A stretch of 64,000 nucleotides of DNA from Actinomycetota bacterium (GCA_027313705.1 DAHVDE010000023.1:1-64000), one strand, 5' to 3'. Counted from the stretch's first letter, positions 1-64,000 are shown. Notes: generated by a model from the sequence alone, not told the origin. Numbers and translations are program-made.

Positions 1-1
1 T

Positions 2-178
2 CCACGCTTCTTGCCAGGCGACGAACTAGTCGGGCAAGCCGCAAGCGCGATGCTAGCCGGTTACCTCGGCGCGCAATCACTGATCTCCGCACCAGCAACT
101 GCTGAATCCTCGCCCGCGGCAGGTCAGGTGGCGACGACTCCTGGGGCGGCAGGTCCTTCGGGGGACTGTAATTTTTGA
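2..178 (+). CDS. C-terminal end of an unidentified CDS truncated by the window start
   Basis: Open frame 2 from the window edge to TGA at 176-178 (PRFLPGDELVGQAASAMLAGYLGAQSLISAPATAESS...GDCNF*). Confidence 0.35.
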   Translation, partial: PRFLPGDELVGQAASAMLAGYLGAQSLISAPATAESSPAAGQVATTPGAAGPSGDCNF

Positions 179-670
179 CAGCGCCATCCGCCGGACCCCC
201 TGCCCGGCCTTCAGCCCCGTCGCGGTCCGAGAACGTCAGAACCCTTCGCCCCACCAATCGCCTCCAAGATCAGCAATGCGTTGCCTGGAGGCTATGACAC
301 TGCCGTGCCCTTCAGAACGGAACCAGCCGGCATCTCGTCCTGGTCCGCAGCCGAGGTCCGCAATGCCCGCAGGTGCCGGCAGTATGCGCGAGAATTCGGC
401 GCGGAAGGCTGCAAACTCACATGTAACTTCGCTGGTTGCTCGTGAGAAATCCTGGGCTATTCTGTCGTAGGCCGCCCGGTAATACTTACGCGGTCGTCGC
501 CGGAGGCCCTAATCCGATATCCTACTCATCATCTCCCGAAATTACTTTTCATTGACAAACCAAGGTTGCGCCAATTTCCTCCGCAAAAATGCGGCCACCA
601 CCTGGCCTGCGGAAGATGTCATCACTTCGTTTCCGGCGCCCATGCCGTGAACTGTCGCACTTGCAATAAA

Positions 671-961
671 CTACAGATTATCATCATTCGTTCGAATGGC
701 TTGAGCTATAGCGTTAGCCAGTATCGCGTACTGCTCGTCCGTCAATCGACCTCGGTCGTATGCTGCGACGACATCATCGTATGACCCAGGAATGTATGGA
801 TCAGGGTCTTCCATATCCGCCGCCGCTATATCCAGATAGGTTTGTTTCTGAGAGCGCCCACGGCTGGGCCATGAACGGCTCCTGAAGTGCTCAGCTACCT
901 CATCCACGGCCATATTGCCTTGATATAGAGCATCTAGTAGTTCAACTACTTCATTTGCCAT
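671..961 (-). CDS. Small acidic protein directly downstream of zeta toxin; putative partner/antitoxin
   Basis: 96-aa ORF starting 4 nt after the zeta-toxin stop; AT-richer than the surroundings. Confidence 0.6.
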   Translation of the reverse strand: MANEVVELLDALYQGNMAVDEVAEHFRSRSWPSRGRSQKQTYLDIAAADMEDPDPYIPGSYDDVVAAYDRGRLTDEQYAILANAIAQAIRTNDDNL

Positions 962-964
962 GCT

Positions 965-2125
965 TCATATCTCCTCAGTTTTCCGTTCGATCAAGATTGG
1001 CGCACGACCATCGATAGAATTATCGTATATCATCCAATCAGTAAATTCACCCTTAAGTCGCTCGAATGTACGGCGGTTAGTTGTTCCGAATTCTTGGTCA
1101 GTTTTGCCCGTAATGAGGTCAGCAGGGACATAGCGACCTCCTAGTCCGTTTCCAGCAAGGTACTGATCATGTCCACGACGATGACGGGATTCAGATCTGG
1201 CCAAGCTCACCTCTACTGGAATATCGACGAATATGCCTATAATTTTTCCATAACCGGCATCTTTCAATTCTCGTATTCGACGCGCCGTTGAGTCTACCGA
1301 GGACATCGTGATGTCCCAGATGACGTTCTTCCCGTCAGCCATCGCCGTCATCCCCAGTCGGCGCGCGACATCAGAGGACTCCTCGTGGTAGAGACCGGTC
1401 GTTTCCATCGGAGAGAGATTAGGGATTTCCGCGATTAATCCGCGCTCGGCAAGATCTTCCTTGAAATCGTCGGGATTGATCATCAGGAACCTTGAAAGAT
1501 CAATGCCTGCATATCTCTCGAGCACGGTGGTCTTGCCGGCACCTCCCAGGCCGCCAGCAATGACAGCGGTGTGTTCGCAGGGGACGTCTTGAGAGTCGCT
1601 ATAGGCAGTATTAACCATTTCGGCATGGATCTTGTTTCTCTCAGGAGTCCATACATGCCCTTTCCCATCTATTGAGTGCTCGACTCCGATCGGAGGATCC
1701 GCCGTTGCGGCGTCGGCCATACCGTTCACCACTTCGCGGACGTGGGCCTTGTAGTCGGCGTCGGTCAGTGGGGGCGACGGACGCTCTAGGTCGGATAGGA
1801 GGGGCACTGGGGGCTTGGGGGTGCCATCTTCTTCCCAGGGAGATGAGGGATTCCCCTTCTCAAAGTGGTTGAGGCGAGCTTTAAGATCTTGTCGGATGCT
1901 TGGCTGGTTTTCTGCCTTCTCTAGGCGCTCAACCCAGCGCTGCTTTTGCAACTCTTGGATTGAAGCCGGCGGGCGGGCTTCGTCGGGGCGACCGACCCCT
2001 CGCGGCGGATCCGCAGTGTCCGTTGCACCAGCTGGGTCCCGAGCCCCGGCCGACGTTGTGCCGTTCAACTCGGCGGACCGCTTGGATCTCTCCTCGTCGG
2101 TCGAAGGTAAATCCATGGCGCACAT
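965..2125 (-). CDS. Zeta toxin family P-loop protein with about 190-aa N-terminal extension
   Basis: Walker A GGLGGAGKTTVLERY, then NPDDFKEDL, IWDITMSS, FVDIPVEVSLARSESRHRRG, typical of zeta-toxin kinases. Confidence 0.8.
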   Translation of the reverse strand: MCAMDLPSTDEERSKRSAELNGTTSAGARDPAGATDTADPPRGVGRPDEARPPASIQELQKQRWVERLEKAENQPSIRQDLKARLNHFEKGNPSSPWEEDGTPKPPVPLLSDLERPSPPLTDADYKAHVREVVNGMADAATADPPIGVEHSIDGKGHVWTPERNKIHAEMVNTAYSDSQDVPCEHTAVIAGGLGGAGKTTVLERYAGIDLSRFLMINPDDFKEDLAERGLIAEIPNLSPMETTGLYHEESSDVARRLGMTAMADGKNVIWDITMSSVDSTARRIRELKDAGYGKIIGIFVDIPVEVSLARSESRHRRGHDQYLAGNGLGGRYVPADLITGKTDQEFGTTNRRTFERLKGEFTDWMIYDNSIDGRAPILIERKTEEI

Positions 2126-2193
2126 ACAACCAGGATTGGCACCGCTAAGTCCATATCTGGCGCTATTTCGCAGGCATTGGCGCTCGCCTGCCA

Positions 2194-2275
2194 GCCGCGT
2201 AGGTCAGTCGGCCAGGCATCGGCTGTCTCCTCGTAACGGTGCAAGTCAGTGCCAGGCTGTGACGGCCAGGCCATG
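2194..2275 (-). pseudogene. Remnant of the C-terminus of a D-threonine-aldolase-like gene (second, decayed copy)
   Basis: Minus-strand MAWPSQPGTDLHRYEETADAWPTDLRGW-Q aligns with MAYHERAYLCRGEEVVDVWPIDLRGW* at the end of the intact gene at 2852. Confidence 0.6.
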
Positions 2276-2574
2276 CCACCCGCGCGATTCGATGGGCCGG
2301 CCAGCCGTCTCTCACGCCCGGTAACACCCGATTGCCCACGGCGAGGGCGCTGACGTCGCCTTCCGCCGTCGGCTGCCTCGAAGTAGTTGATGTCTTCGGC
2401 ACCGACGCACCGGAGCCGACCCCCATCCTGCTTGTGTGACGGATGAGACGACCCGGTCGGGCGCGAGGACCCGAAGCACGGACCTGCGTTTGCCCGCTCA
2501 GCCTAGCAAGCAGCGCTCCAGACTCGGTCGACGCTGGCAACTAGCGAGGTGTCGCGGGCGGGCCGGAGCGCGGT

Positions 2575-2600
2575 CAACGTGCGCAATTCCGCGCACGTTG
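2575..2600. repeat. Perfect 10-bp inverted repeat with 6-nt loop (CAACGTGCGC-AATTCC-GCGCACGTTG)
   Basis: Read directly in the intergenic sequence. Confidence 0.8.
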
Positions 2601-2617
2601 TGCTGGCTTGCGCGCTC

Positions 2618-2672
2618 GGGCCTGCGGTCGCGGTCGTGACGGGCCTGCAGTCGCGGTCGTGACGGACCTGCG
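2618..2672. repeat. 23-bp tandem repeat, about 2.4 copies (GGGCCTGCRGTCGCGGTCGTGAC)
   Basis: Two adjacent copies with one mismatch plus a partial third. Confidence 0.75.
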
Positions 2673-2851
2673 GGGAGAGCCGGGCGCGTCGGCCGTCCGG
2701 AGACCGGGGTCAGCGCCGGGGTCAGATACAGCCCGCGCCGGCTGACGCGGGCGCGGATCAACTGGGCGGCGGTAACCTCAGCTCACTTCACCCGATCGCC
2801 GTCTTCCCGCGCCAGCCGCCAGCTATCGTCCTGCCCTGGCGTGCGAGCGGC

Positions 2852-3841
2852 TTACCAGCCGCGCAGGTCGATCGGCCAGACGTCGACTACTTCCTCGCCA
2901 CGGCATAGGTAAGCCCGCTCGTGATAGGCCATCGTCGGGTCGATGTGGGCGGGCGCCAGCCTGACCACATCGCCGAGTGGCCTGGGCGGGGAGAATACCG
3001 TGTGCTCGTCTGAGCAGTACCAAAGGTCGGCGCCGTCGAGTGACGGGTTGCCGTGGTCCATGCCGAAGCACTTGAGCCCGGCATTGGCGACCGACCACTG
3101 ACCAGTTGTCGAGATCAACGTCGCGAGCACGAAGAGTGCCTGCCCGAAGGGCAGGCCAAGCCGCCCGTAGGCGGTGTCCATCAGGGCATAAGAACCGGCC
3201 TGGATTTCGTTCGCCCAGGTGTTGAGCGCGTAGGTGCCAGTACCTCCGGCCGAGATGACCGGACCGCCGACATCGGTGTGGGCAGCTATCAGCAACTCCA
3301 TGGCCGTCTGGCATTTCCCGGCTCGTTCGGCGGCCTGCTCCAGCCCGACCACGTGCCCTTCGTAACCCATGACACCGCGCACATCGAGACCGCTCGCCCT
3401 GGCCAGGTCGGCCAGGCGGCCTGCCTGGTCCGGGGCGACCCCGCAGCGGGGCAAGCCGACATTGACATCGATCAGCACTTCCCTGACCCCGCCGGCGACG
3501 GCGGCCCGCAAGGTCTGCGGCGAGTCGACCGCAACCGTCACCCGCGCCCCCGCTTCGACCAGGACACCGACCCTGCGGGCGTCAAGCACCTCGTTGGCCA
3601 GCAGCAAGTCTGCGCCAAGGCCGGCCGCAGCCATGCCCTCGCACTCCCTGATGGTGGCGCAGGTAAAGGCCGTATGACCGGCGGCCGCCTGGCGCCTGGC
3701 CAGCGATGTGCACTTGTGCGCCTTGACGTGCGGTCGCAGCCGGCCATCGGGCAGGGCGGCAGCCATTTCCGCGATGTTCTGGTCGAGCACCGCCTCATCG
3801 ATCACCAGGGCCGGAGTCGTGAGTTCGAAGATAGTTGTCAT
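2852..3841 (-). CDS. D-threonine aldolase / amino-acid deaminase-like PLP enzyme (alanine racemase N-terminal fold)
   Basis: MTTIFELTTPALVIDEAVLDQNI...LRPHVKAHKCTSLARRQ...; the start overlaps the iolD stop (ATGA). Confidence 0.8.
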   Translation of the reverse strand: MTTIFELTTPALVIDEAVLDQNIAEMAAALPDGRLRPHVKAHKCTSLARRQAAAGHTAFTCATIRECEGMAAAGLGADLLLANEVLDARRVGVLVEAGARVTVAVDSPQTLRAAVAGGVREVLIDVNVGLPRCGVAPDQAGRLADLARASGLDVRGVMGYEGHVVGLEQAAERAGKCQTAMELLIAAHTDVGGPVISAGGTGTYALNTWANEIQAGSYALMDTAYGRLGLPFGQALFVLATLISTTGQWSVANAGLKCFGMDHGNPSLDGADLWYCSDEHTVFSPPRPLGDVVRLAPAHIDPTMAYHERAYLCRGEEVVDVWPIDLRGW

Positions 3842-5636
3842 AGATACCTGCTTCGACTGGCTCGGGCGGCTTCGTAGGATAGCGAGGCGGAGGTCACCGA
3901 CTCCAGGTCGGACACTTCCGCGACCGGAACGTCCCACCAGGACTGGCTGTCCGGCGCGGACACAAGCGGATCGGTCTGGATGGTGATCAGCGCCGGGCCG
4001 TCGGTCAATTTGGCCTGGTCGAGATGGGCCTTGAGGTCGGTGATGGAGCGGGCGCGGAACACGCGGACTCCCAGGCTTTCCGCGTTCATGGCCAAGTCCA
4101 CTGGGAGCAAGTGCCCGTCGAGCCTGCCGCTGATGTAGTCACGGTACCGGTAAGCGGTACCGAACCGCTGCGATCCCACCGACTCAGGCAAAGCTCCGAT
4201 CGAGGCGAAGCCGTGGTTCAGCACCAGCACGACGATGATCTTCAAGCGCTCCTGGACAGCGGTGACCAGTTCTGACGACATCATCAGGTAGGAACCATCG
4301 CCGACCATCACGTACGGCGATCTCATAACCCATGCAGGAATAGCCATACTCGACGTGGTAGCCCTTCTCGTCTCTGGTACTCCACAGCTTATGCAGGTCA
4401 CCAGGCAGGGAGCCGGCTGCGCACACCACGACATCACGTGGCCCGGCGGCAGCGTTGACTGTCCCGATCACCTCGGACTGGGCAGGCAGCGGCGCGTGCC
4501 CAAGTGAGTACGCGCGAGAGACCGTCGCGTCCCAGGCCAACGCCAAGGCGGCCGCATGCTCCCGGTATGAGGCAGGAACCTGCCATCCGGATAGGCCTTC
4601 GGCGAGCGAGGCGATGGCGGCGCGAGCGTCACCAGTCACCGCGAGCCCGGAATTCTTGGCGGCATCGAAGGAAGTGACATTGATGTTGATAAACCGCACG
4701 CCTGGCGCGGCGAAGGCGCGGCCTGAGACGGTGGTGAAGTCAGACCACCTGGTACCGATCACGACGTCAGCCGCACGGGCGAGCGCGTTCGCGGCGGCGG
4801 AGCCGATCGCGCCTGCCGCCTGAGGGTGGTCGTAGGGCAGTGCACCCTTGCCCGCCTGGGTCTCGGCGACTGGGATGCCAGTAGCCTGCGCGAAGGCACG
4901 CAACTCCGCAGTGGCTTCAGAGTAGATCACGCCACCGCCAGCGACGATGAGCGGCCGGCTGGCATCCCTGAGCAGGGCGAGCGCTCTCGCCACGGAGCCG
5001 GGGTCAGGTACAGGGCGCGGGACGTACCAGACCCGGTCGGCAAACAGCGAGGCTGGCCAGTCGAACGCCTGCGCCTGGACATTCTCAGGCAGGCAGATGG
5101 TCACCGCACCTGTCTCGGCCGGGTCCGTGAGTACCCGCATCGCTCCGAGCAGCGGGTCCGGCAGTTGCTCTGGCCGGTCCACCCGGTCGAAGAATCGTGA
5201 CACGGGACGGAACACGTCGTTGACCAATACATCACGCTGACCGGGGTGCTCAAGCTGCTGAAGCACGGGATCGGCGGCCCTGGTCGCGAACGTGTCCGAA
5301 GGAAGAAGCAGCACAGGGAGCCGGTTTATGGTGGCCAGCGCGGCGCCGGTCACCATGTTGGTCGCGCCCGGCCCGATCGGCGAGGTGCTGGCAAGCACGG
5401 AAAGCCGGTTCCGCATCCGGGCGAACCAACGCCGCGTGGACCATTGCATGCTCGTTGCGTCCCAGATAGTAAGGCAGCACGCCTGGGGTGGCTAGCTCAC
5501 AGGCCAGCAACGCCTCGCCGAGCCCGTGCCCGAAGATCCCGAACCAGCCTTCGACCAGGCGGTGCGAGACGCCGTCACGCGATGAGTACTGCGCCGCGAG
5601 GAACGCGACGATGGCCTGCCCGACGGTACGCCTCAT
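3838..5636 (-). pseudogene. iolD: 3D-(3,5/4)-trihydroxycyclohexane-1,2-dione hydrolase (IolD), broken by two frameshifts
   Basis: N-part in ORF 5250-5636 (MRRTVGQAIVAFLAAQYSSRDG...YYLGRNEHAMVHAAL), middle in ORF 4184-5449 (RMRNRLSVLASTSPIGPGATNMVTGAALATINRLPVLLLPSD...MGYEIAV), end in ORF 3838-4437 (VMVGDGSYLMMSSELVTAVQE...). Confidence 0.85.
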
Positions 5637-6246
5637 GCCGGGCTCACGTAGAACGGAAGCCGGGGGTCAACCGGTTCGCCTGCCCAGGTATCCCGCACCC
5701 AGGCGTGTGCCGGGTCGTCACAGATCTGCCACCGGCGCTCGCCTGGACCGGCCATCACGTTCAAGTAGTGCATGTCGTTGCCAGGCACTGCCATGGCCGG
5801 GCCGTACCACCCGTGCGGCAAGAGCAATAGGTCGCCTGAGCCGACCTCGGCAAGCACGTCGATCGGCCGCTCAGGAGGCCCGTACACCCGGTGGTAGCCG
5901 ATCGCGCGCGAATCGCGGACCGCAGGGGTACGCCGGGTCCCGACCTGTCCGGAGCGATGACCTCGCACGCGATGACAGGCACGCCGGACGCCGGGCCGTA
6001 CCGCACCGGAAGGTCACGGGATGCCCGCGCTCCCGGCAGGGCGTAACGCCCGCCGCCGCCCGCAGCGGAGATACGCACAGACGACCGGCGAGGCACGTAG
6101 GCAAAGTCGGTGACCCCTTCGAAGACGCTGGCCCGACCAGTGACGACCAGGACCAGCCCGCCTTCTCCTGCGGCAGGTTGACCTCGAGATTGCCGGAAAC
6201 CAGCGCCCGCGCGGCCAGTGATGCGGTGTCTGCGACACGGTGTCAT
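5633..6246 (-). pseudogene. iolB: 5-deoxy-glucuronate isomerase (IolB) remnant, in several frames with internal deletions
   Basis: ASVFEGVTDFAYVPR...LPVRYGPASGVPVIACEVIAP in one frame; GYHRVYGPPERPIDVLAEVGSGDLLLLPHGWYGPAMAVPGNDMHYLNVMAGP in another; the expected metal-binding segment between them is missing. Confidence 0.8.
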
Positions 6247-6535
6247 ACCTCTTCGCCAGCAAGCAGCGCGTCAACCTCGGCCGAGGTCGGCATCGCCGTC
6301 GAACATTCCAGCCTGGACGCCACGATCGCCCCGGCGGCGTTGGCGAACGTGAGCACCCGTTCAAGCGGCCGGCCGGCCAGCAGGCCATGGCAAAGTGCGC
6401 CGCCGAACCCGTCGCCACCACCGAGCCCGTTCAGCACACCTATCTTCACCGGCGGCACGGTCACCGACTCCGAGGCGGTCAGCGCGAGAACCCGGCCGGT
6501 CCCTGCTTGATCACCGCAAGCTCGACCCCTAGGTC
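6243..6535 (-). pseudogene. iolC: 5-dehydro-2-deoxygluconokinase (IolC) C-terminal remnant with a frameshift
   Basis: LLDLGVELAVIKQGPAG / VLALTASESVTVPPVKIGVLNGLGGGDGFGGALCHGLLAGRPLERVLTFANAAGAIVASRLECSTAMPTSAEVDALL; N-terminal two-thirds absent. Confidence 0.8.
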
Positions 6536-6845
6536 AAGCAGCCGACGAGGAATCCTTCAGGTGCACATGGGTCACACTGTCCGGGAAACCGGACAGGATG
6601 GCCAGAGGGTTCCCGCCTGCCGCGATCAGGTGCCCCGTGTCGAGGCAAAGCGCCGCAGCCGTCGACTCGAGCACCCGCACCACGTCGTCCTGAGTGGCAA
6701 GCTGAGTGCCGACCTCATTGTGCAGGATCGCTTCGTATCCCCGTGCCTCGCAGAACCTCACCACCTGGCCAGCCACCGACTCGATCTGGGGCCAGCGTTC
6801 CCGCTGGTCAGGTGAGCCGATCAGGGCGACGGTCGGCCTGGGCCT
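6534..6845 (-). pseudogene. Sugar phosphate isomerase/epimerase (IolE-like TIM barrel) fragment
   Basis: TVALIGSPDQRERWPQIESVAGQVVRFCEARGYEAILHNEVGTQL...LCLDTGHLIAAGGNPLAILSGFPDSVTHVHLKDSS. Confidence 0.65.
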
Positions 6846-6879
6846 GAACAGCTTGGCCGATCGTGTACACGTTCTAGCT

Positions 6880-7301
6880 CTCCTTAGCCAATTCAGCGAT
6901 CTTGAGCGCGGCGACCGCGTCCTCCGCCGCGCGCCGTTACCCGTGCCTGTCCGCACCAGCCGGGCGAAGTCTTCGGCCTGGAGCCGCAGCGCGGCGCGGA
7001 ACGGCGCGTCGCCGCTGGCCGGATCGAGGAAGACAGAGCCCGCTGTGCCCTTGGTGCTTTAGACCTCGACCTTGACCATGTCCCCGGCAGGCGGCAGGCC
7101 GGCCTGTTCTGCCAGCGTCGCGTTCTGGCTCGCCTCTGCGGCCGTCAGCCCGCAGGGCTTTTCGCAGAGCAACGTGCTCGCACCGCCAAGCTGGTTGTAG
7201 GCGGCATAGGTCCCCAGGCCTCGTCCGGTCGTCCGAGCGGCAGGTGGTAGCCGTCGAAGACCCCGGCCGGCGACATGATGAAACCCCTTCTGGCCTGCCA
7301 A
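6880..7301 (-). pseudogene. Gfo/Idh/MocA-type (inositol dehydrogenase-like) oxidoreductase fragments
   Basis: YNQLGGASTLLCEKPCGLTAAEASQNATLAEQAGL in ORF 7059-7301; downstream in another frame PFRAALRLQAEDFARLVRTG...EDAVAALKIAELAKES. Confidence 0.65.
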
Positions 7302-7398
7302 AACATGACCCGTTCCCGGCTAGGCGGGCGGGCGCCCATGCTGTGCGTGATGGTTAATCAATGGCAGGTTAAACGATTACATCAGGCGAAAGGGGCTA

Positions 7399-8367
7399 TC
7401 AATCACCGGTTGCCCGTTCCTGCTGCGCGGTGGCCAGCCGGTCGAGCAGCGACACGCAGGCGTGGATCGCACACAGGTGCGGGACCTCGATGCCGAACCG
7501 CCCGGCCAGCTCGATGACCGCCCCGGTCAGGCACCCGACCTCAAGCCGCTTGCCCGCATCGAGGTCCTGCAGCATCGACGTTTTGTGATCACCGATGGCC
7601 AGCCCGGCCGCCAGCCGGCGGTCTAGCGAAACGGGAAACCTGACCGCAAGCCGCTGCGCCACCAGCGCGCATTCGCCGAACATGGCGCGCAGCAACTCCA
7701 CCATCGCCGGCTCGGACCCTAGCTCCCCGAGCGTCGCGCGGGTCAGCGCAGTCACCGAATTGAACGCCACGTTCCCGACCAGCTTCAGCCAGATCTGATC
7801 GGCAAGCCGTGACTCGACCGGCGCCTTGAGCCCGCCGGCCGCGAACGCCGCCGAGATGTCCTTGCACCGTTGCGAGGAAGAACCGTCGGCTTCGCCGATC
7901 GTGAACCTGGTGCCCTCGACGTGCCTGATCACGCCCGGAGACTCGATTTCCGTCGAGCAGTAGACCACGCACCCGACGCTGTGCCCGGCCGGAATCGAGC
8001 GCGCGATCACCCCGCCGGGGTCCACGCTCTCCAGGCCTGGCTGGTACCACCAGGGGATACCGTTCTGCGCCCAGATCACCGCCGCCCCCGGAGCAAGCAG
8101 CGGACCGAGGGCGGGAGCGATGGCAGGCAGGCTGTAGGCCTTCAGCCCGACGAACACCACATCGGCGCCGGCGACCGAGGAAAGGTCAGAGGTCACCCGC
8201 GGATGGGCGGAGAAATCGCCGCGCGGCGAGGTCACCCGCACTCCGCCGGCGGCCATCGCCGCCCCGTGGGCGCCGCGCGCGATGAGCGTGACATCGGTCC
8301 CGCCCCGCGCCAGCGCCGCCCCTACGTAAGCCCCGATCGCGCCCGCTCCGAGCACCACGACCCGCAT
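7399..8367 (-). CDS. 2-dehydropantoate 2-reductase family (ApbA/PanE)
   Basis: MRVVVLGAGAIGAYVGAALARGGTDVTLIARG. Confidence 0.85.
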   Translation of the reverse strand: MRVVVLGAGAIGAYVGAALARGGTDVTLIARGAHGAAMAAGGVRVTSPRGDFSAHPRVTSDLSSVAGADVVFVGLKAYSLPAIAPALGPLLAPGAAVIWAQNGIPWWYQPGLESVDPGGVIARSIPAGHSVGCVVYCSTEIESPGVIRHVEGTRFTIGEADGSSSQRCKDISAAFAAGGLKAPVESRLADQIWLKLVGNVAFNSVTALTRATLGELGSEPAMVELLRAMFGECALVAQRLAVRFPVSLDRRLAAGLAIGDHKTSMLQDLDAGKRLEVGCLTGAVIELAGRFGIEVPHLCAIHACVSLLDRLATAQQERATGD

Positions 8368-8378
8368 CGACGCCAGCC

Positions 8379-9905
8379 CTACCCTGCCTGCTCGGCGACA
8401 ACGGCGGCCACCATCCGGCGCTGCACCTTCCCTGTCGCGGTCCTCGGGATCTGGTCGAGCACGTGAATGGCGGACGGCACCTTGTACGCCGCCAGGTGCT
8501 CACGGCAGTAGCTGATGAGCTCCTTCGGCCCGGCCGCATCCTGCAACGTGACCGCCGCGCCGACAAGCTCACCGTACTTCTCGTCACTGACACCGAAGCA
8601 GACCGCGTCCCGCACCGCCGGATGGGACATGAGCACCTGCTCGATCTCGGCAGGCGCGATGTTCTCACCGCCCCGCAGGATCATCTCCTTGAGCCGCCCC
8701 GCCAGGTACAGGTAGCCGCCCCGCAGCACGCCGAGGTCACCGGTGCGGAACCAGTCACCGTAGAAGGCCTCGGCGGTCGCCGCCGGGTTGGCCACGTACC
8801 CGGACATAACCCCTGGCCCCCTGATCACGACCTCTCCTGCCTGTCCTTCTGGCAAGAGAGCACCGCCCGGTGCCGCGATCCCGATCTGCGTGCCGGTCGG
8901 CACGCCGACGGACCCGGGAATCCTGGCCGCCGGCGGCAGCGGGTTCGACGCCATCTGATGGCTGGCCTCGGTCATGCCGTATGCCTCGAGCATCGGCACC
9001 CCGTACGCCGCCTCGGCTCGCTCGAGCAGTGCGGGCGACAACGCCGAACTGCACGACCGCGCGAACCGCAGCGACTCGAGCGAGCCTGACCCGGCATCGA
9101 GGATCATCTGATGCAGCGTAGGACCGGCCGACAGCCAGGTCGCCCCGTGCTCCCTGGCCTGCCGCCAGAACCGCTGCGGCGTGAACCGGCGCGGCACGAC
9201 CACAGCACCGCCGCCGCACAGCGCCGCCAGCGTGGACGCGACCATGCCGTGCACGTGAAACAGCGGCATCACGCAAAACGACACGTCGTCAGCGCCGAGC
9301 CGGTAGTGGCCGGCGATCGTCACCGCAGACGCCATCATGTTCCGCTGCCGCAAAGGCACTTGCTTCGGCCGGCTGGTCGTGCCGCTCGTGTGCAGCACGA
9401 CGGCCACGTCGTCGGCCGCACCGGCCTGCTGGTAACTGGCCGGAGAACTCACTTCCTTTCCCGTCAGGAAGAGGCCAGGCGGACCATCGTCGCTTGCCTC
9501 GGCAAGCAGCAGGCTGGCTGAGCATTCCGCCGCGGCGCTGACGATCGCGGCCGGACGGCTGGCCGGGATGAGCACCAGCCTCGGCGCGATGTCGGTCAGG
9601 TAGAAGACGAACTCGCCATGGGTGTAGGCCGGGTTGAGCGGGGCCGCCGCCGCCCCGAGCAATGTGATCGCCAGCAGGAACTGCACGAACTCCGGGCCGT
9701 TAGGCAGCACGACCGCGACCCGGTCACCGCGCCTGACCCCGGCGGCGGCGAGGAGCCCGGCCAGCAGCTCCACTCGCCCGGCAAGCTGGCCGTAGGTCAG
9801 GGTGCTGCCGTCCTCGGCCACGACCAGGGCGGGCCTGGCGCTGTCAGGAGCGTCAAGCAGCTCGCTCAGCGTCCTGGCCTGCGCGCTCATCGCACCCGTG
9901 CTCAT
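8379..9905 (-). CDS. AMP-dependent acyl-CoA synthetase/ligase
   Basis: LHTSGTTSRPKQVPLRQRN, YGMTEASHQM, GDWFRTGDLGVL, RLKEMILRGGENI; ATG at 9905 overlaps the preceding stop (ATGA). Confidence 0.9.
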   Translation of the reverse strand: MSTGAMSAQARTLSELLDAPDSARPALVVAEDGSTLTYGQLAGRVELLAGLLAAAGVRRGDRVAVVLPNGPEFVQFLLAITLLGAAAAPLNPAYTHGEFVFYLTDIAPRLVLIPASRPAAIVSAAAECSASLLLAEASDDGPPGLFLTGKEVSSPASYQQAGAADDVAVVLHTSGTTSRPKQVPLRQRNMMASAVTIAGHYRLGADDVSFCVMPLFHVHGMVASTLAALCGGGAVVVPRRFTPQRFWRQAREHGATWLSAGPTLHQMILDAGSGSLESLRFARSCSSALSPALLERAEAAYGVPMLEAYGMTEASHQMASNPLPPAARIPGSVGVPTGTQIGIAAPGGALLPEGQAGEVVIRGPGVMSGYVANPAATAEAFYGDWFRTGDLGVLRGGYLYLAGRLKEMILRGGENIAPAEIEQVLMSHPAVRDAVCFGVSDEKYGELVGAAVTLQDAAGPKELISYCREHLAAYKVPSAIHVLDQIPRTATGKVQRRMVAAVVAEQAG

Positions 9906-11362
9906 CGCACCATCTCCCGTCGGCTCAACCGCCATTGTTCCTCGGCCTCGCCTATCCGGGTAGCGGCGGGTCCGCGCACGAACGGCCAGATCTCCTCGGC
10001 AATGGACCGCCAATCCGCGGTCGCCTCAAGCTCGCCGAGCACCGCGAACAACCCCAGGTTGATCCGCTGAAGCACCACATAAGAACGCGGGATCGAAACG
10101 AACTCGGCCACCGGGCTCCGCAGGTCGAAGAACCGCCTCACCACGGACGACGCATACTCGGGCGTCATCGTCAGCCGCTTGCGCTCCCTGATCGTCGCGT
10201 AGAAAACGGCCAGGTGCTCCACGACCTGCTCAGTGGTCAGCGGTGCCCCTGGCACGAGGAACCCGGCGGCCTCCATGCTGTGCCTGAACTCTTCCGGGTC
10301 GTTCTTCACGCACAGGTTCTTCGCCATGTTCATCAGCGGGTTAAGTTCGGTCTGCGTGAAGTGCTTGACCAGGCCGAAATCAAGGAACGTGACCCGGCCG
10401 CCCCCGTGAAACAAGTAGTTGCCGGGATGCGGGTCACCGTTGAACGCGTGCAGTTCATACAGGCTGCGGAACACGAACCGGTAGATAGTCTCCGCGGCCA
10501 GGTCCCGCTCGTCTTGCGACCACTGCTCGAGCTCGCTGAACTTGGCGCCGACCGCGAGGTCGCTGGTGACGACCCGCCTGGAAGAAAGCTCAGGCAGCAC
10601 CCGCGGCACGATGATCGTCGGGTGACCTTCGTAGTACGCGGCGAACGTGGCCTGGCTGGCCGCCTCGCGCCGGTAGTCGATCTCCTCGAGCACCCGCTCC
10701 TTAAGCTCGGCAAGCAGCGCGTTCACGTCCTGGCTCGGCGCGGTGACCCGCAGCATCCGGCGCAGCAGCGCGACGTTCTCCAGGTCGGCCGCGATCGCCT
10801 CGGCGATGCCCGGATACTGCACCTTGACCGCGACGGCCCGGCCGTCGCGGGTGATCGCGCGGTGCACCTGGCCGATCGACGCCGCCGCGATCGGCTCAGG
10901 GTCCCACTCGGCAAAAAGCCGCTCAGGCCGCTCCCCGAGTTCGGCCTCGATGACCTCGGCGGCAAGCTCGCCGCTCATCGGCGGGACACTGTCTTGCAGG
11001 CGGCTCAGCGTGCGCCGCACCGCGGGTGACAGGCCCTCGTCCAGGTAGCTGGCCATCTGGCCGATCTTCATCAGGACGCCCTTCATCGCGCCGAGCGTCT
11101 GCGCGACGTCCTGCGCCGTTTCCAGCGCCAGGTCCTGCCGCAGCTGCTGCCTGGCCTCGCCCGCGGCGGTGAAAAGCCTCGGCGCTCCGCCCGCGTACCT
11201 GGCACCGCCACGCGCGACCAGAGCCAAGGCGGCGAACCCGCGCTCAAGGCGCAGGCTCATCCCGCGCTTGCGCCAGCACCGCACGGCACCACCGGCAGCA
11301 GCACCGGCGGCAGCACCGGCAAGGACGGCGACCGCCCCGCCGGCCAGGAACCTCCGGCTCAT
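9902..11362 (-). CDS. ABC1/AarF (UbiB)-family kinase-like protein
   Basis: QTLGAMKGVLMKIGQMASYLDEGLSPAVRRTLSRLQDSVPPM, AVKVQYPGIAEAI, FNGDPHPGNYLFH, FLDFGLVKHF. Confidence 0.92.
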   Translation of the reverse strand: MSRRFLAGGAVAVLAGAAAGAAAGGAVRCWRKRGMSLRLERGFAALALVARGGARYAGGAPRLFTAAGEARQQLRQDLALETAQDVAQTLGAMKGVLMKIGQMASYLDEGLSPAVRRTLSRLQDSVPPMSGELAAEVIEAELGERPERLFAEWDPEPIAAASIGQVHRAITRDGRAVAVKVQYPGIAEAIAADLENVALLRRMLRVTAPSQDVNALLAELKERVLEEIDYRREAASQATFAAYYEGHPTIIVPRVLPELSSRRVVTSDLAVGAKFSELEQWSQDERDLAAETIYRFVFRSLYELHAFNGDPHPGNYLFHGGGRVTFLDFGLVKHFTQTELNPLMNMAKNLCVKNDPEEFRHSMEAAGFLVPGAPLTTEQVVEHLAVFYATIRERKRLTMTPEYASSVVRRFFDLRSPVAEFVSIPRSYVVLQRINLGLFAVLGELEATADWRSIAEEIWPFVRGPAATRIGEAEEQWRLSRREMVR

Positions 11363-12243
11363 GACAGGCGCGCCGCACGCACCCGGCCAGCGACTCGCTG
11401 CCGCGCCTCGAGCACTCCAGGCTCGCCTAGATACACCGCGTCGAGCACGCCGAGCGCCTGCCTGATCTCGGTCCGCCGCTCCTCCGTCAGCGGCACCGGA
11501 TCATAGCCGTACATCCCGGCCGCCCACTCGGGCAGCGACGCGACCGCACCGTCCCTGATGTCGCGCCAGATCCCGGCGAGGTCCTCGTCTAGTCCCGGCG
11601 GGTCAAGCAGGTACGCCATCGACTCCGCCGCAGCGGGCGTGCAGGCAAGCTCGGGCCTGACCGAATCGAGGTAGGCCGCGAGCTGCGCGACCGACACAGG
11701 CACCAGCTCGCGTGGCACGCCGACCAGCTCGGCCGCAACCACCATCTCAGCCACGTAGGCGTCCGCTTCGCGGTCATCTGGCGGGGAGCCGAAGAGCTCG
11801 CGGGCCACAAGTGCCGAGTCGATCAGGGCGGCGTGCACCCACAGCAGCAGGGCCGGGTCGCTGGCCGAGTAGTCCCGCCCCGTCACGTGGTCGGTCCCGG
11901 TCACCCGCTGGTGAATCCGCCTGACCCGCGCCGCGGCCTTCTCGGCGGCCGCCTGCTCGCCGAAGCTCACCGTCGCCAGGTAACGCGACGTGGCGGCCAG
12001 CCGCCCCACCGGGTCTTCCCGCCAGTCGCTGTGCTGGTCGACCCCGGCCATGGCGAGCGGGTGCAGTGCCTGCATCAGCAGCGCCCGCAGCCCGCCGACC
12101 GGCGCGGACAGGTCACCGCTGGCCCGCCAGGTGACGCTGGACGGCCCAAAGAAGCCATCGTCAGCCGGGTGCTCGGGCACGCCGTCCGCGAAAGCCGCCG
12201 CCGACCGCTCGACCAGCCCCGCAGCGTCCGCATATACGTCCAT
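11359..12243 (-). CDS. Oxygenase MpaB-family / DUF2236 protein
   Basis: GGLRALLMQALHPLAMAGVDQHSDWREDPVGRLAATSRYLATVSFG. Confidence 0.85.
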   Translation of the reverse strand: MDVYADAAGLVERSAAAFADGVPEHPADDGFFGPSSVTWRASGDLSAPVGGLRALLMQALHPLAMAGVDQHSDWREDPVGRLAATSRYLATVSFGEQAAAEKAAARVRRIHQRVTGTDHVTGRDYSASDPALLLWVHAALIDSALVARELFGSPPDDREADAYVAEMVVAAELVGVPRELVPVSVAQLAAYLDSVRPELACTPAAAESMAYLLDPPGLDEDLAGIWRDIRDGAVASLPEWAAGMYGYDPVPLTEERRTEIRQALGVLDAVYLGEPGVLEARQRVAGRVRAARLS

Positions 12244-12248
12244 GCTTC

Positions 12249-12785
12249 TCAGCGTACGTTGCCTGAACCACGTCCTTGGGTGCCGCTGGCGTCACCTGCC
12301 GGGCGAGGCGAGGCGGGCGCAAGCGGAAGCTTGCGCACCATCCATGGCGCCGCCCAGTGCGCGAGCAGCGCAGCCACCGCGGCAAAGACGAATCCGGCGA
12401 CGATATCCAGCGGCGAGTGCACATGCGCGAGCACCCTGGCGGTCCCGACTAGCAGCGCATTACCCACGAGCACGCCACCCCACAGGCGGGAGTAGAACAG
12501 GACGCACACCGCCAGGAACATGGTCAAGGTGGCGTGATCGGACGGGAATCCGTTGTCGGCGGCATGCGCGAACAGCGGGTGTATGTGCTGGGTGACGAAC
12601 GGCCGAGGTTCGTAGTACAGCAGGCCGGCGACGGTGATGAGCCCCAGGCCGAGTAGCCCGCCAGCGACTCCGGTGACCGCCAGCGTCCATTTCTGGCCCG
12701 CAGGAACACGGAGCCACACCAGGCCGGCGACGGCGATGGACAGGACGAAAAAGTACTGCGCGATGAACACGATGACTGCATCCAC
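12249..12785 (-). CDS. PAP2-family phosphatase
   Basis: YYEPRPFVTQHIHPLF, NGFPSDHATLTMFL, ARVLAHVHSPLDIVAGF. Confidence 0.88.
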   Translation of the reverse strand: MDAVIVFIAQYFFVLSIAVAGLVWLRVPAGQKWTLAVTGVAGGLLGLGLITVAGLLYYEPRPFVTQHIHPLFAHAADNGFPSDHATLTMFLAVCVLFYSRLWGGVLVGNALLVGTARVLAHVHSPLDIVAGFVFAAVAALLAHWAAPWMVRKLPLAPASPRPAGDASGTQGRGSGNVR

Positions 12786-12875
12786 CGACTGCTCCTTGGC
12801 CGTTTCCTGGATTAGGTCCGCGACAGAGCGACCTTAGTTAGCTTACCTGTCGCTGAACATTCATCTGCCAGACAG

Positions 12876-13607
12876 CTAACGGACCCGCTGCGGCTCCTGC
12901 GGCGGGACGAGCCAGCGCAGGTGCTCGCACTCGCCCTGTAGCTGGAGGCGCCGCCACAGGACCGCTCCAGGGGGTATCTGGCTAGCGTGGCTGAGAGCGG
13001 CGCGGCGCTGCCGCTTCCTGCTCACCCGGACGCACAGGTCTATCCGGCACGGCGGCTGCCCGGCGAAGTCATAGCCGGTCTCGCTTTTGAGCTGACCGGC
13101 TATCGCCTGCGGCAGCGCCCAGGCCAGGACGGGCAGGCCGGCCTGCTGCCCGGCCAGCACGGCGGCAGCGGTAGCGGCCTGGTGGTCAAGGTGGCCGGTG
13201 ATCCCGGTCTCGTCGAAGACGAGGAGCCCTTCGGCCATGCTGCGGGCGGCAAAGGCGATGGCGTGAGCCGCTAGTTCCGCGGGTGGCACGAGGCTGAGCC
13301 GGCCGTCAGGGTAGTCAAGCAGGGTAACGCTGGCCGCGCCGAGTTCCGCGCCAGCCTGGCTAAGCTCCTGTTCCCGCGCGCGGTGCAGGTCGACGCGGGT
13401 CTCGTTGAGCGTGGACGCCTCGCCATGGGTGTAGCACAGGATGTGCACGGCCGCGCCGCCCGCCGCGAAGGTGTCGACGACGGCACCCAGGCCGAAGCTC
13501 TCGTCATCGGGGTGCGCGACCACGGCGAGCACGCTCGCCCAGGCCGGCAGTTGCCGCGCTGGACGTGCGGAGGGTGCGTGCACGGGAACGGCCTCATCTA
13601 TGACCAT
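12876..13607 (-). CDS. PIG-L (LmbE/MshB-like) family deacetylase
   Basis: VVAHPDDESFGLGAVVDTFAAGGAAVHILCYTHGEAS; GHLDHQAATAAA. Confidence 0.88.
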   Translation of the reverse strand: MVIDEAVPVHAPSARPARQLPAWASVLAVVAHPDDESFGLGAVVDTFAAGGAAVHILCYTHGEASTLNETRVDLHRAREQELSQAGAELGAASVTLLDYPDGRLSLVPPAELAAHAIAFAARSMAEGLLVFDETGITGHLDHQAATAAAVLAGQQAGLPVLAWALPQAIAGQLKSETGYDFAGQPPCRIDLCVRVSRKRQRRAALSHASQIPPGAVLWRRLQLQGECEHLRWLVPPQEPQRVR

Positions 13608-13620
13608 GATCAGCCTCCTA

Positions 13621-13638
13621 TATACCCGTGGGAGTATT
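13621..13638. promoter_or_regulatory. CsoR/CstR-type operator-like element TATACCCGTGGGAGTATT
   Basis: Matches the perfect palindrome at 40692-40709 at 13 of 18 positions; lies between divergent PIG-L and aminotransferase genes. Confidence 0.45.
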
Positions 13639-13686
13639 CTAGATTAGGATAATCCTCAGGAAAGGTCCCTGATACGGGAGGCTCTG

Positions 13687-15093
13687 ATGAGCACAGGCAG
13701 TCACCCGGACGATCCGGTAAGTCCCCCTGTCCAGCTAGTCGGCGACGGCATGCCGGTGCCGTGTGCCGACGGCGAGCAGCGGCCTTACCTGTCGCTTGAC
13801 GCGGCCGCGTCGACAGCGGCGCTGCCGCAAGTCCTGGCCAGGGTGGAGGAGTTCCTCCCCTGGTACTCCAGCGTGCACCGCGGGGCCGGCTACAAGTCGC
13901 AGGTCGCCACCCGCGCATACGAGGATGCCAGGTCCGCCGCTCTCGCCTTCGCCGGGCAGGCGGACAGCGGTGACCACGTGGCGATCATCTGCAGGAACAC
14001 CACGGAGGCGCTGAACCACCTCGCCTACCGGCTGCGGCTTTCCCGCGATGACGTCGTCGTCACCACCGTGACCGAGCACCATGCCAACCTGCTTCCCTGG
14101 TCCCGCGCCGCCACCTGCCGGCATGTCGAGTGCGACCTCGAAGGAACCTTCACCGCCGGCGATGTCGAGGCGGCGCTTGACCAGCGCCCGCTACCCCGGC
14201 TGCTGGCGATCACCGGCGCATCCAACATCACCGGCTGGATGCCGCCACTGAACGTGATCATCGCGGCCGCGCACGACCGTAACATCCCCGTGGTGGTGGA
14301 CGCGGCCCAGCTCGCCCCGCACCGGCCGATTCCCGCCGAAGCTGATTTCATCGCCTGGAGCGGGCACAAGATGTACGCGCCGTTCGGCGCCGGAATCCTG
14401 ACCGGCCCGCGGCGCGCCTTCGCCGACGGGGATCCGTTCCTCGCCGGAGGCGGCGCCGTGGACCTGGTAGACCTCGACGAGGTGCTGTGGACCGCGCCCC
14501 CGGAACGCGAGGAGGCAGGCTCCCCTAACCTGGTCGGCGCCGTGGCCCTGCACGCCGCGATCGACACGCTGACATCAATCGGCTGGCCTGCCCTGATCGG
14601 TCATGAGCGGCACGTCGGGCTGATGCTAAGGCAAGGGCTGGCCTCGATCCCCGGCATTCGCCTGCTCGGGCCAGGACCGCAGGCGCAGACACTTCCCGTG
14701 GCCGCGTTCACCGTCGACGGCGTCCCGCACGCGCTGGTCGCCGCCAGGCTCGCGGCCGAGTACGCGATAGGGGTGCGGCACGGCTGCTTCTGCGCGCACC
14801 CCTACCTGATGCGACTGCTCCGCTACACGCGGGAGGACGTGCACCAGTACCGGGACAAGGTCCGACGCGGCGACCGCAGCGCGATGCCGGGAGCCGTCCG
14901 GGCGAGCGCGGGCATCAACACCACGGAACAGGACGTGGCGCGACTGCTCACCGCGGTGGCACACATCGCAGGAGGGGATCCGCCGCCATTCGCCTACCAG
15001 CTGGACCCGCGCACCGGCGACTACTACCCCAGCGGCGAGGTCCACGGCCAGTTGCCGCCGCTGGCGCATCAGGCCCACTGCTCGCCAGGATAG
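13687..15093 (+). CDS. Class V aminotransferase (cysteine desulfurase-like)
   Basis: ICRNTTEALNHLAYRL, TEHHANLLPW, VDAAQLAPHRPIPAEADFIAWSGHKMYAPFGAGIL (PLP Lys). Confidence 0.88.
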   Translation: MSTGSHPDDPVSPPVQLVGDGMPVPCADGEQRPYLSLDAAASTAALPQVLARVEEFLPWYSSVHRGAGYKSQVATRAYEDARSAALAFAGQADSGDHVAIICRNTTEALNHLAYRLRLSRDDVVVTTVTEHHANLLPWSRAATCRHVECDLEGTFTAGDVEAALDQRPLPRLLAITGASNITGWMPPLNVIIAAAHDRNIPVVVDAAQLAPHRPIPAEADFIAWSGHKMYAPFGAGILTGPRRAFADGDPFLAGGGAVDLVDLDEVLWTAPPEREEAGSPNLVGAVALHAAIDTLTSIGWPALIGHERHVGLMLRQGLASIPGIRLLGPGPQAQTLPVAAFTVDGVPHALVAARLAAEYAIGVRHGCFCAHPYLMRLLRYTREDVHQYRDKVRRGDRSAMPGAVRASAGINTTEQDVARLLTAVAHIAGGDPPPFAYQLDPRTGDYYPSGEVHGQLPPLAHQAHCSPG

Positions 15094-15130
15094 CGGCCCG
15101 CACGGGCATCGCGCTGAAGGTGAGGCCCAC

Positions 15131-15877
15131 TCAGTCCGCCGCCTCCGGCTTCTCCCAGATCGAGATGTGCTTGGTGCTCTCGTTGGTGAACGGCTCCCCC
15201 GACCAGTCACTCCAGCGGTACCGCAGCCTGAGCCCGGCGAGCTGAGCCATCAGGTCGAGCTCGGCCGGCCAGGCATACCGGAAAGGTATCGAGCAGAAAT
15301 CGTAGCTGCCGTCTTCTCGCCTGGTGAAGTAGTTCGAGCTCGTCGCCTGGGTGGCCACGTCGAGCAGGTCGAACGCGTACCCGGACCCGCTTACCTCGAA
15401 AGGCACGGCCCGCTGGCCAGGCGGGAGCCTGCGCAGGTCGGGAATCGCCACCTCGATCAGGAAACAACCACCAGGCTCAAGGTGCCTGGCCGCATTGCGG
15501 AAGCAAGCGACCTGCGCTTCCTGGGTGGTCAGGTTCATGATCGTGTTGAAGACGAGATAGACGAGCGAGAACGTCCCTTCGACCCTGACCGCCGAGAAGT
15601 CACCCATCGTGACGCCGATATCCTCGCTGCCCGGCTTGGCCCGCAGCCTGGCGACCATGGCCCGAGACAGGTCGATCCCGTGCACCTGCACCCCGCGCCC
15701 GGCGAGCGGAATCGCGATCCGGCCGGTCCCGATGGCCAGCTCGAGCGCACGCCCCCGGCCGGCCAGCCCGGCGAGCACGTCAGCGGTCGCGCTGATCACG
15801 CTCCCGGAGAACATCGGCGAATCGGGATCGTCGTAGCTGGCGGCGATCTGCTCGCCGAAGTATCCGTCCTGGTCCAC
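15131..15877 (-). CDS. Class I SAM-dependent methyltransferase
   Basis: LELAIGTGRIAIPLAGRGVQVHGIDLSRAMVARLRAK; GTG start proposed because the longer ORF overlaps the divergent gene at 16011. Confidence 0.8.
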   Translation of the reverse strand: MDQDGYFGEQIAASYDDPDSPMFSGSVISATADVLAGLAGRGRALELAIGTGRIAIPLAGRGVQVHGIDLSRAMVARLRAKPGSEDIGVTMGDFSAVRVEGTFSLVYLVFNTIMNLTTQEAQVACFRNAARHLEPGGCFLIEVAIPDLRRLPPGQRAVPFEVSGSGYAFDLLDVATQATSSNYFTRREDGSYDFCSIPFRYAWPAELDLMAQLAGLRLRYRWSDWSGEPFTNESTKHISIWEKPEAAD

Positions 15878-16010
15878 GCCTAGGACCGTACCTGCGCACG
15901 CGGAATTGCCGCATCCGGATTTTTCCTGCGCCGCTACCCGCACCCCTTGCCGTGCCAGGGCGGCGGCATAACGGCACAATGAGCGGGCAGTCACGGCAGC
16001 GGAGGCGCGA

Positions 16011-16580
16011 GTGGGCACGACGGTATTGCTGATAATGGACGTGCAGCAAGGCATTGCGGCACGATTCGGCGACGACCCCGGTTACCTTGACCGGCTGTCT
16101 AAGGCCGTCACCGCTGCCCGCAGGTCCGAAATTCCCGTGATCTACGTGACGATCAGCTTCCGGCCCGGTCACCCCGAGATAGCCGCCAGCAACCGGACAT
16201 TTTCCGCGATCGCCGCCTCCGGCGGCTTCGGCCACGACGATCCGGCGACCTTGGTGCACCCGAAGGTCGCGCCCGTGCCTGGTGACATCGTGGTGGTCAA
16301 GAAGCGGGTCTCGGCCTTCACCGGGAGCGACCTTGAGGTCGTCCTGCGCGGCCTTCGTGCCCGCAAGCTGGTGCTCGCCGGAATCGCGACCAGCGGAGTG
16401 GTGCTCTCCACCGTGCGGCAGGCCGCGGACCTGGACTATGAGCTTGTCGTGCTCGAGGACGGCTGCCTCGACGCTGACCCTGAGGTGCACCGGGTGCTCA
16501 CAGCGAAGGTGTTTCCCAGGCAGGCCGAGGTGAGCACCGTCGCCGCCTGGACCGCCGCGCTCGCCGGGCGGGCGAGATGA
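16011..16580 (+). CDS. Isochorismatase-like cysteine hydrolase
   Basis: LLIMDVQQGIAARFGDD, RKLVLAGIATSGVVLSTVRQAADLDYELVVLEDGCLD. Confidence 0.88.
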   Translation: MGTTVLLIMDVQQGIAARFGDDPGYLDRLSKAVTAARRSEIPVIYVTISFRPGHPEIAASNRTFSAIAASGGFGHDDPATLVHPKVAPVPGDIVVVKKRVSAFTGSDLEVVLRGLRARKLVLAGIATSGVVLSTVRQAADLDYELVVLEDGCLDADPEVHRVLTAKVFPRQAEVSTVAAWTAALAGRAR

Positions 16581-16800
16581 CCGGGCCGGCTCCCCGGATC
16601 GGAGGGGACGGCATCATCGGCCAGGTCGACGCGACGAAGGTGCCGAGATTCGCCGGGCCGGCAACCTTCGCCAGATTGCCGCGACTCGACGAGGTCGGCC
16701 GTGCCGACGCGGCCGTGCTCGGCCTGACCAGCCGCGAACTACTCGGCATCGTGCGCACCTTCGCCGGCCGCCGCAAGCACGCGCATTCTCAACTCGGCCC
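16577..16800 (+). pseudogene. Agmatinase/arginase-family (SpeB-like) remnant with large internal deletion
   Basis: IGQVDATKVPRFAGPATFARLPRLDEVGRADAAVLG (N-terminus) joined directly to LTSRELLGIVRTFAG (matches the C-terminal GG-TSREL segment). Confidence 0.65.
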
Positions 16801-18119
16801 GTTAAGCCCGCCTGGCCCTCGGCCGGGATGGCCGGGGTTATGTCCCGCTGGCGGCCGAGCGGCGAGAACAGCACCCAGAAACCGGCCGCCCAGCTGCCGG
16901 CCACGCCGAACCACAGGGTCGGCCTGATGCCGAGCACCGACGCGCTGCCGAGCACGCCGCCGAGCACCGCGCCGAGCGGCAGCGTGCCCCAGACGATCCA
17001 GCGGATCGCCGCGTTCATCCGGCCGAGCAGCTCGGGCGGCGTGATCAGCTGACGGTAGCTGACCTGAGCGATGTTGTAGACGATGGAGCAGAAGCTGAGA
17101 CCGAAGTTGGCGACGGGAAACAGGATCAGCCGCGGGCCCGCCGCCGTCAGCGGCAAGAGCATCGGGACGGCGCCGAAGACAAGCATGGAGAACCAGATGA
17201 TCCGCGCCGTGCCGATCCACTTAGCCAGCCGCCCCGACATTATTCCGCCAGCAACCCCGCCGAGACTGCCGATCCCGATCAGCAAGCCGATCTCGGCCGG
17301 CCTGACGTGCACCACCCGGACCAGGAAGAGCACCTCGAGCGCAGAGACCATCGACCCGAAGAGGTTCGCCCAGCCGGTGCAGGCGGCGATCTTGCGCAGC
17401 ACCCGGTGGCCGAGCACGAAGCTGAGGCCGACGAAGATCTCCTTGCGCATGTTCTCGCGGCTGGTGCGCTCGACGGCCTGCTCTTTGGTCCTGATCAGAA
17501 GCAGCGAGCCGGCGGAGACCGCATAGGAGAGCGCGTCCACGGTCATCGCCCCGGCCTTGAGCAGCCCGAACAGGGCGCCGCCCAGGCCAGGACCGACGAC
17601 GCCCGCGAATGCCTGCGTGCCTGCCAGCCTGCCGTTGCCGCTGTACAGCTGATCTTTGCTGATCAGCGAGGGCACGTAGCTCTGGTAGGCGACATCGAAG
17701 AACACCGTCGCCAGGCCGGCCAGCAGCGCGACGGCGAAAAGCTGCGCCATCGTCAGCACGCCGAAGGCGGCGGCAACCGCCACCGAACCGATGATCGCCA
17801 TCCTGGCCAGGTCACAGCCAAGCATCAGCCAGCGCTTGGTGACCCGGTCGACCACGAGCCCGGCCGGCAGCGCGACAAGCAGAAAGCAGGCGGTGCTGGC
17901 CGCGGAAAGCAAGCCGACCGCGAACGTGGACGCGTGCAGCAGGACAACGGCGGTAAGCGGCAGCGCCACGATGGTGACGCTAGAGCCGATCTCGCTGACC
18001 GACTGCCCCGCCCATAGCGACATGAAGTCCCGGTGCCGCCACAGACCGACGTTGCGGCCTGCCGTTAGCTCCCCGATGCCCTGTGCTGGTAGTACCTCAG
18101 CGTCCGCCATGGCACCCAT
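16614..18119 (-). CDS. MFS transporter (macrolide/enterobactin-exporter type) with atypical C-terminal run-on
   Basis: 12-TM MFS pattern FMSLWAGQSVSEIGSSVTIVALPLTAVVLL, VDRVTKRWLM; last about 65 residues overlap the agmatinase remnant antisense. Confidence 0.85.
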   Translation of the reverse strand: MGAMADAEVLPAQGIGELTAGRNVGLWRHRDFMSLWAGQSVSEIGSSVTIVALPLTAVVLLHASTFAVGLLSAASTACFLLVALPAGLVVDRVTKRWLMLGCDLARMAIIGSVAVAAAFGVLTMAQLFAVALLAGLATVFFDVAYQSYVPSLISKDQLYSGNGRLAGTQAFAGVVGPGLGGALFGLLKAGAMTVDALSYAVSAGSLLLIRTKEQAVERTSRENMRKEIFVGLSFVLGHRVLRKIAACTGWANLFGSMVSALEVLFLVRVVHVRPAEIGLLIGIGSLGGVAGGIMSGRLAKWIGTARIIWFSMLVFGAVPMLLPLTAAGPRLILFPVANFGLSFCSIVYNIAQVSYRQLITPPELLGRMNAAIRWIVWGTLPLGAVLGGVLGSASVLGIRPTLWFGVAGSWAAGFWVLFSPLGRQRDITPAIPAEGQAGLTGRVENARACGGRRRCARCRVVRGWSGRARPRRHGRPRRVAAIWRRLPARRISAPSSRRPGR

Positions 18120-18130
18120 GTTGGCCTATC

Positions 18131-18883
18131 TCACGCCGCGCTGCGCACGTCCAGGTTCCACAAGCCAAGCAGCGCCTCTTCCCCGGCGGGGGTGAGGACG
18201 ACCGCGCGGCCACGGCCGGCCCGGCGAATCCAGGATCGCTCGAAGAACTGAGCGCAAAGAGCGGCACCGACGCTGCCTGCCAGGTGCGGCCGGCGTTCTG
18301 TCCAGTCAAGGCACGACCTGATGACCGGGCGGCGCGATTTGAACAGGACAGGAACGTCGATGCCGAGATGTTCGCCAAGCCAGTCCGTGCCGTCGGCGGT
18401 AAGCCAGAATTCCGGATACTGCTCGATCACCCCGTCTTTGATCAGGGCATCGGTGACCTGCACGCCGAGCAGGCCGGCCAGGTGGTCATAGCAGGTGCGG
18501 GCTCGCTTCACGGCGGCCGACGCCCGCGCCTCGCGCAGGGAGCGGACAAGATGAGTTCCGGCCGCAGGCCGGTCAAGCGCCAGCATGTCCTCGAGCACCT
18601 GGGCGATGGCCGGATCGGCGAGCCTTACGTAGCGTTGCCTGCCCTGGCGCACTCCGTCGAGCACCGCGCCGTTGACCAGGCGGGTCACGTGCTCGCTCGC
18701 GGTCGAGGTAGCCACGCCGGCGTGTTTGGCCAGTTCAGTGACCGTCCACGCCCGGCCATCGAGCAAGGCGACGCAGATCGCGGCCCTGGTGTTGTCGGCC
18801 AGCAGGCCAGCCAGGGCGGCGAGTTCAGCGGCCCAGGCTAGGTCAGCTCCGGATTGAGTCATGGTTTCATGATGGCAGGCCAA
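18131..18883 (-). CDS. ArsR-like winged-helix transcriptional regulator
   Basis: LADNTRAAICVALLDGRAWTVTELAKHAGVATSTASEHVTRLVNGAVLDGVRQGRQRYVRL. Confidence 0.85.
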   Translation of the reverse strand: MACHHETMTQSGADLAWAAELAALAGLLADNTRAAICVALLDGRAWTVTELAKHAGVATSTASEHVTRLVNGAVLDGVRQGRQRYVRLADPAIAQVLEDMLALDRPAAGTHLVRSLREARASAAVKRARTCYDHLAGLLGVQVTDALIKDGVIEQYPEFWLTADGTDWLGEHLGIDVPVLFKSRRPVIRSCLDWTERRPHLAGSVGAALCAQFFERSWIRRAGRGRAVVLTPAGEEALLGLWNLDVRSAA

Positions 18884-18926
18884 TAGTTCGGCAAGCGCCG
18901 GCGAATTTCTGCCCTAGCGTTGCCTT

Positions 18927-19847
18927 ATGCCGACAGAACCAAACGATCTCATCACCGGCGACGCCGAGGTGCGCGCCATCCTGGCTGACCCGGCCTATCT
19001 GGTGCCGCCAGCCCCGCCCGTGCCGGTCACCGAGCATGGCACCATGGCCTGGTTGCGGGCACACGTGGCCAGATTCTGTGACGGCCAGGTACACGACAGG
19101 CGCCGCGAGGTGACCGAGCAGGAACTGGCCAGGCTCAACCCGGCCCTGCTGAGGTCGGCCGCCGCCGAACTGGCCGGCACCGAACTCGACCGTGCCGAAC
19201 TCGACCGTGGCGAACTGGCCGCGGCCGGCGGGGAAGAGCCGTTCGACGTGATGGTCGTGGCCAGGCGAGTGCCGGCGGCGGTGCTCGCGACCGCGCTCGG
19301 CGTTGCCGCGGCGGCGAGGGACGGCGCCGTGGATGCCGTGCTCGCTTCCGCCTCCGGCTACCCAAATCCCGACCTGGCCGGCCCGGGCGCCGACGCCGGC
19401 GTTCAGTTCCTGGCCGCGGTGCTCGGCCCGGCCGATGCCGAACTGCTCGCGACCAGGATCGGCCTGCTCGAACAGGCCTGCGACGCTACCGCCGCCCTCA
19501 TCGGCAACGCGCTGATCAGGGCGTTCACCGGCGAGGAATACGATCAGGACGGAGCGGAGGACGCGGGCGAGATCATCGCAGGCACGCTGGCAAGCGACCC
19601 TCCGGTGCGCAGGACCAAGCGGCTTGCCCCTGACGGCGGGACCGTCACGCTGGACCTGACCACCTGCACTTTCGGGGCCGGCCGGCGGCCGTGCCCTGGC
19701 GCCGATCAGGCCAGGGCGCTGGCTGCGGGCGTACTCGACGCGGTGCTTGCCCGCTGCGAGCTAGCCGACCAGCAACTGAGTTACCTGCCGTCACCCAACC
19801 TGCGAATGCCCGCCAGGCTGCTAGTGGAGTTCACCCGGCGCCGATAG
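18927..19847 (+). CDS. Short cytochrome P450-like protein (heme-ligand motif retained)
   Basis: FGAGRRPCPG matches FxxGxRxCxG; PPVRRTKRLA upstream; only 306 aa with no obvious I-helix AGxxT or ExxR. Confidence 0.65.
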   Translation: MPTEPNDLITGDAEVRAILADPAYLVPPAPPVPVTEHGTMAWLRAHVARFCDGQVHDRRREVTEQELARLNPALLRSAAAELAGTELDRAELDRGELAAAGGEEPFDVMVVARRVPAAVLATALGVAAAARDGAVDAVLASASGYPNPDLAGPGADAGVQFLAAVLGPADAELLATRIGLLEQACDATAALIGNALIRAFTGEEYDQDGAEDAGEIIAGTLASDPPVRRTKRLAPDGGTVTLDLTTCTFGAGRRPCPGADQARALAAGVLDAVLARCELADQQLSYLPSPNLRMPARLLVEFTRRR

Positions 19848-20834
19848 GCGGGCCCGTGCATGCGGGCTGGTCCAGTCGAGCACCGGGCCCTCGGGCACGA
19901 TGCGGCGCGGATTCAGGTGGGGGTGGGTCATGAAGTAGTGGCGCTTGATGTGGTCGAAGTTCGTGGTCTCACGGAAGGCGGGAAGTGAAAACAGGTCGCG
20001 GGCGTAACCCCACAGGTTCTGGTAATCGCAAAGGCGCCTGATGCTGCACTTGAAGTGCGAGTAATACACCGAGTCGAATCTCGCCAGCGTGACCCACAGG
20101 CGGACGTCGGCTTCCGTCAGGGTGCCGCCGGTAAGGTACCTGCGGTCGGCCAGCAAGAGCTCGAGCTGGTCAAGCGTGGCGAACAGATCGGTGACAGCCG
20201 CGTGGTATGCCTGCTGGTCTGGGGCGAAGCCGCACTTGTAGACGCCGTTGTTGACGGTCGCGTAGATCTTCTCGTTGATCTCGTCGATCTGCTGGCGAAG
20301 CTCAGCCGGGTAGAGCCGCACTTCCTGGTTGGCCCAGGCCGCGAACTGGGTGTCCAGGTCGATGGTGATGTCGGGGAAGTTGTTGCTGACTATGCGGCTG
20401 GTCTTCTTGTCCCACAGCACCGGCACCGAGATGTGGCCATCGAAACCGGGCTCGGTCTCCTCGTAGGCCTCGCGCAGCAGCGCGAAGCCGTTCATTTCGT
20501 CGAGACCGTGATCGCGGCCTGGCCGGAAGGCCCAGCCCCGGCCGTCCCTGACCGGGTCCACCACGCTAAGCGAGATGACCTCTTCGAGCCCGAGCAGCTT
20601 GCGCACGATCGCGGTGCGCTGCGCCCAGGGGCAGGCCAGGGAAATGTAGAGGTGGTAGCGCCCAGGCTCCGCGGGGTAGCCGCTCGAGCCGTCGGCCGTG
20701 ATCCGCCCGGCGAAGGGGTAGGGCGCGCGGACGAATTCCCTGGCGGGCTGCTTGCGCTGGTAGGTGCCGTAGTCGCCGTAGGCGGCGAAGTCCACTGGAC
20801 TGGCGCCGCTGGCGCGTTCACTGGTCGCGGTCAT
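19821..20834 (-). CDS. Glutathione S-transferase xi / glutathionyl-hydroquinone reductase family
   Basis: RYHLYISLACPWAQRTAIVRKLLGLEEVISLSVVDPVRDGRGWAF; LWDKKTSRIVSNNFPDI. Confidence 0.9.
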   Translation of the reverse strand: MTATSERASGASPVDFAAYGDYGTYQRKQPAREFVRAPYPFAGRITADGSSGYPAEPGRYHLYISLACPWAQRTAIVRKLLGLEEVISLSVVDPVRDGRGWAFRPGRDHGLDEMNGFALLREAYEETEPGFDGHISVPVLWDKKTSRIVSNNFPDITIDLDTQFAAWANQEVRLYPAELRQQIDEINEKIYATVNNGVYKCGFAPDQQAYHAAVTDLFATLDQLELLLADRRYLTGGTLTEADVRLWVTLARFDSVYYSHFKCSIRRLCDYQNLWGYARDLFSLPAFRETTNFDHIKRHYFMTHPHLNPRRIVPEGPVLDWTSPHARARLSAPGELH

Positions 20835-21022
20835 GGCTGAACCTCCCGCGCTCAGTTAAGTCGCCCTTGCCGCCGGCTTTCAAGTCCTGGCCTGGAGAAT
20901 AGTTAGCCAATGAAATAAGTTAGGACGGCGGGAAGTTCCACGTAACCGTCCGCGTAGTCGTCCGCCGGGATCTCTGGCGGGTCTTTCATGGTCAGACCGC
21001 ACCAGTGTGAGGCTCAACTAAC

Positions 21023-22909
21023 TTGGCTAGTACAGACAGCAGTCACGGAGGGACACGCCCCGACCCGGCCGCCAGCGCGCTCAACGGCGCGGCGGCAGCG
21101 GGACCGCAAGGCAAGCGCGGCCTGCGCGGTGCCCATTACAAGTGGACCGCGCTTTCGAACACCACGCTCGGCATTCTCGCCGCGACGGTCAACGCGTCCA
21201 TCGTGATCATCTCGCTGCCTGCGATCTTCCGCGGCATCCACCTGAACCCGCTGACGCCTGGCAACATCAGCTACCTGCTGTGGATGCTGATGGGTTACCT
21301 GGTGGTCTCGGCCGTGCTTGTCGTGACGCTCGGGCGACTCGGCGACATCTACGGCCGGGTCAAGATGTACAACCTGGGCTTCACGCTGTTCGGGCTCGGT
21401 GCGCTCGCGCTGCCGTTCGACCCGCTTACCGGGCCGGGCGGCGCACTGTGGCTGATCGGGTTCCGCATTATCCAGGCGGTCGGCGGCGCGATGCTGATGG
21501 CGAACTCGCCGGCCATCCTCACTGACGCCTTCCCCTCCAACCAGCGCGGCATGGCGATGGGCATCAACCAGGTGGCCGGCATCGCCGGCCAGTTCATCGG
21601 CCTGATACTCGGCGGCATCCTGGCCGCGGTGGACTGGCGCCTGGTGTTCATCGTGTCGGTGCCGATCGGCATCGGCGGCGCGATCTGGTCCTATGTCAGC
21701 CTGCGTGAACTCGGTGCCCGTACTCCGGCCAAGATCGACTGGCTGGGCAACATCACGTTCGCCGTCGGCCTGATCGCGCTGCTTACCGGCATAACCTACG
21801 GAATCCAGCCGTACGGCGGGCACTCGATGGGCTGGACAAGCCCGACCGTGCTCACCGGCCTGATCGGCGGCGTGGCCTTGCTGACCGCGTTCTGTTTCGT
21901 CGAGCTTCGGGTCAAGAACCCGATGTTCGACCTGCGGCTGCTGAAGATCAGGTCTTTCTCGACCGGCGTGAGCGCCGCCCTGCTCGCCTCGATCTCCCGA
22001 GGCGGCATGCAGTTCATGCTGATCATCTGGCTCCAGGGCATCTGGCTGGTGCTGCACGGCTACGCATTCGTGGACACGCCGCTGTGGTCCGGCATCTACC
22101 TGTTGCCGCTGACCGCCGGATTCCTGGTCGCAGGCCCGCTGTCCGGTTTCCTTTCCGACCGGTTCGGCGCCAAGTACTTCGCCTCTGGCGGGCTCCTGGT
22201 GTCGGCGGTGGCGTTCTTCGGGCTATTGCTGATCCCGACCAACTTCAGCTACCCGGTGTTCGCGGCGCTGATCTTCGTTTCCGGCGCGGGCATGGGCTTG
22301 TTCTCCGCGCCCAATGCGGCGGCGGTCATGAACAGCGTGCCGGCCAAGCAGCGCGGCGCCGCCGCCGGCATGATGGCCACGTTCACGAACTCCGGCTTCG
22401 TGCTCTCCATCGGCATCTTCTTCTCGCTGATGATCGCGGGCCTCGCCTCGACCCTGCCCACGACCATGACCAATGGCCTGGCCAGGCAGGGCGTGCCGCA
22501 TGCGCTCGCGCTGGGGATCGGCAAGCTTCCGCCGGTGGGCAGCCTGTTCGCCGCGTTCCTCGGCTATAACCCTGTGCACACGCTGCTCGCGCCGACCGGC
22601 GTGCTCGCCCATCTGCCCGCCTCCAACGTGGCGGTGCTGACCGGCAGGCAGTTCTTCCCGCAACTGATCTCTGGGCCATTCCATCACGGCCTGGTCATCG
22701 TGTTCGGGATGGCGATGGCGGTGCTGGTCATCGCGGCGACCCTGGCTCTGCGGCACAGCGGCGCCGAGGTCCTCAAGGAGCGCGCGGCGGTAGACGCGGC
22801 GGAGCAGGCGGCACCCGCCGGCCCGCAGGCGGAACTCGCGGAACTCGCGGAACTCACCGCCGCAGAGGACGAGATCATCGAGGCGGACACGATCCACTTG
22901 GCCGACTGA
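21023..22909 (+). CDS. MFS transporter, DHA2 (EmrB/QacA-type)
   Basis: LAATVNASIVIISLPAIFRGI, GRLGDIYGRVKMYNLGF; probable TTG start. Confidence 0.88.
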   Translation: MASTDSSHGGTRPDPAASALNGAAAAGPQGKRGLRGAHYKWTALSNTTLGILAATVNASIVIISLPAIFRGIHLNPLTPGNISYLLWMLMGYLVVSAVLVVTLGRLGDIYGRVKMYNLGFTLFGLGALALPFDPLTGPGGALWLIGFRIIQAVGGAMLMANSPAILTDAFPSNQRGMAMGINQVAGIAGQFIGLILGGILAAVDWRLVFIVSVPIGIGGAIWSYVSLRELGARTPAKIDWLGNITFAVGLIALLTGITYGIQPYGGHSMGWTSPTVLTGLIGGVALLTAFCFVELRVKNPMFDLRLLKIRSFSTGVSAALLASISRGGMQFMLIIWLQGIWLVLHGYAFVDTPLWSGIYLLPLTAGFLVAGPLSGFLSDRFGAKYFASGGLLVSAVAFFGLLLIPTNFSYPVFAALIFVSGAGMGLFSAPNAAAVMNSVPAKQRGAAAGMMATFTNSGFVLSIGIFFSLMIAGLASTLPTTMTNGLARQGVPHALALGIGKLPPVGSLFAAFLGYNPVHTLLAPTGVLAHLPASNVAVLTGRQFFPQLISGPFHHGLVIVFGMAMAVLVIAATLALRHSGAEVLKERAAVDAAEQAAPAGPQAELAELAELTAAEDEIIEADTIHLAD

Positions 22910-22919
22910 GCCTGCGTGG

Positions 22920-24176
22920 CTAGCCGATTTCCCTGGCCAGCAGGTCGTCCATGGTTTCCCGCCGGACGACGGCCCGAGCGGTACCGTCCTCGCAGAAGAT
23001 CACCGGCGGCTTGAGCGCGGCGTTGTAGTTGTTGGCCATGGTGAAGCTATAGCCACCGGTCACCGGCACGACGACCAGGTCGCCGACGCGCGGATCGGCG
23101 AGCGTGACGCCAGGGGTGATCACGTCGCCTTCCTCGCAGTGCTTGCCCACCAGGTCGGCCACCACCTGCTCGCCATCCTGCCTGCCGACCACTAGCGGCG
23201 AGAACCGCTGGCCGTAGAGCGAGGCGTCCAGGTTGTCGCCCATGCCGCCGTCCACCGCCACGTGGATCTTCCCCCGCGCTAGCCGCTTGACGGTGACGAC
23301 CCGGTACAAGGTCAGGCCGGCCCTGGCCACCATGGACCGGCCAGGCTCGATCATGATCTCGATGTCCTCGCCGAGCAACCGGTGCGCGGCGCCGGTCAGC
23401 CTGGACACGTACTCGCTAACGGAAGGCGCCGGATCTTCTGCCACGTACCTGGCCGCCAGTCCGCCGCCGAAGTCGTACACCGCGAACCGCTCGAGGCTGG
23501 CCAGGGCGGCTACGGCCTCCTCGAACTGGCGCAGCGCCGCGATCTGCGAACCGATGTGGACGTGCAGTCCGCGCAACTCGATGACCTGGCTGTCCCGCAG
23601 TCGCGCGATGGCCTGCGGGACGAACTCGACCGGCACGCCGAACTTGGAGCCCTTGCCGCCGGTCGCCAGCGCCGCATGGGTCGCCGACTCGACCCCAGGG
23701 CTCACCCGAAGCAGGACCGGGGTCCTGTGCCTGGCGAGACGCTCGATCCGGTCGATGTCGTCGAAGCCGTCGATGACAATGTGGCCGATCCTGGCGTCGA
23801 GCGCGGACTGAATGTCCGCATCGGATTTCGCGTTGCCGTGCATCACGATAGTGGCCGGATCGGCGCCCGCGGCGAGCGCCAGCCGCAGCTCTCCTGCCCC
23901 GACTACGTCGGCGCCGAGGCCAGCATCGACCAGGACCCTGATCAGCGATACCGAAGGGTAGGCCTTGACCGCGAAGCAGACCAGGCCCGCGCCGCGCGGA
24001 TGGAAACTCGCCAGCGCCGCGGCGTACTCGCGGGCACGGTCCCGCAGCGCGGTCACGTCGATGACGTATGCGGGAGTCCCGAACCGCTCTGCCACCGCTG
24101 CGAGCGAGCAGCCGCCGATCAGCAGGTCAGCACCAGCAACGACCGCCGAAGGCGGCAGCAACGACAAGTCCGGCAT
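22920..24176 (-). CDS. lysA: Diaminopimelate decarboxylase
   Basis: FGTPAYVIDVTALRDRAREY, FAVKAYPSVSLIRVL, GLHVHIGSQI, EPGRSMVARAGLTLYRV. Confidence 0.9.
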   Translation of the reverse strand: MPDLSLLPPSAVVAGADLLIGGCSLAAVAERFGTPAYVIDVTALRDRAREYAAALASFHPRGAGLVCFAVKAYPSVSLIRVLVDAGLGADVVGAGELRLALAAGADPATIVMHGNAKSDADIQSALDARIGHIVIDGFDDIDRIERLARHRTPVLLRVSPGVESATHAALATGGKGSKFGVPVEFVPQAIARLRDSQVIELRGLHVHIGSQIAALRQFEEAVAALASLERFAVYDFGGGLAARYVAEDPAPSVSEYVSRLTGAAHRLLGEDIEIMIEPGRSMVARAGLTLYRVVTVKRLARGKIHVAVDGGMGDNLDASLYGQRFSPLVVGRQDGEQVVADLVGKHCEEGDVITPGVTLADPRVGDLVVVPVTGGYSFTMANNYNAALKPPVIFCEDGTARAVVRRETMDDLLAREIG

Positions 24177-24197
24177 CAGCCCTCCCGGCCCGGTATC

Positions 24198-24674
24198 TTA
24201 CGGGATATCCCCTACCTCGTAGGTAACCGCGCGGTATGCGACGATGACCGAGCCGCACTGGTCATTCCCCGTCTTCTTCAGGTGCCCGGTGATGCGGGTC
24301 GTGAAGTTGCCGCTGTAGCGCAGGCCCTTGTACCACCCAGTGGCATAGAAGACGTCGAACGTGCCGGTCTGGCTCTCGGTGAACACGCAGGTAGACAGGT
24401 TGGGCGGGTTGACCGACGTGCTCAGCAGGTGCCGGTGAACCGCGATTCTCCCGTGCGGGAAGACCAGGCTGGCCCGCTTGCGCCAGAAGTAACCCTTGGC
24501 CTTGAACGCCCCGTAGGCGTCGGCCCGGGCGTGTTTCGGCCCTGGCATGGTGTCGACGATCTCGAAGGTCTCCTTTCCGTGCCTGGCCGGGGCACTGGTG
24601 AAGCCGGCCGTGCCGAGCACGGCGACCGCGAGCAGCGCGGCGGCGACCGCGCCTGACCGCTTCTTTGCAGGCAT
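24198..24674 (-). CDS. Secreted hypothetical protein
   Basis: MPAKKRSGAVAAALLAVAVLGTAGFTSAPA signal peptide; RBS-like AGGAGGA upstream. Confidence 0.7.
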   Translation of the reverse strand: MPAKKRSGAVAAALLAVAVLGTAGFTSAPARHGKETFEIVDTMPGPKHARADAYGAFKAKGYFWRKRASLVFPHGRIAVHRHLLSTSVNPPNLSTCVFTESQTGTFDVFYATGWYKGLRYSGNFTTRITGHLKKTGNDQCGSVIVAYRAVTYEVGDIP

Positions 24675-24694
24675 CCTTCCTCCTTTACTGGTTC

Positions 24695-25342
24695 TCAGAA
24701 GTAACTCACCATCAGAACCGCTGCGGCTACGGCGATCGCGATCAGTACCGCGCCGTCGACCCGCCTGGCGTAGACGGCCTTGAGCAACAGGTCCAGCTGC
24801 GCCGCCGCCCCGCCCGCTCCGGCCCTCGCACCGGCACCGGCACCTGCACCGGCAACCACCCCGACGCGCAGCGCGCCGAGGTCTGAAAGCAGGGCGATCG
24901 CCCGCGCTCCGCCATGGGCCAGGCCGATCACGGCGCCGAGCGCCACCGCAGCCCGCGTTCCCGCCATTCCCGCCACCACGACCGCCGCGGGCAGCAGGCC
25001 GAATCCGGCGTACGGATTCCTGGTCAAGAACCCTGGCCCGAGTATCGCCCCCCATACCGCGACCCTGCGCCAGGGTGGCGCGTCGATCAGCATCGTCTGC
25101 GGCACCTGCCAGCGCCGGCCTGGCGCCGCCAGCCCGCGCATTCCGGTGACCTCGGTCACGCCGTAGTACCCGCCGTAGCCGACCGCGAGCACCAGCCCGG
25201 CCGCGAAGGGCACCAGGGCAAGCAGTGCACCGGCCAGCGACCATACCGCGACAGCGGGCACCGCATAGGCGGCCACGACCAGGCACCGCGCCCAGGGCCT
25301 CCCGACCGGAAGGCCGGCCGCCAGCGAGACGGCCGAGTTCAC
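24695..25342 (-). CDS. Multi-pass membrane protein of unknown function
   Basis: Hydrophobic 215-aa ORF tightly coupled to the Cys-rich/MauE-like genes; Gly-Ala repeat GAGAGAGARAGAGG. Confidence 0.65.
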   Translation of the reverse strand: MNSAVSLAAGLPVGRPWARCLVVAAYAVPAVAVWSLAGALLALVPFAAGLVLAVGYGGYYGVTEVTGMRGLAAPGRRWQVPQTMLIDAPPWRRVAVWGAILGPGFLTRNPYAGFGLLPAAVVVAGMAGTRAAVALGAVIGLAHGGARAIALLSDLGALRVGVVAGAGAGAGARAGAGGAAAQLDLLLKAVYARRVDGAVLIAIAVAAAVLMVSYF

Positions 25343-25345
25343 GCC

Positions 25346-25441
25346 TCAAGGAGAGTACGCCTTGGAGTACCCGTTGACGGCCGCGAGCACCACGGCCAGG
25401 CCGGCCAGCACGGGCAGCACCGGCAGCACCTGCAGCGGCAT
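25346..25441 (-). CDS. 31-aa single-TM small protein
   Basis: MPLQVLPVLPVLAGLAVVLAAVNGYSKAYSP; fits exactly between its two co-oriented neighbours. Confidence 0.45.
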   Translation of the reverse strand: MPLQVLPVLPVLAGLAVVLAAVNGYSKAYSP

Positions 25442-25443
25442 CG

Positions 25444-25917
25444 TCAGGCCAGGTCGAGATGCTGTAGCTGGCGCTGTTCTGCCTTGATGTCGGCCGGGCT
25501 GGTGCAGCCGCAGCAGATGCACTTGGTCAGGCAGGTGCACCAGCCTTCGCAGCCGCCAGGGCCGATGCAGTCGTAGCAGACCTTGTAGCCAAGGCCCTTG
25601 CCCAGGCCCATGCAGGCGATCCAGTTACCTGAAGGCCATTCGCACCGGTAACCCTGGGCGTTAAAGCAACCGCTGCTGAACGAGCCCTTGCACAGGTGAT
25701 ATTTGTGCGGACAGCCGATATCCGGGCACTTGTCGCACCGTCGCGTCGGTCCGCACGTGCAGGTCTGCGCCTGCGCCGCGCTGTTGCCCGCGGCCAGTGC
25801 GGCCAGCCCCGTCGTGCCGCCGACGATGGCGCGGCGCAGCGCGTCCCTGCGGCTCACCCGCCTGGCTACCCGCTCGGTCACCCGCCTGCCCGGCTTGCCC
25901 GGCTTGCCAAGGCTCAT
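25444..25917 (-). CDS. Tat-exported Cys-rich protein resembling methylamine dehydrogenase light chain
   Basis: SRRDALRR Tat-like signal; 18 Cys in about 108 mature residues; WIAC...GYKVCYDC...CEGWCTC pattern; ATGA overlap with the MauD-like gene. Confidence 0.65.
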   Translation of the reverse strand: MSLGKPGKPGRRVTERVARRVSRRDALRRAIVGGTTGLAALAAGNSAAQAQTCTCGPTRRCDKCPDIGCPHKYHLCKGSFSSGCFNAQGYRCEWPSGNWIACMGLGKGLGYKVCYDCIGPGGCEGWCTCLTKCICCGCTSPADIKAEQRQLQHLDLA

Positions 25918-26510
25918 CTGCTTGCCTCCCCTAGTGCCGCGGCGGCTGGCTCGGCCGCCGACGCGCTCGTGATGTACTGGCGCACCTGCGCAGCCTCGAT
26001 CGCCGAGCCGGCCGCCCTGACGGTGCCGAAGCCGTCGATGGCGACCAGAAGCGGTGTCGCCGACACCGCGTAGGCGTCAAGCTCGGCGGGCCGCGCCGGA
26101 CGGCCGATCTCAAGCTCGGTGGCCTCGAAAGCCGGTGAGATCTGGAGGTAACTGACCGGATCGGAAATCATCAGCACGACCCGCGTACCGCCTAGCTCGC
26201 CGGCCGCCGCGAACGAGCCGAGCACCTTGACGAGTTCCTCGCACGACGGACAGGTCGGATCGACGAAGGCGAGCACCAGCGGCTGCCCGGCGCCGGGACG
26301 CAGTAGCCTCGGCTCCCGCTCACCTGGCCTCAGATAGTGCAGCGGGGTGGCCAGGCGGCCGACCGGCGGGCCGAGCTCTCCGGCCTGCCCGGTGCCGCTC
26401 ATCAGCTGGCCAAGCTGCCTGAACAGCACGAAGACGAGAACGCCCAGCCCGCCGAGCAAGGCCCACTGCGCGACCGCCAGGTCAAGTGGTATCCGCACCA
26501 TAACGCCCAT
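25914..26510 (-). CDS. MauD/TlpA-like membrane-anchored thioredoxin-fold protein (CPSC)
   Basis: N-terminal TM then LVLAFVDPTCPSCEELVKVLGSF; ATPLLVAIDGFG. Confidence 0.78.
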   Translation of the reverse strand: MGVMVRIPLDLAVAQWALLGGLGVLVFVLFRQLGQLMSGTGQAGELGPPVGRLATPLHYLRPGEREPRLLRPGAGQPLVLAFVDPTCPSCEELVKVLGSFAAAGELGGTRVVLMISDPVSYLQISPAFEATELEIGRPARPAELDAYAVSATPLLVAIDGFGTVRAAGSAIEAAQVRQYITSASAAEPAAAALGEASR

Positions 26511-27064
26511 CTCCTCAGGGAGCGAGGCTTCACTCCGGCCCGCGCCCCGGCCGCCGCGCTGAACGCCGCCAGCGCCACGAGCAAGGCAGCCGCGAGCAAG
26601 GCAAATTCGGCTGCCGGCCCCAGCCGCACCGCGATCGCGGACACAGGCAGCGAGCCGAGCAGTCCGGCGAGCACCAGGCCGGCCGCCCTGAATACCCCGG
26701 CGATGCTGAAGCCGCGCCGCGACAGCGCGCCGAAACACCGGCATGGCCGCCCGCGATATCGCAGGTAACCGACCGTCCACACGACGAGGAAGCTGACGCA
26801 GATCGCCAGCACCACCAGGTTCAGCCACCAGGCGCGCGGCAGCGCGAGACTGGCCGCGCCGGCCGCGACTTCTCCGGCCGCGATCAGCACCGCAAGCGCG
26901 GAGATCAGCGGGCCGGCCGCGAGCGGGGGCAAGAACAGCCGCACGGTGCCCGCGAAACCGGCCGGATCGGCCAGTTTGGCCCCGCCCGCCGCCACAAGCA
27001 GCACTGCGACGGCGGACTTGCATCCGAGCACCCCGATCTCAAGCACCGCGTTCGTGACGTGCAC
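26402..27064 (-). CDS. MauE/DoxX-like redox-associated membrane protein
   Basis: Four-TM pattern, CKSAVAVLLVAAGGAKLADPAGF, CRCFGALS motif. Confidence 0.78.
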   Translation of the reverse strand: MHVTNAVLEIGVLGCKSAVAVLLVAAGGAKLADPAGFAGTVRLFLPPLAAGPLISALAVLIAAGEVAAGAASLALPRAWWLNLVVLAICVSFLVVWTVGYLRYRGRPCRCFGALSRRGFSIAGVFRAAGLVLAGLLGSLPVSAIAVRLGPAAEFALLAAALLVALAAFSAAAGARAGVKPRSLRRWALWCGYHLTWRSRSGPCSAGWAFSSSCCSGSLAS

Positions 27065-27069
27065 CTGGG

Positions 27070-27654
27070 CTACACCGCCAGCCTGAACGCGGGCCGAGGC
27101 AGTTCTGCGTCCTGGTCGGCGGCTGGCGGCATGCCCGCGATCTGCCTGAGCTTGACCAGTTGCCAGTCGTGATTTACCAGGCTGGACGCCCTGACCAGGC
27201 CGGCCTGGTCGACGAAGATGGCGAACGGCATGACTCTGACGTTGTAGTCGCCATACAGCTTCGGCGACCCGGCGAGCACGGTGATGCCGTCAAGGCCAAG
27301 CTGCCAGGCCAGCTCGGCCGCGCCCTCGCTCGCTCCCCTGGTCAAGATCACGATCTCCAGGTCGCCAGGCTGGCTGAGCTCCTGCAGGCCGGCCACCACC
27401 GAGGGGAACGCCCTGAGCGAATGATCGGCGAACAGGATCAGTTGAAGCGAAGCCGCAGCAGGCGGCGACGAGTGCGCCTGCCCGGCGGCGTCGGCGAGCG
27501 TCCAGGCCGGAGCGCGCCTGCCCCTGGCTAGGCCGTCGCGCTCGATGGCTGCGGCTCCCGACAGGGCAAGCTGCCCGATACCGAACCAGGCAAGCATCCC
27601 CGCAGCGCACAATATTATCGTAATTACGATAAAGACGATTGAATTCGCGATCAC
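27070..27654 (-). CDS. MauD/TlpA-like membrane protein lacking a CxxC motif
   Basis: N-terminal TM, GRRAPAWTLADAAGQ, LILFADHSLRAFPSV where CxxC is expected, VRVMPFAIFVDQAGLVRA. Confidence 0.72.
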   Translation of the reverse strand: MIANSIVFIVITIILCAAGMLAWFGIGQLALSGAAAIERDGLARGRRAPAWTLADAAGQAHSSPPAAASLQLILFADHSLRAFPSVVAGLQELSQPGDLEIVILTRGASEGAAELAWQLGLDGITVLAGSPKLYGDYNVRVMPFAIFVDQAGLVRASSLVNHDWQLVKLRQIAGMPPAADQDAELPRPAFRLAV

Positions 27655-27675
27655 GTGCGGACCAAATCTGACCTG

Positions 27676-28518
27676 TCAGGGTTCATGCCAGACTTCATGC
27701 AGTGAACCCAACCATCCGCGGCTGGCAATGGTCAAGCATGGCGAGTCCGTCAGGTATGAAGCGTCGCTTAATGGCTGGCTCACGCGCCTTCCTGGTAAGT
27801 GCCGAGCCGACCAGCGCGGCCCGAAGCAAGCCCACTCGATCGCCCAGCAAGCCAGGCGGCGCCGGTCCATGGCCCATCTGACCAGCCAGCCAAGCCCGAA
27901 CCCGGTCAGCAAAAGCCCGAGCGCGGTCATAACCTCGACCAGAATTACACGGAATGTCACGATATTAGCGGTGACCGGACCTTGCCCGGTCACCGCGCCA
28001 CGCTGGTTAACCCAGATCTTGACGCTCGCCCCGACCGGCGTCCCTGGCGCGGCAGGCACAAGGCCGGTCTTGCGGACGCCAGCCGGAGTCCGCCACCGGC
28101 CGTAAACCCATGCCGTCTCGCTGGCACTGAAGCCATTCATCCTGGCGGGGGCGGCAGTGAGCACGACCGCGCTGACCTCGCGCCAGGACCGCTCGGCAAC
28201 GACCAGTCGCATGTTGCTTGCCCTGGTCGCGCCGCCCGCCATCGGCACGAGCAGCGGCACGGCGATCAAGAATGCCACCGCGAGCAGCAGCCAGAACGCC
28301 CGTTCAGCCCGGTCGATGCCGCGCCGCAAAGGATTGCCGTCCATCCCGGCCAGGCGAGCAGCCCGCCTGAGCGGCCTGGACGTGTTCCATCTGCTACGGT
28401 CCCCCGTCCGTCGCACACCGACAGCATTCCCAGCCATAGCCAATCCACGCACCACGTCGTTCCGAAGCCGCCAGGCGAGCCGATCGTGGTAGCGTGCGCG
28501 AGGTAGACGGGGGGTCAA
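27676..28518 (-). CDS. Rv1733c-like membrane protein
   Basis: NPLRRGIDRAERAFWLLL...AWVYGRWRTPAGVRKTGLVPAAPGTPVGASVKIWVNQRGAVT; start uncertain (internal Met possible). Confidence 0.68.
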   Translation of the reverse strand: MTPRLPRARYHDRLAWRLRNDVVRGLAMAGNAVGVRRTGDRSRWNTSRPLRRAARLAGMDGNPLRRGIDRAERAFWLLLAVAFLIAVPLLVPMAGGATRASNMRLVVAERSWREVSAVVLTAAPARMNGFSASETAWVYGRWRTPAGVRKTGLVPAAPGTPVGASVKIWVNQRGAVTGQGPVTANIVTFRVILVEVMTALGLLLTGFGLGWLVRWAMDRRRLACWAIEWACFGPRWSARHLPGRRVSQPLSDASYLTDSPCLTIASRGWLGSLHEVWHEP

Positions 28519-28521
28519 CGG

Positions 28522-29715
28522 TTGTACGGGGGGCCGAAGACCTGGTCCTTGCTTGATCCGCTGCGGACCAGGCGATTCTTCCTGGCCGGCGTCGCTGCCG
28601 GAGTGCTCGTCATGTCAGCGACCGGCCTGGCGGCGGCCAGGCTGATCGAGTCGCCGGGTCAGCTTGCGGCGCGATCGGCGGCGCCGGCCGGCGCTGTGAT
28701 CACCGGCGTGGCCAGCATGCGGGTACTGCGGACCGAGATCGCGGTACCAGGCACCGTGCGCGCCGGGCACACCGTGGCGGTGACCGCCGCCGCGCCTTAC
28801 CGTGCCGTGGTCCTCACCGGGGTGCCGGTCAAGCTCGGGGATGTGGTCAGGCCAGGACAGGTGATCGCCGAGATCGACGGCAGGCCGGTCATCTTGCTCA
28901 GGGGCACGCTGCCGCCATTTCGCGACCTGCGAGAAGGCGATGCCGGCCCGGACGTGACCCAGTTGCAGGCCGCGCTCAGGGGCCTTGGTTACGCCGACTA
29001 CGACGCGGCCGGCTATTTCGGCCCTGGCACCGCCTTCGCTTTGCGGCTGCTCTACCAGCATCTCGGCTACTCCGCACCGCTTTACCGCCGGCAGCCGAGC
29101 CGGCCCGGCCGGCACCTGCCGCCGCAGGTCTACCTGCCCATGGCTCAGGTGAGCTACATCCCCGCGGCGGCGGCGCTGGTCGTAGCCGTCGATGCCAGGG
29201 CGGGCAGCACCGTGGCAGCCGGCCGCGTCGTGCTGAGACTGGCCACAGGTAACCCGTACGTGACCGGGCTGCTCAGCGCCGGGCAGGCCACGCTGATCAG
29301 GGCGGGCGACCCGGCCGTTATCGATTCAGCCAGCCCGCACGTCGCGGCGGCCGGCACGGTGACGGCGATCGGCGCCATTCCCGCCTACGCCAGAGGCGCC
29401 GGCCTGGCGGGCTTCCCCGTCCATGTCACGCTGAAACACCCGCTGGCCGAGAGCCTGACCGGCCTGAGGGTCAGGCTCACGATCTGGTCAGCGGTCACCA
29501 GGTCCCCGGTACTCACGGTGCCGCTGGCCGCGGTATCTAGCACCGGCTCGGCACGCCGCATGGTCAGCTTCGTCACCACGATCGCACCTGGCGGCCGCAC
29601 CAGCCGGGTCACGGTAACCACCGGCCGGTCAGCGGGCGGTTACGTGGCGGTGACCCCGGCCGGCCAGGACGCGCTCCGGCCAGGCGACCACGTCGTGATC
29701 GGAGCGCGCCGGTGA
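28522..29715 (+). CDS. Membrane-fusion/adaptor-like protein with peptidoglycan-binding domain
   Basis: DLREGDAGPDVTQLQAALRGLGYADYDAAGYFGPGTAFALRLLYQ; HlyD-like VKLGDVVRPGQVIAEIDGRPV. Confidence 0.82.
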   Translation: MYGGPKTWSLLDPLRTRRFFLAGVAAGVLVMSATGLAAARLIESPGQLAARSAAPAGAVITGVASMRVLRTEIAVPGTVRAGHTVAVTAAAPYRAVVLTGVPVKLGDVVRPGQVIAEIDGRPVILLRGTLPPFRDLREGDAGPDVTQLQAALRGLGYADYDAAGYFGPGTAFALRLLYQHLGYSAPLYRRQPSRPGRHLPPQVYLPMAQVSYIPAAAALVVAVDARAGSTVAAGRVVLRLATGNPYVTGLLSAGQATLIRAGDPAVIDSASPHVAAAGTVTAIGAIPAYARGAGLAGFPVHVTLKHPLAESLTGLRVRLTIWSAVTRSPVLTVPLAAVSSTGSARRMVSFVTTIAPGGRTSRVTVTTGRSAGGYVAVTPAGQDALRPGDHVVIGARR

Positions 29716-30458
29716 CGACCGGCCTGCGGCCTCCCGTCGTCGAGCTCGAGGCGATCGAACTGCGTCAGCCCAGGTCGACGCCGTCGCCGGGCGGCCGCAT
29801 CGACCTCACGGTCTGGCCAGGCGAACTGATCACGCTGGCCGGGACGCCCAGGTCTGGCCGGTCGGCGCTGCTCAGCGTGCTCGGTCTGCTTGACCGGCCG
29901 GCCGCTGGCAGGTACCTGCTGAACGGCGCGGATACCTCCAGGCTGAAGGACAAGGAGGCCTCGGCGCTGCGCGGCAGGCTGATCGGCTTGGTGTTCCAGC
30001 GCAAGATGCTGCTGCCGAGCAGGTCGGTGCTCGACAATGTGATGCTGCCGCTGCGCTACGCGGGCCAGCGCGGCCCGCGCCGCCTTGCCATCGCGCTCGG
30101 CTGCCTGGAGCGGGCCGGGCTTGCCGACCGGGCGGCGCTCATGACCTGGCAGCTATCCGCGGGCGAACTCGCCCTGTGCGCGATCGCCAGGGCGCTGGTC
30201 ACCAGCCCTGGCCTGCTGCTCTGTGACGAGCCAGCAGCCGGGGTTGAACGAGAAGCCGCGGCCAGGATCGGCGGCCTGCTCGCAGCGCTGTCGAGGGAAG
30301 GCAGGACCGTGATCGCGGCCACCGACGACCAGTTCACCGCCGCCTACAGTTCCAGGTCGGTACTGCTCGGCCGCATCGCCGCGATCGAGGCGCCGGCGAT
30401 CACCGCCGCAGCAGCTAGCACGACTCCAGCCAGGGAAGCGGCCGGCCTCAATGACTAA
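29712..30458 (+). CDS. ABC ATP-binding subunit (MacB/LolD-like) with degenerate nucleotide-binding motifs
   Basis: Walker A GTPRSGRSALL (K to R), Q-loop VFQ, signature LSAGE, Walker B LLLCDEPAAG, H-loop ATDD (H to D). Confidence 0.82.
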   Translation: MTTGLRPPVVELEAIELRQPRSTPSPGGRIDLTVWPGELITLAGTPRSGRSALLSVLGLLDRPAAGRYLLNGADTSRLKDKEASALRGRLIGLVFQRKMLLPSRSVLDNVMLPLRYAGQRGPRRLAIALGCLERAGLADRAALMTWQLSAGELALCAIARALVTSPGLLLCDEPAAGVEREAAARIGGLLAALSREGRTVIAATDDQFTAAYSSRSVLLGRIAAIEAPAITAAAASTTPAREAAGLND

Positions 30459-31698
30459 CGTGGCGACCAGGCCGACCGTGCTCAGGGCGCCAGACGCGCT
30501 CGCCGAGGCCGGCGCCGCGATCACCGCCAGGCATGGACCTGCCATCTTCACCAGCTGCTGCGTCATGCTCGCGGTGGCCTGGTTCGTCGCCGCGCTCGGC
30601 CTGATCAGCACCGCCGAAGGCGCGGTGGCGAAGGCGTTCGCGGCCAGGCTGCCGACGTCCCTGACGATCACCGCGCCGGCCTCGGGGTTGCCTGACCCGC
30701 CGTTCCCCTTCCCGGCCGGCGCGGCGGCCAGGCTGGCCGCGATGCCTGGAGTGGTCGCGGCGGGCGTGTGGTGGCCGGCACGCCTGGACGGCGGACCAGT
30801 CACGGTCAGCACTGGACCTGGGTCATGGCCGGTGGCCGGCCTGCGCCCGCCGGTGATCGCGGCCGGTCCAGGGTTCCTCGCGGCGGCGGGCGTCAAGGTA
30901 GGGGCGGGCCGCGCGTTCGATGCCTGGGACCATGCACACGCGGCCGGCACCTGCCTCGTCGGCTCGGCGCTCGCCCGCCGACTCGGCCTCGCCTGGCCAG
31001 GCCGCCAGCAGCTCATCTACCTCGGCGGCCTGGCCTGCACGGTGACCGGGATCGTGGCGAGCGCACCCGCGCGGCCCGCCCTGCTCGGCTCGGTCATGCT
31101 GCCTGCCTCGGCCGCGACGGCGTTTTTCGGTCCGCCAGGACGGCCTGCGGGCGGCGGACCCGCGATCGTGGTCCGCGTCAGGCCTGGCGCCGCCGCGACG
31201 GTGGCCAGGCTGGCGCCTTACGAGATCAGTGCAGCCGCACCCCGCCAGTTCCGTGTCGCCGTGCCGCCGAGCCCGGTGCAGCTAGACCGGCAGGTCTCGG
31301 GCGCACTGCACGGCTTGTTCGCGATTGCCTGCTGGGCGGGAGCCGTTTTCTGCCTTATTGGCATATCAGGATTTTCCTATTTCATCGCGGCACAGCGGCT
31401 GCCTGAATTGTCGCTGCGCCGAGCACTCGGGGCCAGGCGGCGGCACATCGCGGTGCACGTGCTCACCGAGTCTGCGCTGCTCGGGCTGCTAGGCGGACTC
31501 GCCGGAGCCGGCCTAGGCGTGGCCGTCATCGTCCTGGCGGCGCAGGCCATGGGCTGGACTCCGGTGGCCAACCCGGTGACGCTCTGGCCGGCGCCGCTCG
31601 CCGGGGCCTGCGCCGGGCTGGTCGCCGGAATCGTTCCCGCAGCGCGGGCGGCATGGATCAGGCCGGCCCGCGGGCTGACCAAATTCGCGCCTTTGTAG
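30451..31698 (+). CDS. MacB/FtsX-like ABC permease
   Basis: LPELSLRRALGARRRHIAVHVLTESALLGLLGGLAGAGLGV; C-terminal GLVAGIVPAARAAWIRPARGLT. Confidence 0.82.
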   Translation: MTNVATRPTVLRAPDALAEAGAAITARHGPAIFTSCCVMLAVAWFVAALGLISTAEGAVAKAFAARLPTSLTITAPASGLPDPPFPFPAGAAARLAAMPGVVAAGVWWPARLDGGPVTVSTGPGSWPVAGLRPPVIAAGPGFLAAAGVKVGAGRAFDAWDHAHAAGTCLVGSALARRLGLAWPGRQQLIYLGGLACTVTGIVASAPARPALLGSVMLPASAATAFFGPPGRPAGGGPAIVVRVRPGAAATVARLAPYEISAAAPRQFRVAVPPSPVQLDRQVSGALHGLFAIACWAGAVFCLIGISGFSYFIAAQRLPELSLRRALGARRRHIAVHVLTESALLGLLGGLAGAGLGVAVIVLAAQAMGWTPVANPVTLWPAPLAGACAGLVAGIVPAARAAWIRPARGLTKFAPL

Positions 31699-31743
31699 CC
31701 GGCCACCCGCGTGACCGCGCCGCGCCCGCGACAAAATGATCGG

Positions 31744-32922
31744 ATGGCCTGCACTGCGCACCTCGCCTGGACCGACCGGCTGACCGGCTACAACTTCGGG
31801 CCCGGCCACCCCCTGGCGCCGATCAGGGTAGAACTGACCATCGAACTGGCACGTAACCTCGGCGTGCTCGACGCGGAGTGCCTCGAGGTGCGCCCGCCTG
31901 AGCCGGCCACCGACGCCGAGCTTGAACTCGTGCACGACCCCGAGTACATCGCGGCCGTCAGGAAGGCGGGCGCCACCGGGGCGTTCGAGGCGGCGGCCAG
32001 GTTCGGGCTCGGCACCCCGGACGACCCGATCTTTCCCGGCATGCATGAGGCGTCGGCCCTGATCGCCGGCGCTACCCTGGCGGCCGCCAGGGCGGTGTGG
32101 ACCGGATCGGCCGCGCACGGCATCAGCATCGGGGGCGGACTGCACCACGCCATGCGCGGCCACGCCAGCGGGTTCTGCGTCTACAACGACCCGGCGATCG
32201 CCATCGCCTGGCTGCTGGCCAGGGGAGCCAAGCGGATCGCCTACGTGGACATCGACGTGCACCACGGCGACGGCGTGCAGGCCGCGTTCTACGATGACCC
32301 GCGGGTGCTTACGATCAGCCTGCACGAGCACCCGGCGACCTTGTTTCCCGGCACCGGCCGAGCCAGCGAGACCGGCGGCCCAGGTGCGCCAGGCTCGGCG
32401 GTGAACGTGGCGCTCCCCGCAGGGACAGCGGACGCGGGCTGGCTGCGGGCGTTTCACGCGGTGGTACCGCCCCTGCTGCGCAAGTTCCGGCCGGAGATAC
32501 TGGTCAGCCAGCACGGCTGCGACACGCACTGGTCGGATCCGCTGGCCAACCTGGAACTGACCATCGACGGCCAGCGTGCCGCGCACGCGGCCATCCACGC
32601 CCTGGCCCACGAGTGCGCTGGCGGCCGGTGGCTGCTGACCGGCGGCGGCGGCTACTCACTGGTCCAGGTGGTACCGCGCACCTGGACTCACCTGATCGCC
32701 GAGGCGACCGGGCATCCGCTCGACCCGGCGGCCGAGACGCCGCCGCGCTGGCGTGCCTACGTGACCAGCAGGACCAGGGAAACCGCGCCGCAGTACCTGA
32801 CCGAGGAAGCCCCTGCCGCCTTTACCCCCTACGAACGCGGCTTCGACCCGGCCGACCCGGTCGACAGGGCCATCAGGGCCACCAGGGACGCCGTCTTCGC
32901 CGACCACGGCCTCATGCCTTAG
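31744..32922 (+). CDS. Histone deacetylase family / AcuC-like deacetylase
   Basis: GGGLHHAMRGHASGFCVYNDPAIAIAWLL, YVDIDVHHGDGVQAAFYDDPRVLTISLHEHP. Confidence 0.9.
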   Translation: MACTAHLAWTDRLTGYNFGPGHPLAPIRVELTIELARNLGVLDAECLEVRPPEPATDAELELVHDPEYIAAVRKAGATGAFEAAARFGLGTPDDPIFPGMHEASALIAGATLAAARAVWTGSAAHGISIGGGLHHAMRGHASGFCVYNDPAIAIAWLLARGAKRIAYVDIDVHHGDGVQAAFYDDPRVLTISLHEHPATLFPGTGRASETGGPGAPGSAVNVALPAGTADAGWLRAFHAVVPPLLRKFRPEILVSQHGCDTHWSDPLANLELTIDGQRAAHAAIHALAHECAGGRWLLTGGGGYSLVQVVPRTWTHLIAEATGHPLDPAAETPPRWRAYVTSRTRETAPQYLTEEAPAAFTPYERGFDPADPVDRAIRATRDAVFADHGLMP

Positions 32923-32967
32923 CGCTGGCCGGCGGCGGGACGACCCGACATAAGGCAGAATGCCGTC

Positions 32968-34692
32968 ATGGCGGACTTTACTTATGACACGGTTTCACGG
33001 CCCGGCCAGCGGACGGCACGCCAGGTTGCCGACAGTTATGTCTTCGCGCTGGCTGAGCTCGATCCGCTGCTGTCGACCAGACTCGGGCTCAAGGCAGGCG
33101 AAGACCGGCTGCCCGACCTGTCGCCGGCCGGGCAGGAGGCGACCGACGAGCTTTCCCGGCGCACGCTCGCCGAGGTCGCGGCGGCCAGCACCGATGACCC
33201 GGACGACCGGCGGTGCGCCAGGCTGCTGCGCGAGCGGCTCGGAGCAGAACTCGCGTTCAGCGCGAGCGGCGAGCATTTCCGCGCCATCTCGAACCTGTTC
33301 GGCCCGCCGCAGCGCGTGCGCAACGTGTTCCTCGACATGCCGGCAGGCACGGAAGAGGACTGGGCCGCCATCGCGTCCCGGATGTCGCGAGTGCCGCAGG
33401 CCATGACCGGTTACCGTGCGACCCTCGCCGAAGGACTGAGCCGTGGCCTGATCGCGGGACCGAGGGCGGTGCGCACGGTGATCGGCCAGTATCGCGACTG
33501 GGCGGCGGCCGGAGCAGGCCAGGGGTGGTTCGCCCAGTTCGCCGCCGGAGCCGAGCAAGCGGGCGTCTCCGGTGCGCTGCGCGCCGGCCTGGACCGGGCG
33601 GCCGCGGCCGCCATCGAGGCCATCGCCGGCCTCGGTGACTGGCTGGCCGCCGGCTACCTGCCGCGTGCCGAGGGTCAGCCCGATGGTGTCGGCGCCGAGC
33701 GTTACCGCGTCTGCGCCCGCGCGTTCACCGGTGCCGACCTGGACCTGGCGCAGGCCTACGAGTACGGCTGGTCGCAATACCGCGAGCTCTCGGCGCAGAT
33801 GACGGCCCTGGCCGGGCAGATCCGGCCGGGAACAGCGGGCATGGCGGAAGCTTTCAGCTACCTGAACGAGCACGGCGAGGCCGTCGAAGGTGTGCAGGAG
33901 ATCCGCGGCCGCTTGCAGCGGATGATGGACGACGCGATCGCCGAACTCGACGGCACCTGTTTCGACATCGCGGACCCGATCAGGGTCGTAGAGGCCAGGA
34001 TCGCGCCGGCGGGCAGCGCGGCGGCACCCTACTACACGGCGCCATCACGCGGCTTCGCCAGGCCGGGCCGTACCTGGCTGCCGACACTCGGCCAGACCAG
34101 GTTCCCGCTGTGGAACCTGGTGAGCACCTGGTATCACGAAGGAGTCCCTGGACACCACCTCCAGCTCGCGCAATGGCGCTATCTGGACGACCGGCTGTCG
34201 ATCTACCAGACGAGCGCGGGCGCCGTGAGCGCGTGCGTCGAAGGCTGGGCCCTTTACGCCGAACGGCTGATGGACGAGCTCGGTTATCTGGCCGACCCTG
34301 GCAGCCGCCTCGGCTACCTGGACGCGCAGATGGCGCGGGCGATCAGGGTCATTATCGATATCGGCATGCACGTCGAAGCGAAGATCCCCGCCGATTCCCC
34401 TGTCGGCGCCGACCAGACCTGGACCCCGGACCTGGCCAGGGAATTTTTCGGCAGGCACAGCGGCCGTCCGAAGGAATTCCTTGACAGCGAGATCGTCCGC
34501 TACCTGAGCATGCCGGGCCAGGCCATCAGCTACAAGCTCGGCGAACGCGCCTGGCTGGCCGGGCGGGACGCGGCCAGGGCAGCCAAGGCGGCCAGCGGCG
34601 AGGAATTCGACCTGAAGGCCTGGCATATGGCCGCCCTTTCGCTCGGCTCGCTTGGCCTGGACGACCTGAGCGAGGAACTAGCGGTGCTCTAA
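32968..34692 (+). CDS. DUF885 family (M32-like) protein
   Basis: WYHEGVPGHHLQLAQ; EGWALYAERLMDELGY. Confidence 0.85.
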   Translation: MADFTYDTVSRPGQRTARQVADSYVFALAELDPLLSTRLGLKAGEDRLPDLSPAGQEATDELSRRTLAEVAAASTDDPDDRRCARLLRERLGAELAFSASGEHFRAISNLFGPPQRVRNVFLDMPAGTEEDWAAIASRMSRVPQAMTGYRATLAEGLSRGLIAGPRAVRTVIGQYRDWAAAGAGQGWFAQFAAGAEQAGVSGALRAGLDRAAAAAIEAIAGLGDWLAAGYLPRAEGQPDGVGAERYRVCARAFTGADLDLAQAYEYGWSQYRELSAQMTALAGQIRPGTAGMAEAFSYLNEHGEAVEGVQEIRGRLQRMMDDAIAELDGTCFDIADPIRVVEARIAPAGSAAAPYYTAPSRGFARPGRTWLPTLGQTRFPLWNLVSTWYHEGVPGHHLQLAQWRYLDDRLSIYQTSAGAVSACVEGWALYAERLMDELGYLADPGSRLGYLDAQMARAIRVIIDIGMHVEAKIPADSPVGADQTWTPDLAREFFGRHSGRPKEFLDSEIVRYLSMPGQAISYKLGERAWLAGRDAARAAKAASGEEFDLKAWHMAALSLGSLGLDDLSEELAVL

Positions 34693-34715
34693 ATCTGCCC
34701 GGCCTGATATCAGGC

Positions 34716-35045
34716 ATGTTGCCCATAGGCCGGCCACGGGCGAGGACAGCAGTCCAGGTCGAAGTGGTTCAGCTGCAGGACGGCGTTCCCGGCGGGAACG
34801 AGGAGACCTACGATTTCCTGGTTCAGACCCAAGTCGGCCTGTCTGCGGACTCAGGCATCGAAGGCAGCGACCCGCCGCGCCTCCGCGAGGCGCTCCGCAC
34901 CGCCGGACTCGGCACCGAAGGCACGGCCGCACCCTGCGCCGCCGCGCTGGCCATTTTCGAGGTAATCGCCGGCACCATAATCACCCGGACGGCCCTGGAA
35001 GGCCGGTTCAGCGTCGGGTCTGCCGCAGATCCTTATAACTTGTAG
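34716..35045 (+). CDS. Hypothetical protein
   Basis: 109-aa ORF in an otherwise empty interval; no recognisable domain. Confidence 0.3.
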   Translation: MLPIGRPRARTAVQVEVVQLQDGVPGGNEETYDFLVQTQVGLSADSGIEGSDPPRLREALRTAGLGTEGTAAPCAAALAIFEVIAGTIITRTALEGRFSVGSAADPYNL

Positions 35046-35083
35046 CCCCGTGCCATCAGGGGGAATTGCAATTCGCAGCCGAT

Positions 35084-35743
35084 TTAGGCCGAACCTGCTT
35101 CACGGGCACTCATGAGGTCGGCGATCTGCCTGGCCCCAATGGCCGGCTCGCCGCGCAGCGCCGCGATCACGCCGGCGCGGTCTTGCACCGACCGGTTCTG
35201 ACTCAGCTTTTCCTTGGCCTCGACCTGCTCGATGAGCAACTCGACGCCGACGATCGCGCGCAACTGGCCTTCGATGAACTTCTCCGGCGCGTCGGTGACC
35301 CGCCACCGGTCCGTGCGACCGTCCTCGTGCCGCTCGGTGAGCCTGGTCACGATCTCCCTGCACCAGCGCGGGTCCTGATGGAACCGCACCTCGCCGGTGA
35401 AGTGCACCGTCGTGTAGTTCCAGGTCGGCACCACCCGTCCGTGCTCCTTCTTGCTCTGGTACCACGACGGCGACACGTACGCCTGCGGTCCGCCGACGAT
35501 CGCCAGCGCCTTTGCCCCCGGCTGCGCTGTCCGCCACTGCGGGTTGTTCAGCGCCACGTGCCCGAGCAGCCTGCCGTAGCCCGCGCCGTTACCCGTCTCT
35601 GCCAGGTCCCAGATGACCGGCAGCAAGGTGGCCACCGGCCTGCTCCCGTCGAACGTCACCAGGTCAGCGGAACCGGCCAGGTCAACAAAAGCGGCAATCT
35701 TAGTCAGGTCACCATCGGCGGCGAAATGCGCGGGAGTGTACAT
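35084..35743 (-). CDS. FMN-binding negative transcriptional regulator (PaiB-like)
   Basis: MYTPAHFAADGDLTKIAAFVDL...YVSPSWYQSKKEHGRVVPTWNYTTVHFTGEV. Confidence 0.88.
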   Translation of the reverse strand: MYTPAHFAADGDLTKIAAFVDLAGSADLVTFDGSRPVATLLPVIWDLAETGNGAGYGRLLGHVALNNPQWRTAQPGAKALAIVGGPQAYVSPSWYQSKKEHGRVVPTWNYTTVHFTGEVRFHQDPRWCREIVTRLTERHEDGRTDRWRVTDAPEKFIEGQLRAIVGVELLIEQVEAKEKLSQNRSVQDRAGVIAALRGEPAIGARQIADLMSAREAGSA

Positions 35744-35848
35744 AGCACCAGGCTAACGGCTGGATCGGCGAAGCGGTCATGTCCGCCGGCAGGCATAGTC
35801 GAGGCGGAACCGGGGAGTAGTTGACTAAGACTGGAGACGGGGGGATCC

Positions 35849-36061
35849 ATGAGAGCGCTAGTCGGGGATGAACTCACGGTCAAGGGCCGCCACCAGGGCG
35901 ATGTCGACCGGCACGGGGAGATCATCGAGGTGCACGGCGACGAGGGCAATCCGCCGTACCTGGTCCACTGGCAAGACGGGCACGAGAGCGTGTTCTTCCC
36001 TTCTGCCGACACGATTGTCGCGAAGCACCGCCCGGCCGGCAAACGGCAAGCCAGGAAGTAG
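35849..36061 (+). CDS. DUF1918 domain protein
   Basis: GDELTVKGRHQGDVDRHGEIIEVHGDEGNPPYLVHWQDGHESVFFPSADT. Confidence 0.85.
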   Translation: MRALVGDELTVKGRHQGDVDRHGEIIEVHGDEGNPPYLVHWQDGHESVFFPSADTIVAKHRPAGKRQARK

Positions 36062-36074
36062 CGGAGGACGCGTC

Positions 36075-36530
36075 ATGTCACGTACTGGAGTGGACAGTCT
36101 CGACCGCAGTATCGACACGACGAACCAGTGGCTGAGCGACGTCGCGAGCGGCTTCGACACCCAAGACAGGCGGATGGCCTACAAGGTCACCAGGTCATGG
36201 CTGCACACGCTGCGGGACAGGCTGCCCGTGCCGGTCGCCGCGCACCTGGCTGCCCAGCTGCCGGAACTGCTGCGTGGCGTCTTTTACGAGGGCTGGAATC
36301 CGAGCAAGGTGCCCGTCAAGTACAGCAAGGACGAGTACCTGGACAGGTTCGCTCAAGACGCCCAGGTACACAAGGCGGATGCGCTGGACGCCGGCCAGCT
36401 GGTGACGGCTGCCCTGCGCAAGCACCTCTCACCAGGAGTAGTCAGCGAGGCCTTCGGCGTACTTCCCGCCGACATCAGGGAAATGCTCGACCAGCCGGCC
36501 GGCACGAGCGCTGGCGGGAGCAGATCGTGA
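36075..36530 (+). CDS. DUF2267 domain protein
   Basis: RRMAYKVTRSWLHTLRDRLPVPVAAHLAAQLPELLRGVFYEGWNP. Confidence 0.85.
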   Translation: MSRTGVDSLDRSIDTTNQWLSDVASGFDTQDRRMAYKVTRSWLHTLRDRLPVPVAAHLAAQLPELLRGVFYEGWNPSKVPVKYSKDEYLDRFAQDAQVHKADALDAGQLVTAALRKHLSPGVVSEAFGVLPADIREMLDQPAGTSAGGSRS

Positions 36531-37613
36531 CGACGGTGGCCCAAGCCGTTGCCCTTCGCGACCGGCGCGCCACCCGCACGGCCGTCATCTCGCTGTACCT
36601 GAACATCCCGCTTGACCTGGCCGAGCATCGCGGCTTGGCGACCAGGGCACGCGAGCTCGTGAAGGCGGCGGGCGGCGACCGGTCGCCTGCCGACATTGAG
36701 GCGGTCGCAGCGGCGGTCACGGCGGGTGCCAAGGACTGGCTCGGCCACACCATGGCGATCTTCGCCAGCGGCGAGCTCGGCCTGCTCGAGGTGATCAGTC
36801 TCCCCGGCCATGGGCCTGACCTGGCCACCCAGGACCGTGCCGTGGTGAGCGATAAACCTTACATCAGGCCGCTACTCGCAGCCGAGCAGCGAAATCCGCC
36901 TTACCAGGTGGCGGTGATCGACACCAGGCACGCCTGGCTGCTTGGCGTGGCCGACGACGAGATCGACACGCTGGCCGAGCGTACCGACCGCAGCGTGCCG
37001 AGCCCTAAGTTCGCCGGCTGGTACGGGCTCGAGGGATACCGGATGGAACAGCGGATCATGGAGTTGTCCAAGAAGCACTACCGCGACACGATCAGCGTGC
37101 TCGCGGAGCTGACATCTCCGCCGCTGGTACTTGGCGGGCAAGAGATGCAGGTCAGTCATTTCGCCCAGATGCTGCCACCGCCGGTCAAGGACCGGGTGGC
37201 GGGCAGCTTCCGGGTCGACCTGCAAACCGCCACCCCGGCCAGGGTTCGCGAGCTGTCCGCGCCGGTGATCGCCGACTGGGCCGACGCGAACGAGGCTAAG
37301 CTAGTCAACGACGTGCTCACCGAGCCGCCTGGCATCGCGGTGACCACCAACCTGGATCAGTGCGTCACTGCCGTGCGATCACGCGCCGTGGCCCAGCTTG
37401 TGCTTGCCGACGACCAGGCAATACCCGGCCTGGTCTGCACCGACTGCGGTGCGATCACGATCGGCGCGGCGCCGGCTGGCTGTGGCTGCCCGGACCCTGC
37501 GTCAGCTGGCCGCCAGGTTCCCGACGTACTCGACGAACTGGCCAGCCAGGCGCTCGACGGCGGAAGCGTGGTCACGGCCGTCAGGGACGCGCCGTTCGCG
37601 GCGGCAGCCAGGC

Positions 37614-40658
<3,045 letters not shown>

Positions 40659-40691
40659 GATCAATGCCTCCATTCGCCGCAGGCACCCTAC

Positions 40692-40709
40692 GATACCCGC
40701 AGGGGTATC
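40692..40709. promoter_or_regulatory. Perfect palindrome GATACCC-GCAG-GGGTATC, putative CsoR/CstR operator
   Basis: 7-bp perfect arms, 4-nt spacer, about 34 nt upstream of the thioredoxin ATG in the trx-cstR-ATPase operon. Confidence 0.78.
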
Positions 40710-40742
40710 AACCTCGGCCGGGGCGGGGACATTCCCGCGACT

Positions 40743-41324
40743 TCAGCGGCCTGGACCGGTCACCGTCGCGGGCGAGAACAAGTACGCCAGGTCGTCCCAG
40801 CGAGCGAAAAGCAGCGCGGCGACCAGTCCGCCCGCCAAGGCGAGCAGCGATCCGGGCGCCGACGGCCTGGCACTGGCGAACGGAACGCAGGCCAGCCCGG
40901 CTAGCAGCACTACCAGCAAGGACACGTTGCGTATCAGGTGCGAGGGGCCAAGCGGCCGGCCGGCCCTGGCGCCGAAGCAGGCACAGGTGGCGGTGATGCC
41001 GCGGCGCAAGACGACAGTCACGCCCGCCGCAAGCACCGCCGTGAGGACGCAGGCAAGGGCGAGCGCCAGACCGGCCGCGGCCATCACGCCGGCCAGACCG
41101 GCCACGACAAGCGCCACTGCGAAGGCAGCCGCGACGGCGACGATCGCCTCGCCGGTCACGAGCAGGACCGCGGCGCCGGGGAGTGCCCGCTCGCTCAGCA
41201 AGGTGGTGTCCCGCAGGCTGGCAAGATAATCCAGGTACGCGGCGCGGCCACGCAACTTGCTGACGGACGAGACGGCGAAAACACCTAAGGCGGTGCCAAG
41301 CACGGCAAGCACGAACTCAGTCAT
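40743..41324 (-). CDS. MauE/DoxX-like redox-associated membrane protein (second copy)
   Basis: TM pattern; CACFGARAGRPLGPSHLIRN motif. Confidence 0.78.
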   Translation of the reverse strand: MTEFVLAVLGTALGVFAVSSVSKLRGRAAYLDYLASLRDTTLLSERALPGAAVLLVTGEAIVAVAAAFAVALVVAGLAGVMAAAGLALALACVLTAVLAAGVTVVLRRGITATCACFGARAGRPLGPSHLIRNVSLLVVLLAGLACVPFASARPSAPGSLLALAGGLVAALLFARWDDLAYLFSPATVTGPGR

Positions 41325-41333
41325 CCAACCAGT

Positions 41334-42497
41334 CTAATTACTCCCGATCCATTTACTCCCGATCCATTTACTCCCGATCCATTTACTCCCGATCAGTGCG
41401 CCTGCCTGGCGAAGCAGGTCACCTGCCCTGGCCATGCTGGCGGCCTGATCGGGCGCGAGGTCCGCAAGCGCGTAGCCCGCCGCGAACCCGGCCTCGGCAA
41501 GCCGCTGCCTGGTCAGCAGCAACTGGCCGGCCACGGCGATGACGGGAACGCCGCGCCTGGCCGCGGCCCTGGCCACGCCGACCGGCGCCTTGCCCCGAAG
41601 CGACTGCTCGTCCATGCTGCCCTCGCCGGTAATCACCAGGTCGGCCCCGGCAAGTGCCGCATCGAACCCGATCAGGTCAAGCACTAGGTCAACGCCTGGC
41701 ACCAGCCTGGCACCGAGATAGGCGAGCGCCGCGAACCCGGTACCGCCGGCCGCGCCCGCCCCAGGCAGGTCCGCGCAGCGGCGACCGGTCGCCGCCGCCG
41801 TGAGCTCGGCCCACCTGGTCAGCGCGCGGTCAAGCATCGCCACCTGCGCACCTGTGGCGCCCTTCTGCGGCCCGAAAACCGCCGCCGCCCCGGCCGGCCC
41901 GAGCAGCGGGTTGTCGACATCGCTGGCGACCAGGACTTCGCACCGGCGCCCGGCTGGGCGCAGCCGCGGGTCGAGTCCCGCAACATCCACCGCCGCCAGT
42001 CGCGCGAGCGCCGCTCCGCCGCGCCCGATTTCCGCGCCGTCGCCGCCGGTCAGCCGGACACCGAGCGCCTGGACCAGGCCGGCGCCGCCGTCGGTGCTCG
42101 CGCTGCCGCCGATGCCGAGCACGACCGTCGAGGCGCCGTGGTCGAGCGCGGCGCGGATCACCTGCCCGACGCCATAGGTCGATGCGGTCAGCGGCGCCTT
42201 CGCTCCTGGCAGCAGCCGCAAGCCTGCTACCTGTGCCAGTTCGACCACGGCGGCCCCGGCCAGGAAAGCGAACCCTGACCTGACCGGCTCGCCGACCGGG
42301 CCTTCTGCCTCGCAGGGCACCAGTTCGTAGCCGGCCGACAGGGCGGCGGCGACGGTGCCTTCCCCGCCGTCGGCCACGGGCAGCCGCACTGCCTCGATGT
42401 CCGGCCTGACGTCGGCCAGCCCGGCCGCGATCTGCGCCGCAGCCTCAGCCGCCGTCGCGCTCCCCTTGAACTTGTCAGGCGCGACGAGTACCCGCAT
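41334..42497 (-). CDS. Glycerate kinase (GarK/GlxK family)
   Basis: MRVLVAPDKFKGSATAAEAA, VRLPVADGGEGTVAAALSAGYE, GIGGSASTDGGAGLVQALG, TGEGSMDEQSLRGKAPVGVA. Confidence 0.9.
   Translation of the reverse strand: MRVLVAPDKFKGSATAAEAAAQIAAGLADVRPDIEAVRLPVADGGEGTVAAALSAGYELVPCEAEGPVGEPVRSGFAFLAGAAVVELAQVAGLRLLPGAKAPLTASTYGVGQVIRAALDHGASTVVLGIGGSASTDGGAGLVQALGVRLTGGDGAEIGRGGAALARLAAVDVAGLDPRLRPAGRRCEVLVASDVDNPLLGPAGAAAVFGPQKGATGAQVAMLDRALTRWAELTAAATGRRCADLPGAGAAGGTGFAALAYLGARLVPGVDLVLDLIGFDAALAGADLVITGEGSMDEQSLRGKAPVGVARAAARRGVPVIAVAGQLLLTRQRLAEAGFAAGYALADLAPDQAASMARAGDLLRQAGALIGSKWIGSKWIGSKWIGSN
41336..41395. repeat. 15-bp tandem repeat (ATTTACTCCCGATCC), four copies, encoding the C-terminal SKWIG repeats of glycerate kinase
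   Basis: Direct reading; protein ends GSKWIGSKWIGSKWIGSKWIGSN*. Confidence 0.92.
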
Positions 42498-42500
42498 TGG

Positions 42501-43628
42501 CTATTCGCCGAGTCCCAGGGTCGCTATCAGGCCGCGCGCCGCCGCGCCGCCAGCCTCTTCCGCGAGGTCGAGCGCGGCGCTCACGTTCAGCCCGGCGCAC
42601 AGCGCATCGGACACCGCTTCTGACGCCGCCTGCGCCGCCGCAGCCGAACCCCCGCGGCGGCCGGCGGCGCGGAAGAGCCGCTCCAGCCGCCCCGTCGCCG
42701 CCTCCAGTTCACCGGCCGAGTAATCCCAGCCCGCCGACCAGGGCCGGTCGATCAGGCAGAGCCGCAGCGCGGCCGGAGCGTAGTTCTCGAGCACGTCGCT
42801 GACCAGCACCAGGTTGCCGGTCGATTTCGCCATCTTCGCCCCGTTCAGCCGGACCACGCCGACGCCAAACCTGGTCCGCGCGAACGGCCGGACACCGCTG
42901 ACCGCCTCGGCCATCGCGACCTGATACGCATGGTGCGGGAACCGCAGGTCATCGCCGCCGCTGAGCACGTCCACGGCCAGCCCGAGCACGGAGAGCGACA
43001 TGGCCGCGCACTCCGCGTGCCAGCCAGGCCGCCCGGTACCCCACGGCGAGGGCCAGCCGGGCTCCCCTGGCCGCGACCGCTGCCAGACCGCCACGTCAAG
43101 CGGGTCGTCCTGGGCGGGATTATCGAGCCTGGCCCCATACTCGGCCGCTAGTTTCCCGGCCTCATCCCGGTCAAGCCCGGCCCGTTCGGCGACGGCGGCA
43201 CCGCGGAAGTACACCGTGCCGTCGCGCAGGTAAGCCGTCCCTGTTCGCAGCAGAGCCGAAGCCAGCCTGATCACCTGCCCGACGTTCCGCCTCGCGCGCG
43301 GCGCGAACTGCGGTTCGCGTACCGCAAGCGCGCTCATGTCCTGGTCGAACCTGAACTGCTGCACAGAAGCGAACGCGTCGAACGCAGACCCGGACCGCTC
43401 AGCGGCCGCGAACAGCACGTCATCCACGTCGGTGACGTTCCTGCACAGCTGCGAGCTGACCCCGATCGAGCCGAGCACGCGGGTCAGCACGTCAACCCAG
43501 ACGAAGGTGGCCGCGTGACCGAGATGCGTGACGTCGTAAGGGGTGATACCGCAACAGTAGATCCGCGCCCGGTCAACCACCGGCAGGTGACTGTCGCCAA
43601 GCCGCAGCACGGCCGTCTTCTCGCTCAT
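42501..43628 (-). CDS. MshC/cysteinyl-tRNA-synthetase-like cysteine ligase
   Basis: [55 protein letters not shown]. Confidence 0.8.
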
Positions 43629-43709
43629 AACACGAGTATCTGTGTTGGCGGTGTCGCAAAGCGCGCTAGGGTCGCGAACGGATACTTGCGAAGCGAGGGG
43701 ACGAGCGAA

Positions 43710-45353
43710 GTGAGCACACCGCTGCGCAGCCGGCCCGCCTGGGCCGCGCTCGCCGAGCATCACGGCAAGATCAAGGATCTGCACCTGCGTGACCTGTTCG
43801 CCGCCGACCCGCTGCGTGGCGAGCGCCTGACCGCCGAGGCGGAGGACGCGGGTCTCTTTCTCGACTACTCGAAGAACCTGATCACCGAGGAAACGCTGGC
43901 GCTGCTCTTCGAGCTGGCCAGCCAGTCTGGCCTGGCCGACCGGATCGAGGCCATGTTCACCGGCCAGCACATCAATGTCACCGAGGACCGGGCCGTCCTG
44001 CACGTGGCCCTGCGGATGCCGAAGGGCACCAGCCTGATCGTGGACGGCACAGACGTCGTAGCGCAAGTGCACGAGGTGCTCGAGGCGATGGCCGCCTTCG
44101 CGACGAAGATCAGGTCAGGCGAGTGGCGCGGGTTTACCGGCGAGCCGATCACCGCGATCGTCAACATCGGCATCGGGGGCTCGGATCTCGGCCCGGTCAT
44201 GGCCTACGAGGCGCTCCGCGCCTACTCCGACCGCAGCCGCACCTTCAGGTTCGTCTCGAACGTGGACCCTACGGACTTCGCCGAGGCCACCGGTGACCTG
44301 GACCCGGCCAAGACCTTGTTCATCGTCTCCTCCAAGACCTTCACCACGCTCGAGACGCTCAGCAACGCGCGCAGCGCCCGCGACTGGATCGTCGGTGCGC
44401 TCGGCGACGAGGCGGCGGTCGCGCGGCACTTCGCCGCAGTGTCGACCAACGCGGAGAAGGTCGCTGCGTTCGGTATCGATACCGCCAATATGTTCGGCTT
44501 CTGGGATTGGGTTGGTGGCCGCTACTCGATGGACTCGGCCATCGGCCTGTCCACGATGATCGCGATCGGTCCCGAGCGGTTCGCCGAGCTGCTGGCCGGC
44601 TTCCACGCCATGGACCAGCATTTCCGCACCGCACCGCTGGCCGGCAACTTGCCGGCGCTGATGGGCCTGCTCCAGGTGTGGTACGTCGGATTCTTCGGCG
44701 TCAAGAGCATCGGCGTGATGCCCTACGAGCAGTACCTGAAGCGGTTCCCCGCATACTTGCAGCAGCTCACCATGGAATCCAACGGCAAGCACGTCACCCT
44801 GGACGGCACGCACGTCGATTACGGCACCGGCCCGGTGTTCTGGGGCGAGCCTGGCACCAACGGCCAGCACAGTTTCTACCAGTTGCTGCACCAGGGCACC
44901 GAACTTATCCCCGTCGACCTGATCGGCTTCGGCACCTCGCTCAACCCGATCAGGGACCAGCATGACCTGCTCACCTCCAACGTCTTCGCGCAAGCTCAGG
45001 CGCTCGGCTTCGGCAAGACCCTTGAGCAGGTGCTGGCCGAAGGCACGCCGCCGCAGGTCGCGCCGCACAAGGTGATGGAAGGCAACCGGCCGAGCAACGT
45101 GCTCCTGGCGCAGATCCTGACTCCCCGCCTGCTCGGCTCCCTGGTCGCGCTATACGAGCACGCGGTATTCACGGCAGGCACGATCTGGGGCATCGACTCC
45201 TTCGATCAGTGGGGAGTCGAGCTAGGCAAGGCACTCGCGGCGGCGATCGGTCCCGAGCTGACCAGCGAGGCCGAGCCAGAGCTTCATCATGATTCGTCAA
45301 CGAACGCCCTGATCAGGCGTTACCGCAAGATCAAAGGAGTATCAGAAAGATGA
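43710..45353 (+). CDS. pgi: Glucose-6-phosphate isomerase
   Basis: [78 protein letters not shown] start proposed. Confidence 0.93.
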
Positions 45354-46390
45354 CCACGGAGCACCCGATGCAGCTAGGCATGGTCGGTCTCGGGCGCATG
45401 GGGGCGAACCTGGTCCGCAGGCTCATGCGGGACGGTCATGACTGCGTCGTCTACGACGTCAACTCCGCCGCCGTCGACGCACTCGTCGCCGAGGGCGCAA
45501 CCGGCGCGAGCGATCTCGATGACTTCGTCGCCAAACTGGAGCCACCGCGCACCGCCTGGCTGATGCTGCCCGCGGCGATCACCGGCCGTACCCTGGACCA
45601 CCTGGCCTCGATGCTCGACCGCGGCGACACGGTCATCGACGGCGGCAACAGCTACTACCGCGACGACATCGCCCGCGCGAAGGCACTGCGCCCCAAGGGC
45701 ATCCATTACCTGGACTGCGGCACCTCGGGCGGCGTCTGGGGCCTGGAACGCGGCTACTGCCTGATGATCGGCGGTGACGACGAGGCGGTGACCAGGCTCG
45801 ACCCCATCTTCAAGACCATCGCGCCAGGCAAGGGCGACGTCGAGGACACTCCAGGCCGTCAGCCGGGCGGCACCGCCGCTGAAGGCTACCTGCACTGCGG
45901 TCAGGCCGGGGCCGGCCACTTCGTCAAGATGGTGCACAACGGCATCGAGTACGGCATGATGGCCGCGATCGCCGAGGGCCTGTCGATCATCAAGCACGCC
46001 AACGCCGGCCTGGAAGAGACCGAGACCGACGCCGAGACGACCCCGCTGACCGACCCGCAGGCCTACCAGTACAACATTCCCGTCCCCGAGGTGGCCGAGG
46101 TCTGGCGCCGGGGCTCGGTGGTCAGTTCCTGGCTGGTCGACCTGACCGCGTCGGCCCTGGCCAAGTCACCAGACCTGAGCGAGTTCGCCGGGCACGTCTC
46201 CGACTCAGGCGAAGGCCGCTGGACCGTGCTCGCCGCCGTCGAAGAGGGCGTGCCGGCGCCAGTCATCACCTCATCGCTCTATCAGCGGTTCGAGTCGCGC
46301 GGCCTGGGCGAGTTCACCGACAAGCTGCTTTCCGCGATGCGCAGCGAGTTCGGCGGTCACGCGGAAAAGTCCGAGACGAAGATCCGGTAA
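45350..46390 (+). CDS. gnd: 6-phosphogluconate dehydrogenase (decarboxylating)
   Basis: [61 protein letters not shown]. Confidence 0.92.
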
Positions 46391-46457
46391 GGAAACTCCT
46401 CGAACTTGGGCGTGCTGTACTCGCCGGTCAGGGCGCAGCGACGAGCCGAGCAGCGCA

Positions 46458-46477
46458 AGCCAGCCAGCCAGCCAGCC
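46458..46477. repeat. Tetranucleotide repeat (AGCC)x5
   Basis: Direct reading, between convergent gnd and rpiA. Confidence 0.85.
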
Positions 46478-46480
46478 GGT

Positions 46481-47125
46481 TTACCGCAGGATCCTGTGTT
46501 CTACCGAGCCGGCCCTGGCGATGAGCACATCAGCGGTCAGCGAGGGCTCGAACAGGCCGTGCCCGACCAGGCCGGGGGTAGCCGACAGCCTCGCCGCAAG
46601 TTCGGAAGGATCTCCGACCGGCCCGGTGTAGTCGGCTATGACACCGCCATCAGGACTGGGCGGCCAGCCGGCCCGCAGCACGGCAGAACCAAGCTCGCGC
46701 AGCGTGGCCGGCAGTCCGAAGGCAAGCAGTTCCAGCGGCACTGGCGGGCGCAGCACGTCCGCCGGCTTGGTCGAGTCTCCGATCACCACGAACCTGGCGG
46801 CCGACGCCGCCACGATCTTCTCCCTGGTGTGGGCGCCGCCGCCGCCCTTGATCAGCCAGCCGTCCGGCGTGATCTGGTCGGCGCCGTCGATCGCGATGTC
46901 CAGGTGATCGAGCATGTCGGCGAGCTCGACCTCAAGACCTAGCTCGGTCGCCTTTCGCTGCGTGTGCACCGAGGTGGCAACGCACCTGATCGCCAGCTTC
47001 CTTGCGGCGAGCGCGGGAAGCAAGAACGCCACTGTCGAGCCGGTGCCAAGACCCACGGCCATGCCATCCTCGACAAGTTCGGCCGCCGCCTGCGCGGCTA
47101 GCTGCTTTTCCCTGTCAATGCTCAC
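46481..47125 (-). CDS. rpiA: Ribose-5-phosphate isomerase A
   Basis: DGMAVGLGTGSTVAFLLPAL, DIAIDGADQITPDGWLIKGGGGAHTREKIVAASA. Confidence 0.92.
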   Translation of the reverse strand: MSIDREKQLAAQAAAELVEDGMAVGLGTGSTVAFLLPALAARKLAIRCVATSVHTQRKATELGLEVELADMLDHLDIAIDGADQITPDGWLIKGGGGAHTREKIVAASAARFVVIGDSTKPADVLRPPVPLELLAFGLPATLRELGSAVLRAGWPPSPDGGVIADYTGPVGDPSELAARLSATPGLVGHGLFEPSLTADVLIARAGSVEHRILR

Positions 47126-47169
47126 GTGGCGAAGTCTTCCCGTTGCGGCGGCATGGCACTATTGGCCCC

Positions 47170-48627
47170 ATGCAATCCAACAATCATGCGACCAAGCGCC
47201 CAGAGGACCATGTCATCGTAATCTTCGGCGCAACCGGTGACCTGGCAAAGCGCAAGCTGCTGCCTGGTTTGTTCCATCTGGCCAAGTCCGGATTGCTGCC
47301 GGCCGGGTACCGCGTGATCGGCTCAGCGCCGCACGACTGCATCATGACTGACAACGAGTTCAGAGGACACGCCAAAGACGCGTGCTTGCAGTTCGGCCTG
47401 GCCAAGCCGACCGGCACGGCCTGGAAAGAATTCGAGAGCAAGCTCCACTTCGCCTGCTCTGACGCGGACAATCCCAAGCCGCTTGTCGACGCCGTGGCCC
47501 GCGCGGAGGAGGGAATCGGCGGCACCCCGAAGCGAATCTTCCACCTCGCCGTGCCGCCGTCGGCGTTCGGCTCGGTGATCGGCATGCTCGGGAACACCAA
47601 GCTGTCGCAGAACGCCAGCGTCATCATTGAGAAGCCGTTCGGCTACGACCTCCCGTCCTGCCAGCAGCTGAGCGCGACCGTGCACTCGGTCTTCGGCGAG
47701 GAACACGTGTTCAGGATCGACCACTTCCTCGGCAAGGAGTCGGTCGAGAACATCCTGGCCTTCAGGTTCGCCAACGGCCTGTTCGAGCCGATCTGGAACC
47801 GCGATCACATCTCACACGTGCAGATCGACGTGCCTGAGCACATCAGCATCGAAGGACGAGCCTCGTTTTTCGAGAAGACAGGCACCTTCAGGGACATGAT
47901 CGTGACCCACCTCTTCCAGGTGCTCGGGTTCGTGGCCATGGAACCGCCGACCACGTTCAGCGCCAAGTCGCTTCGGGACGAGAAATCCAAGGTGTACCAG
48001 GCCATGCGCCTGCTCGACCCGGCGAAGGTGGTGCGCGGGCAGTACGCGGGCTACCGGGGCGAGCAGGGCGTCGCCGCCGACAGCGACACGGAGACGTTCA
48101 CCGCCCTGCGGGTCGACATCGACAACTGGCGCTGGTCAGGGGTGCCCTTCTACCTGCGGTCAGGCAAGTCGATGGCGCAGCGGAGGCAGACCGTCACGCT
48201 CGGGCTCAAAGAACCCGTGCTCAGGATGTTCCCCGTGACGGCCAGGACCAGGCAGGACCAGCGGAGCAACGAGGTTGTCATCGACTTCGACGATCCCGGC
48301 TGGATCTGTGTGCAGTTCATGACCAAGCAGCCAGGCCCGCAGATGCGGCTCAAGGAAGTCGAGATGGTCTTCAAGTACTCAGACTCCTTCCACCGCATGC
48401 ACGAACTCGAAGGCTACGAACGGCTGATACTCGAAGCCATGCTCGGCGACCAGTCGCTATTCACCAGGTCGGACGAGATCGAGCGGATCTGGGAAGTAGC
48501 CACGCCGCTGCTTGACAACCCTCCCCCGGTCGAATTCTACGAGCCTGGCACCTGGGGTCCAGAGCAGCCGCTGCGGAACCTGATCCACCCATACCGCTGG
48601 CACCTGCCCGACGGCCACAAGGACTAG
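47170..48627 (+). CDS. zwf: Glucose-6-phosphate dehydrogenase
   Basis: VIFGATGDLAKRKLLPGLFHL, VIIEKPFGYDLPSCQQL, RIDHFLGKESVENILAFRFANGLFEPIWNR. Confidence 0.94.
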   Translation: MQSNNHATKRPEDHVIVIFGATGDLAKRKLLPGLFHLAKSGLLPAGYRVIGSAPHDCIMTDNEFRGHAKDACLQFGLAKPTGTAWKEFESKLHFACSDADNPKPLVDAVARAEEGIGGTPKRIFHLAVPPSAFGSVIGMLGNTKLSQNASVIIEKPFGYDLPSCQQLSATVHSVFGEEHVFRIDHFLGKESVENILAFRFANGLFEPIWNRDHISHVQIDVPEHISIEGRASFFEKTGTFRDMIVTHLFQVLGFVAMEPPTTFSAKSLRDEKSKVYQAMRLLDPAKVVRGQYAGYRGEQGVAADSDTETFTALRVDIDNWRWSGVPFYLRSGKSMAQRRQTVTLGLKEPVLRMFPVTARTRQDQRSNEVVIDFDDPGWICVQFMTKQPGPQMRLKEVEMVFKYSDSFHRMHELEGYERLILEAMLGDQSLFTRSDEIERIWEVATPLLDNPPPVEFYEPGTWGPEQPLRNLIHPYRWHLPDGHKD

Positions 48628-48638
48628 GGCAGCTACCA

Positions 48639-50126
48639 CTAGGTGAGGGGCCAGGAATGCACCGGCTCGCCGGTGGCGCTGAGTTCCAGGTAGTCCTGCG
48701 TCATCAGCCGCAGTGCCTCGTCCCTGCCGATACCGTGTGCCTGAAGCTGGCGTGCCGACCTGATCTGCCAGGCCGCCCCGTTCTGGCCGGTGACGCAGCG
48801 TCGCTCGATGATCGAAAGCAGGCGGCTTACATCCGAGCTGTCGATCCGCCAGCGAGCCAGGCCCCTGGCCGCCATCGGCAGCAGCCTGCGCAAGATCAGC
48901 TCGGCCACCGGCACCATGCCAAGGCCAGGCCAGTACACCTCGGCGTCAAGCCCGTACTTGGCCCCGGCCACCAGGTTGGACGCGGCAGCCGAGAACGACA
49001 TCTGGGACCAGATCGGCCGCTCGGCCTCGGCCAGCTCGCCGACCAGGCCGTAGTAGAACGCCGCGTTCGCCATCGAGTCCACCACGGTAGGTCCTGCGGG
49101 CAGCACCCGGTTCTCGACGCGCAGGTGCGGCTTGCCGTTGACGACGGCGTACACCGGGCGGTTCCAGCGGTACACGGTCCCGTTGTGCAGCGTAAGCTCC
49201 GCTAGCTGCGGCGCCTCGCCGCGTTCGAGCACCGCGACCGGATCCTCGTCCTCGCTGAGCGGCAGCAGGGCGGGGAAGTACTTCAGGTTCTCCTCAAACA
49301 GGTCGAACACGGAAGTCACCCACTGGTCACCGAACCAGACCCTTGGCCGTACCCCCTGCTCACGCAGCTCCTCAGGCCTGCTGTCCGTGGCCTGCTCGAA
49401 CAGCGTGATCCTGGTCTCGTGCCATAACTCGCAGCCGAGAAAGTACGGCGAGTTGGCGCCGGCCGCGACCTGGAGGCCGGCGATTGCCTGGGCCGCGTTC
49501 CAGTAATTCGCGAAAGTGTCCGGGCTGACCTGGAGGTGACATTGGAAGCTCGTGCATGCCGCCTCGGCGACAATTGAATCGGCATAGGCAAGCAGACGAT
49601 CCTGCCCTTCGATGAGGATCCTGATCTCCTCGCCCCTGGCCGCCAGGATCTCGTCATTGAGCAGCCGATACCTGGGGTTGAGCGAGATCGTTTCCTCGCT
49701 CACGTCGTCTTCGCACAGGCTCGGCAAGATCCCGATCATCGCCAGCCTGGTACCCGTCGGCTCGACTACTTCAGATACCCGTCGCAGGATCCGGTTCAGC
49801 GAAGACTGAAGCGAAGTGAACACCCCGCCGGTCAGTACCTCCGGATCGCCGGCCAGTTCGATGTTGAACTTGCCTAGCTCGGTCGCCCATGCCTCGTCGG
49901 CGATCATGGCGAGCACGTCGTGGTTGACCATCGCCGGATTACCGCATTTATCGACTAGATTGAACTCGATTTCCAGTCCTACATGTTGAATATCCGTCTC
50001 AAATCTAGATTCATGCAGCATCCTGGCAAGCACGTCGAGGCAACTGCGGACTTTCGCGCGGTAAGCACGCCGGTCCCTGCGGCTTATCGTGATCGCCGGC
50101 ACATCCCTGCCCATCAAACCCTCCAC
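48639..50126 (-). CDS. Glutamate-cysteine ligase family (GCS2-like) protein
   Basis: HVGLEIEFNLVDKCGNPAMVNHDVLAMI, SFQCHLQVSPDTFANYWNAAQAI, PHLRVENRVLPAGPTVVDSMANAAFYYGL. Confidence 0.8.
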   Translation of the reverse strand: MEGLMGRDVPAITISRRDRRAYRAKVRSCLDVLARMLHESRFETDIQHVGLEIEFNLVDKCGNPAMVNHDVLAMIADEAWATELGKFNIELAGDPEVLTGGVFTSLQSSLNRILRRVSEVVEPTGTRLAMIGILPSLCEDDVSEETISLNPRYRLLNDEILAARGEEIRILIEGQDRLLAYADSIVAEAACTSFQCHLQVSPDTFANYWNAAQAIAGLQVAAGANSPYFLGCELWHETRITLFEQATDSRPEELREQGVRPRVWFGDQWVTSVFDLFEENLKYFPALLPLSEDEDPVAVLERGEAPQLAELTLHNGTVYRWNRPVYAVVNGKPHLRVENRVLPAGPTVVDSMANAAFYYGLVGELAEAERPIWSQMSFSAAASNLVAGAKYGLDAEVYWPGLGMVPVAELILRRLLPMAARGLARWRIDSSDVSRLLSIIERRCVTGQNGAAWQIRSARQLQAHGIGRDEALRLMTQDYLELSATGEPVHSWPLT

Positions 50127-50197
50127 CGCGATCAGCCGCCATGTCGTTTACTCAGATTTACATGGATAGGACATGCTGAACAGGGTCAAGGTGCCGG

Positions 50198-51349
50198 TCA
50201 TCGCCCGACCGCGGCCGCCATTCGCCGCACGGCCTCGGTCAGCAGCTCAGGCGAGGTCCCGATGTTGAGCCTGGCGAAACCGGCTCCCTGGGTGCCGAAG
50301 TACGTCCCTCCGGTCAGCGCGACGCGCCCGCGCTCAAGGAAGGCGTCCTCAGGGTTGTCGCCTAGGCCGAGCCCCCGGCAGTCGAGCCAGCCGAGGAAGC
50401 TGGCCTGACCCGGCAGGTAACCGACCTGCGGCAGCCACTTTGCCAGCAATTCGGCCAGCAGGGCACGGTTCTGCGCTAGCTGATGCCGCACTGCCTCCAG
50501 CCAGTCGCCTGCCTGCGTGAACGCGGCCACCGACGCGAGCACTCCCAGGTGGGACGCGAGCAGCGCCTCCCATCGGCCCGCCAGCACCGCGGCCGCCGCC
50601 GCACTTCCCGCGACGGTCACGCCGCACTTCAGGCCGGGGATGTTCCACCCCTTCGAGGCCGAATTGAACGTGTAGGCACGTTCTGCCAGCGGATGATCGA
50701 GCGAGGCGAACGGCACGTGCTCGGCTCCGTCCAGTACCAGCGGCGCGTGGATCTCGTCGACGAGCAACTCGACCTGATGCTGCTGGCAAAGGTCGGCGAT
50801 CTGCAGCAACTGATCGCGGCTCCAGGTACGGCCAAGCGGGTTGTGCGGGTTACAGAGCAGGTATGCGCTGACATCCGGCCTGGCAAGCGCCGCGTCGATC
50901 GCCGCGAAGTCCAGGTCGTACCGGCCGTCGCTGGCACGCCGCAGCGGCGCCTGGACCACCTGCCTGCTGAGGTAACCGAGGCGGAGGAAGAAAGGCCCGT
51001 ACACCGGCGGGTTGATGACCACGCCTGACCCGTGCGGGGTAACCGCCATGAGGACTTCCGCGATCCCGGTCATCACGTCGGGAATCGCGAACACCCGGTC
51101 TGGTCTCACCTTCCAGCCGAATCGCTCGCCAGCAAACACGGCGAAGGCCTCGCCAAGCTCGCCGTCTCCCGGATAGCCGGTGTCGCCGATGTCGAGCGCC
51201 GCCCTGACCGCCGCCGCGATCGGCTCGGCGATCATGAAGTCCATTTCGGCCACGAACGCGGGAAGCACGTCAGCCGGGTAGACGGTCCACTTGTGACTCT
51301 TCCTGGCCCTCAGGTCGTCCAGCGTGAAAGTTCCGAGAAGTTTGTCCAC
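50198..51349 (-). CDS. MalY/PatB-family PLP aminotransferase (C-S lyase type)
   Basis: DLRARKSHKWTVYPADVLPAFVAEMDFMIAEPI, CNPHNPLGRTWSRDQL, NSASKGWNIPGLKCGV. Confidence 0.88.
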   Translation of the reverse strand: MDKLLGTFTLDDLRARKSHKWTVYPADVLPAFVAEMDFMIAEPIAAAVRAALDIGDTGYPGDGELGEAFAVFAGERFGWKVRPDRVFAIPDVMTGIAEVLMAVTPHGSGVVINPPVYGPFFLRLGYLSRQVVQAPLRRASDGRYDLDFAAIDAALARPDVSAYLLCNPHNPLGRTWSRDQLLQIADLCQQHQVELLVDEIHAPLVLDGAEHVPFASLDHPLAERAYTFNSASKGWNIPGLKCGVTVAGSAAAAAVLAGRWEALLASHLGVLASVAAFTQAGDWLEAVRHQLAQNRALLAELLAKWLPQVGYLPGQASFLGWLDCRGLGLGDNPEDAFLERGRVALTGGTYFGTQGAGFARLNIGTSPELLTEAVRRMAAAVGR

Positions 51350-51359
51350 TCCTGCGATG

Positions 51360-52004
51360 CTACGTGGGCGTCAGCCGATCGGGTATAGCCACCTCACCGG
51401 TCAGGTAACGTTCGACGGCCGGGCCGACCGTCGCACCGAGTTCGGTGACGCTCGCGCTGGTCACTGCGGGCAGCCCGAGCACGAGCCTGGTCAGCGCGAG
51501 GCCGATCAGGTGGGTTGCCACCATCGACGCACGGTACTGCGCCTCCGCCTGGTTGCCGATCCGGTCGAGCCCGCCGAGCCGCACGATCGCGGTCAGTACC
51601 GTGTCGGCCACGAACTCGCGCAGCATGAGCGCCGCCTGCTCGCTGGTCATGGCCGACCTGAGCAGGCCAAGGAACGTGTCCTTGACCTCCGGTGACTCCC
51701 AGATCGTCAGCGCCGTGGTAACCAGGCGCTCGCCAAGGCCGGTGCCTTCCTTCGCGATGCCGGCGATCACCTCGCCAGGCACTACCGGCAGGCGCATGGC
51801 AGCGGCGAACAGTGCCTCCTTGGTGCCGTAGAAGTGGTGCACGAGCGCGGGATCGACCCCGGCGACACCGGCGATTCCCCTGATCGTCGCGCCCTGATAG
51901 CCGTGCTCAGCGAACTGGCCCCTGGCGGCGTCGAGTATTGCTTCGCTGGTGCCGCTCTCACCCGATCTCCGCCCGGAACGGGCCCGCGGCTTGCGTTCAG
52001 TCAT
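51360..52004 (-). CDS. TetR-family regulator
   Basis: ILDAARGQFAEHGYQGATIRGIAGVAGVDPALVHHFYGTKEALFAAAM. Confidence 0.9.
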   Translation of the reverse strand: MTERKPRARSGRRSGESGTSEAILDAARGQFAEHGYQGATIRGIAGVAGVDPALVHHFYGTKEALFAAAMRLPVVPGEVIAGIAKEGTGLGERLVTTALTIWESPEVKDTFLGLLRSAMTSEQAALMLREFVADTVLTAIVRLGGLDRIGNQAEAQYRASMVATHLIGLALTRLVLGLPAVTSASVTELGATVGPAVERYLTGEVAIPDRLTPT

Positions 52005-53575
52005 CCGGTGCTTTCTTGCGGAAATAAAGGCTTTTCATGGTGATTGACCAGCTCGAAGAACCGTTCCTCTAGCGTGGCAGGCACGCTCGTGACGGTGGCA
52101 GGCAGGCCGCCGAGGGCACGGGTGACCTGCTCTGGCGTGGCGCCAGGCACCCGGAGGGCGCGGCCGGCCATGGCGACCTGCAGGCCTGCCCGCTCCAGGC
52201 GGCCGAAGGCGGCTGACCAGGAATCCGCTGCGACGGCAGTGACCTGGCGTTCGCCGACGATGTCCGCCGTGGTGCCCGCCGCGACCACTGCGCCGTCCGC
52301 CATGATCACCAGCCGGTCACATTCGGCCGCTTCTTCCATGTAGTGGGTAGTCACGAGCACCCCGGCGCCCCGGTCGGCCGCCGCGCCTATGGTGTCCCAG
52401 AGCTGAGCCCGGCCGCGCGGGTCGACCCCTGACGTGGGTTCGTCGAGGATCAGCAGGTCAGGATCATGCGACAGGGCCTGGGCGAAGGCAACCCTGCGCT
52501 GGACTCCGAGTGGCAGGACGCCGACCACGTCATCGGCGTAAGCAGCGACGTCGTCGGGCAGCTCCGGGGGGCAGCCGAAGGCAGCCGCGGCGAAACGCAA
52601 GTTCTCTGCCGTGGTGAGGTCGTCGTAAAGGCCAAGGCCCTGAGGGACATAGCCGAGCCGGCGCCTGGTATCGCGTGAGGGTGGCTGTCCGAACAGCGCG
52701 ACCTGGCCACGGGTGGTGCCGGTGAGGCCGAGCAGCATGCGGATCAGCGTGGTCTTGCCCGCTCCGTTGGCCCCGAGCAGGCCGACGATCTCGCCCGCGC
52801 CGACCTGTAGGCTGACGTCGCTGACGGCGGTGAAGTCGCCGAAGCGCTTGACCGCGCCAGCCACCTGAACCAAGCTTTCCTCGCTGCCGTTACTGCCCGG
52901 CTGGCGCGCGGCGAGCCTCGGCGGCTTGCGCCAGCCGGCCGGGACTTCGCTGGCGACGACCGCGCCTTCCTCGATGGCCAGCACGCTCGCGCAGCGGTCG
53001 GCCTCGTCGATCGAGGTGGTGGCGATGACGACTGCGCATCCCTGCGCTGCCGCCCTGGCGATCAGCTGCCATAGCCCGCTTCGGCTCACCGGGTCGACGC
53101 CTGTCGATGGCTCGTCGAGTATGAGCAGCTCTGGCCGGTGCAGCATGGCGGCGATAATGCCTAGTTTCTGGCGCATACCGCCGGAAAGCTGGCCGGCCAG
53201 GCGGTCTCTGGCTTCGGCGAGGCCGGTGTCGGCCAAGAGCTCATCCGCGCGGGCTCTGGCCTGCTGATGCGGCATCCGGTAGGCGCTGGCACGAAAGTCG
53301 AGGTTCTCGGCGACGGTGAGGTCGAGATAGATGCCGCTCCCTGCCGGAAGGTAGCCGATGCGGTCCTTGGCCGGCCTCGCGACCGTACCGGCGGCCGGGG
53401 GCAAGGCGCCGGCCAGGCAGCGGAGCAGCGTGGTCTTCCCCGCGCCGTCACCGCCGGCCACCGCGATAACCTGACCAGGATTCACCTCGAGGCTGACCTG
53501 CCTGAGTGCCCGCTTGCGTCCGTAACTGAAGTCCAGGTCCCTGATACCCCAGGTGCCGGTGAGCTGGCTGGTCAC
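52001..53575 (-). CDS. ABC transporter with two fused ATP-binding domains
   Basis: GGDGAGKTTLLRCLAG and GANGAGKTTLIRMLLG Walker A; two LSGG/DEPS-TG sets; GTG start overlaps the permease stop. Confidence 0.9.
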   Translation of the reverse strand: MTSQLTGTWGIRDLDFSYGRKRALRQVSLEVNPGQVIAVAGGDGAGKTTLLRCLAGALPPAAGTVARPAKDRIGYLPAGSGIYLDLTVAENLDFRASAYRMPHQQARARADELLADTGLAEARDRLAGQLSGGMRQKLGIIAAMLHRPELLILDEPSTGVDPVSRSGLWQLIARAAAQGCAVVIATTSIDEADRCASVLAIEEGAVVASEVPAGWRKPPRLAARQPGSNGSEESLVQVAGAVKRFGDFTAVSDVSLQVGAGEIVGLLGANGAGKTTLIRMLLGLTGTTRGQVALFGQPPSRDTRRRLGYVPQGLGLYDDLTTAENLRFAAAAFGCPPELPDDVAAYADDVVGVLPLGVQRRVAFAQALSHDPDLLILDEPTSGVDPRGRAQLWDTIGAAADRGAGVLVTTHYMEEAAECDRLVIMADGAVVAAGTTADIVGERQVTAVAADSWSAAFGRLERAGLQVAMAGRALRVPGATPEQVTRALGGLPATVTSVPATLEERFFELVNHHEKPLFPQESTG

Positions 53576-54669
53576 GCCCCGACCTCCTGCCGAAGCGCCG
53601 CGGACTCGGGCAGGCGCCCGCCTCGGCCGGCTGGCGCGAGGTAGCCGGTGAACCGCAGGATAGCGCCAGTGACCACGACCACGCCGAGCAGCACGAGGAA
53701 CAAGAACGGCTGCCACAGGGCACCGATCGGCTCGGCCCGCAACATCACGCCGCGGGCGATCTCGTTGAAGTAGGTCAGCGGCAGCAGGTATGCGATCCAG
53801 CGCACCCCGGCGGCGATCGAGCCGAGCGGGAAGATCAGTCCTGACAACAGGATCTGCGGCAGCAGGGTCATGACGGCTAGCTGGATCGCCTGGCCCTGGT
53901 TCTGGGACACGCTCGAGATCAGCACGCCGAGACCGAGCGTGACGAAGAGGAACAGCAGCGCACCGAGCGCGAAGCTGAATGGATCACCGCGGAATGGCAC
54001 GCCGAATACGGTGATGCCGACCGCGAGCACGATCGCGAGGTCGACGACGGCGACGCCGAAGTAGGGGACGATCTTGCCGAGCACGACGTCCCTCGGCTTG
54101 AGCGGCATGACGGCGAGTTGTTCCAGAGTGCCCGACTGGCGTTCCCTGACGACGCCGAGGCTGGTGATGATCGTGCCGACGAAGACCAGAACCACGCCGC
54201 ACAGTCCGGGGATCATGATGTCGGAGGTATTCAGGCCAGGGTTGTACAGGATTGCCACCTTCGGAGCGAGGCCTGCTGTATGGCCTGCGCCTGCTGTATG
54301 GCCTGCGAGCGCGGTGAGCGCGGTCCTTGCCGCGAAGATCTGGCTGCCGTCGATGTAGACGAGCGGCCTGGCGCCACCGGTGACGACCGCCATCTCGGCC
54401 TTGCCGTCACGCAACTGGTCCCTGGCCCAGGAAGCGCCCTGGCCGGTGCCGGTCTCGACCACCTTGAACGGCGCGCCGAGCAACGCGCCAACCGCGTCGG
54501 CCTGCGTGCCGGCCTGCTGGCCGGCGACGGCCACGGTGATGGTCTTGACGTCGAAGCTGGCGGCATAGCCAAGCACTACGAGCAGCAAGACAGGTAGCAC
54601 GATCATCATCGCCAGCGTCCGCCTGTCCCTGCGGACCTGCCGGAACTCCTTCACGATCATTGCCCACAT
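53572..54669 (-). CDS. ABC-2 type permease
   Basis: MWAMIVKEFRQVRRDRRTLAMMIVLPVLLLVVLGYA; RBS-like GGAGGAG upstream of the 54669 ATG. Confidence 0.88.
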   Translation of the reverse strand: MWAMIVKEFRQVRRDRRTLAMMIVLPVLLLVVLGYAASFDVKTITVAVAGQQAGTQADAVGALLGAPFKVVETGTGQGASWARDQLRDGKAEMAVVTGGARPLVYIDGSQIFAARTALTALAGHTAGAGHTAGLAPKVAILYNPGLNTSDIMIPGLCGVVLVFVGTIITSLGVVRERQSGTLEQLAVMPLKPRDVVLGKIVPYFGVAVVDLAIVLAVGITVFGVPFRGDPFSFALGALLFLFVTLGLGVLISSVSQNQGQAIQLAVMTLLPQILLSGLIFPLGSIAAGVRWIAYLLPLTYFNEIARGVMLRAEPIGALWQPFLFLVLLGVVVVTGAILRFTGYLAPAGRGGRLPESAALRQEVGA

Positions 54670-54687
54670 CGGAGTCTCCTCCATAAA

Positions 54688-54703
54688 TTCAACGTACGTT
54701 GAA
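54688..54703. promoter_or_regulatory. Perfect 16-bp palindrome TTCAACGTACGTTGAA, probable TetR operator
   Basis: Just upstream of the permease-ATPase-TetR operon; an imperfect second copy (TACAAGCGTTGAA) at 54707-54719. Confidence 0.75.
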
Positions 54704-54761
54704 CTCTACAAGCGTTGAATTAAGGCGTCAACCCCCGCATGCTCCGGGTAGACAGGTGGGT

Positions 54762-55970
54762 ATGACGCTGACTCGGCATGCCGGAGAATGGACCATCGAG
54801 GACAAGTGCACTTCGGCCTGGCATTACCTGCCGGTCGAGGTACCGCCAGGGTCGAGCGCGTTAAGAGTTGAACTCGAATACAACGCGGCCGGTGCCGGGC
54901 TCGATCTCGGCTGCTTCGACCAGGCCGGATTCCGAGGCTGGTCAGGCGGCGCCAGGCGGTCGTTCACGATTACCGCCACGTCGGCGACTCCCGGTTACTT
55001 GCCTGGCGAACTCGAACCGGGGACCTGGCAGGTCGTGATCGGGTTGCACAGGATTCCGTGGGGCGGGGTCAGGTACCAGCTGACAGCGCAGACCTCCCAC
55101 GCGGAATTCGCGGAGCCGGCCAGGACCGCGGTACCACCGCTGGTCGACCGGCCGGCCAGGCGGGAGCTGCCCGCGTCTTGCGGCATGCACTGGCTGGCCG
55201 GTGATCTCCACTCGCACACGGTCCATTCAGACGGGGCGATGACCGTGCCCGAGCTGGCCAGATTCGCCGTGGAGCGGGGTATGGACTTCATCGCGGTCAC
55301 CGACCACAACACGACGAGTCACCACCGCGAGCTTCCGGCCGCAGGGGCAGGGCACGGCATCGTGCTCGTCCCCGGCCAGGAGGTGACCACCGAGCACGGG
55401 CACGCCAACGCGCTTGGCGACCTGCCATGGGTCGACTTCAGGCAGCCGCCAGACGCCTGGCTCGAGCAGACCGAGGCAGGTGGCGGGCTGCTGTCGGTCA
55501 ATCATCCTTATGGTGGCCAGAACAGCTGGACGGCGCCGATGCGGCGGCGGCCGCCGCTGCTCGAGGTATGGCACTGGAGTTGGCTTGATTTGCACTGGAC
55601 CACGCCGCTCAGCTGGTGGCTGGCCTGGTATCCGCAGGCCATCGCGGTCGGCGGCAGCGACTGGCACCGGCCGGGCTCGGACGCCCCGCCTGGCTCGCCG
55701 ACCACCTGGGTCCTATCCGAGGCCGACGAACCTGCCGCGGTGCTAGACGGGGTCGCCGCCGGCCGGGTCGCCATCTCGGCCGGCCGTGACGGGCCGGTGC
55801 TGCTGCGACTGGACGGAGAACTGCTTGCCGTTAACGCGGACGGCACGATCCTGGTCGGACCGCAAGGTCCGCGGCGGCGCGTGAGAGGTGACTTCGCCAG
55901 GCTAGGCGACGCGCCTGGCGCGCACCGGATCACCGACCCGAACGGGGCGACGCTTTCGCTCACCAACTAA
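54762..55970 (+). CDS. CehA/McbA-type PHP-domain metallohydrolase
   Basis: WLAGDLHSHTVHSDGAMTVPELARFAVERGMDFIAVTDHNTTSHH; VGGSDWHRPG. Confidence 0.85.
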   Translation: MTLTRHAGEWTIEDKCTSAWHYLPVEVPPGSSALRVELEYNAAGAGLDLGCFDQAGFRGWSGGARRSFTITATSATPGYLPGELEPGTWQVVIGLHRIPWGGVRYQLTAQTSHAEFAEPARTAVPPLVDRPARRELPASCGMHWLAGDLHSHTVHSDGAMTVPELARFAVERGMDFIAVTDHNTTSHHRELPAAGAGHGIVLVPGQEVTTEHGHANALGDLPWVDFRQPPDAWLEQTEAGGGLLSVNHPYGGQNSWTAPMRRRPPLLEVWHWSWLDLHWTTPLSWWLAWYPQAIAVGGSDWHRPGSDAPPGSPTTWVLSEADEPAAVLDGVAAGRVAISAGRDGPVLLRLDGELLAVNADGTILVGPQGPRRRVRGDFARLGDAPGAHRITDPNGATLSLTN

Positions 55971-55979
55971 GGTCGGCAC

Positions 55980-56972
55980 ATGACTGAAGCTGCGCCCAAG
56001 CCGAGTACCCTTGCTGGCACCCGGTGGGGACTCACGGTGCCGCTGCACGGGCATTCGCTGCCCGAGCAACGTGAGGTCGTGAGTTCGCTGGCCGGCCTTG
56101 GCTATACCGACCTGTGGTCGGCCGAGTTGAACGGCATCGACGCGTTCACGCCGCTGGTGGTTGCCTCGCAGTGGACCAGCGAACTGCGCTTGGGCACGGC
56201 GATAGCGCCGGTGTACACCAGAGGCCCGGCCTGCCTCGCGATGACGGCCGCGACGCTGGCGGATCTGGCGCCTGGCCGGTTCATGCTCGGCGTCGGCACC
56301 TCGACACCGGTCGTCGTGCAGCAATGGAACGACATCCCGTTCGAGGCACCCTATGCTCGCTCGCGCGACATGCTGCGATTCTTGCGGGCGGCGCTCGCCG
56401 GGGAGAAGGTAACGGCCACGTACGAGACCTTCCGCATCAACGGGTTCCGGCTAGATCGCCCGCCGGCCGAGCCGCCGACCCTGGCCTTGGCCGCGCTGCG
56501 CCCGCAGATGGTGAAACTGGCCGCCACCGAGTCAGACGCGGTGATCACGAACTGGCTGTCGCCGGCTGACGTACCCGCGGTCAGGGAGGTGGCTGGACCC
56601 GGCACGGAAGTGATCGCCAGGATCTTCGTCTGCCCGACGACCGACGTCGAGGTGGCGAGGGCCATCGCCCGCCGCGCACTGACCGGGTACCTGACCGTGC
56701 CCGCGTACTTCGCCTTCCACGACTGGCTTGGCCGGCGTGACTTGCTCCAGCCGATGATGGACCGGTGGAACGCGGGTGACCGCAAGGGGGCAGGTACCGC
56801 CATCCCCGACTCCGTGGTCGACGAGCTGGTTATTCACGGTGACTTCGACTACTGCCGCGAACGAGTCGACGCCTACCGCGCGACCGGGCTCGACACGCCG
56901 GTCATCGCGATCCTTCCGACGCCTGGCGTTGACTCGATCGAGGCAGCCAGGCGACTGACGCCGCCCGCCTGA
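55980..56972 (+). CDS. LLM-class (F420-dependent type) oxidoreductase
   Basis: GLGYTDLWSAELNGIDAFTPLVVASQWTSELRLGTAIAPVYTRGPACLAMTAATLADLAPGRFMLGVGTSTPVVVQQWN. Confidence 0.9.
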   Translation: MTEAAPKPSTLAGTRWGLTVPLHGHSLPEQREVVSSLAGLGYTDLWSAELNGIDAFTPLVVASQWTSELRLGTAIAPVYTRGPACLAMTAATLADLAPGRFMLGVGTSTPVVVQQWNDIPFEAPYARSRDMLRFLRAALAGEKVTATYETFRINGFRLDRPPAEPPTLALAALRPQMVKLAATESDAVITNWLSPADVPAVREVAGPGTEVIARIFVCPTTDVEVARAIARRALTGYLTVPAYFAFHDWLGRRDLLQPMMDRWNAGDRKGAGTAIPDSVVDELVIHGDFDYCRERVDAYRATGLDTPVIAILPTPGVDSIEAARRLTPPA

Positions 56973-57244
56973 AGCAGGGCGGGAGATCGCGGCGAGACTG
57001 TCTTACCCCTTGGCTAGGTTAGCTGTGTGGGGAAATCTGGCTAATTCGATCGCGAGCGAGGTGATGCCGGCGGGCGCTGATCGCGAGTCCTCTTGCTTGC
57101 CGCCCATGGGTCACGCTGGTCGCCGACGCGGAGACACTGGACGAGGCGGCGTCTCACCTGGACGGCGCCGAGCGGGCGCAGCTACCAGGCCGCGCCCGAC
57201 CCCTACCCCATCTGACCGCCGGACGTCACGGCCATAATGATCGA

Positions 57245-57844
57245 GTGGCCGACGGCACGGAAAAAAGCACCGAGAAGTCCGCCAGGCGAGAAGATATGGT
57301 CCGCCTGGCCGGCCAGCTATTCGCGCAGAAGGGATACCGCGCCACCACCGTCCGCGAGATCGCCGATGCGGCCGGAATCCTGTCCGGCAGCCTCTATCAC
57401 CACTTCGACTCCAAGGAATCGATCGGCGATGAGATCCTTGCCCGGTTCCTCGACGAGATTCTGGCCGACTACCGGGCCGCGGTCGCCTCGGGCGGCGAGC
57501 CAAATCAAGTACTAGCCCAGATAGTCAGAACAACCAGCAAGACGCTGGCCGGGAACCGCGCCGCCCTCACGATGCTCCAGAACGACTGGCATTATTTCAC
57601 CAGTCAACCGAGGTTCCGCTACCTGAGAGCCGCCCTGCGGGAAGTCGAGCGCACCTGGATCAGCCAACTCGAACGCGGCATCGAGGCAGGCGCCTTCCGC
57701 GCCGATCTCGACCCGGCGCTGACCTACCGACTGCTCCGCGACGTGCTGTGGATTCCGGCGGCGCGGAACCGGCCAGGCGGTTACAGCGCGGAGCAGGTCG
57801 CGGACGCCTTCCTGGAACTGCTATTCAACGGGATCAGTACCTGA
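57245..57844 (+). CDS. TetR-family regulator (KstR2-like)
   Basis: LAGQLFAQKGYRATTVREIADAAGILSGSLYHHFDSKESIGDEIL. Confidence 0.88.
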   Translation: MADGTEKSTEKSARREDMVRLAGQLFAQKGYRATTVREIADAAGILSGSLYHHFDSKESIGDEILARFLDEILADYRAAVASGGEPNQVLAQIVRTTSKTLAGNRAALTMLQNDWHYFTSQPRFRYLRAALREVERTWISQLERGIEAGAFRADLDPALTYRLLRDVLWIPAARNRPGGYSAEQVADAFLELLFNGIST

Positions 57845-57951
57845 CCGTCCGGCTCTAGCACAGGGGACCTCGGTAGGTGCCGAAGGACCGCACCGGACGT
57901 GGAAGCCACGGCTGGCGATTGGACACCGCTGGAGCATCCGCTCGCCACCCG

Positions 57952-58770
57952 CTAGACCCGCGCAGTGTCCCTGCGGAACAGCAGGACGGCGCCGGCGACG
58001 AAGATCACGAGCCAGGCGACCGCGTTGACAACCCACATGATGTCGATCGTGCCGCCGAGCAGCGGGGCGTGGACAAGCTGGTTCAGGCCGTACATCGGCG
58101 TCCATTTGGCGATGTCCTGCAGGATCTTCGCGGCCTGGTTCAGCGGGTAGAACAAGCCGCCGGCGAACGAGATCGCCGCCATCACGAGGCCGAGGAACTG
58201 CATCACGTTCTCAGAAGGCAGCAGGTAGCCGATGAACAACCCGAGCGCAGCGAAGACAAGCGCCCCGATCCAGACACAGGCCGCAGTGACGAACCACAGG
58301 TAGCCGTAGCCGGCGAAGAAGTCAGGGACGCCGCTCGCGCGGCCCACGACGAAGACAGCGAGCACCGAACTGAGCCCAAGCACCATTGCCACCATCGTCT
58401 TGATGATGATGTAGGAAGTCGGTGACAACGGCGTGATCCTGAGCTGACGGCTCCAGCCCTGTGCACGCTCGATCGAGACCATCGCGCCGCCTGCCGTGGT
58501 CGCCAGCGCGGCCCCGTACAGGGCCATGCTTACCAGCAGGTAGGCGGAGACGTTGGCATGGGCAGGCGATGCCTGGCCGACGATCCCCGCCGCATTGAGC
58601 TTGGAGTACTGCTTGTTGGTGCCGACGAACAAGAACAGCACGATCGGCAGGACCAGGGCGAAGATGATCGTCCGCCGGTTGCGAGCCAGCCGCCTGACCT
58701 CGATGCCGAGCACGGTCAGGTTGATGCCGGCCCGGCCTCGCATCGGCCTGGTTAGCGAAGGGGCGGTCAC
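57952..58770 (-). CDS. ABC-2 type permease
   Basis: LGIEVRRLARNRRTIIFALVLPIVLFLFVG...AISFAGGLFYPLNQAAKILQDIAKWTPMYGLNQLV. Confidence 0.88.
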   Translation of the reverse strand: MTAPSLTRPMRGRAGINLTVLGIEVRRLARNRRTIIFALVLPIVLFLFVGTNKQYSKLNAAGIVGQASPAHANVSAYLLVSMALYGAALATTAGGAMVSIERAQGWSRQLRITPLSPTSYIIIKTMVAMVLGLSSVLAVFVVGRASGVPDFFAGYGYLWFVTAACVWIGALVFAALGLFIGYLLPSENVMQFLGLVMAAISFAGGLFYPLNQAAKILQDIAKWTPMYGLNQLVHAPLLGGTIDIMWVVNAVAWLVIFVAGAVLLFRRDTARV

Positions 58771-59741
58771 TTGGAGCCTCCTGCCTGGGTGGTCACGTCA
58801 CTGGTGAGGGCGATGAAGGCGTCTTCGAGTGCCCGCGCCGTAATTTCAAGGTCCTTCGCCGGTGTCGAGGTCAGCAGGTACCTGGCTACGGCGTCGCTGT
58901 CGTTCGCGTGAATCAGCACGGTATCGCCGCGCAGCTCGATGCTGTCAGCGCCAGGGATGGTGCCAAGCTCGGCTTCAGTGACACCGGGAAGCGTCGCCCG
59001 CACGGTGCGGCCCGCCGCAAGCGCCTTCACCTGCGAGCTTGTGCCATCGGCGACCACGACGCCGTGCCGCAGCAAGATGATGCGGTCGGCGTAGGCATCG
59101 GCCTCCTCAAGGTAGTGAGTCGCGAACAGAACGGTGCGGCCCCGTTCGGCGTCCTGCCTGATCGAACCCCAGAACCCGCGCCTTCCTTCCACGTCCATGC
59201 CGGTCGTCGGCTCGTCCAGGATCAGCAATTCCGGATCAGGCAGCAACGCCATCGCGAACCGCAGCCGCTGTTGCTCGCCGCCCGAGCATTTACCGACCCT
59301 GCGATCGGCGATCGCGCTGATTCCGGCACGCGCAAGCACCTCATCAACCGGCCGCGGCCTGGTGAACAGGCTGGCCGTGTACTGAGCGGTCTCCCTGACC
59401 GTGAGGTCCTTAAGCAATCCTCCGGTCTGGAGCACGGCCGATACCAGGCCGCGCTCGATGGCCTCGCGCGGACGGAGTCCGTAAACGGATACCGATCCTG
59501 AGGAAGGCTGGGAAAGGCCGAGGATCATGTCGATCGTGGTGGTCTTTCCCGCGCCGTTTGGCCCGAGGAGCGCCACGATCTCGCCAGAGGTGATTTCGAG
59601 GTTCATGCCCCTGACGGCTTGCACTTCCTTGTAGTCCTTGCGCAAATCGCGCAAGTCAATCGCGGCACGGCCGGCACTGGTACTGGTGCCCGAGGATTGC
59701 TTGAGGTCGCCCTCGTCCCTGTCTACGCTCATGGGTGGCAT
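58767..59741 (-). CDS. ABC transporter ATP-binding protein
   Basis: LLGPNGAGKTTTIDMILGL, CSGGEQQRLRFAMALL, LLILDEPTTGMD, ATHY. Confidence 0.92.
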   Translation of the reverse strand: MPPMSVDRDEGDLKQSSGTSTSAGRAAIDLRDLRKDYKEVQAVRGMNLEITSGEIVALLGPNGAGKTTTIDMILGLSQPSSGSVSVYGLRPREAIERGLVSAVLQTGGLLKDLTVRETAQYTASLFTRPRPVDEVLARAGISAIADRRVGKCSGGEQQRLRFAMALLPDPELLILDEPTTGMDVEGRRGFWGSIRQDAERGRTVLFATHYLEEADAYADRIILLRHGVVVADGTSSQVKALAAGRTVRATLPGVTEAELGTIPGADSIELRGDTVLIHANDSDAVARYLLTSTPAKDLEITARALEDAFIALTSDVTTQAGGSK

Positions 59742-59833
59742 GCATCCATTTCTTCGGTCCGGCTCAAGATACTACGCGAAACATGGCGACTGCGGGCTAA
59801 CCGGAGGAAGTCTGCCCCTGTTATTCTCGCCCA

Positions 59834-59847
59834 AGCAAGCGTTTGGT
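59834..59847. promoter_or_regulatory. AGCAAGCGTTTGGT, possible KstR2-like operator
   Basis: Matches 9 of 10 fixed positions of AnCAAGnnCTTGnT (consensus recalled from memory), upstream of the SDR gene. Confidence 0.3.
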
Positions 59848-59879
59848 TGTTTTCTGCCTGGACGAGGCGAGGTCGCGGC

Positions 59880-60656
59880 ATGGGCCGACTTGATGGCAAG
59901 GTAGCGCTGATTACCGGCGGCGCGCGCGGGATGGGCAAGTCCCACGTTCGGAGCTTCCTCGCCGAGGGCGCGAAGGTTGTCTTCGGTGACGTGCTCGATG
60001 ACCTGGGCGAGGCCGTCACGGCAGAACTCGGCGAGGCGGGGTTTGGCCCGGAGTCCTGCCGTTATCTGCACCACGACGTCACCAGCGAAGCCGACTGGGC
60101 CGCGGCGGTGGCCACCGCGACGGGCACGTTCGGCAAGCTCGACGTCCTGGTCAACAACGCCGGGATCCTGGTCCAGGCGCCGATCACCGAACTGCCGCTG
60201 GCCGAATTCAAGCGGGTCATGGACGTCAATGCGGGCGGCTGCTGGCTTGGGATGAAGAACGCGGCCGAGCCGATGAAGGCGGCGGGCGGCGGCTCGATCA
60301 TCAACGTTTCCTCGATCGAAGGCCTCACTGGCGCGGCCGACTGCACCGCCTATGCGGCGAGCAAGTTCGCGATCCGCGGCATGACCAAGGCGGCCGCGCA
60401 GGAACTCGGGCGCCACGCCATCAGGGTCAACTCAGTGCATCCGGGCGGCATCTTGACCGCGATGGTGTTCGACGCCGCGCAGACCATGGACCTCGAACGC
60501 GGCGAGCGTTACCTCAAGGCCCTGCCGCTTGGCCGGTTCGGCAAGTCCCGTGAGGTCTCCAAGCTCGTCATGTTCCTCGCGTCCGATGACTCTTCTTATT
60601 GCACGGGCGGCGAATTCCTGATCGACGGCGGCATCTTGTCTGGCCCTGGTTACTGA
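59880..60656 (+). CDS. SDR-family oxidoreductase (3-alpha/20-beta-HSD-like)
   Basis: GKVALITGGARGMGKSHVRSF, LVNNAGILVQAP, AYAASKFAIRGMTKAAA. Confidence 0.9.
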   Translation: MGRLDGKVALITGGARGMGKSHVRSFLAEGAKVVFGDVLDDLGEAVTAELGEAGFGPESCRYLHHDVTSEADWAAAVATATGTFGKLDVLVNNAGILVQAPITELPLAEFKRVMDVNAGGCWLGMKNAAEPMKAAGGGSIINVSSIEGLTGAADCTAYAASKFAIRGMTKAAAQELGRHAIRVNSVHPGGILTAMVFDAAQTMDLERGERYLKALPLGRFGKSREVSKLVMFLASDDSSYCTGGEFLIDGGILSGPGY

Positions 60657-60665
60657 GGAGCGACA

Positions 60666-61580
60666 GTGAGTCTCGACGGCCGAACCGCGATCGTGACCGG
60701 AGCAGGCAACGGCCTCGGCCGTGCCGAGGCACTCGCCCTGGCGGCGGCAGGTGCCCGGGTGGTGCTTAACGACCTGCCAGGCCAGGCGGTTGACGCCGTC
60801 GCCGAGGAGATCGCCGCGGCCGGCGGCGCGGCCGTCGTCTGCGCGGGCGACATCTCGCTGTGGTCAACAGGCGAGGCTCTGCTTGCGACGGCGGCGGGCA
60901 CGTTCGGCGGTCTCGATATCCTGGTCAACAACGCGGGAGTGCTCAGAGACCGGATGATCTTCACGATGTCAGAAGACGACTGGGACACCGTGATCAGGGT
61001 GCACCTGCGCGGGCATTTCGTCACCTCCCGCCTGGCCACGGCCTACTGGCGGGACCTGAGCAAGCAGGCAGGCGGCCCTGTCTACGCCAGGATCGTGAAC
61101 ACTTCTTCAGAGGCATTCCTGCTTGGCTCGGCCGGCCAGCCCAACTACGCGGCAGCCAAGGCAGGCATCGTGGCGCTCACGCTGGCGACGGCCCGCGGCT
61201 GCGAGCGCTACGGCGTGCGGGCTAACGCGATCTGCCCGCGCGCGCGGACGGACATGACCGCCGGGCTCATGGGCGAGGCGCCTGCCGGCCAGGTCGATCC
61301 GCTGGCGCCCGAGCACGTCGCTCCGCTGGTGACTTACCTGGCCAGCCCGGCGGCCGAGCGCATCAACGGCGAGGTGTTCGTAGTGCACGGCGGAGTAGCG
61401 GCCGTGCTGGCACCCCCCGCACTGCGTACCGTGTTCCTCGCGTCCGAGCATGGCTCGCCTGACGGCATGTGGACGCTCGACTCGGTCGCCGCCGCGCTCG
61501 GGCCCGCGTTTGACCAGAGCGCAGGTTTCGCCTGCGCGGCGACGTTGCCGCTGGCCAGCGAGACCATCGGGTTCGGCTGA
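60666..61580 (+). CDS. SDR-family oxidoreductase
   Basis: GRTAIVTGAGNGLGRAEALALAAAGARVVLND, LVNNAGVLRDRMI, NYAAAKAGIVALT. Confidence 0.9.
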   Translation: MSLDGRTAIVTGAGNGLGRAEALALAAAGARVVLNDLPGQAVDAVAEEIAAAGGAAVVCAGDISLWSTGEALLATAAGTFGGLDILVNNAGVLRDRMIFTMSEDDWDTVIRVHLRGHFVTSRLATAYWRDLSKQAGGPVYARIVNTSSEAFLLGSAGQPNYAAAKAGIVALTLATARGCERYGVRANAICPRARTDMTAGLMGEAPAGQVDPLAPEHVAPLVTYLASPAAERINGEVFVVHGGVAAVLAPPALRTVFLASEHGSPDGMWTLDSVAAALGPAFDQSAGFACAATLPLASETIGFG

Positions 61581-62062
61581 TGAAGCAACGCGACCAGGTC
61601 GCGATGACCGAGGCGCAGGCAAGCGAACTCCTGGCCAGTCAGCGGAAAGTCCAGCTAGCCACCAACGGTCCCGACGGGTTCCCGCACCTGGTGACCATGT
61701 ATTACGTGACGATCGGCGGCCGGATCACGTTCTGGACCTACCGCACCTCGCAGAAGGCGCTCAACCTGGAACGGGACCCGAGAATCAGCTGCCTGGTGGA
61801 GACCGGCGAGCAGTACTTCGACCTCAAGGGCGTGCTCGTGCAGGGGACGGCGCGCCGGATAGCCGATCCGGCGGCCGTCGCGGACATCGGGCGAGCCATC
61901 ACGAGGGTGCTTGCTGATCCGATGCTGGCGAATGCACCGGCTGCGGACGGTGAGCAGGATCCGCTGACGCATTACGTCGAGCATGCCGCGCGAAAGCGCT
62001 TCGGGTACGTGGTAGAACCCAGCCGCGTCATTACCTGGGACCATGCGAAGCTAAGGCACTAG
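61580..62062 (+). CDS. Pyridoxamine 5'-phosphate oxidase-like (PPOX-class) FMN/F420 protein
   Basis: QRKVQLATNGPDGFPHLVTMYYVTIGGRITFWTYRTSQKALNLERDPRISCLVETGEQYFDLKGVLVQGTAR. Confidence 0.85.
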   Translation: MKQRDQVAMTEAQASELLASQRKVQLATNGPDGFPHLVTMYYVTIGGRITFWTYRTSQKALNLERDPRISCLVETGEQYFDLKGVLVQGTARRIADPAAVADIGRAITRVLADPMLANAPAADGEQDPLTHYVEHAARKRFGYVVEPSRVITWDHAKLRH

Positions 62063-62064
62063 CG

Positions 62065-62439
62065 TCAGGGCAAAGGCGTGGGTAACCGCCGCGCCGAGAC
62101 CTCCTCGTCGCCGAGCAATAGGCCACTGTCGCTGCTGGCGGCGGTATGAACAAACCCTTCCGGAATTACCACGGCAGCTCTCGCCGCGTTGATAGCCGCG
62201 ACGAGCGCCGAGCCGGAATTGGCGGCACCCGGTTCGCCGTCCAGGTCATTGTCGGCCGGCACCACGGTGAGGTCGAGCGTGTGCGTCAGCACCCTCGAGT
62301 CCTTTACCACCAGGTCGGCGGACGGCGCCGTTCCCACACGCAGCTTGCCGCCGAGATCAGGACAGCTCTTATTGGCGAGGCTAATCTCCTCTTTTATGGC
62401 ACTTATAACTTCGGCTGCGAGCGGTCCTTCTCCGGCCAT
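62065..62439 (-). CDS. Hypothetical protein
   Basis: 124-aa ORF divergent from marR; codon usage plausible. Confidence 0.45.
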   Translation of the reverse strand: MAGEGPLAAEVISAIKEEISLANKSCPDLGGKLRVGTAPSADLVVKDSRVLTHTLDLTVVPADNDLDGEPGAANSGSALVAAINAARAAVVIPEGFVHTAASSDSGLLLGDEEVSARRLPTPLP

Positions 62440-62502
62440 GGCACTCTCAGCTTTCTTCCGTTATTCTCTTGCGTTCTCCTGTATTCTCCTGTCAAACCGA
62501 GA

Positions 62503-62967
62503 ATGACCAAGTACCCGTCGAAGGGACTTGCCAGCGAACCGAGCAGGCGACTTGGGTATCTGCTCAAGCACGCTCAGCTCAAGATGGCGGAAGTGAACGC
62601 CAGGACGCTTGCCCCGTACGGCATCAGCGGGCGTGAACTCGCGGTGATGCTCGTCCTCACCGGCCAGAAGCCGCCCTCTCAGCAACAGGCGGCACATCGG
62701 CTCGGCATCGACCGGACGACCATGGTCGGGCTGCTCGACGCGCTCGAAGACAAGGGCCTGGTTTCACGTCATACGGACGCCGACGACCGGCGTCGCAACG
62801 TAGTCGAGCTCACCGACGCCGGGCAAGACACGCTCCGACGGGCCGGCGCGGCGAGCGAGGAGGCTGAGCGCGAGTTCCTCGCCCCACTCAGCCCGCAGGC
62901 CGCCGAGCAGCTGAGGAATTCACTGCACGCCATCGTGCACCAGCGGCTAGCAGGGACCGATGGCTAA
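62503..62967 (+). CDS. MarR-family regulator
   Basis: GISGRELAVMLVLTGQKPPSQQQAAHRLGIDRTTMVGLLDALEDKGLVSRHTDADDRRRNVVELTDAG. Confidence 0.92.
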   Translation: MTKYPSKGLASEPSRRLGYLLKHAQLKMAEVNARTLAPYGISGRELAVMLVLTGQKPPSQQQAAHRLGIDRTTMVGLLDALEDKGLVSRHTDADDRRRNVVELTDAGQDTLRRAGAASEEAEREFLAPLSPQAAEQLRNSLHAIVHQRLAGTDG

Positions 62968-63698
62968 ACCAGGAAGGCCGGGCGTTCTCCTCCGCCGTGC
63001 ACCACCAGGGCGGCGCCGCTGACCTGCTCCGCCAAGGGTGAAGCCAGGTAAAGGCAGGCATTGGCCACGTCAAGCGGCGTGGCCATCCGCCCGAGCGGCA
63101 CCGAAGCCGCCGCAGCGGCCATCGCCTCCTCGCCGCCGTAATGCCCCGCCGAGTTCTCGGTGCCGACCAGCCCGACCACGACCGTGTTGACCCGCACCTT
63201 CGGTGCCCACTCCATCGCCAGGCTGACGGCCAGGTGCGTCAGGCCCGCCTTGGCCGCGCCGTAGGCCGCGGTTCCAGGCGAGGGCCTGGTGCCGCTGACA
63301 CTGCTGATCATGATGATCGATCCGCCGGTTCCCTCCTGCATGATGGCGTTGGCCGCCTGCGCGACGTGCAGCGGCGCGATCAGGTTGAGCTCGATAACCT
63401 TGGCGTGGAACCGCGGCGAAGCAGTCGCGGCGGGCGCGGGTGGCGCGCCGCCCGCGTTGTTCACCACCACGTCGAGTCGCCCGAATCTGGCGGCGGCCGC
63501 CCGGATGAGTGCACTGGCCTGCTCGGGGTCGCGCACGTCGGCGCGGAAGAACTCCGCCTGGCCGTCGCCTGGCTCGCTCCGCCCGCACACCAGGACCTGC
63601 GCGCCCGCAGCCAGGAAGGCTGCCGCTATCCCCGCTCCGATACCCCTGGTACCGCCGGTCACCACGACGACCTGGCCGTTGTAGTCGAGCGCGCTCAA
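62964..63698 (-). CDS. SDR-family oxidoreductase
   Basis: GQVVVVTGGTRGIGAGIAAAFLAAGAQVLVCGR, VVNNAGGAPPAP, AYGAAKAGLTHLA. Confidence 0.9.
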   Translation of the reverse strand: MSALDYNGQVVVVTGGTRGIGAGIAAAFLAAGAQVLVCGRSEPGDGQAEFFRADVRDPEQASALIRAAAARFGRLDVVVNNAGGAPPAPAATASPRFHAKVIELNLIAPLHVAQAANAIMQEGTGGSIIMISSVSGTRPSPGTAAYGAAKAGLTHLAVSLAMEWAPKVRVNTVVVGLVGTENSAGHYGGEEAMAAAAASVPLGRMATPLDVANACLYLASPLAEQVSGAALVVHGGGERPAFLV

Positions 63699-63703
63699 CG
63701 GGG

Positions 63704-64000
63704 CTAGCTGCCGGGCTCGAGCGGGTTGCGGTCCGCGAAGGTCGCCAGGCCATCGGCGAACGAGTAGATCTCTTTCCCCTCGATGAACGCGAACTGCACC
63801 TTGCTGAGCACGTCGAGCGGGTCGCCGGACCAGACCACCAGGTCGCCGTCCTTGCCGACCTCGATCGAGCCGAGCCGGTTGTCGATGCCGACGATGCGAG
63901 CCGGGTTTATCGTCAGCGCTTCGATCGCGGTGCCCGCGTCGAGTCCTTCCCTGACCGCGAAGGCGGCCTGGTGCACCAGGAAATGGATGGGAACGACGGG
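63704..64000 (-). CDS. Amidohydrolase C-terminal part, cut by the window end
   Basis: ALTINPARIVGIDNRLGSIEVGKDGDLVVWSGDPLDVLSKVQFAFIEGKEIY. Confidence 0.8.
   Translation of the reverse strand, partial: PVVPIHFLVHQAAFAVREGLDAGTAIEALTINPARIVGIDNRLGSIEVGKDGDLVVWSGDPLDVLSKVQFAFIEGKEIYSFADGLATFADRNPLEPGS

What the first reader, a model, noticed from the sequence alone, without database searches (positions are those of the whole stretch)
24198..31698. Candidate undescribed system: orphan Mau-light-chain-like Cys-rich exported protein with MauE/MauD-like partners next to an adaptor/ABC/permease set
Seen directly: tightly coupled minus-strand genes encode a TlpA/MauD-like protein, a MauE-like membrane protein, a second MauD-like protein with CPSC, a Tat-signal protein with 18 Cys in about 108 mature residues, a 31-aa TM peptide, a membrane protein and a secreted protein. 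The divergent strand carries an adaptor with peptidoglycan-binding domain, an ABC ATPase and a FtsX-like permease. Established: in methylamine dehydrogenase, MauE and MauD are needed to form the disulfides of the Cys-rich TTQ light chain MauA. Inference: the same maturation logic is reused for a different exported Cys-rich protein, since no heavy chain (MauB), MauG or amicyanin gene is visible here. Whether the ABC set belongs to the same system is open.
Basis: partly seen in the sequence, partly recalled or inferred. Interest (0 to 1): 0.78.

Follow-up and report, generated by a model that had tools for sequence, protein, structure and literature searches.

The report
Selenocysteine MauF in orphan Mau-like cassette
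Soil actinobacteria carry a conserved gene set, borrowed from the machinery that matures methylamine dehydrogenase, next to an unfamiliar cysteine-rich exported protein, and one of its membrane proteins (MauF-like) almost certainly contains the rare amino acid selenocysteine, read from a TGA codon that splits the gene into two apparent genes.

Summary
The genes are as described, with one major correction. The '31-aa TM peptide' and the downstream 'membrane protein' are one gene (24695-25441, minus) interrupted by an in-frame TGA (25346-25348). It is a remote homolog of MauF, and the TGA sits at MauF's SPCG cysteine. All 12 relatives of the same family examined at that site have TGA, as do three genomes from two other actinobacterial families and Thermomicrobium roseum. 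A more distant actinobacterial relative has TGC, and its genome lacks selA. The window's genome has selA, selB, tRNA-Sec, a SelD-like gene and a TGA-containing formate dehydrogenase. A GGUC-loop hairpin follows the TGA in 14 actinobacterial sites (background 0.1% of codons), and the genome's own FdhA hairpin has the same GGUC. No such family is in a 2026 catalogue of 119 selenoprotein families.

The order MauD-like, MauE, MauD(CPSC), Cys-rich protein, MauF(Sec) is conserved. No MauB was found in any carrier tested. The Cys-rich protein shares MauA's leader, but its mature part is not PF02975 and only one Trp is invariant, so TTQ is unlikely. The ABC set is not conserved. Likely function: a Mau-derived, selenium-dependent disulfide-maturation cassette. 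The Sec reading is strong; the redox mechanism is inferred.

The parts
27070..27654 (-). MauD1: membrane-anchored thioredoxin-fold MauD/TlpA-like protein without CxxC (conserved F.DHSL.SFP in its place)
   Evidence: Weak TIGR02661 match; alignment of 13 sequences, CxxC absent in all
26402..27064 (-). MauE: DoxX-like redox membrane protein with conserved C.C[FL]G.L motif
   Evidence: PF07291 E=1.8e-12 over cut-off; alignment
25914..26510 (-). MauD2: membrane-anchored thioredoxin-fold protein with CPSC
   Evidence: TIGR02661 E=1e-7, Thioredoxin_3 3e-4; CxxC in all homologs
25444..25917 (-). Cys-rich exported protein, 157 aa, 18 Cys in the mature part, long Tat-type SRR leader of MauA type
   Evidence: No Pfam/NCBIfam family; relatives in 13 other genomes of its family; alignment A2
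24695..25441 (-). MauF-like polytopic membrane selenoprotein, 248 aa with Sec at residue 32 (SPUG)
   Evidence: TGA aligned with MauF Cys; hhalign to MauF score 43 vs shuffled max 19
25346..25348 (-). In-frame TGA read as selenocysteine
   Evidence: TGA in 17 of 17 split sites, TGC in G713 and Pseudomonadota MauF; Sec machinery in own genome
25296..25315 (-). bSECIS-like hairpin GGCCUUCC-GGUC-GGGAGGCC downstream of the TGA
   Evidence: GGUC loop in 11/11 core loci and in G746, G721, G792; background 3/3114 codons; absent from Cys forms
25314..25336 (-). First, less conserved hairpin between TGA and the GGUC hairpin
   Evidence: 79.8% of cells paired, one pair with double changes; weak support
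24198..24674 (-). Small secreted protein, present in about half of the loci; accessory
   Evidence: tblastn synteny; no family (part of the protein scanned)

Best explanation
The locus is a Mau-derived oxidative-folding cassette without methylamine dehydrogenase. A Cys-rich protein is exported behind a MauA-type Tat leader. Outside the membrane its 18 cysteines are paired into disulfides by MauD2 (membrane-anchored thioredoxin fold, CPSC). The membrane proteins MauE (C.CFG) and MauF exchange electrons with MauD2. MauF carries selenocysteine at the end of its first transmembrane helix, where the Pseudomonadota MauF has cysteine. MauD1, which has lost its CxxC, would act as a non-catalytic chaperone or scaffold. 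Shown: gene order and conservation, the motifs, the Sec codon with its SECIS-like hairpin and Sec machinery, and absence of MauB. Inferred: export and topology, the direction of electron flow, disulfide formation as the end result, and the final role of the Cys-rich protein.
For: Sec: the TGA lies at one alignment column in all 14 sites (window, 12 same-family loci, T. roseum) and in G746, G721 and G792; Cys at that column in Paracoccus and Indioceanicola MauF and in G713. Own genome: selB and selA with tRNA-Sec on one contig, a SelD-like ORF and FdhA with an internal TGA. SelA in all three distant TGA-type genomes, absent in the TGC-type G713. GGUC hairpin in 11 core and 3 distant actinobacterial sites, 0.1% background, absent from Cys forms; the own FdhA has a GGUCU loop. 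Purifying selection on both sides of the TGA and no consistent restart codon. Mau origin: PF07291; MauF homology far above shuffled controls; G713 MauF finds only annotated MauF in plasmids; E-D-A gene order as in mau clusters. No MauB.
Against: No experimental selenium or disulfide data. The window's SECIS loop lies 37-38 nt from the TGA, at the edge of the published 16-37 nt range. Two divergent relatives (L037, L038) have CGGGA/CGGGC loops rather than GGUC, and T. roseum has only a weaker hairpin and untested Sec machinery. G361 lacks selA/selB hits, though it has TGA-type FdhA. MauF's biochemical role is unknown even in Paracoccus (own knowledge). No structure could be obtained for the Cys-rich protein (pLDDT 40) and the MauF model matched nothing in the PDB.
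Confidence: 0.8

Rival explanations
1. The TGA is an ordinary stop; the TM peptide and the membrane protein are two separate small genes that are translationally coupled.
For: Two ORFs are what a standard gene finder lists; in the window a GTG lies two codons after the TGA.
Against: No start codon is conserved after the TGA (first in-frame start at codon 44 or 55 in L014/L010), yet the residues right after it are conserved. The TGA column is Cys in homologs. A SECIS-like hairpin and Sec machinery are present. All 17 stops are TGA, none TAA or TAG.
Confidence: 0.04
2. The locus makes a TTQ-dependent amine dehydrogenase of the MADH/AADH type with a divergent light chain.
For: MauE-MauD-light-chain order and MauA-type leader; one Trp, tentatively aligned with MauA Trp57, is invariant in 12 family members.
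Against: No PF06433 heavy chain in any carrier tested; no PF02975; the second Trp is replaced by Phe or Thr in L036-L038.
Confidence: 0.05
3. The Cys-rich protein is a RiPP-like or bacteriocin-like precursor whose modified product is released and acts on other cells; the Mau genes are its modification enzymes.
For: decRiPPter reported MauE/MauD homologs beside precursors with at least 8 Cys in Streptomyces (PMC7794033); a few loci lie near ABC exporters.
Against: The whole mature chain of about 108 residues is conserved, with 28 invariant columns in 12 full-length sequences, more like a folded protein than a variable core peptide; Tat-type leader rather than an ABC-exporter leader; no conserved exporter in the syntenic core.
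Confidence: 0.2
4. MauF(Sec) works in the reducing direction, like CcdA/DsbD, supplying electrons so that the Cys-rich protein stays reduced, for example to bind metal.
For: The SP[C/U]G motif at the end of the first TM helix recalls the SPC of CcdA (own knowledge); Cys pairs such as CICC and CTC could bind metal.
Against: No fold match to CcdA/DsbD in the PDB; MauE is thought to act in disulfide formation in the MADH small subunit (PMC7794033).
Confidence: 0.15

Closest known systems
mau cluster of Paracoccus denitrificans (mauF-B-E-D-A-amicyanin-J-G)
   Same: MauE, MauD and MauF homologs; order E-D-A; exported Cys-rich protein with a long SRR leader
   Different: No MauB heavy chain; MauF follows the Cys-rich gene and carries Sec; a second, CxxC-less MauD; Cys-rich protein outside PF02975 with 18 Cys and no conserved TTQ Trp pair
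decRiPPter MauE/MauD candidate families in Streptomyces (PMC7794033)
   Same: MauE, in one family also MauD, next to a Cys-rich small protein, without other mau genes
   Different: No MauF or selenocysteine mentioned in the passages read; sequences not compared here
Catalogue of 119 prokaryotic selenoprotein families (PMC13188914)
   Same: Redox-linked Cys-to-Sec replacement, UGA plus bSECIS, Sec machinery in the genome
   Different: No MauF or Mau-type family is listed
Thermomicrobium roseum megaplasmid locus (L044)
   Same: MauA (PF02975), MauE, MauD and a MauF-like protein split by TGA at the same residue
   Different: Both TTQ-type Trp present; MauE fused to a large N-terminal domain that looks like a propeller; its MauF is annotated as a hypothetical protein starting after the TGA

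Membership tests
Bacterial selenoprotein | In-frame TGA aligned with Cys in homologs | tested here: met
   17 TGA sites against Cys in Paracoccus, Indioceanicola and G713
Bacterial selenoprotein | SelA, SelB, tRNA-Sec, SelD in the genome | tested here: met
   G000:C68; SelD-like ORF recognised by eye; TGA-type FdhA
[quoted passage not shown]
   GGUC loop; 38 nt, or 37 if the closing C-G is counted in the loop as the model's N1/N2 pair; 31-33 nt in G746/G721/G792; -14.1 kcal/mol in the window
Bacterial selenoprotein | Selenium in the protein | not testable with these tools
   needs labelling or mass spectrometry
MauF | Sequence homology to MauF | tested here: met
   hhalign 43.3 vs shuffled max 18.7 and reversed 18.4; bridge through G713
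MauF | SP[C/U]G at the end of a TM helix and location beside mauE/mauD | tested here: met
MauF | Needed for MADH biosynthesis | not testable with these tools
   no MADH here
MauE (PF07291) | Over curated cut-off | tested here: met
   48.1 vs 27 bits
MauD equivalog (TIGR02661) | Over curated cut-off 188.6 bits | tested here: not met
   31.7 (MauD2) and 19.7 (MauD1) bits; MauD-like only
MADH light chain MauA (PF02975) | Over curated cut-off | tested here: not met
   no match at E<1; 0 in own genome
MADH light chain MauA (PF02975) | Two TTQ tryptophans | tested here: not met
   first invariant; W126 replaced by F or T in divergent members
MADH light chain MauA (PF02975) | Long Tat-type leader | tested here: met
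   leader-only hhalign 26.75 vs shuffled max 19.1
MADH light chain MauA (PF02975) | Heavy chain MauB in the genome | tested here: not met
   PF06433 absent; positive control rings
Complete MADH system | MauG diheme enzyme in the genome | not tested
   no genome search was left

The most novel reading that the evidence does not exclude
A selenium-dependent membrane thiol-redox pathway (MauF-Sec/MauE/MauD) dedicated to maturing several unrelated-looking families of exported multi-disulfide proteins across Actinomycetota and Thermomicrobiota. Methylamine dehydrogenase would be only one special client. Some clients may carry new protein-derived cofactors built on the invariant Trp.
Probability: 0.35. 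Interest if true: 0.88.

Novelty: new variant of a known kind. Interest (0 to 1): 0.78.

Why it matters
It adds what looks like a new selenoprotein family, a multi-span membrane protein rather than the usual thioredoxin fold, and it points to the reactive residue of MauF, whose role in methylamine dehydrogenase biosynthesis has been unclear. Because Cys-to-Sec exchange usually marks a catalytic thiol, it makes the mechanism of Mau-type disulfide maturation directly testable. It also exposes a gene that standard annotation splits in two, and a group of unnamed exported Cys-rich proteins in little-studied soil actinobacteria.

Tried and rejected
AlphaFold of the mature Cys-rich protein (10 sequences): pLDDT 40, discarded. 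AlphaFold of MauF(U to C): pLDDT 73, pTM 0.76, but no PDB match at E<0.001. PDB profile search with the Cys-rich family: nothing relevant. A class-wide search with the Cys-rich profile gave only spurious low-scoring hits outside the own family. Profile comparison Cys-rich vs T. roseum light chains: no signal. Whole-sequence hhalign Cys-rich vs MauA looked good (91.8%), but controls showed that the leader carries it. MFE z-scores of the 51-nt post-TGA RNA against synonymous recodings were unremarkable; the specific GGUC hairpin, not overall stability, is the signal. Rfam has no relevant match. The W99-W126 crosslink idea was dropped when divergent members lacked W126. The ABC trio was rejected as a system component because most loci lack it. 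Sec machinery of T. roseum could not be tested (only its megaplasmid is held; no selA there; its genome paper does not mention selenium).

Full report
1. The observation. The minus-strand genes described are present. MauE is a true PF07291 member (E=1.8e-12). The two thioredoxin-fold proteins resemble MauD, but below the equivalog cut-off. MauD2 (25914-26510) has CPSC, and MauD1 (27070-27654) has lost CxxC in all homologs aligned. The 157-aa protein has 18 Cys, all in the mature part, and matches no Pfam or NCBIfam family even at E=1, apart from sub-threshold Tat-signal models. Searches of relatives found the Cys-rich protein in 14 of 343 genomes of the same family, the window's own included; in a class-wide sample only spurious low-scoring hits appeared besides the window. 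In the carriers with enough flank the order MauD1-MauE-MauD2-Cys-rich-(TM)-membrane protein is invariant. The secreted protein is present in about half. HlyD/ABC/FtsX genes lie nearby only in the window, L012 and L037.

2. One gene, not two. The 31-aa TM peptide ends ..NGYSKAYSP and the membrane protein continues in the same frame after a TGA: G[A/V]NSA.SLA. This arrangement recurs in the relatives, and the codon is TGA each time. The same thing happens in Thermomicrobium roseum (..ALWSP-TGA-GYSMVDVL..), where the RefSeq protein starts after the TGA. MauF of Paracoccus denitrificans reads ..STWSPCGYSSISLL.., so the TGA takes the place of a conserved Cys.

3. Homology to MauF. Profile comparison of the joined proteins (with C) against two MauF sequences gives hhalign score 43.3, E=1.2e-5 (pairwise), against 13.4 +/- 2.1 (max 18.7) for column-shuffled and 18.4 for reversed profiles. 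T. roseum against MauF gives probability 94%. A phylum-wide search with the joined profile found G746 and G721 (one family, fused to MauE) and, weakly, G792, each with TGA at the site, and G713 with TGC. G713's protein matches Indioceanicola MauF at 1.6e-12 in a small pairwise set. In a search of 72,556 plasmids its only hits, 13 of them, are all annotated MauF. The best E-value there is 2e-4, so each hit is modest.

4. Selenocysteine. The window's genome carries selB and selA side by side and tRNA-Sec nearby on contig C68, a SelD-like ORF, and a formate dehydrogenase alpha gene with one internal TGA. SelA is found in 13 of 14 carriers (in three only as contig-edge or partial matches) against 18 of 31 other members of the family with a full-strength match. 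The exception, G361, has a TGA-containing FdhA, so its machinery is probably missing from the assembly. Among the distant relatives, the three TGA-type genomes have selA and the TGC-type G713 (99% complete) has none.

5. SECIS. In the 11 core loci a hairpin with invariant GGUC loop follows the TGA. Its stem is preserved through C-G, U-G and G-C at one pair that involves third codon positions, and through C-G/U-A at another. Random synonymous recoding gives this hairpin in about 9% of cases, and the minority codons GGG and AGA/AGG are used consistently to keep it. In G746, G721 and G792 other stem sequences again present GGUC, 31-33 nt after the TGA. Counting exact GGUC loops with at least 5 bp, 30-40 nt downstream, gives 3 of 3114 codons in ordinary genes of the window; the three Cys-type mauF genes lack a stable hairpin of the bSECIS type. 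The genome's own FdhA hairpin is GUCCCC-GGUCU-GGGGAC. The published bacterial model asks for a G, mostly G[G/U], at the start of a 3-9 nt loop, 16-37 nt from the UGA (PMC13188914); the window sits at the edge of that spacing (37-38 nt). L037, L038 and T. roseum have weaker or different loops. Restart of translation after the TGA is not plausible, because in-frame start codons are not conserved and in two loci first occur 44-55 codons later.

6. The Cys-rich protein. Leader-only comparison with MauA is clear (26.75 vs shuffled max 19.1); the mature part is marginal (20.75 vs 20.0). One Trp is invariant in 12 sequences, while the second is lost in divergent members. PF06433 (MauB) is absent from all 15 actinobacterial genomes tested, while the Paracoccus control rings. 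The proteins beside MauF in G746/G721/G713, G963 and G792 differ from the window's protein and largely from each other, yet all are Cys-rich with an SRR/TRR-type leader. T. roseum keeps a genuine PF02975 light chain (9.2e-9).

7. Mechanism and status. The likeliest reading is a disulfide-maturation cassette with MauF(Sec) as a membrane redox partner. That MauE is thought to act in disulfide formation in the MADH small subunit is from the literature (PMC7794033); the direction of electron flow here is inferred. MauE/MauD next to Cys-rich small proteins has been noted before as candidate RiPP clusters in Streptomyces (same paper). A Sec-containing MauF appears in neither the 119-family catalogue nor the deep-Sep list, and two literature searches pairing MauF with selenium terms found nothing relevant; subscription papers and preprints are not covered.

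Noticed in passing
L044:2780-3232, 7542-8378, 8407-10197, 10747-11412: T. roseum megaplasmid: two MauA-like light chains, several propeller-like ORFs, a MauE with a large N-terminal extension, MauD and a TGA-split MauF; possibly a TTQ enzyme matured with selenocysteine. The RefSeq MauF-like protein is N-terminally truncated.
   Followed up: partly
L070:8082, L071:8070, L074:7629 (TGA sites): Three genomes from two other actinobacterial families have MauF with TGA next to quite different Cys-rich exported proteins; in L070 and L071 MauF and MauE are one fused gene, interrupted by the Sec codon.
   Followed up: partly
window 28522-31698 (+): HlyD-like adaptor with peptidoglycan-binding domain, ABC ATPase and MacB/FtsX permease, similar trios near L012 and L037 only; MacB-like export set of unknown cargo.
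   Followed up: partly
window 27676-28518 (-): Rv1733c-family membrane protein (NF050032, 5.2e-34) directly upstream of the cassette; present at a distance in two same-genus loci.
   Followed up: no
window 27070-27654 (-): MauD1 family: a thioredoxin-fold protein whose CxxC is replaced by a conserved DHSL.SFP-like stretch in all homologs; an unexplained conserved non-redox version.
   Followed up: no
G000:C68:84617-87508: Own-genome formate dehydrogenase alpha with internal TGA and a textbook bSECIS 18 nt downstream, close to the sel genes.
   Followed up: yes
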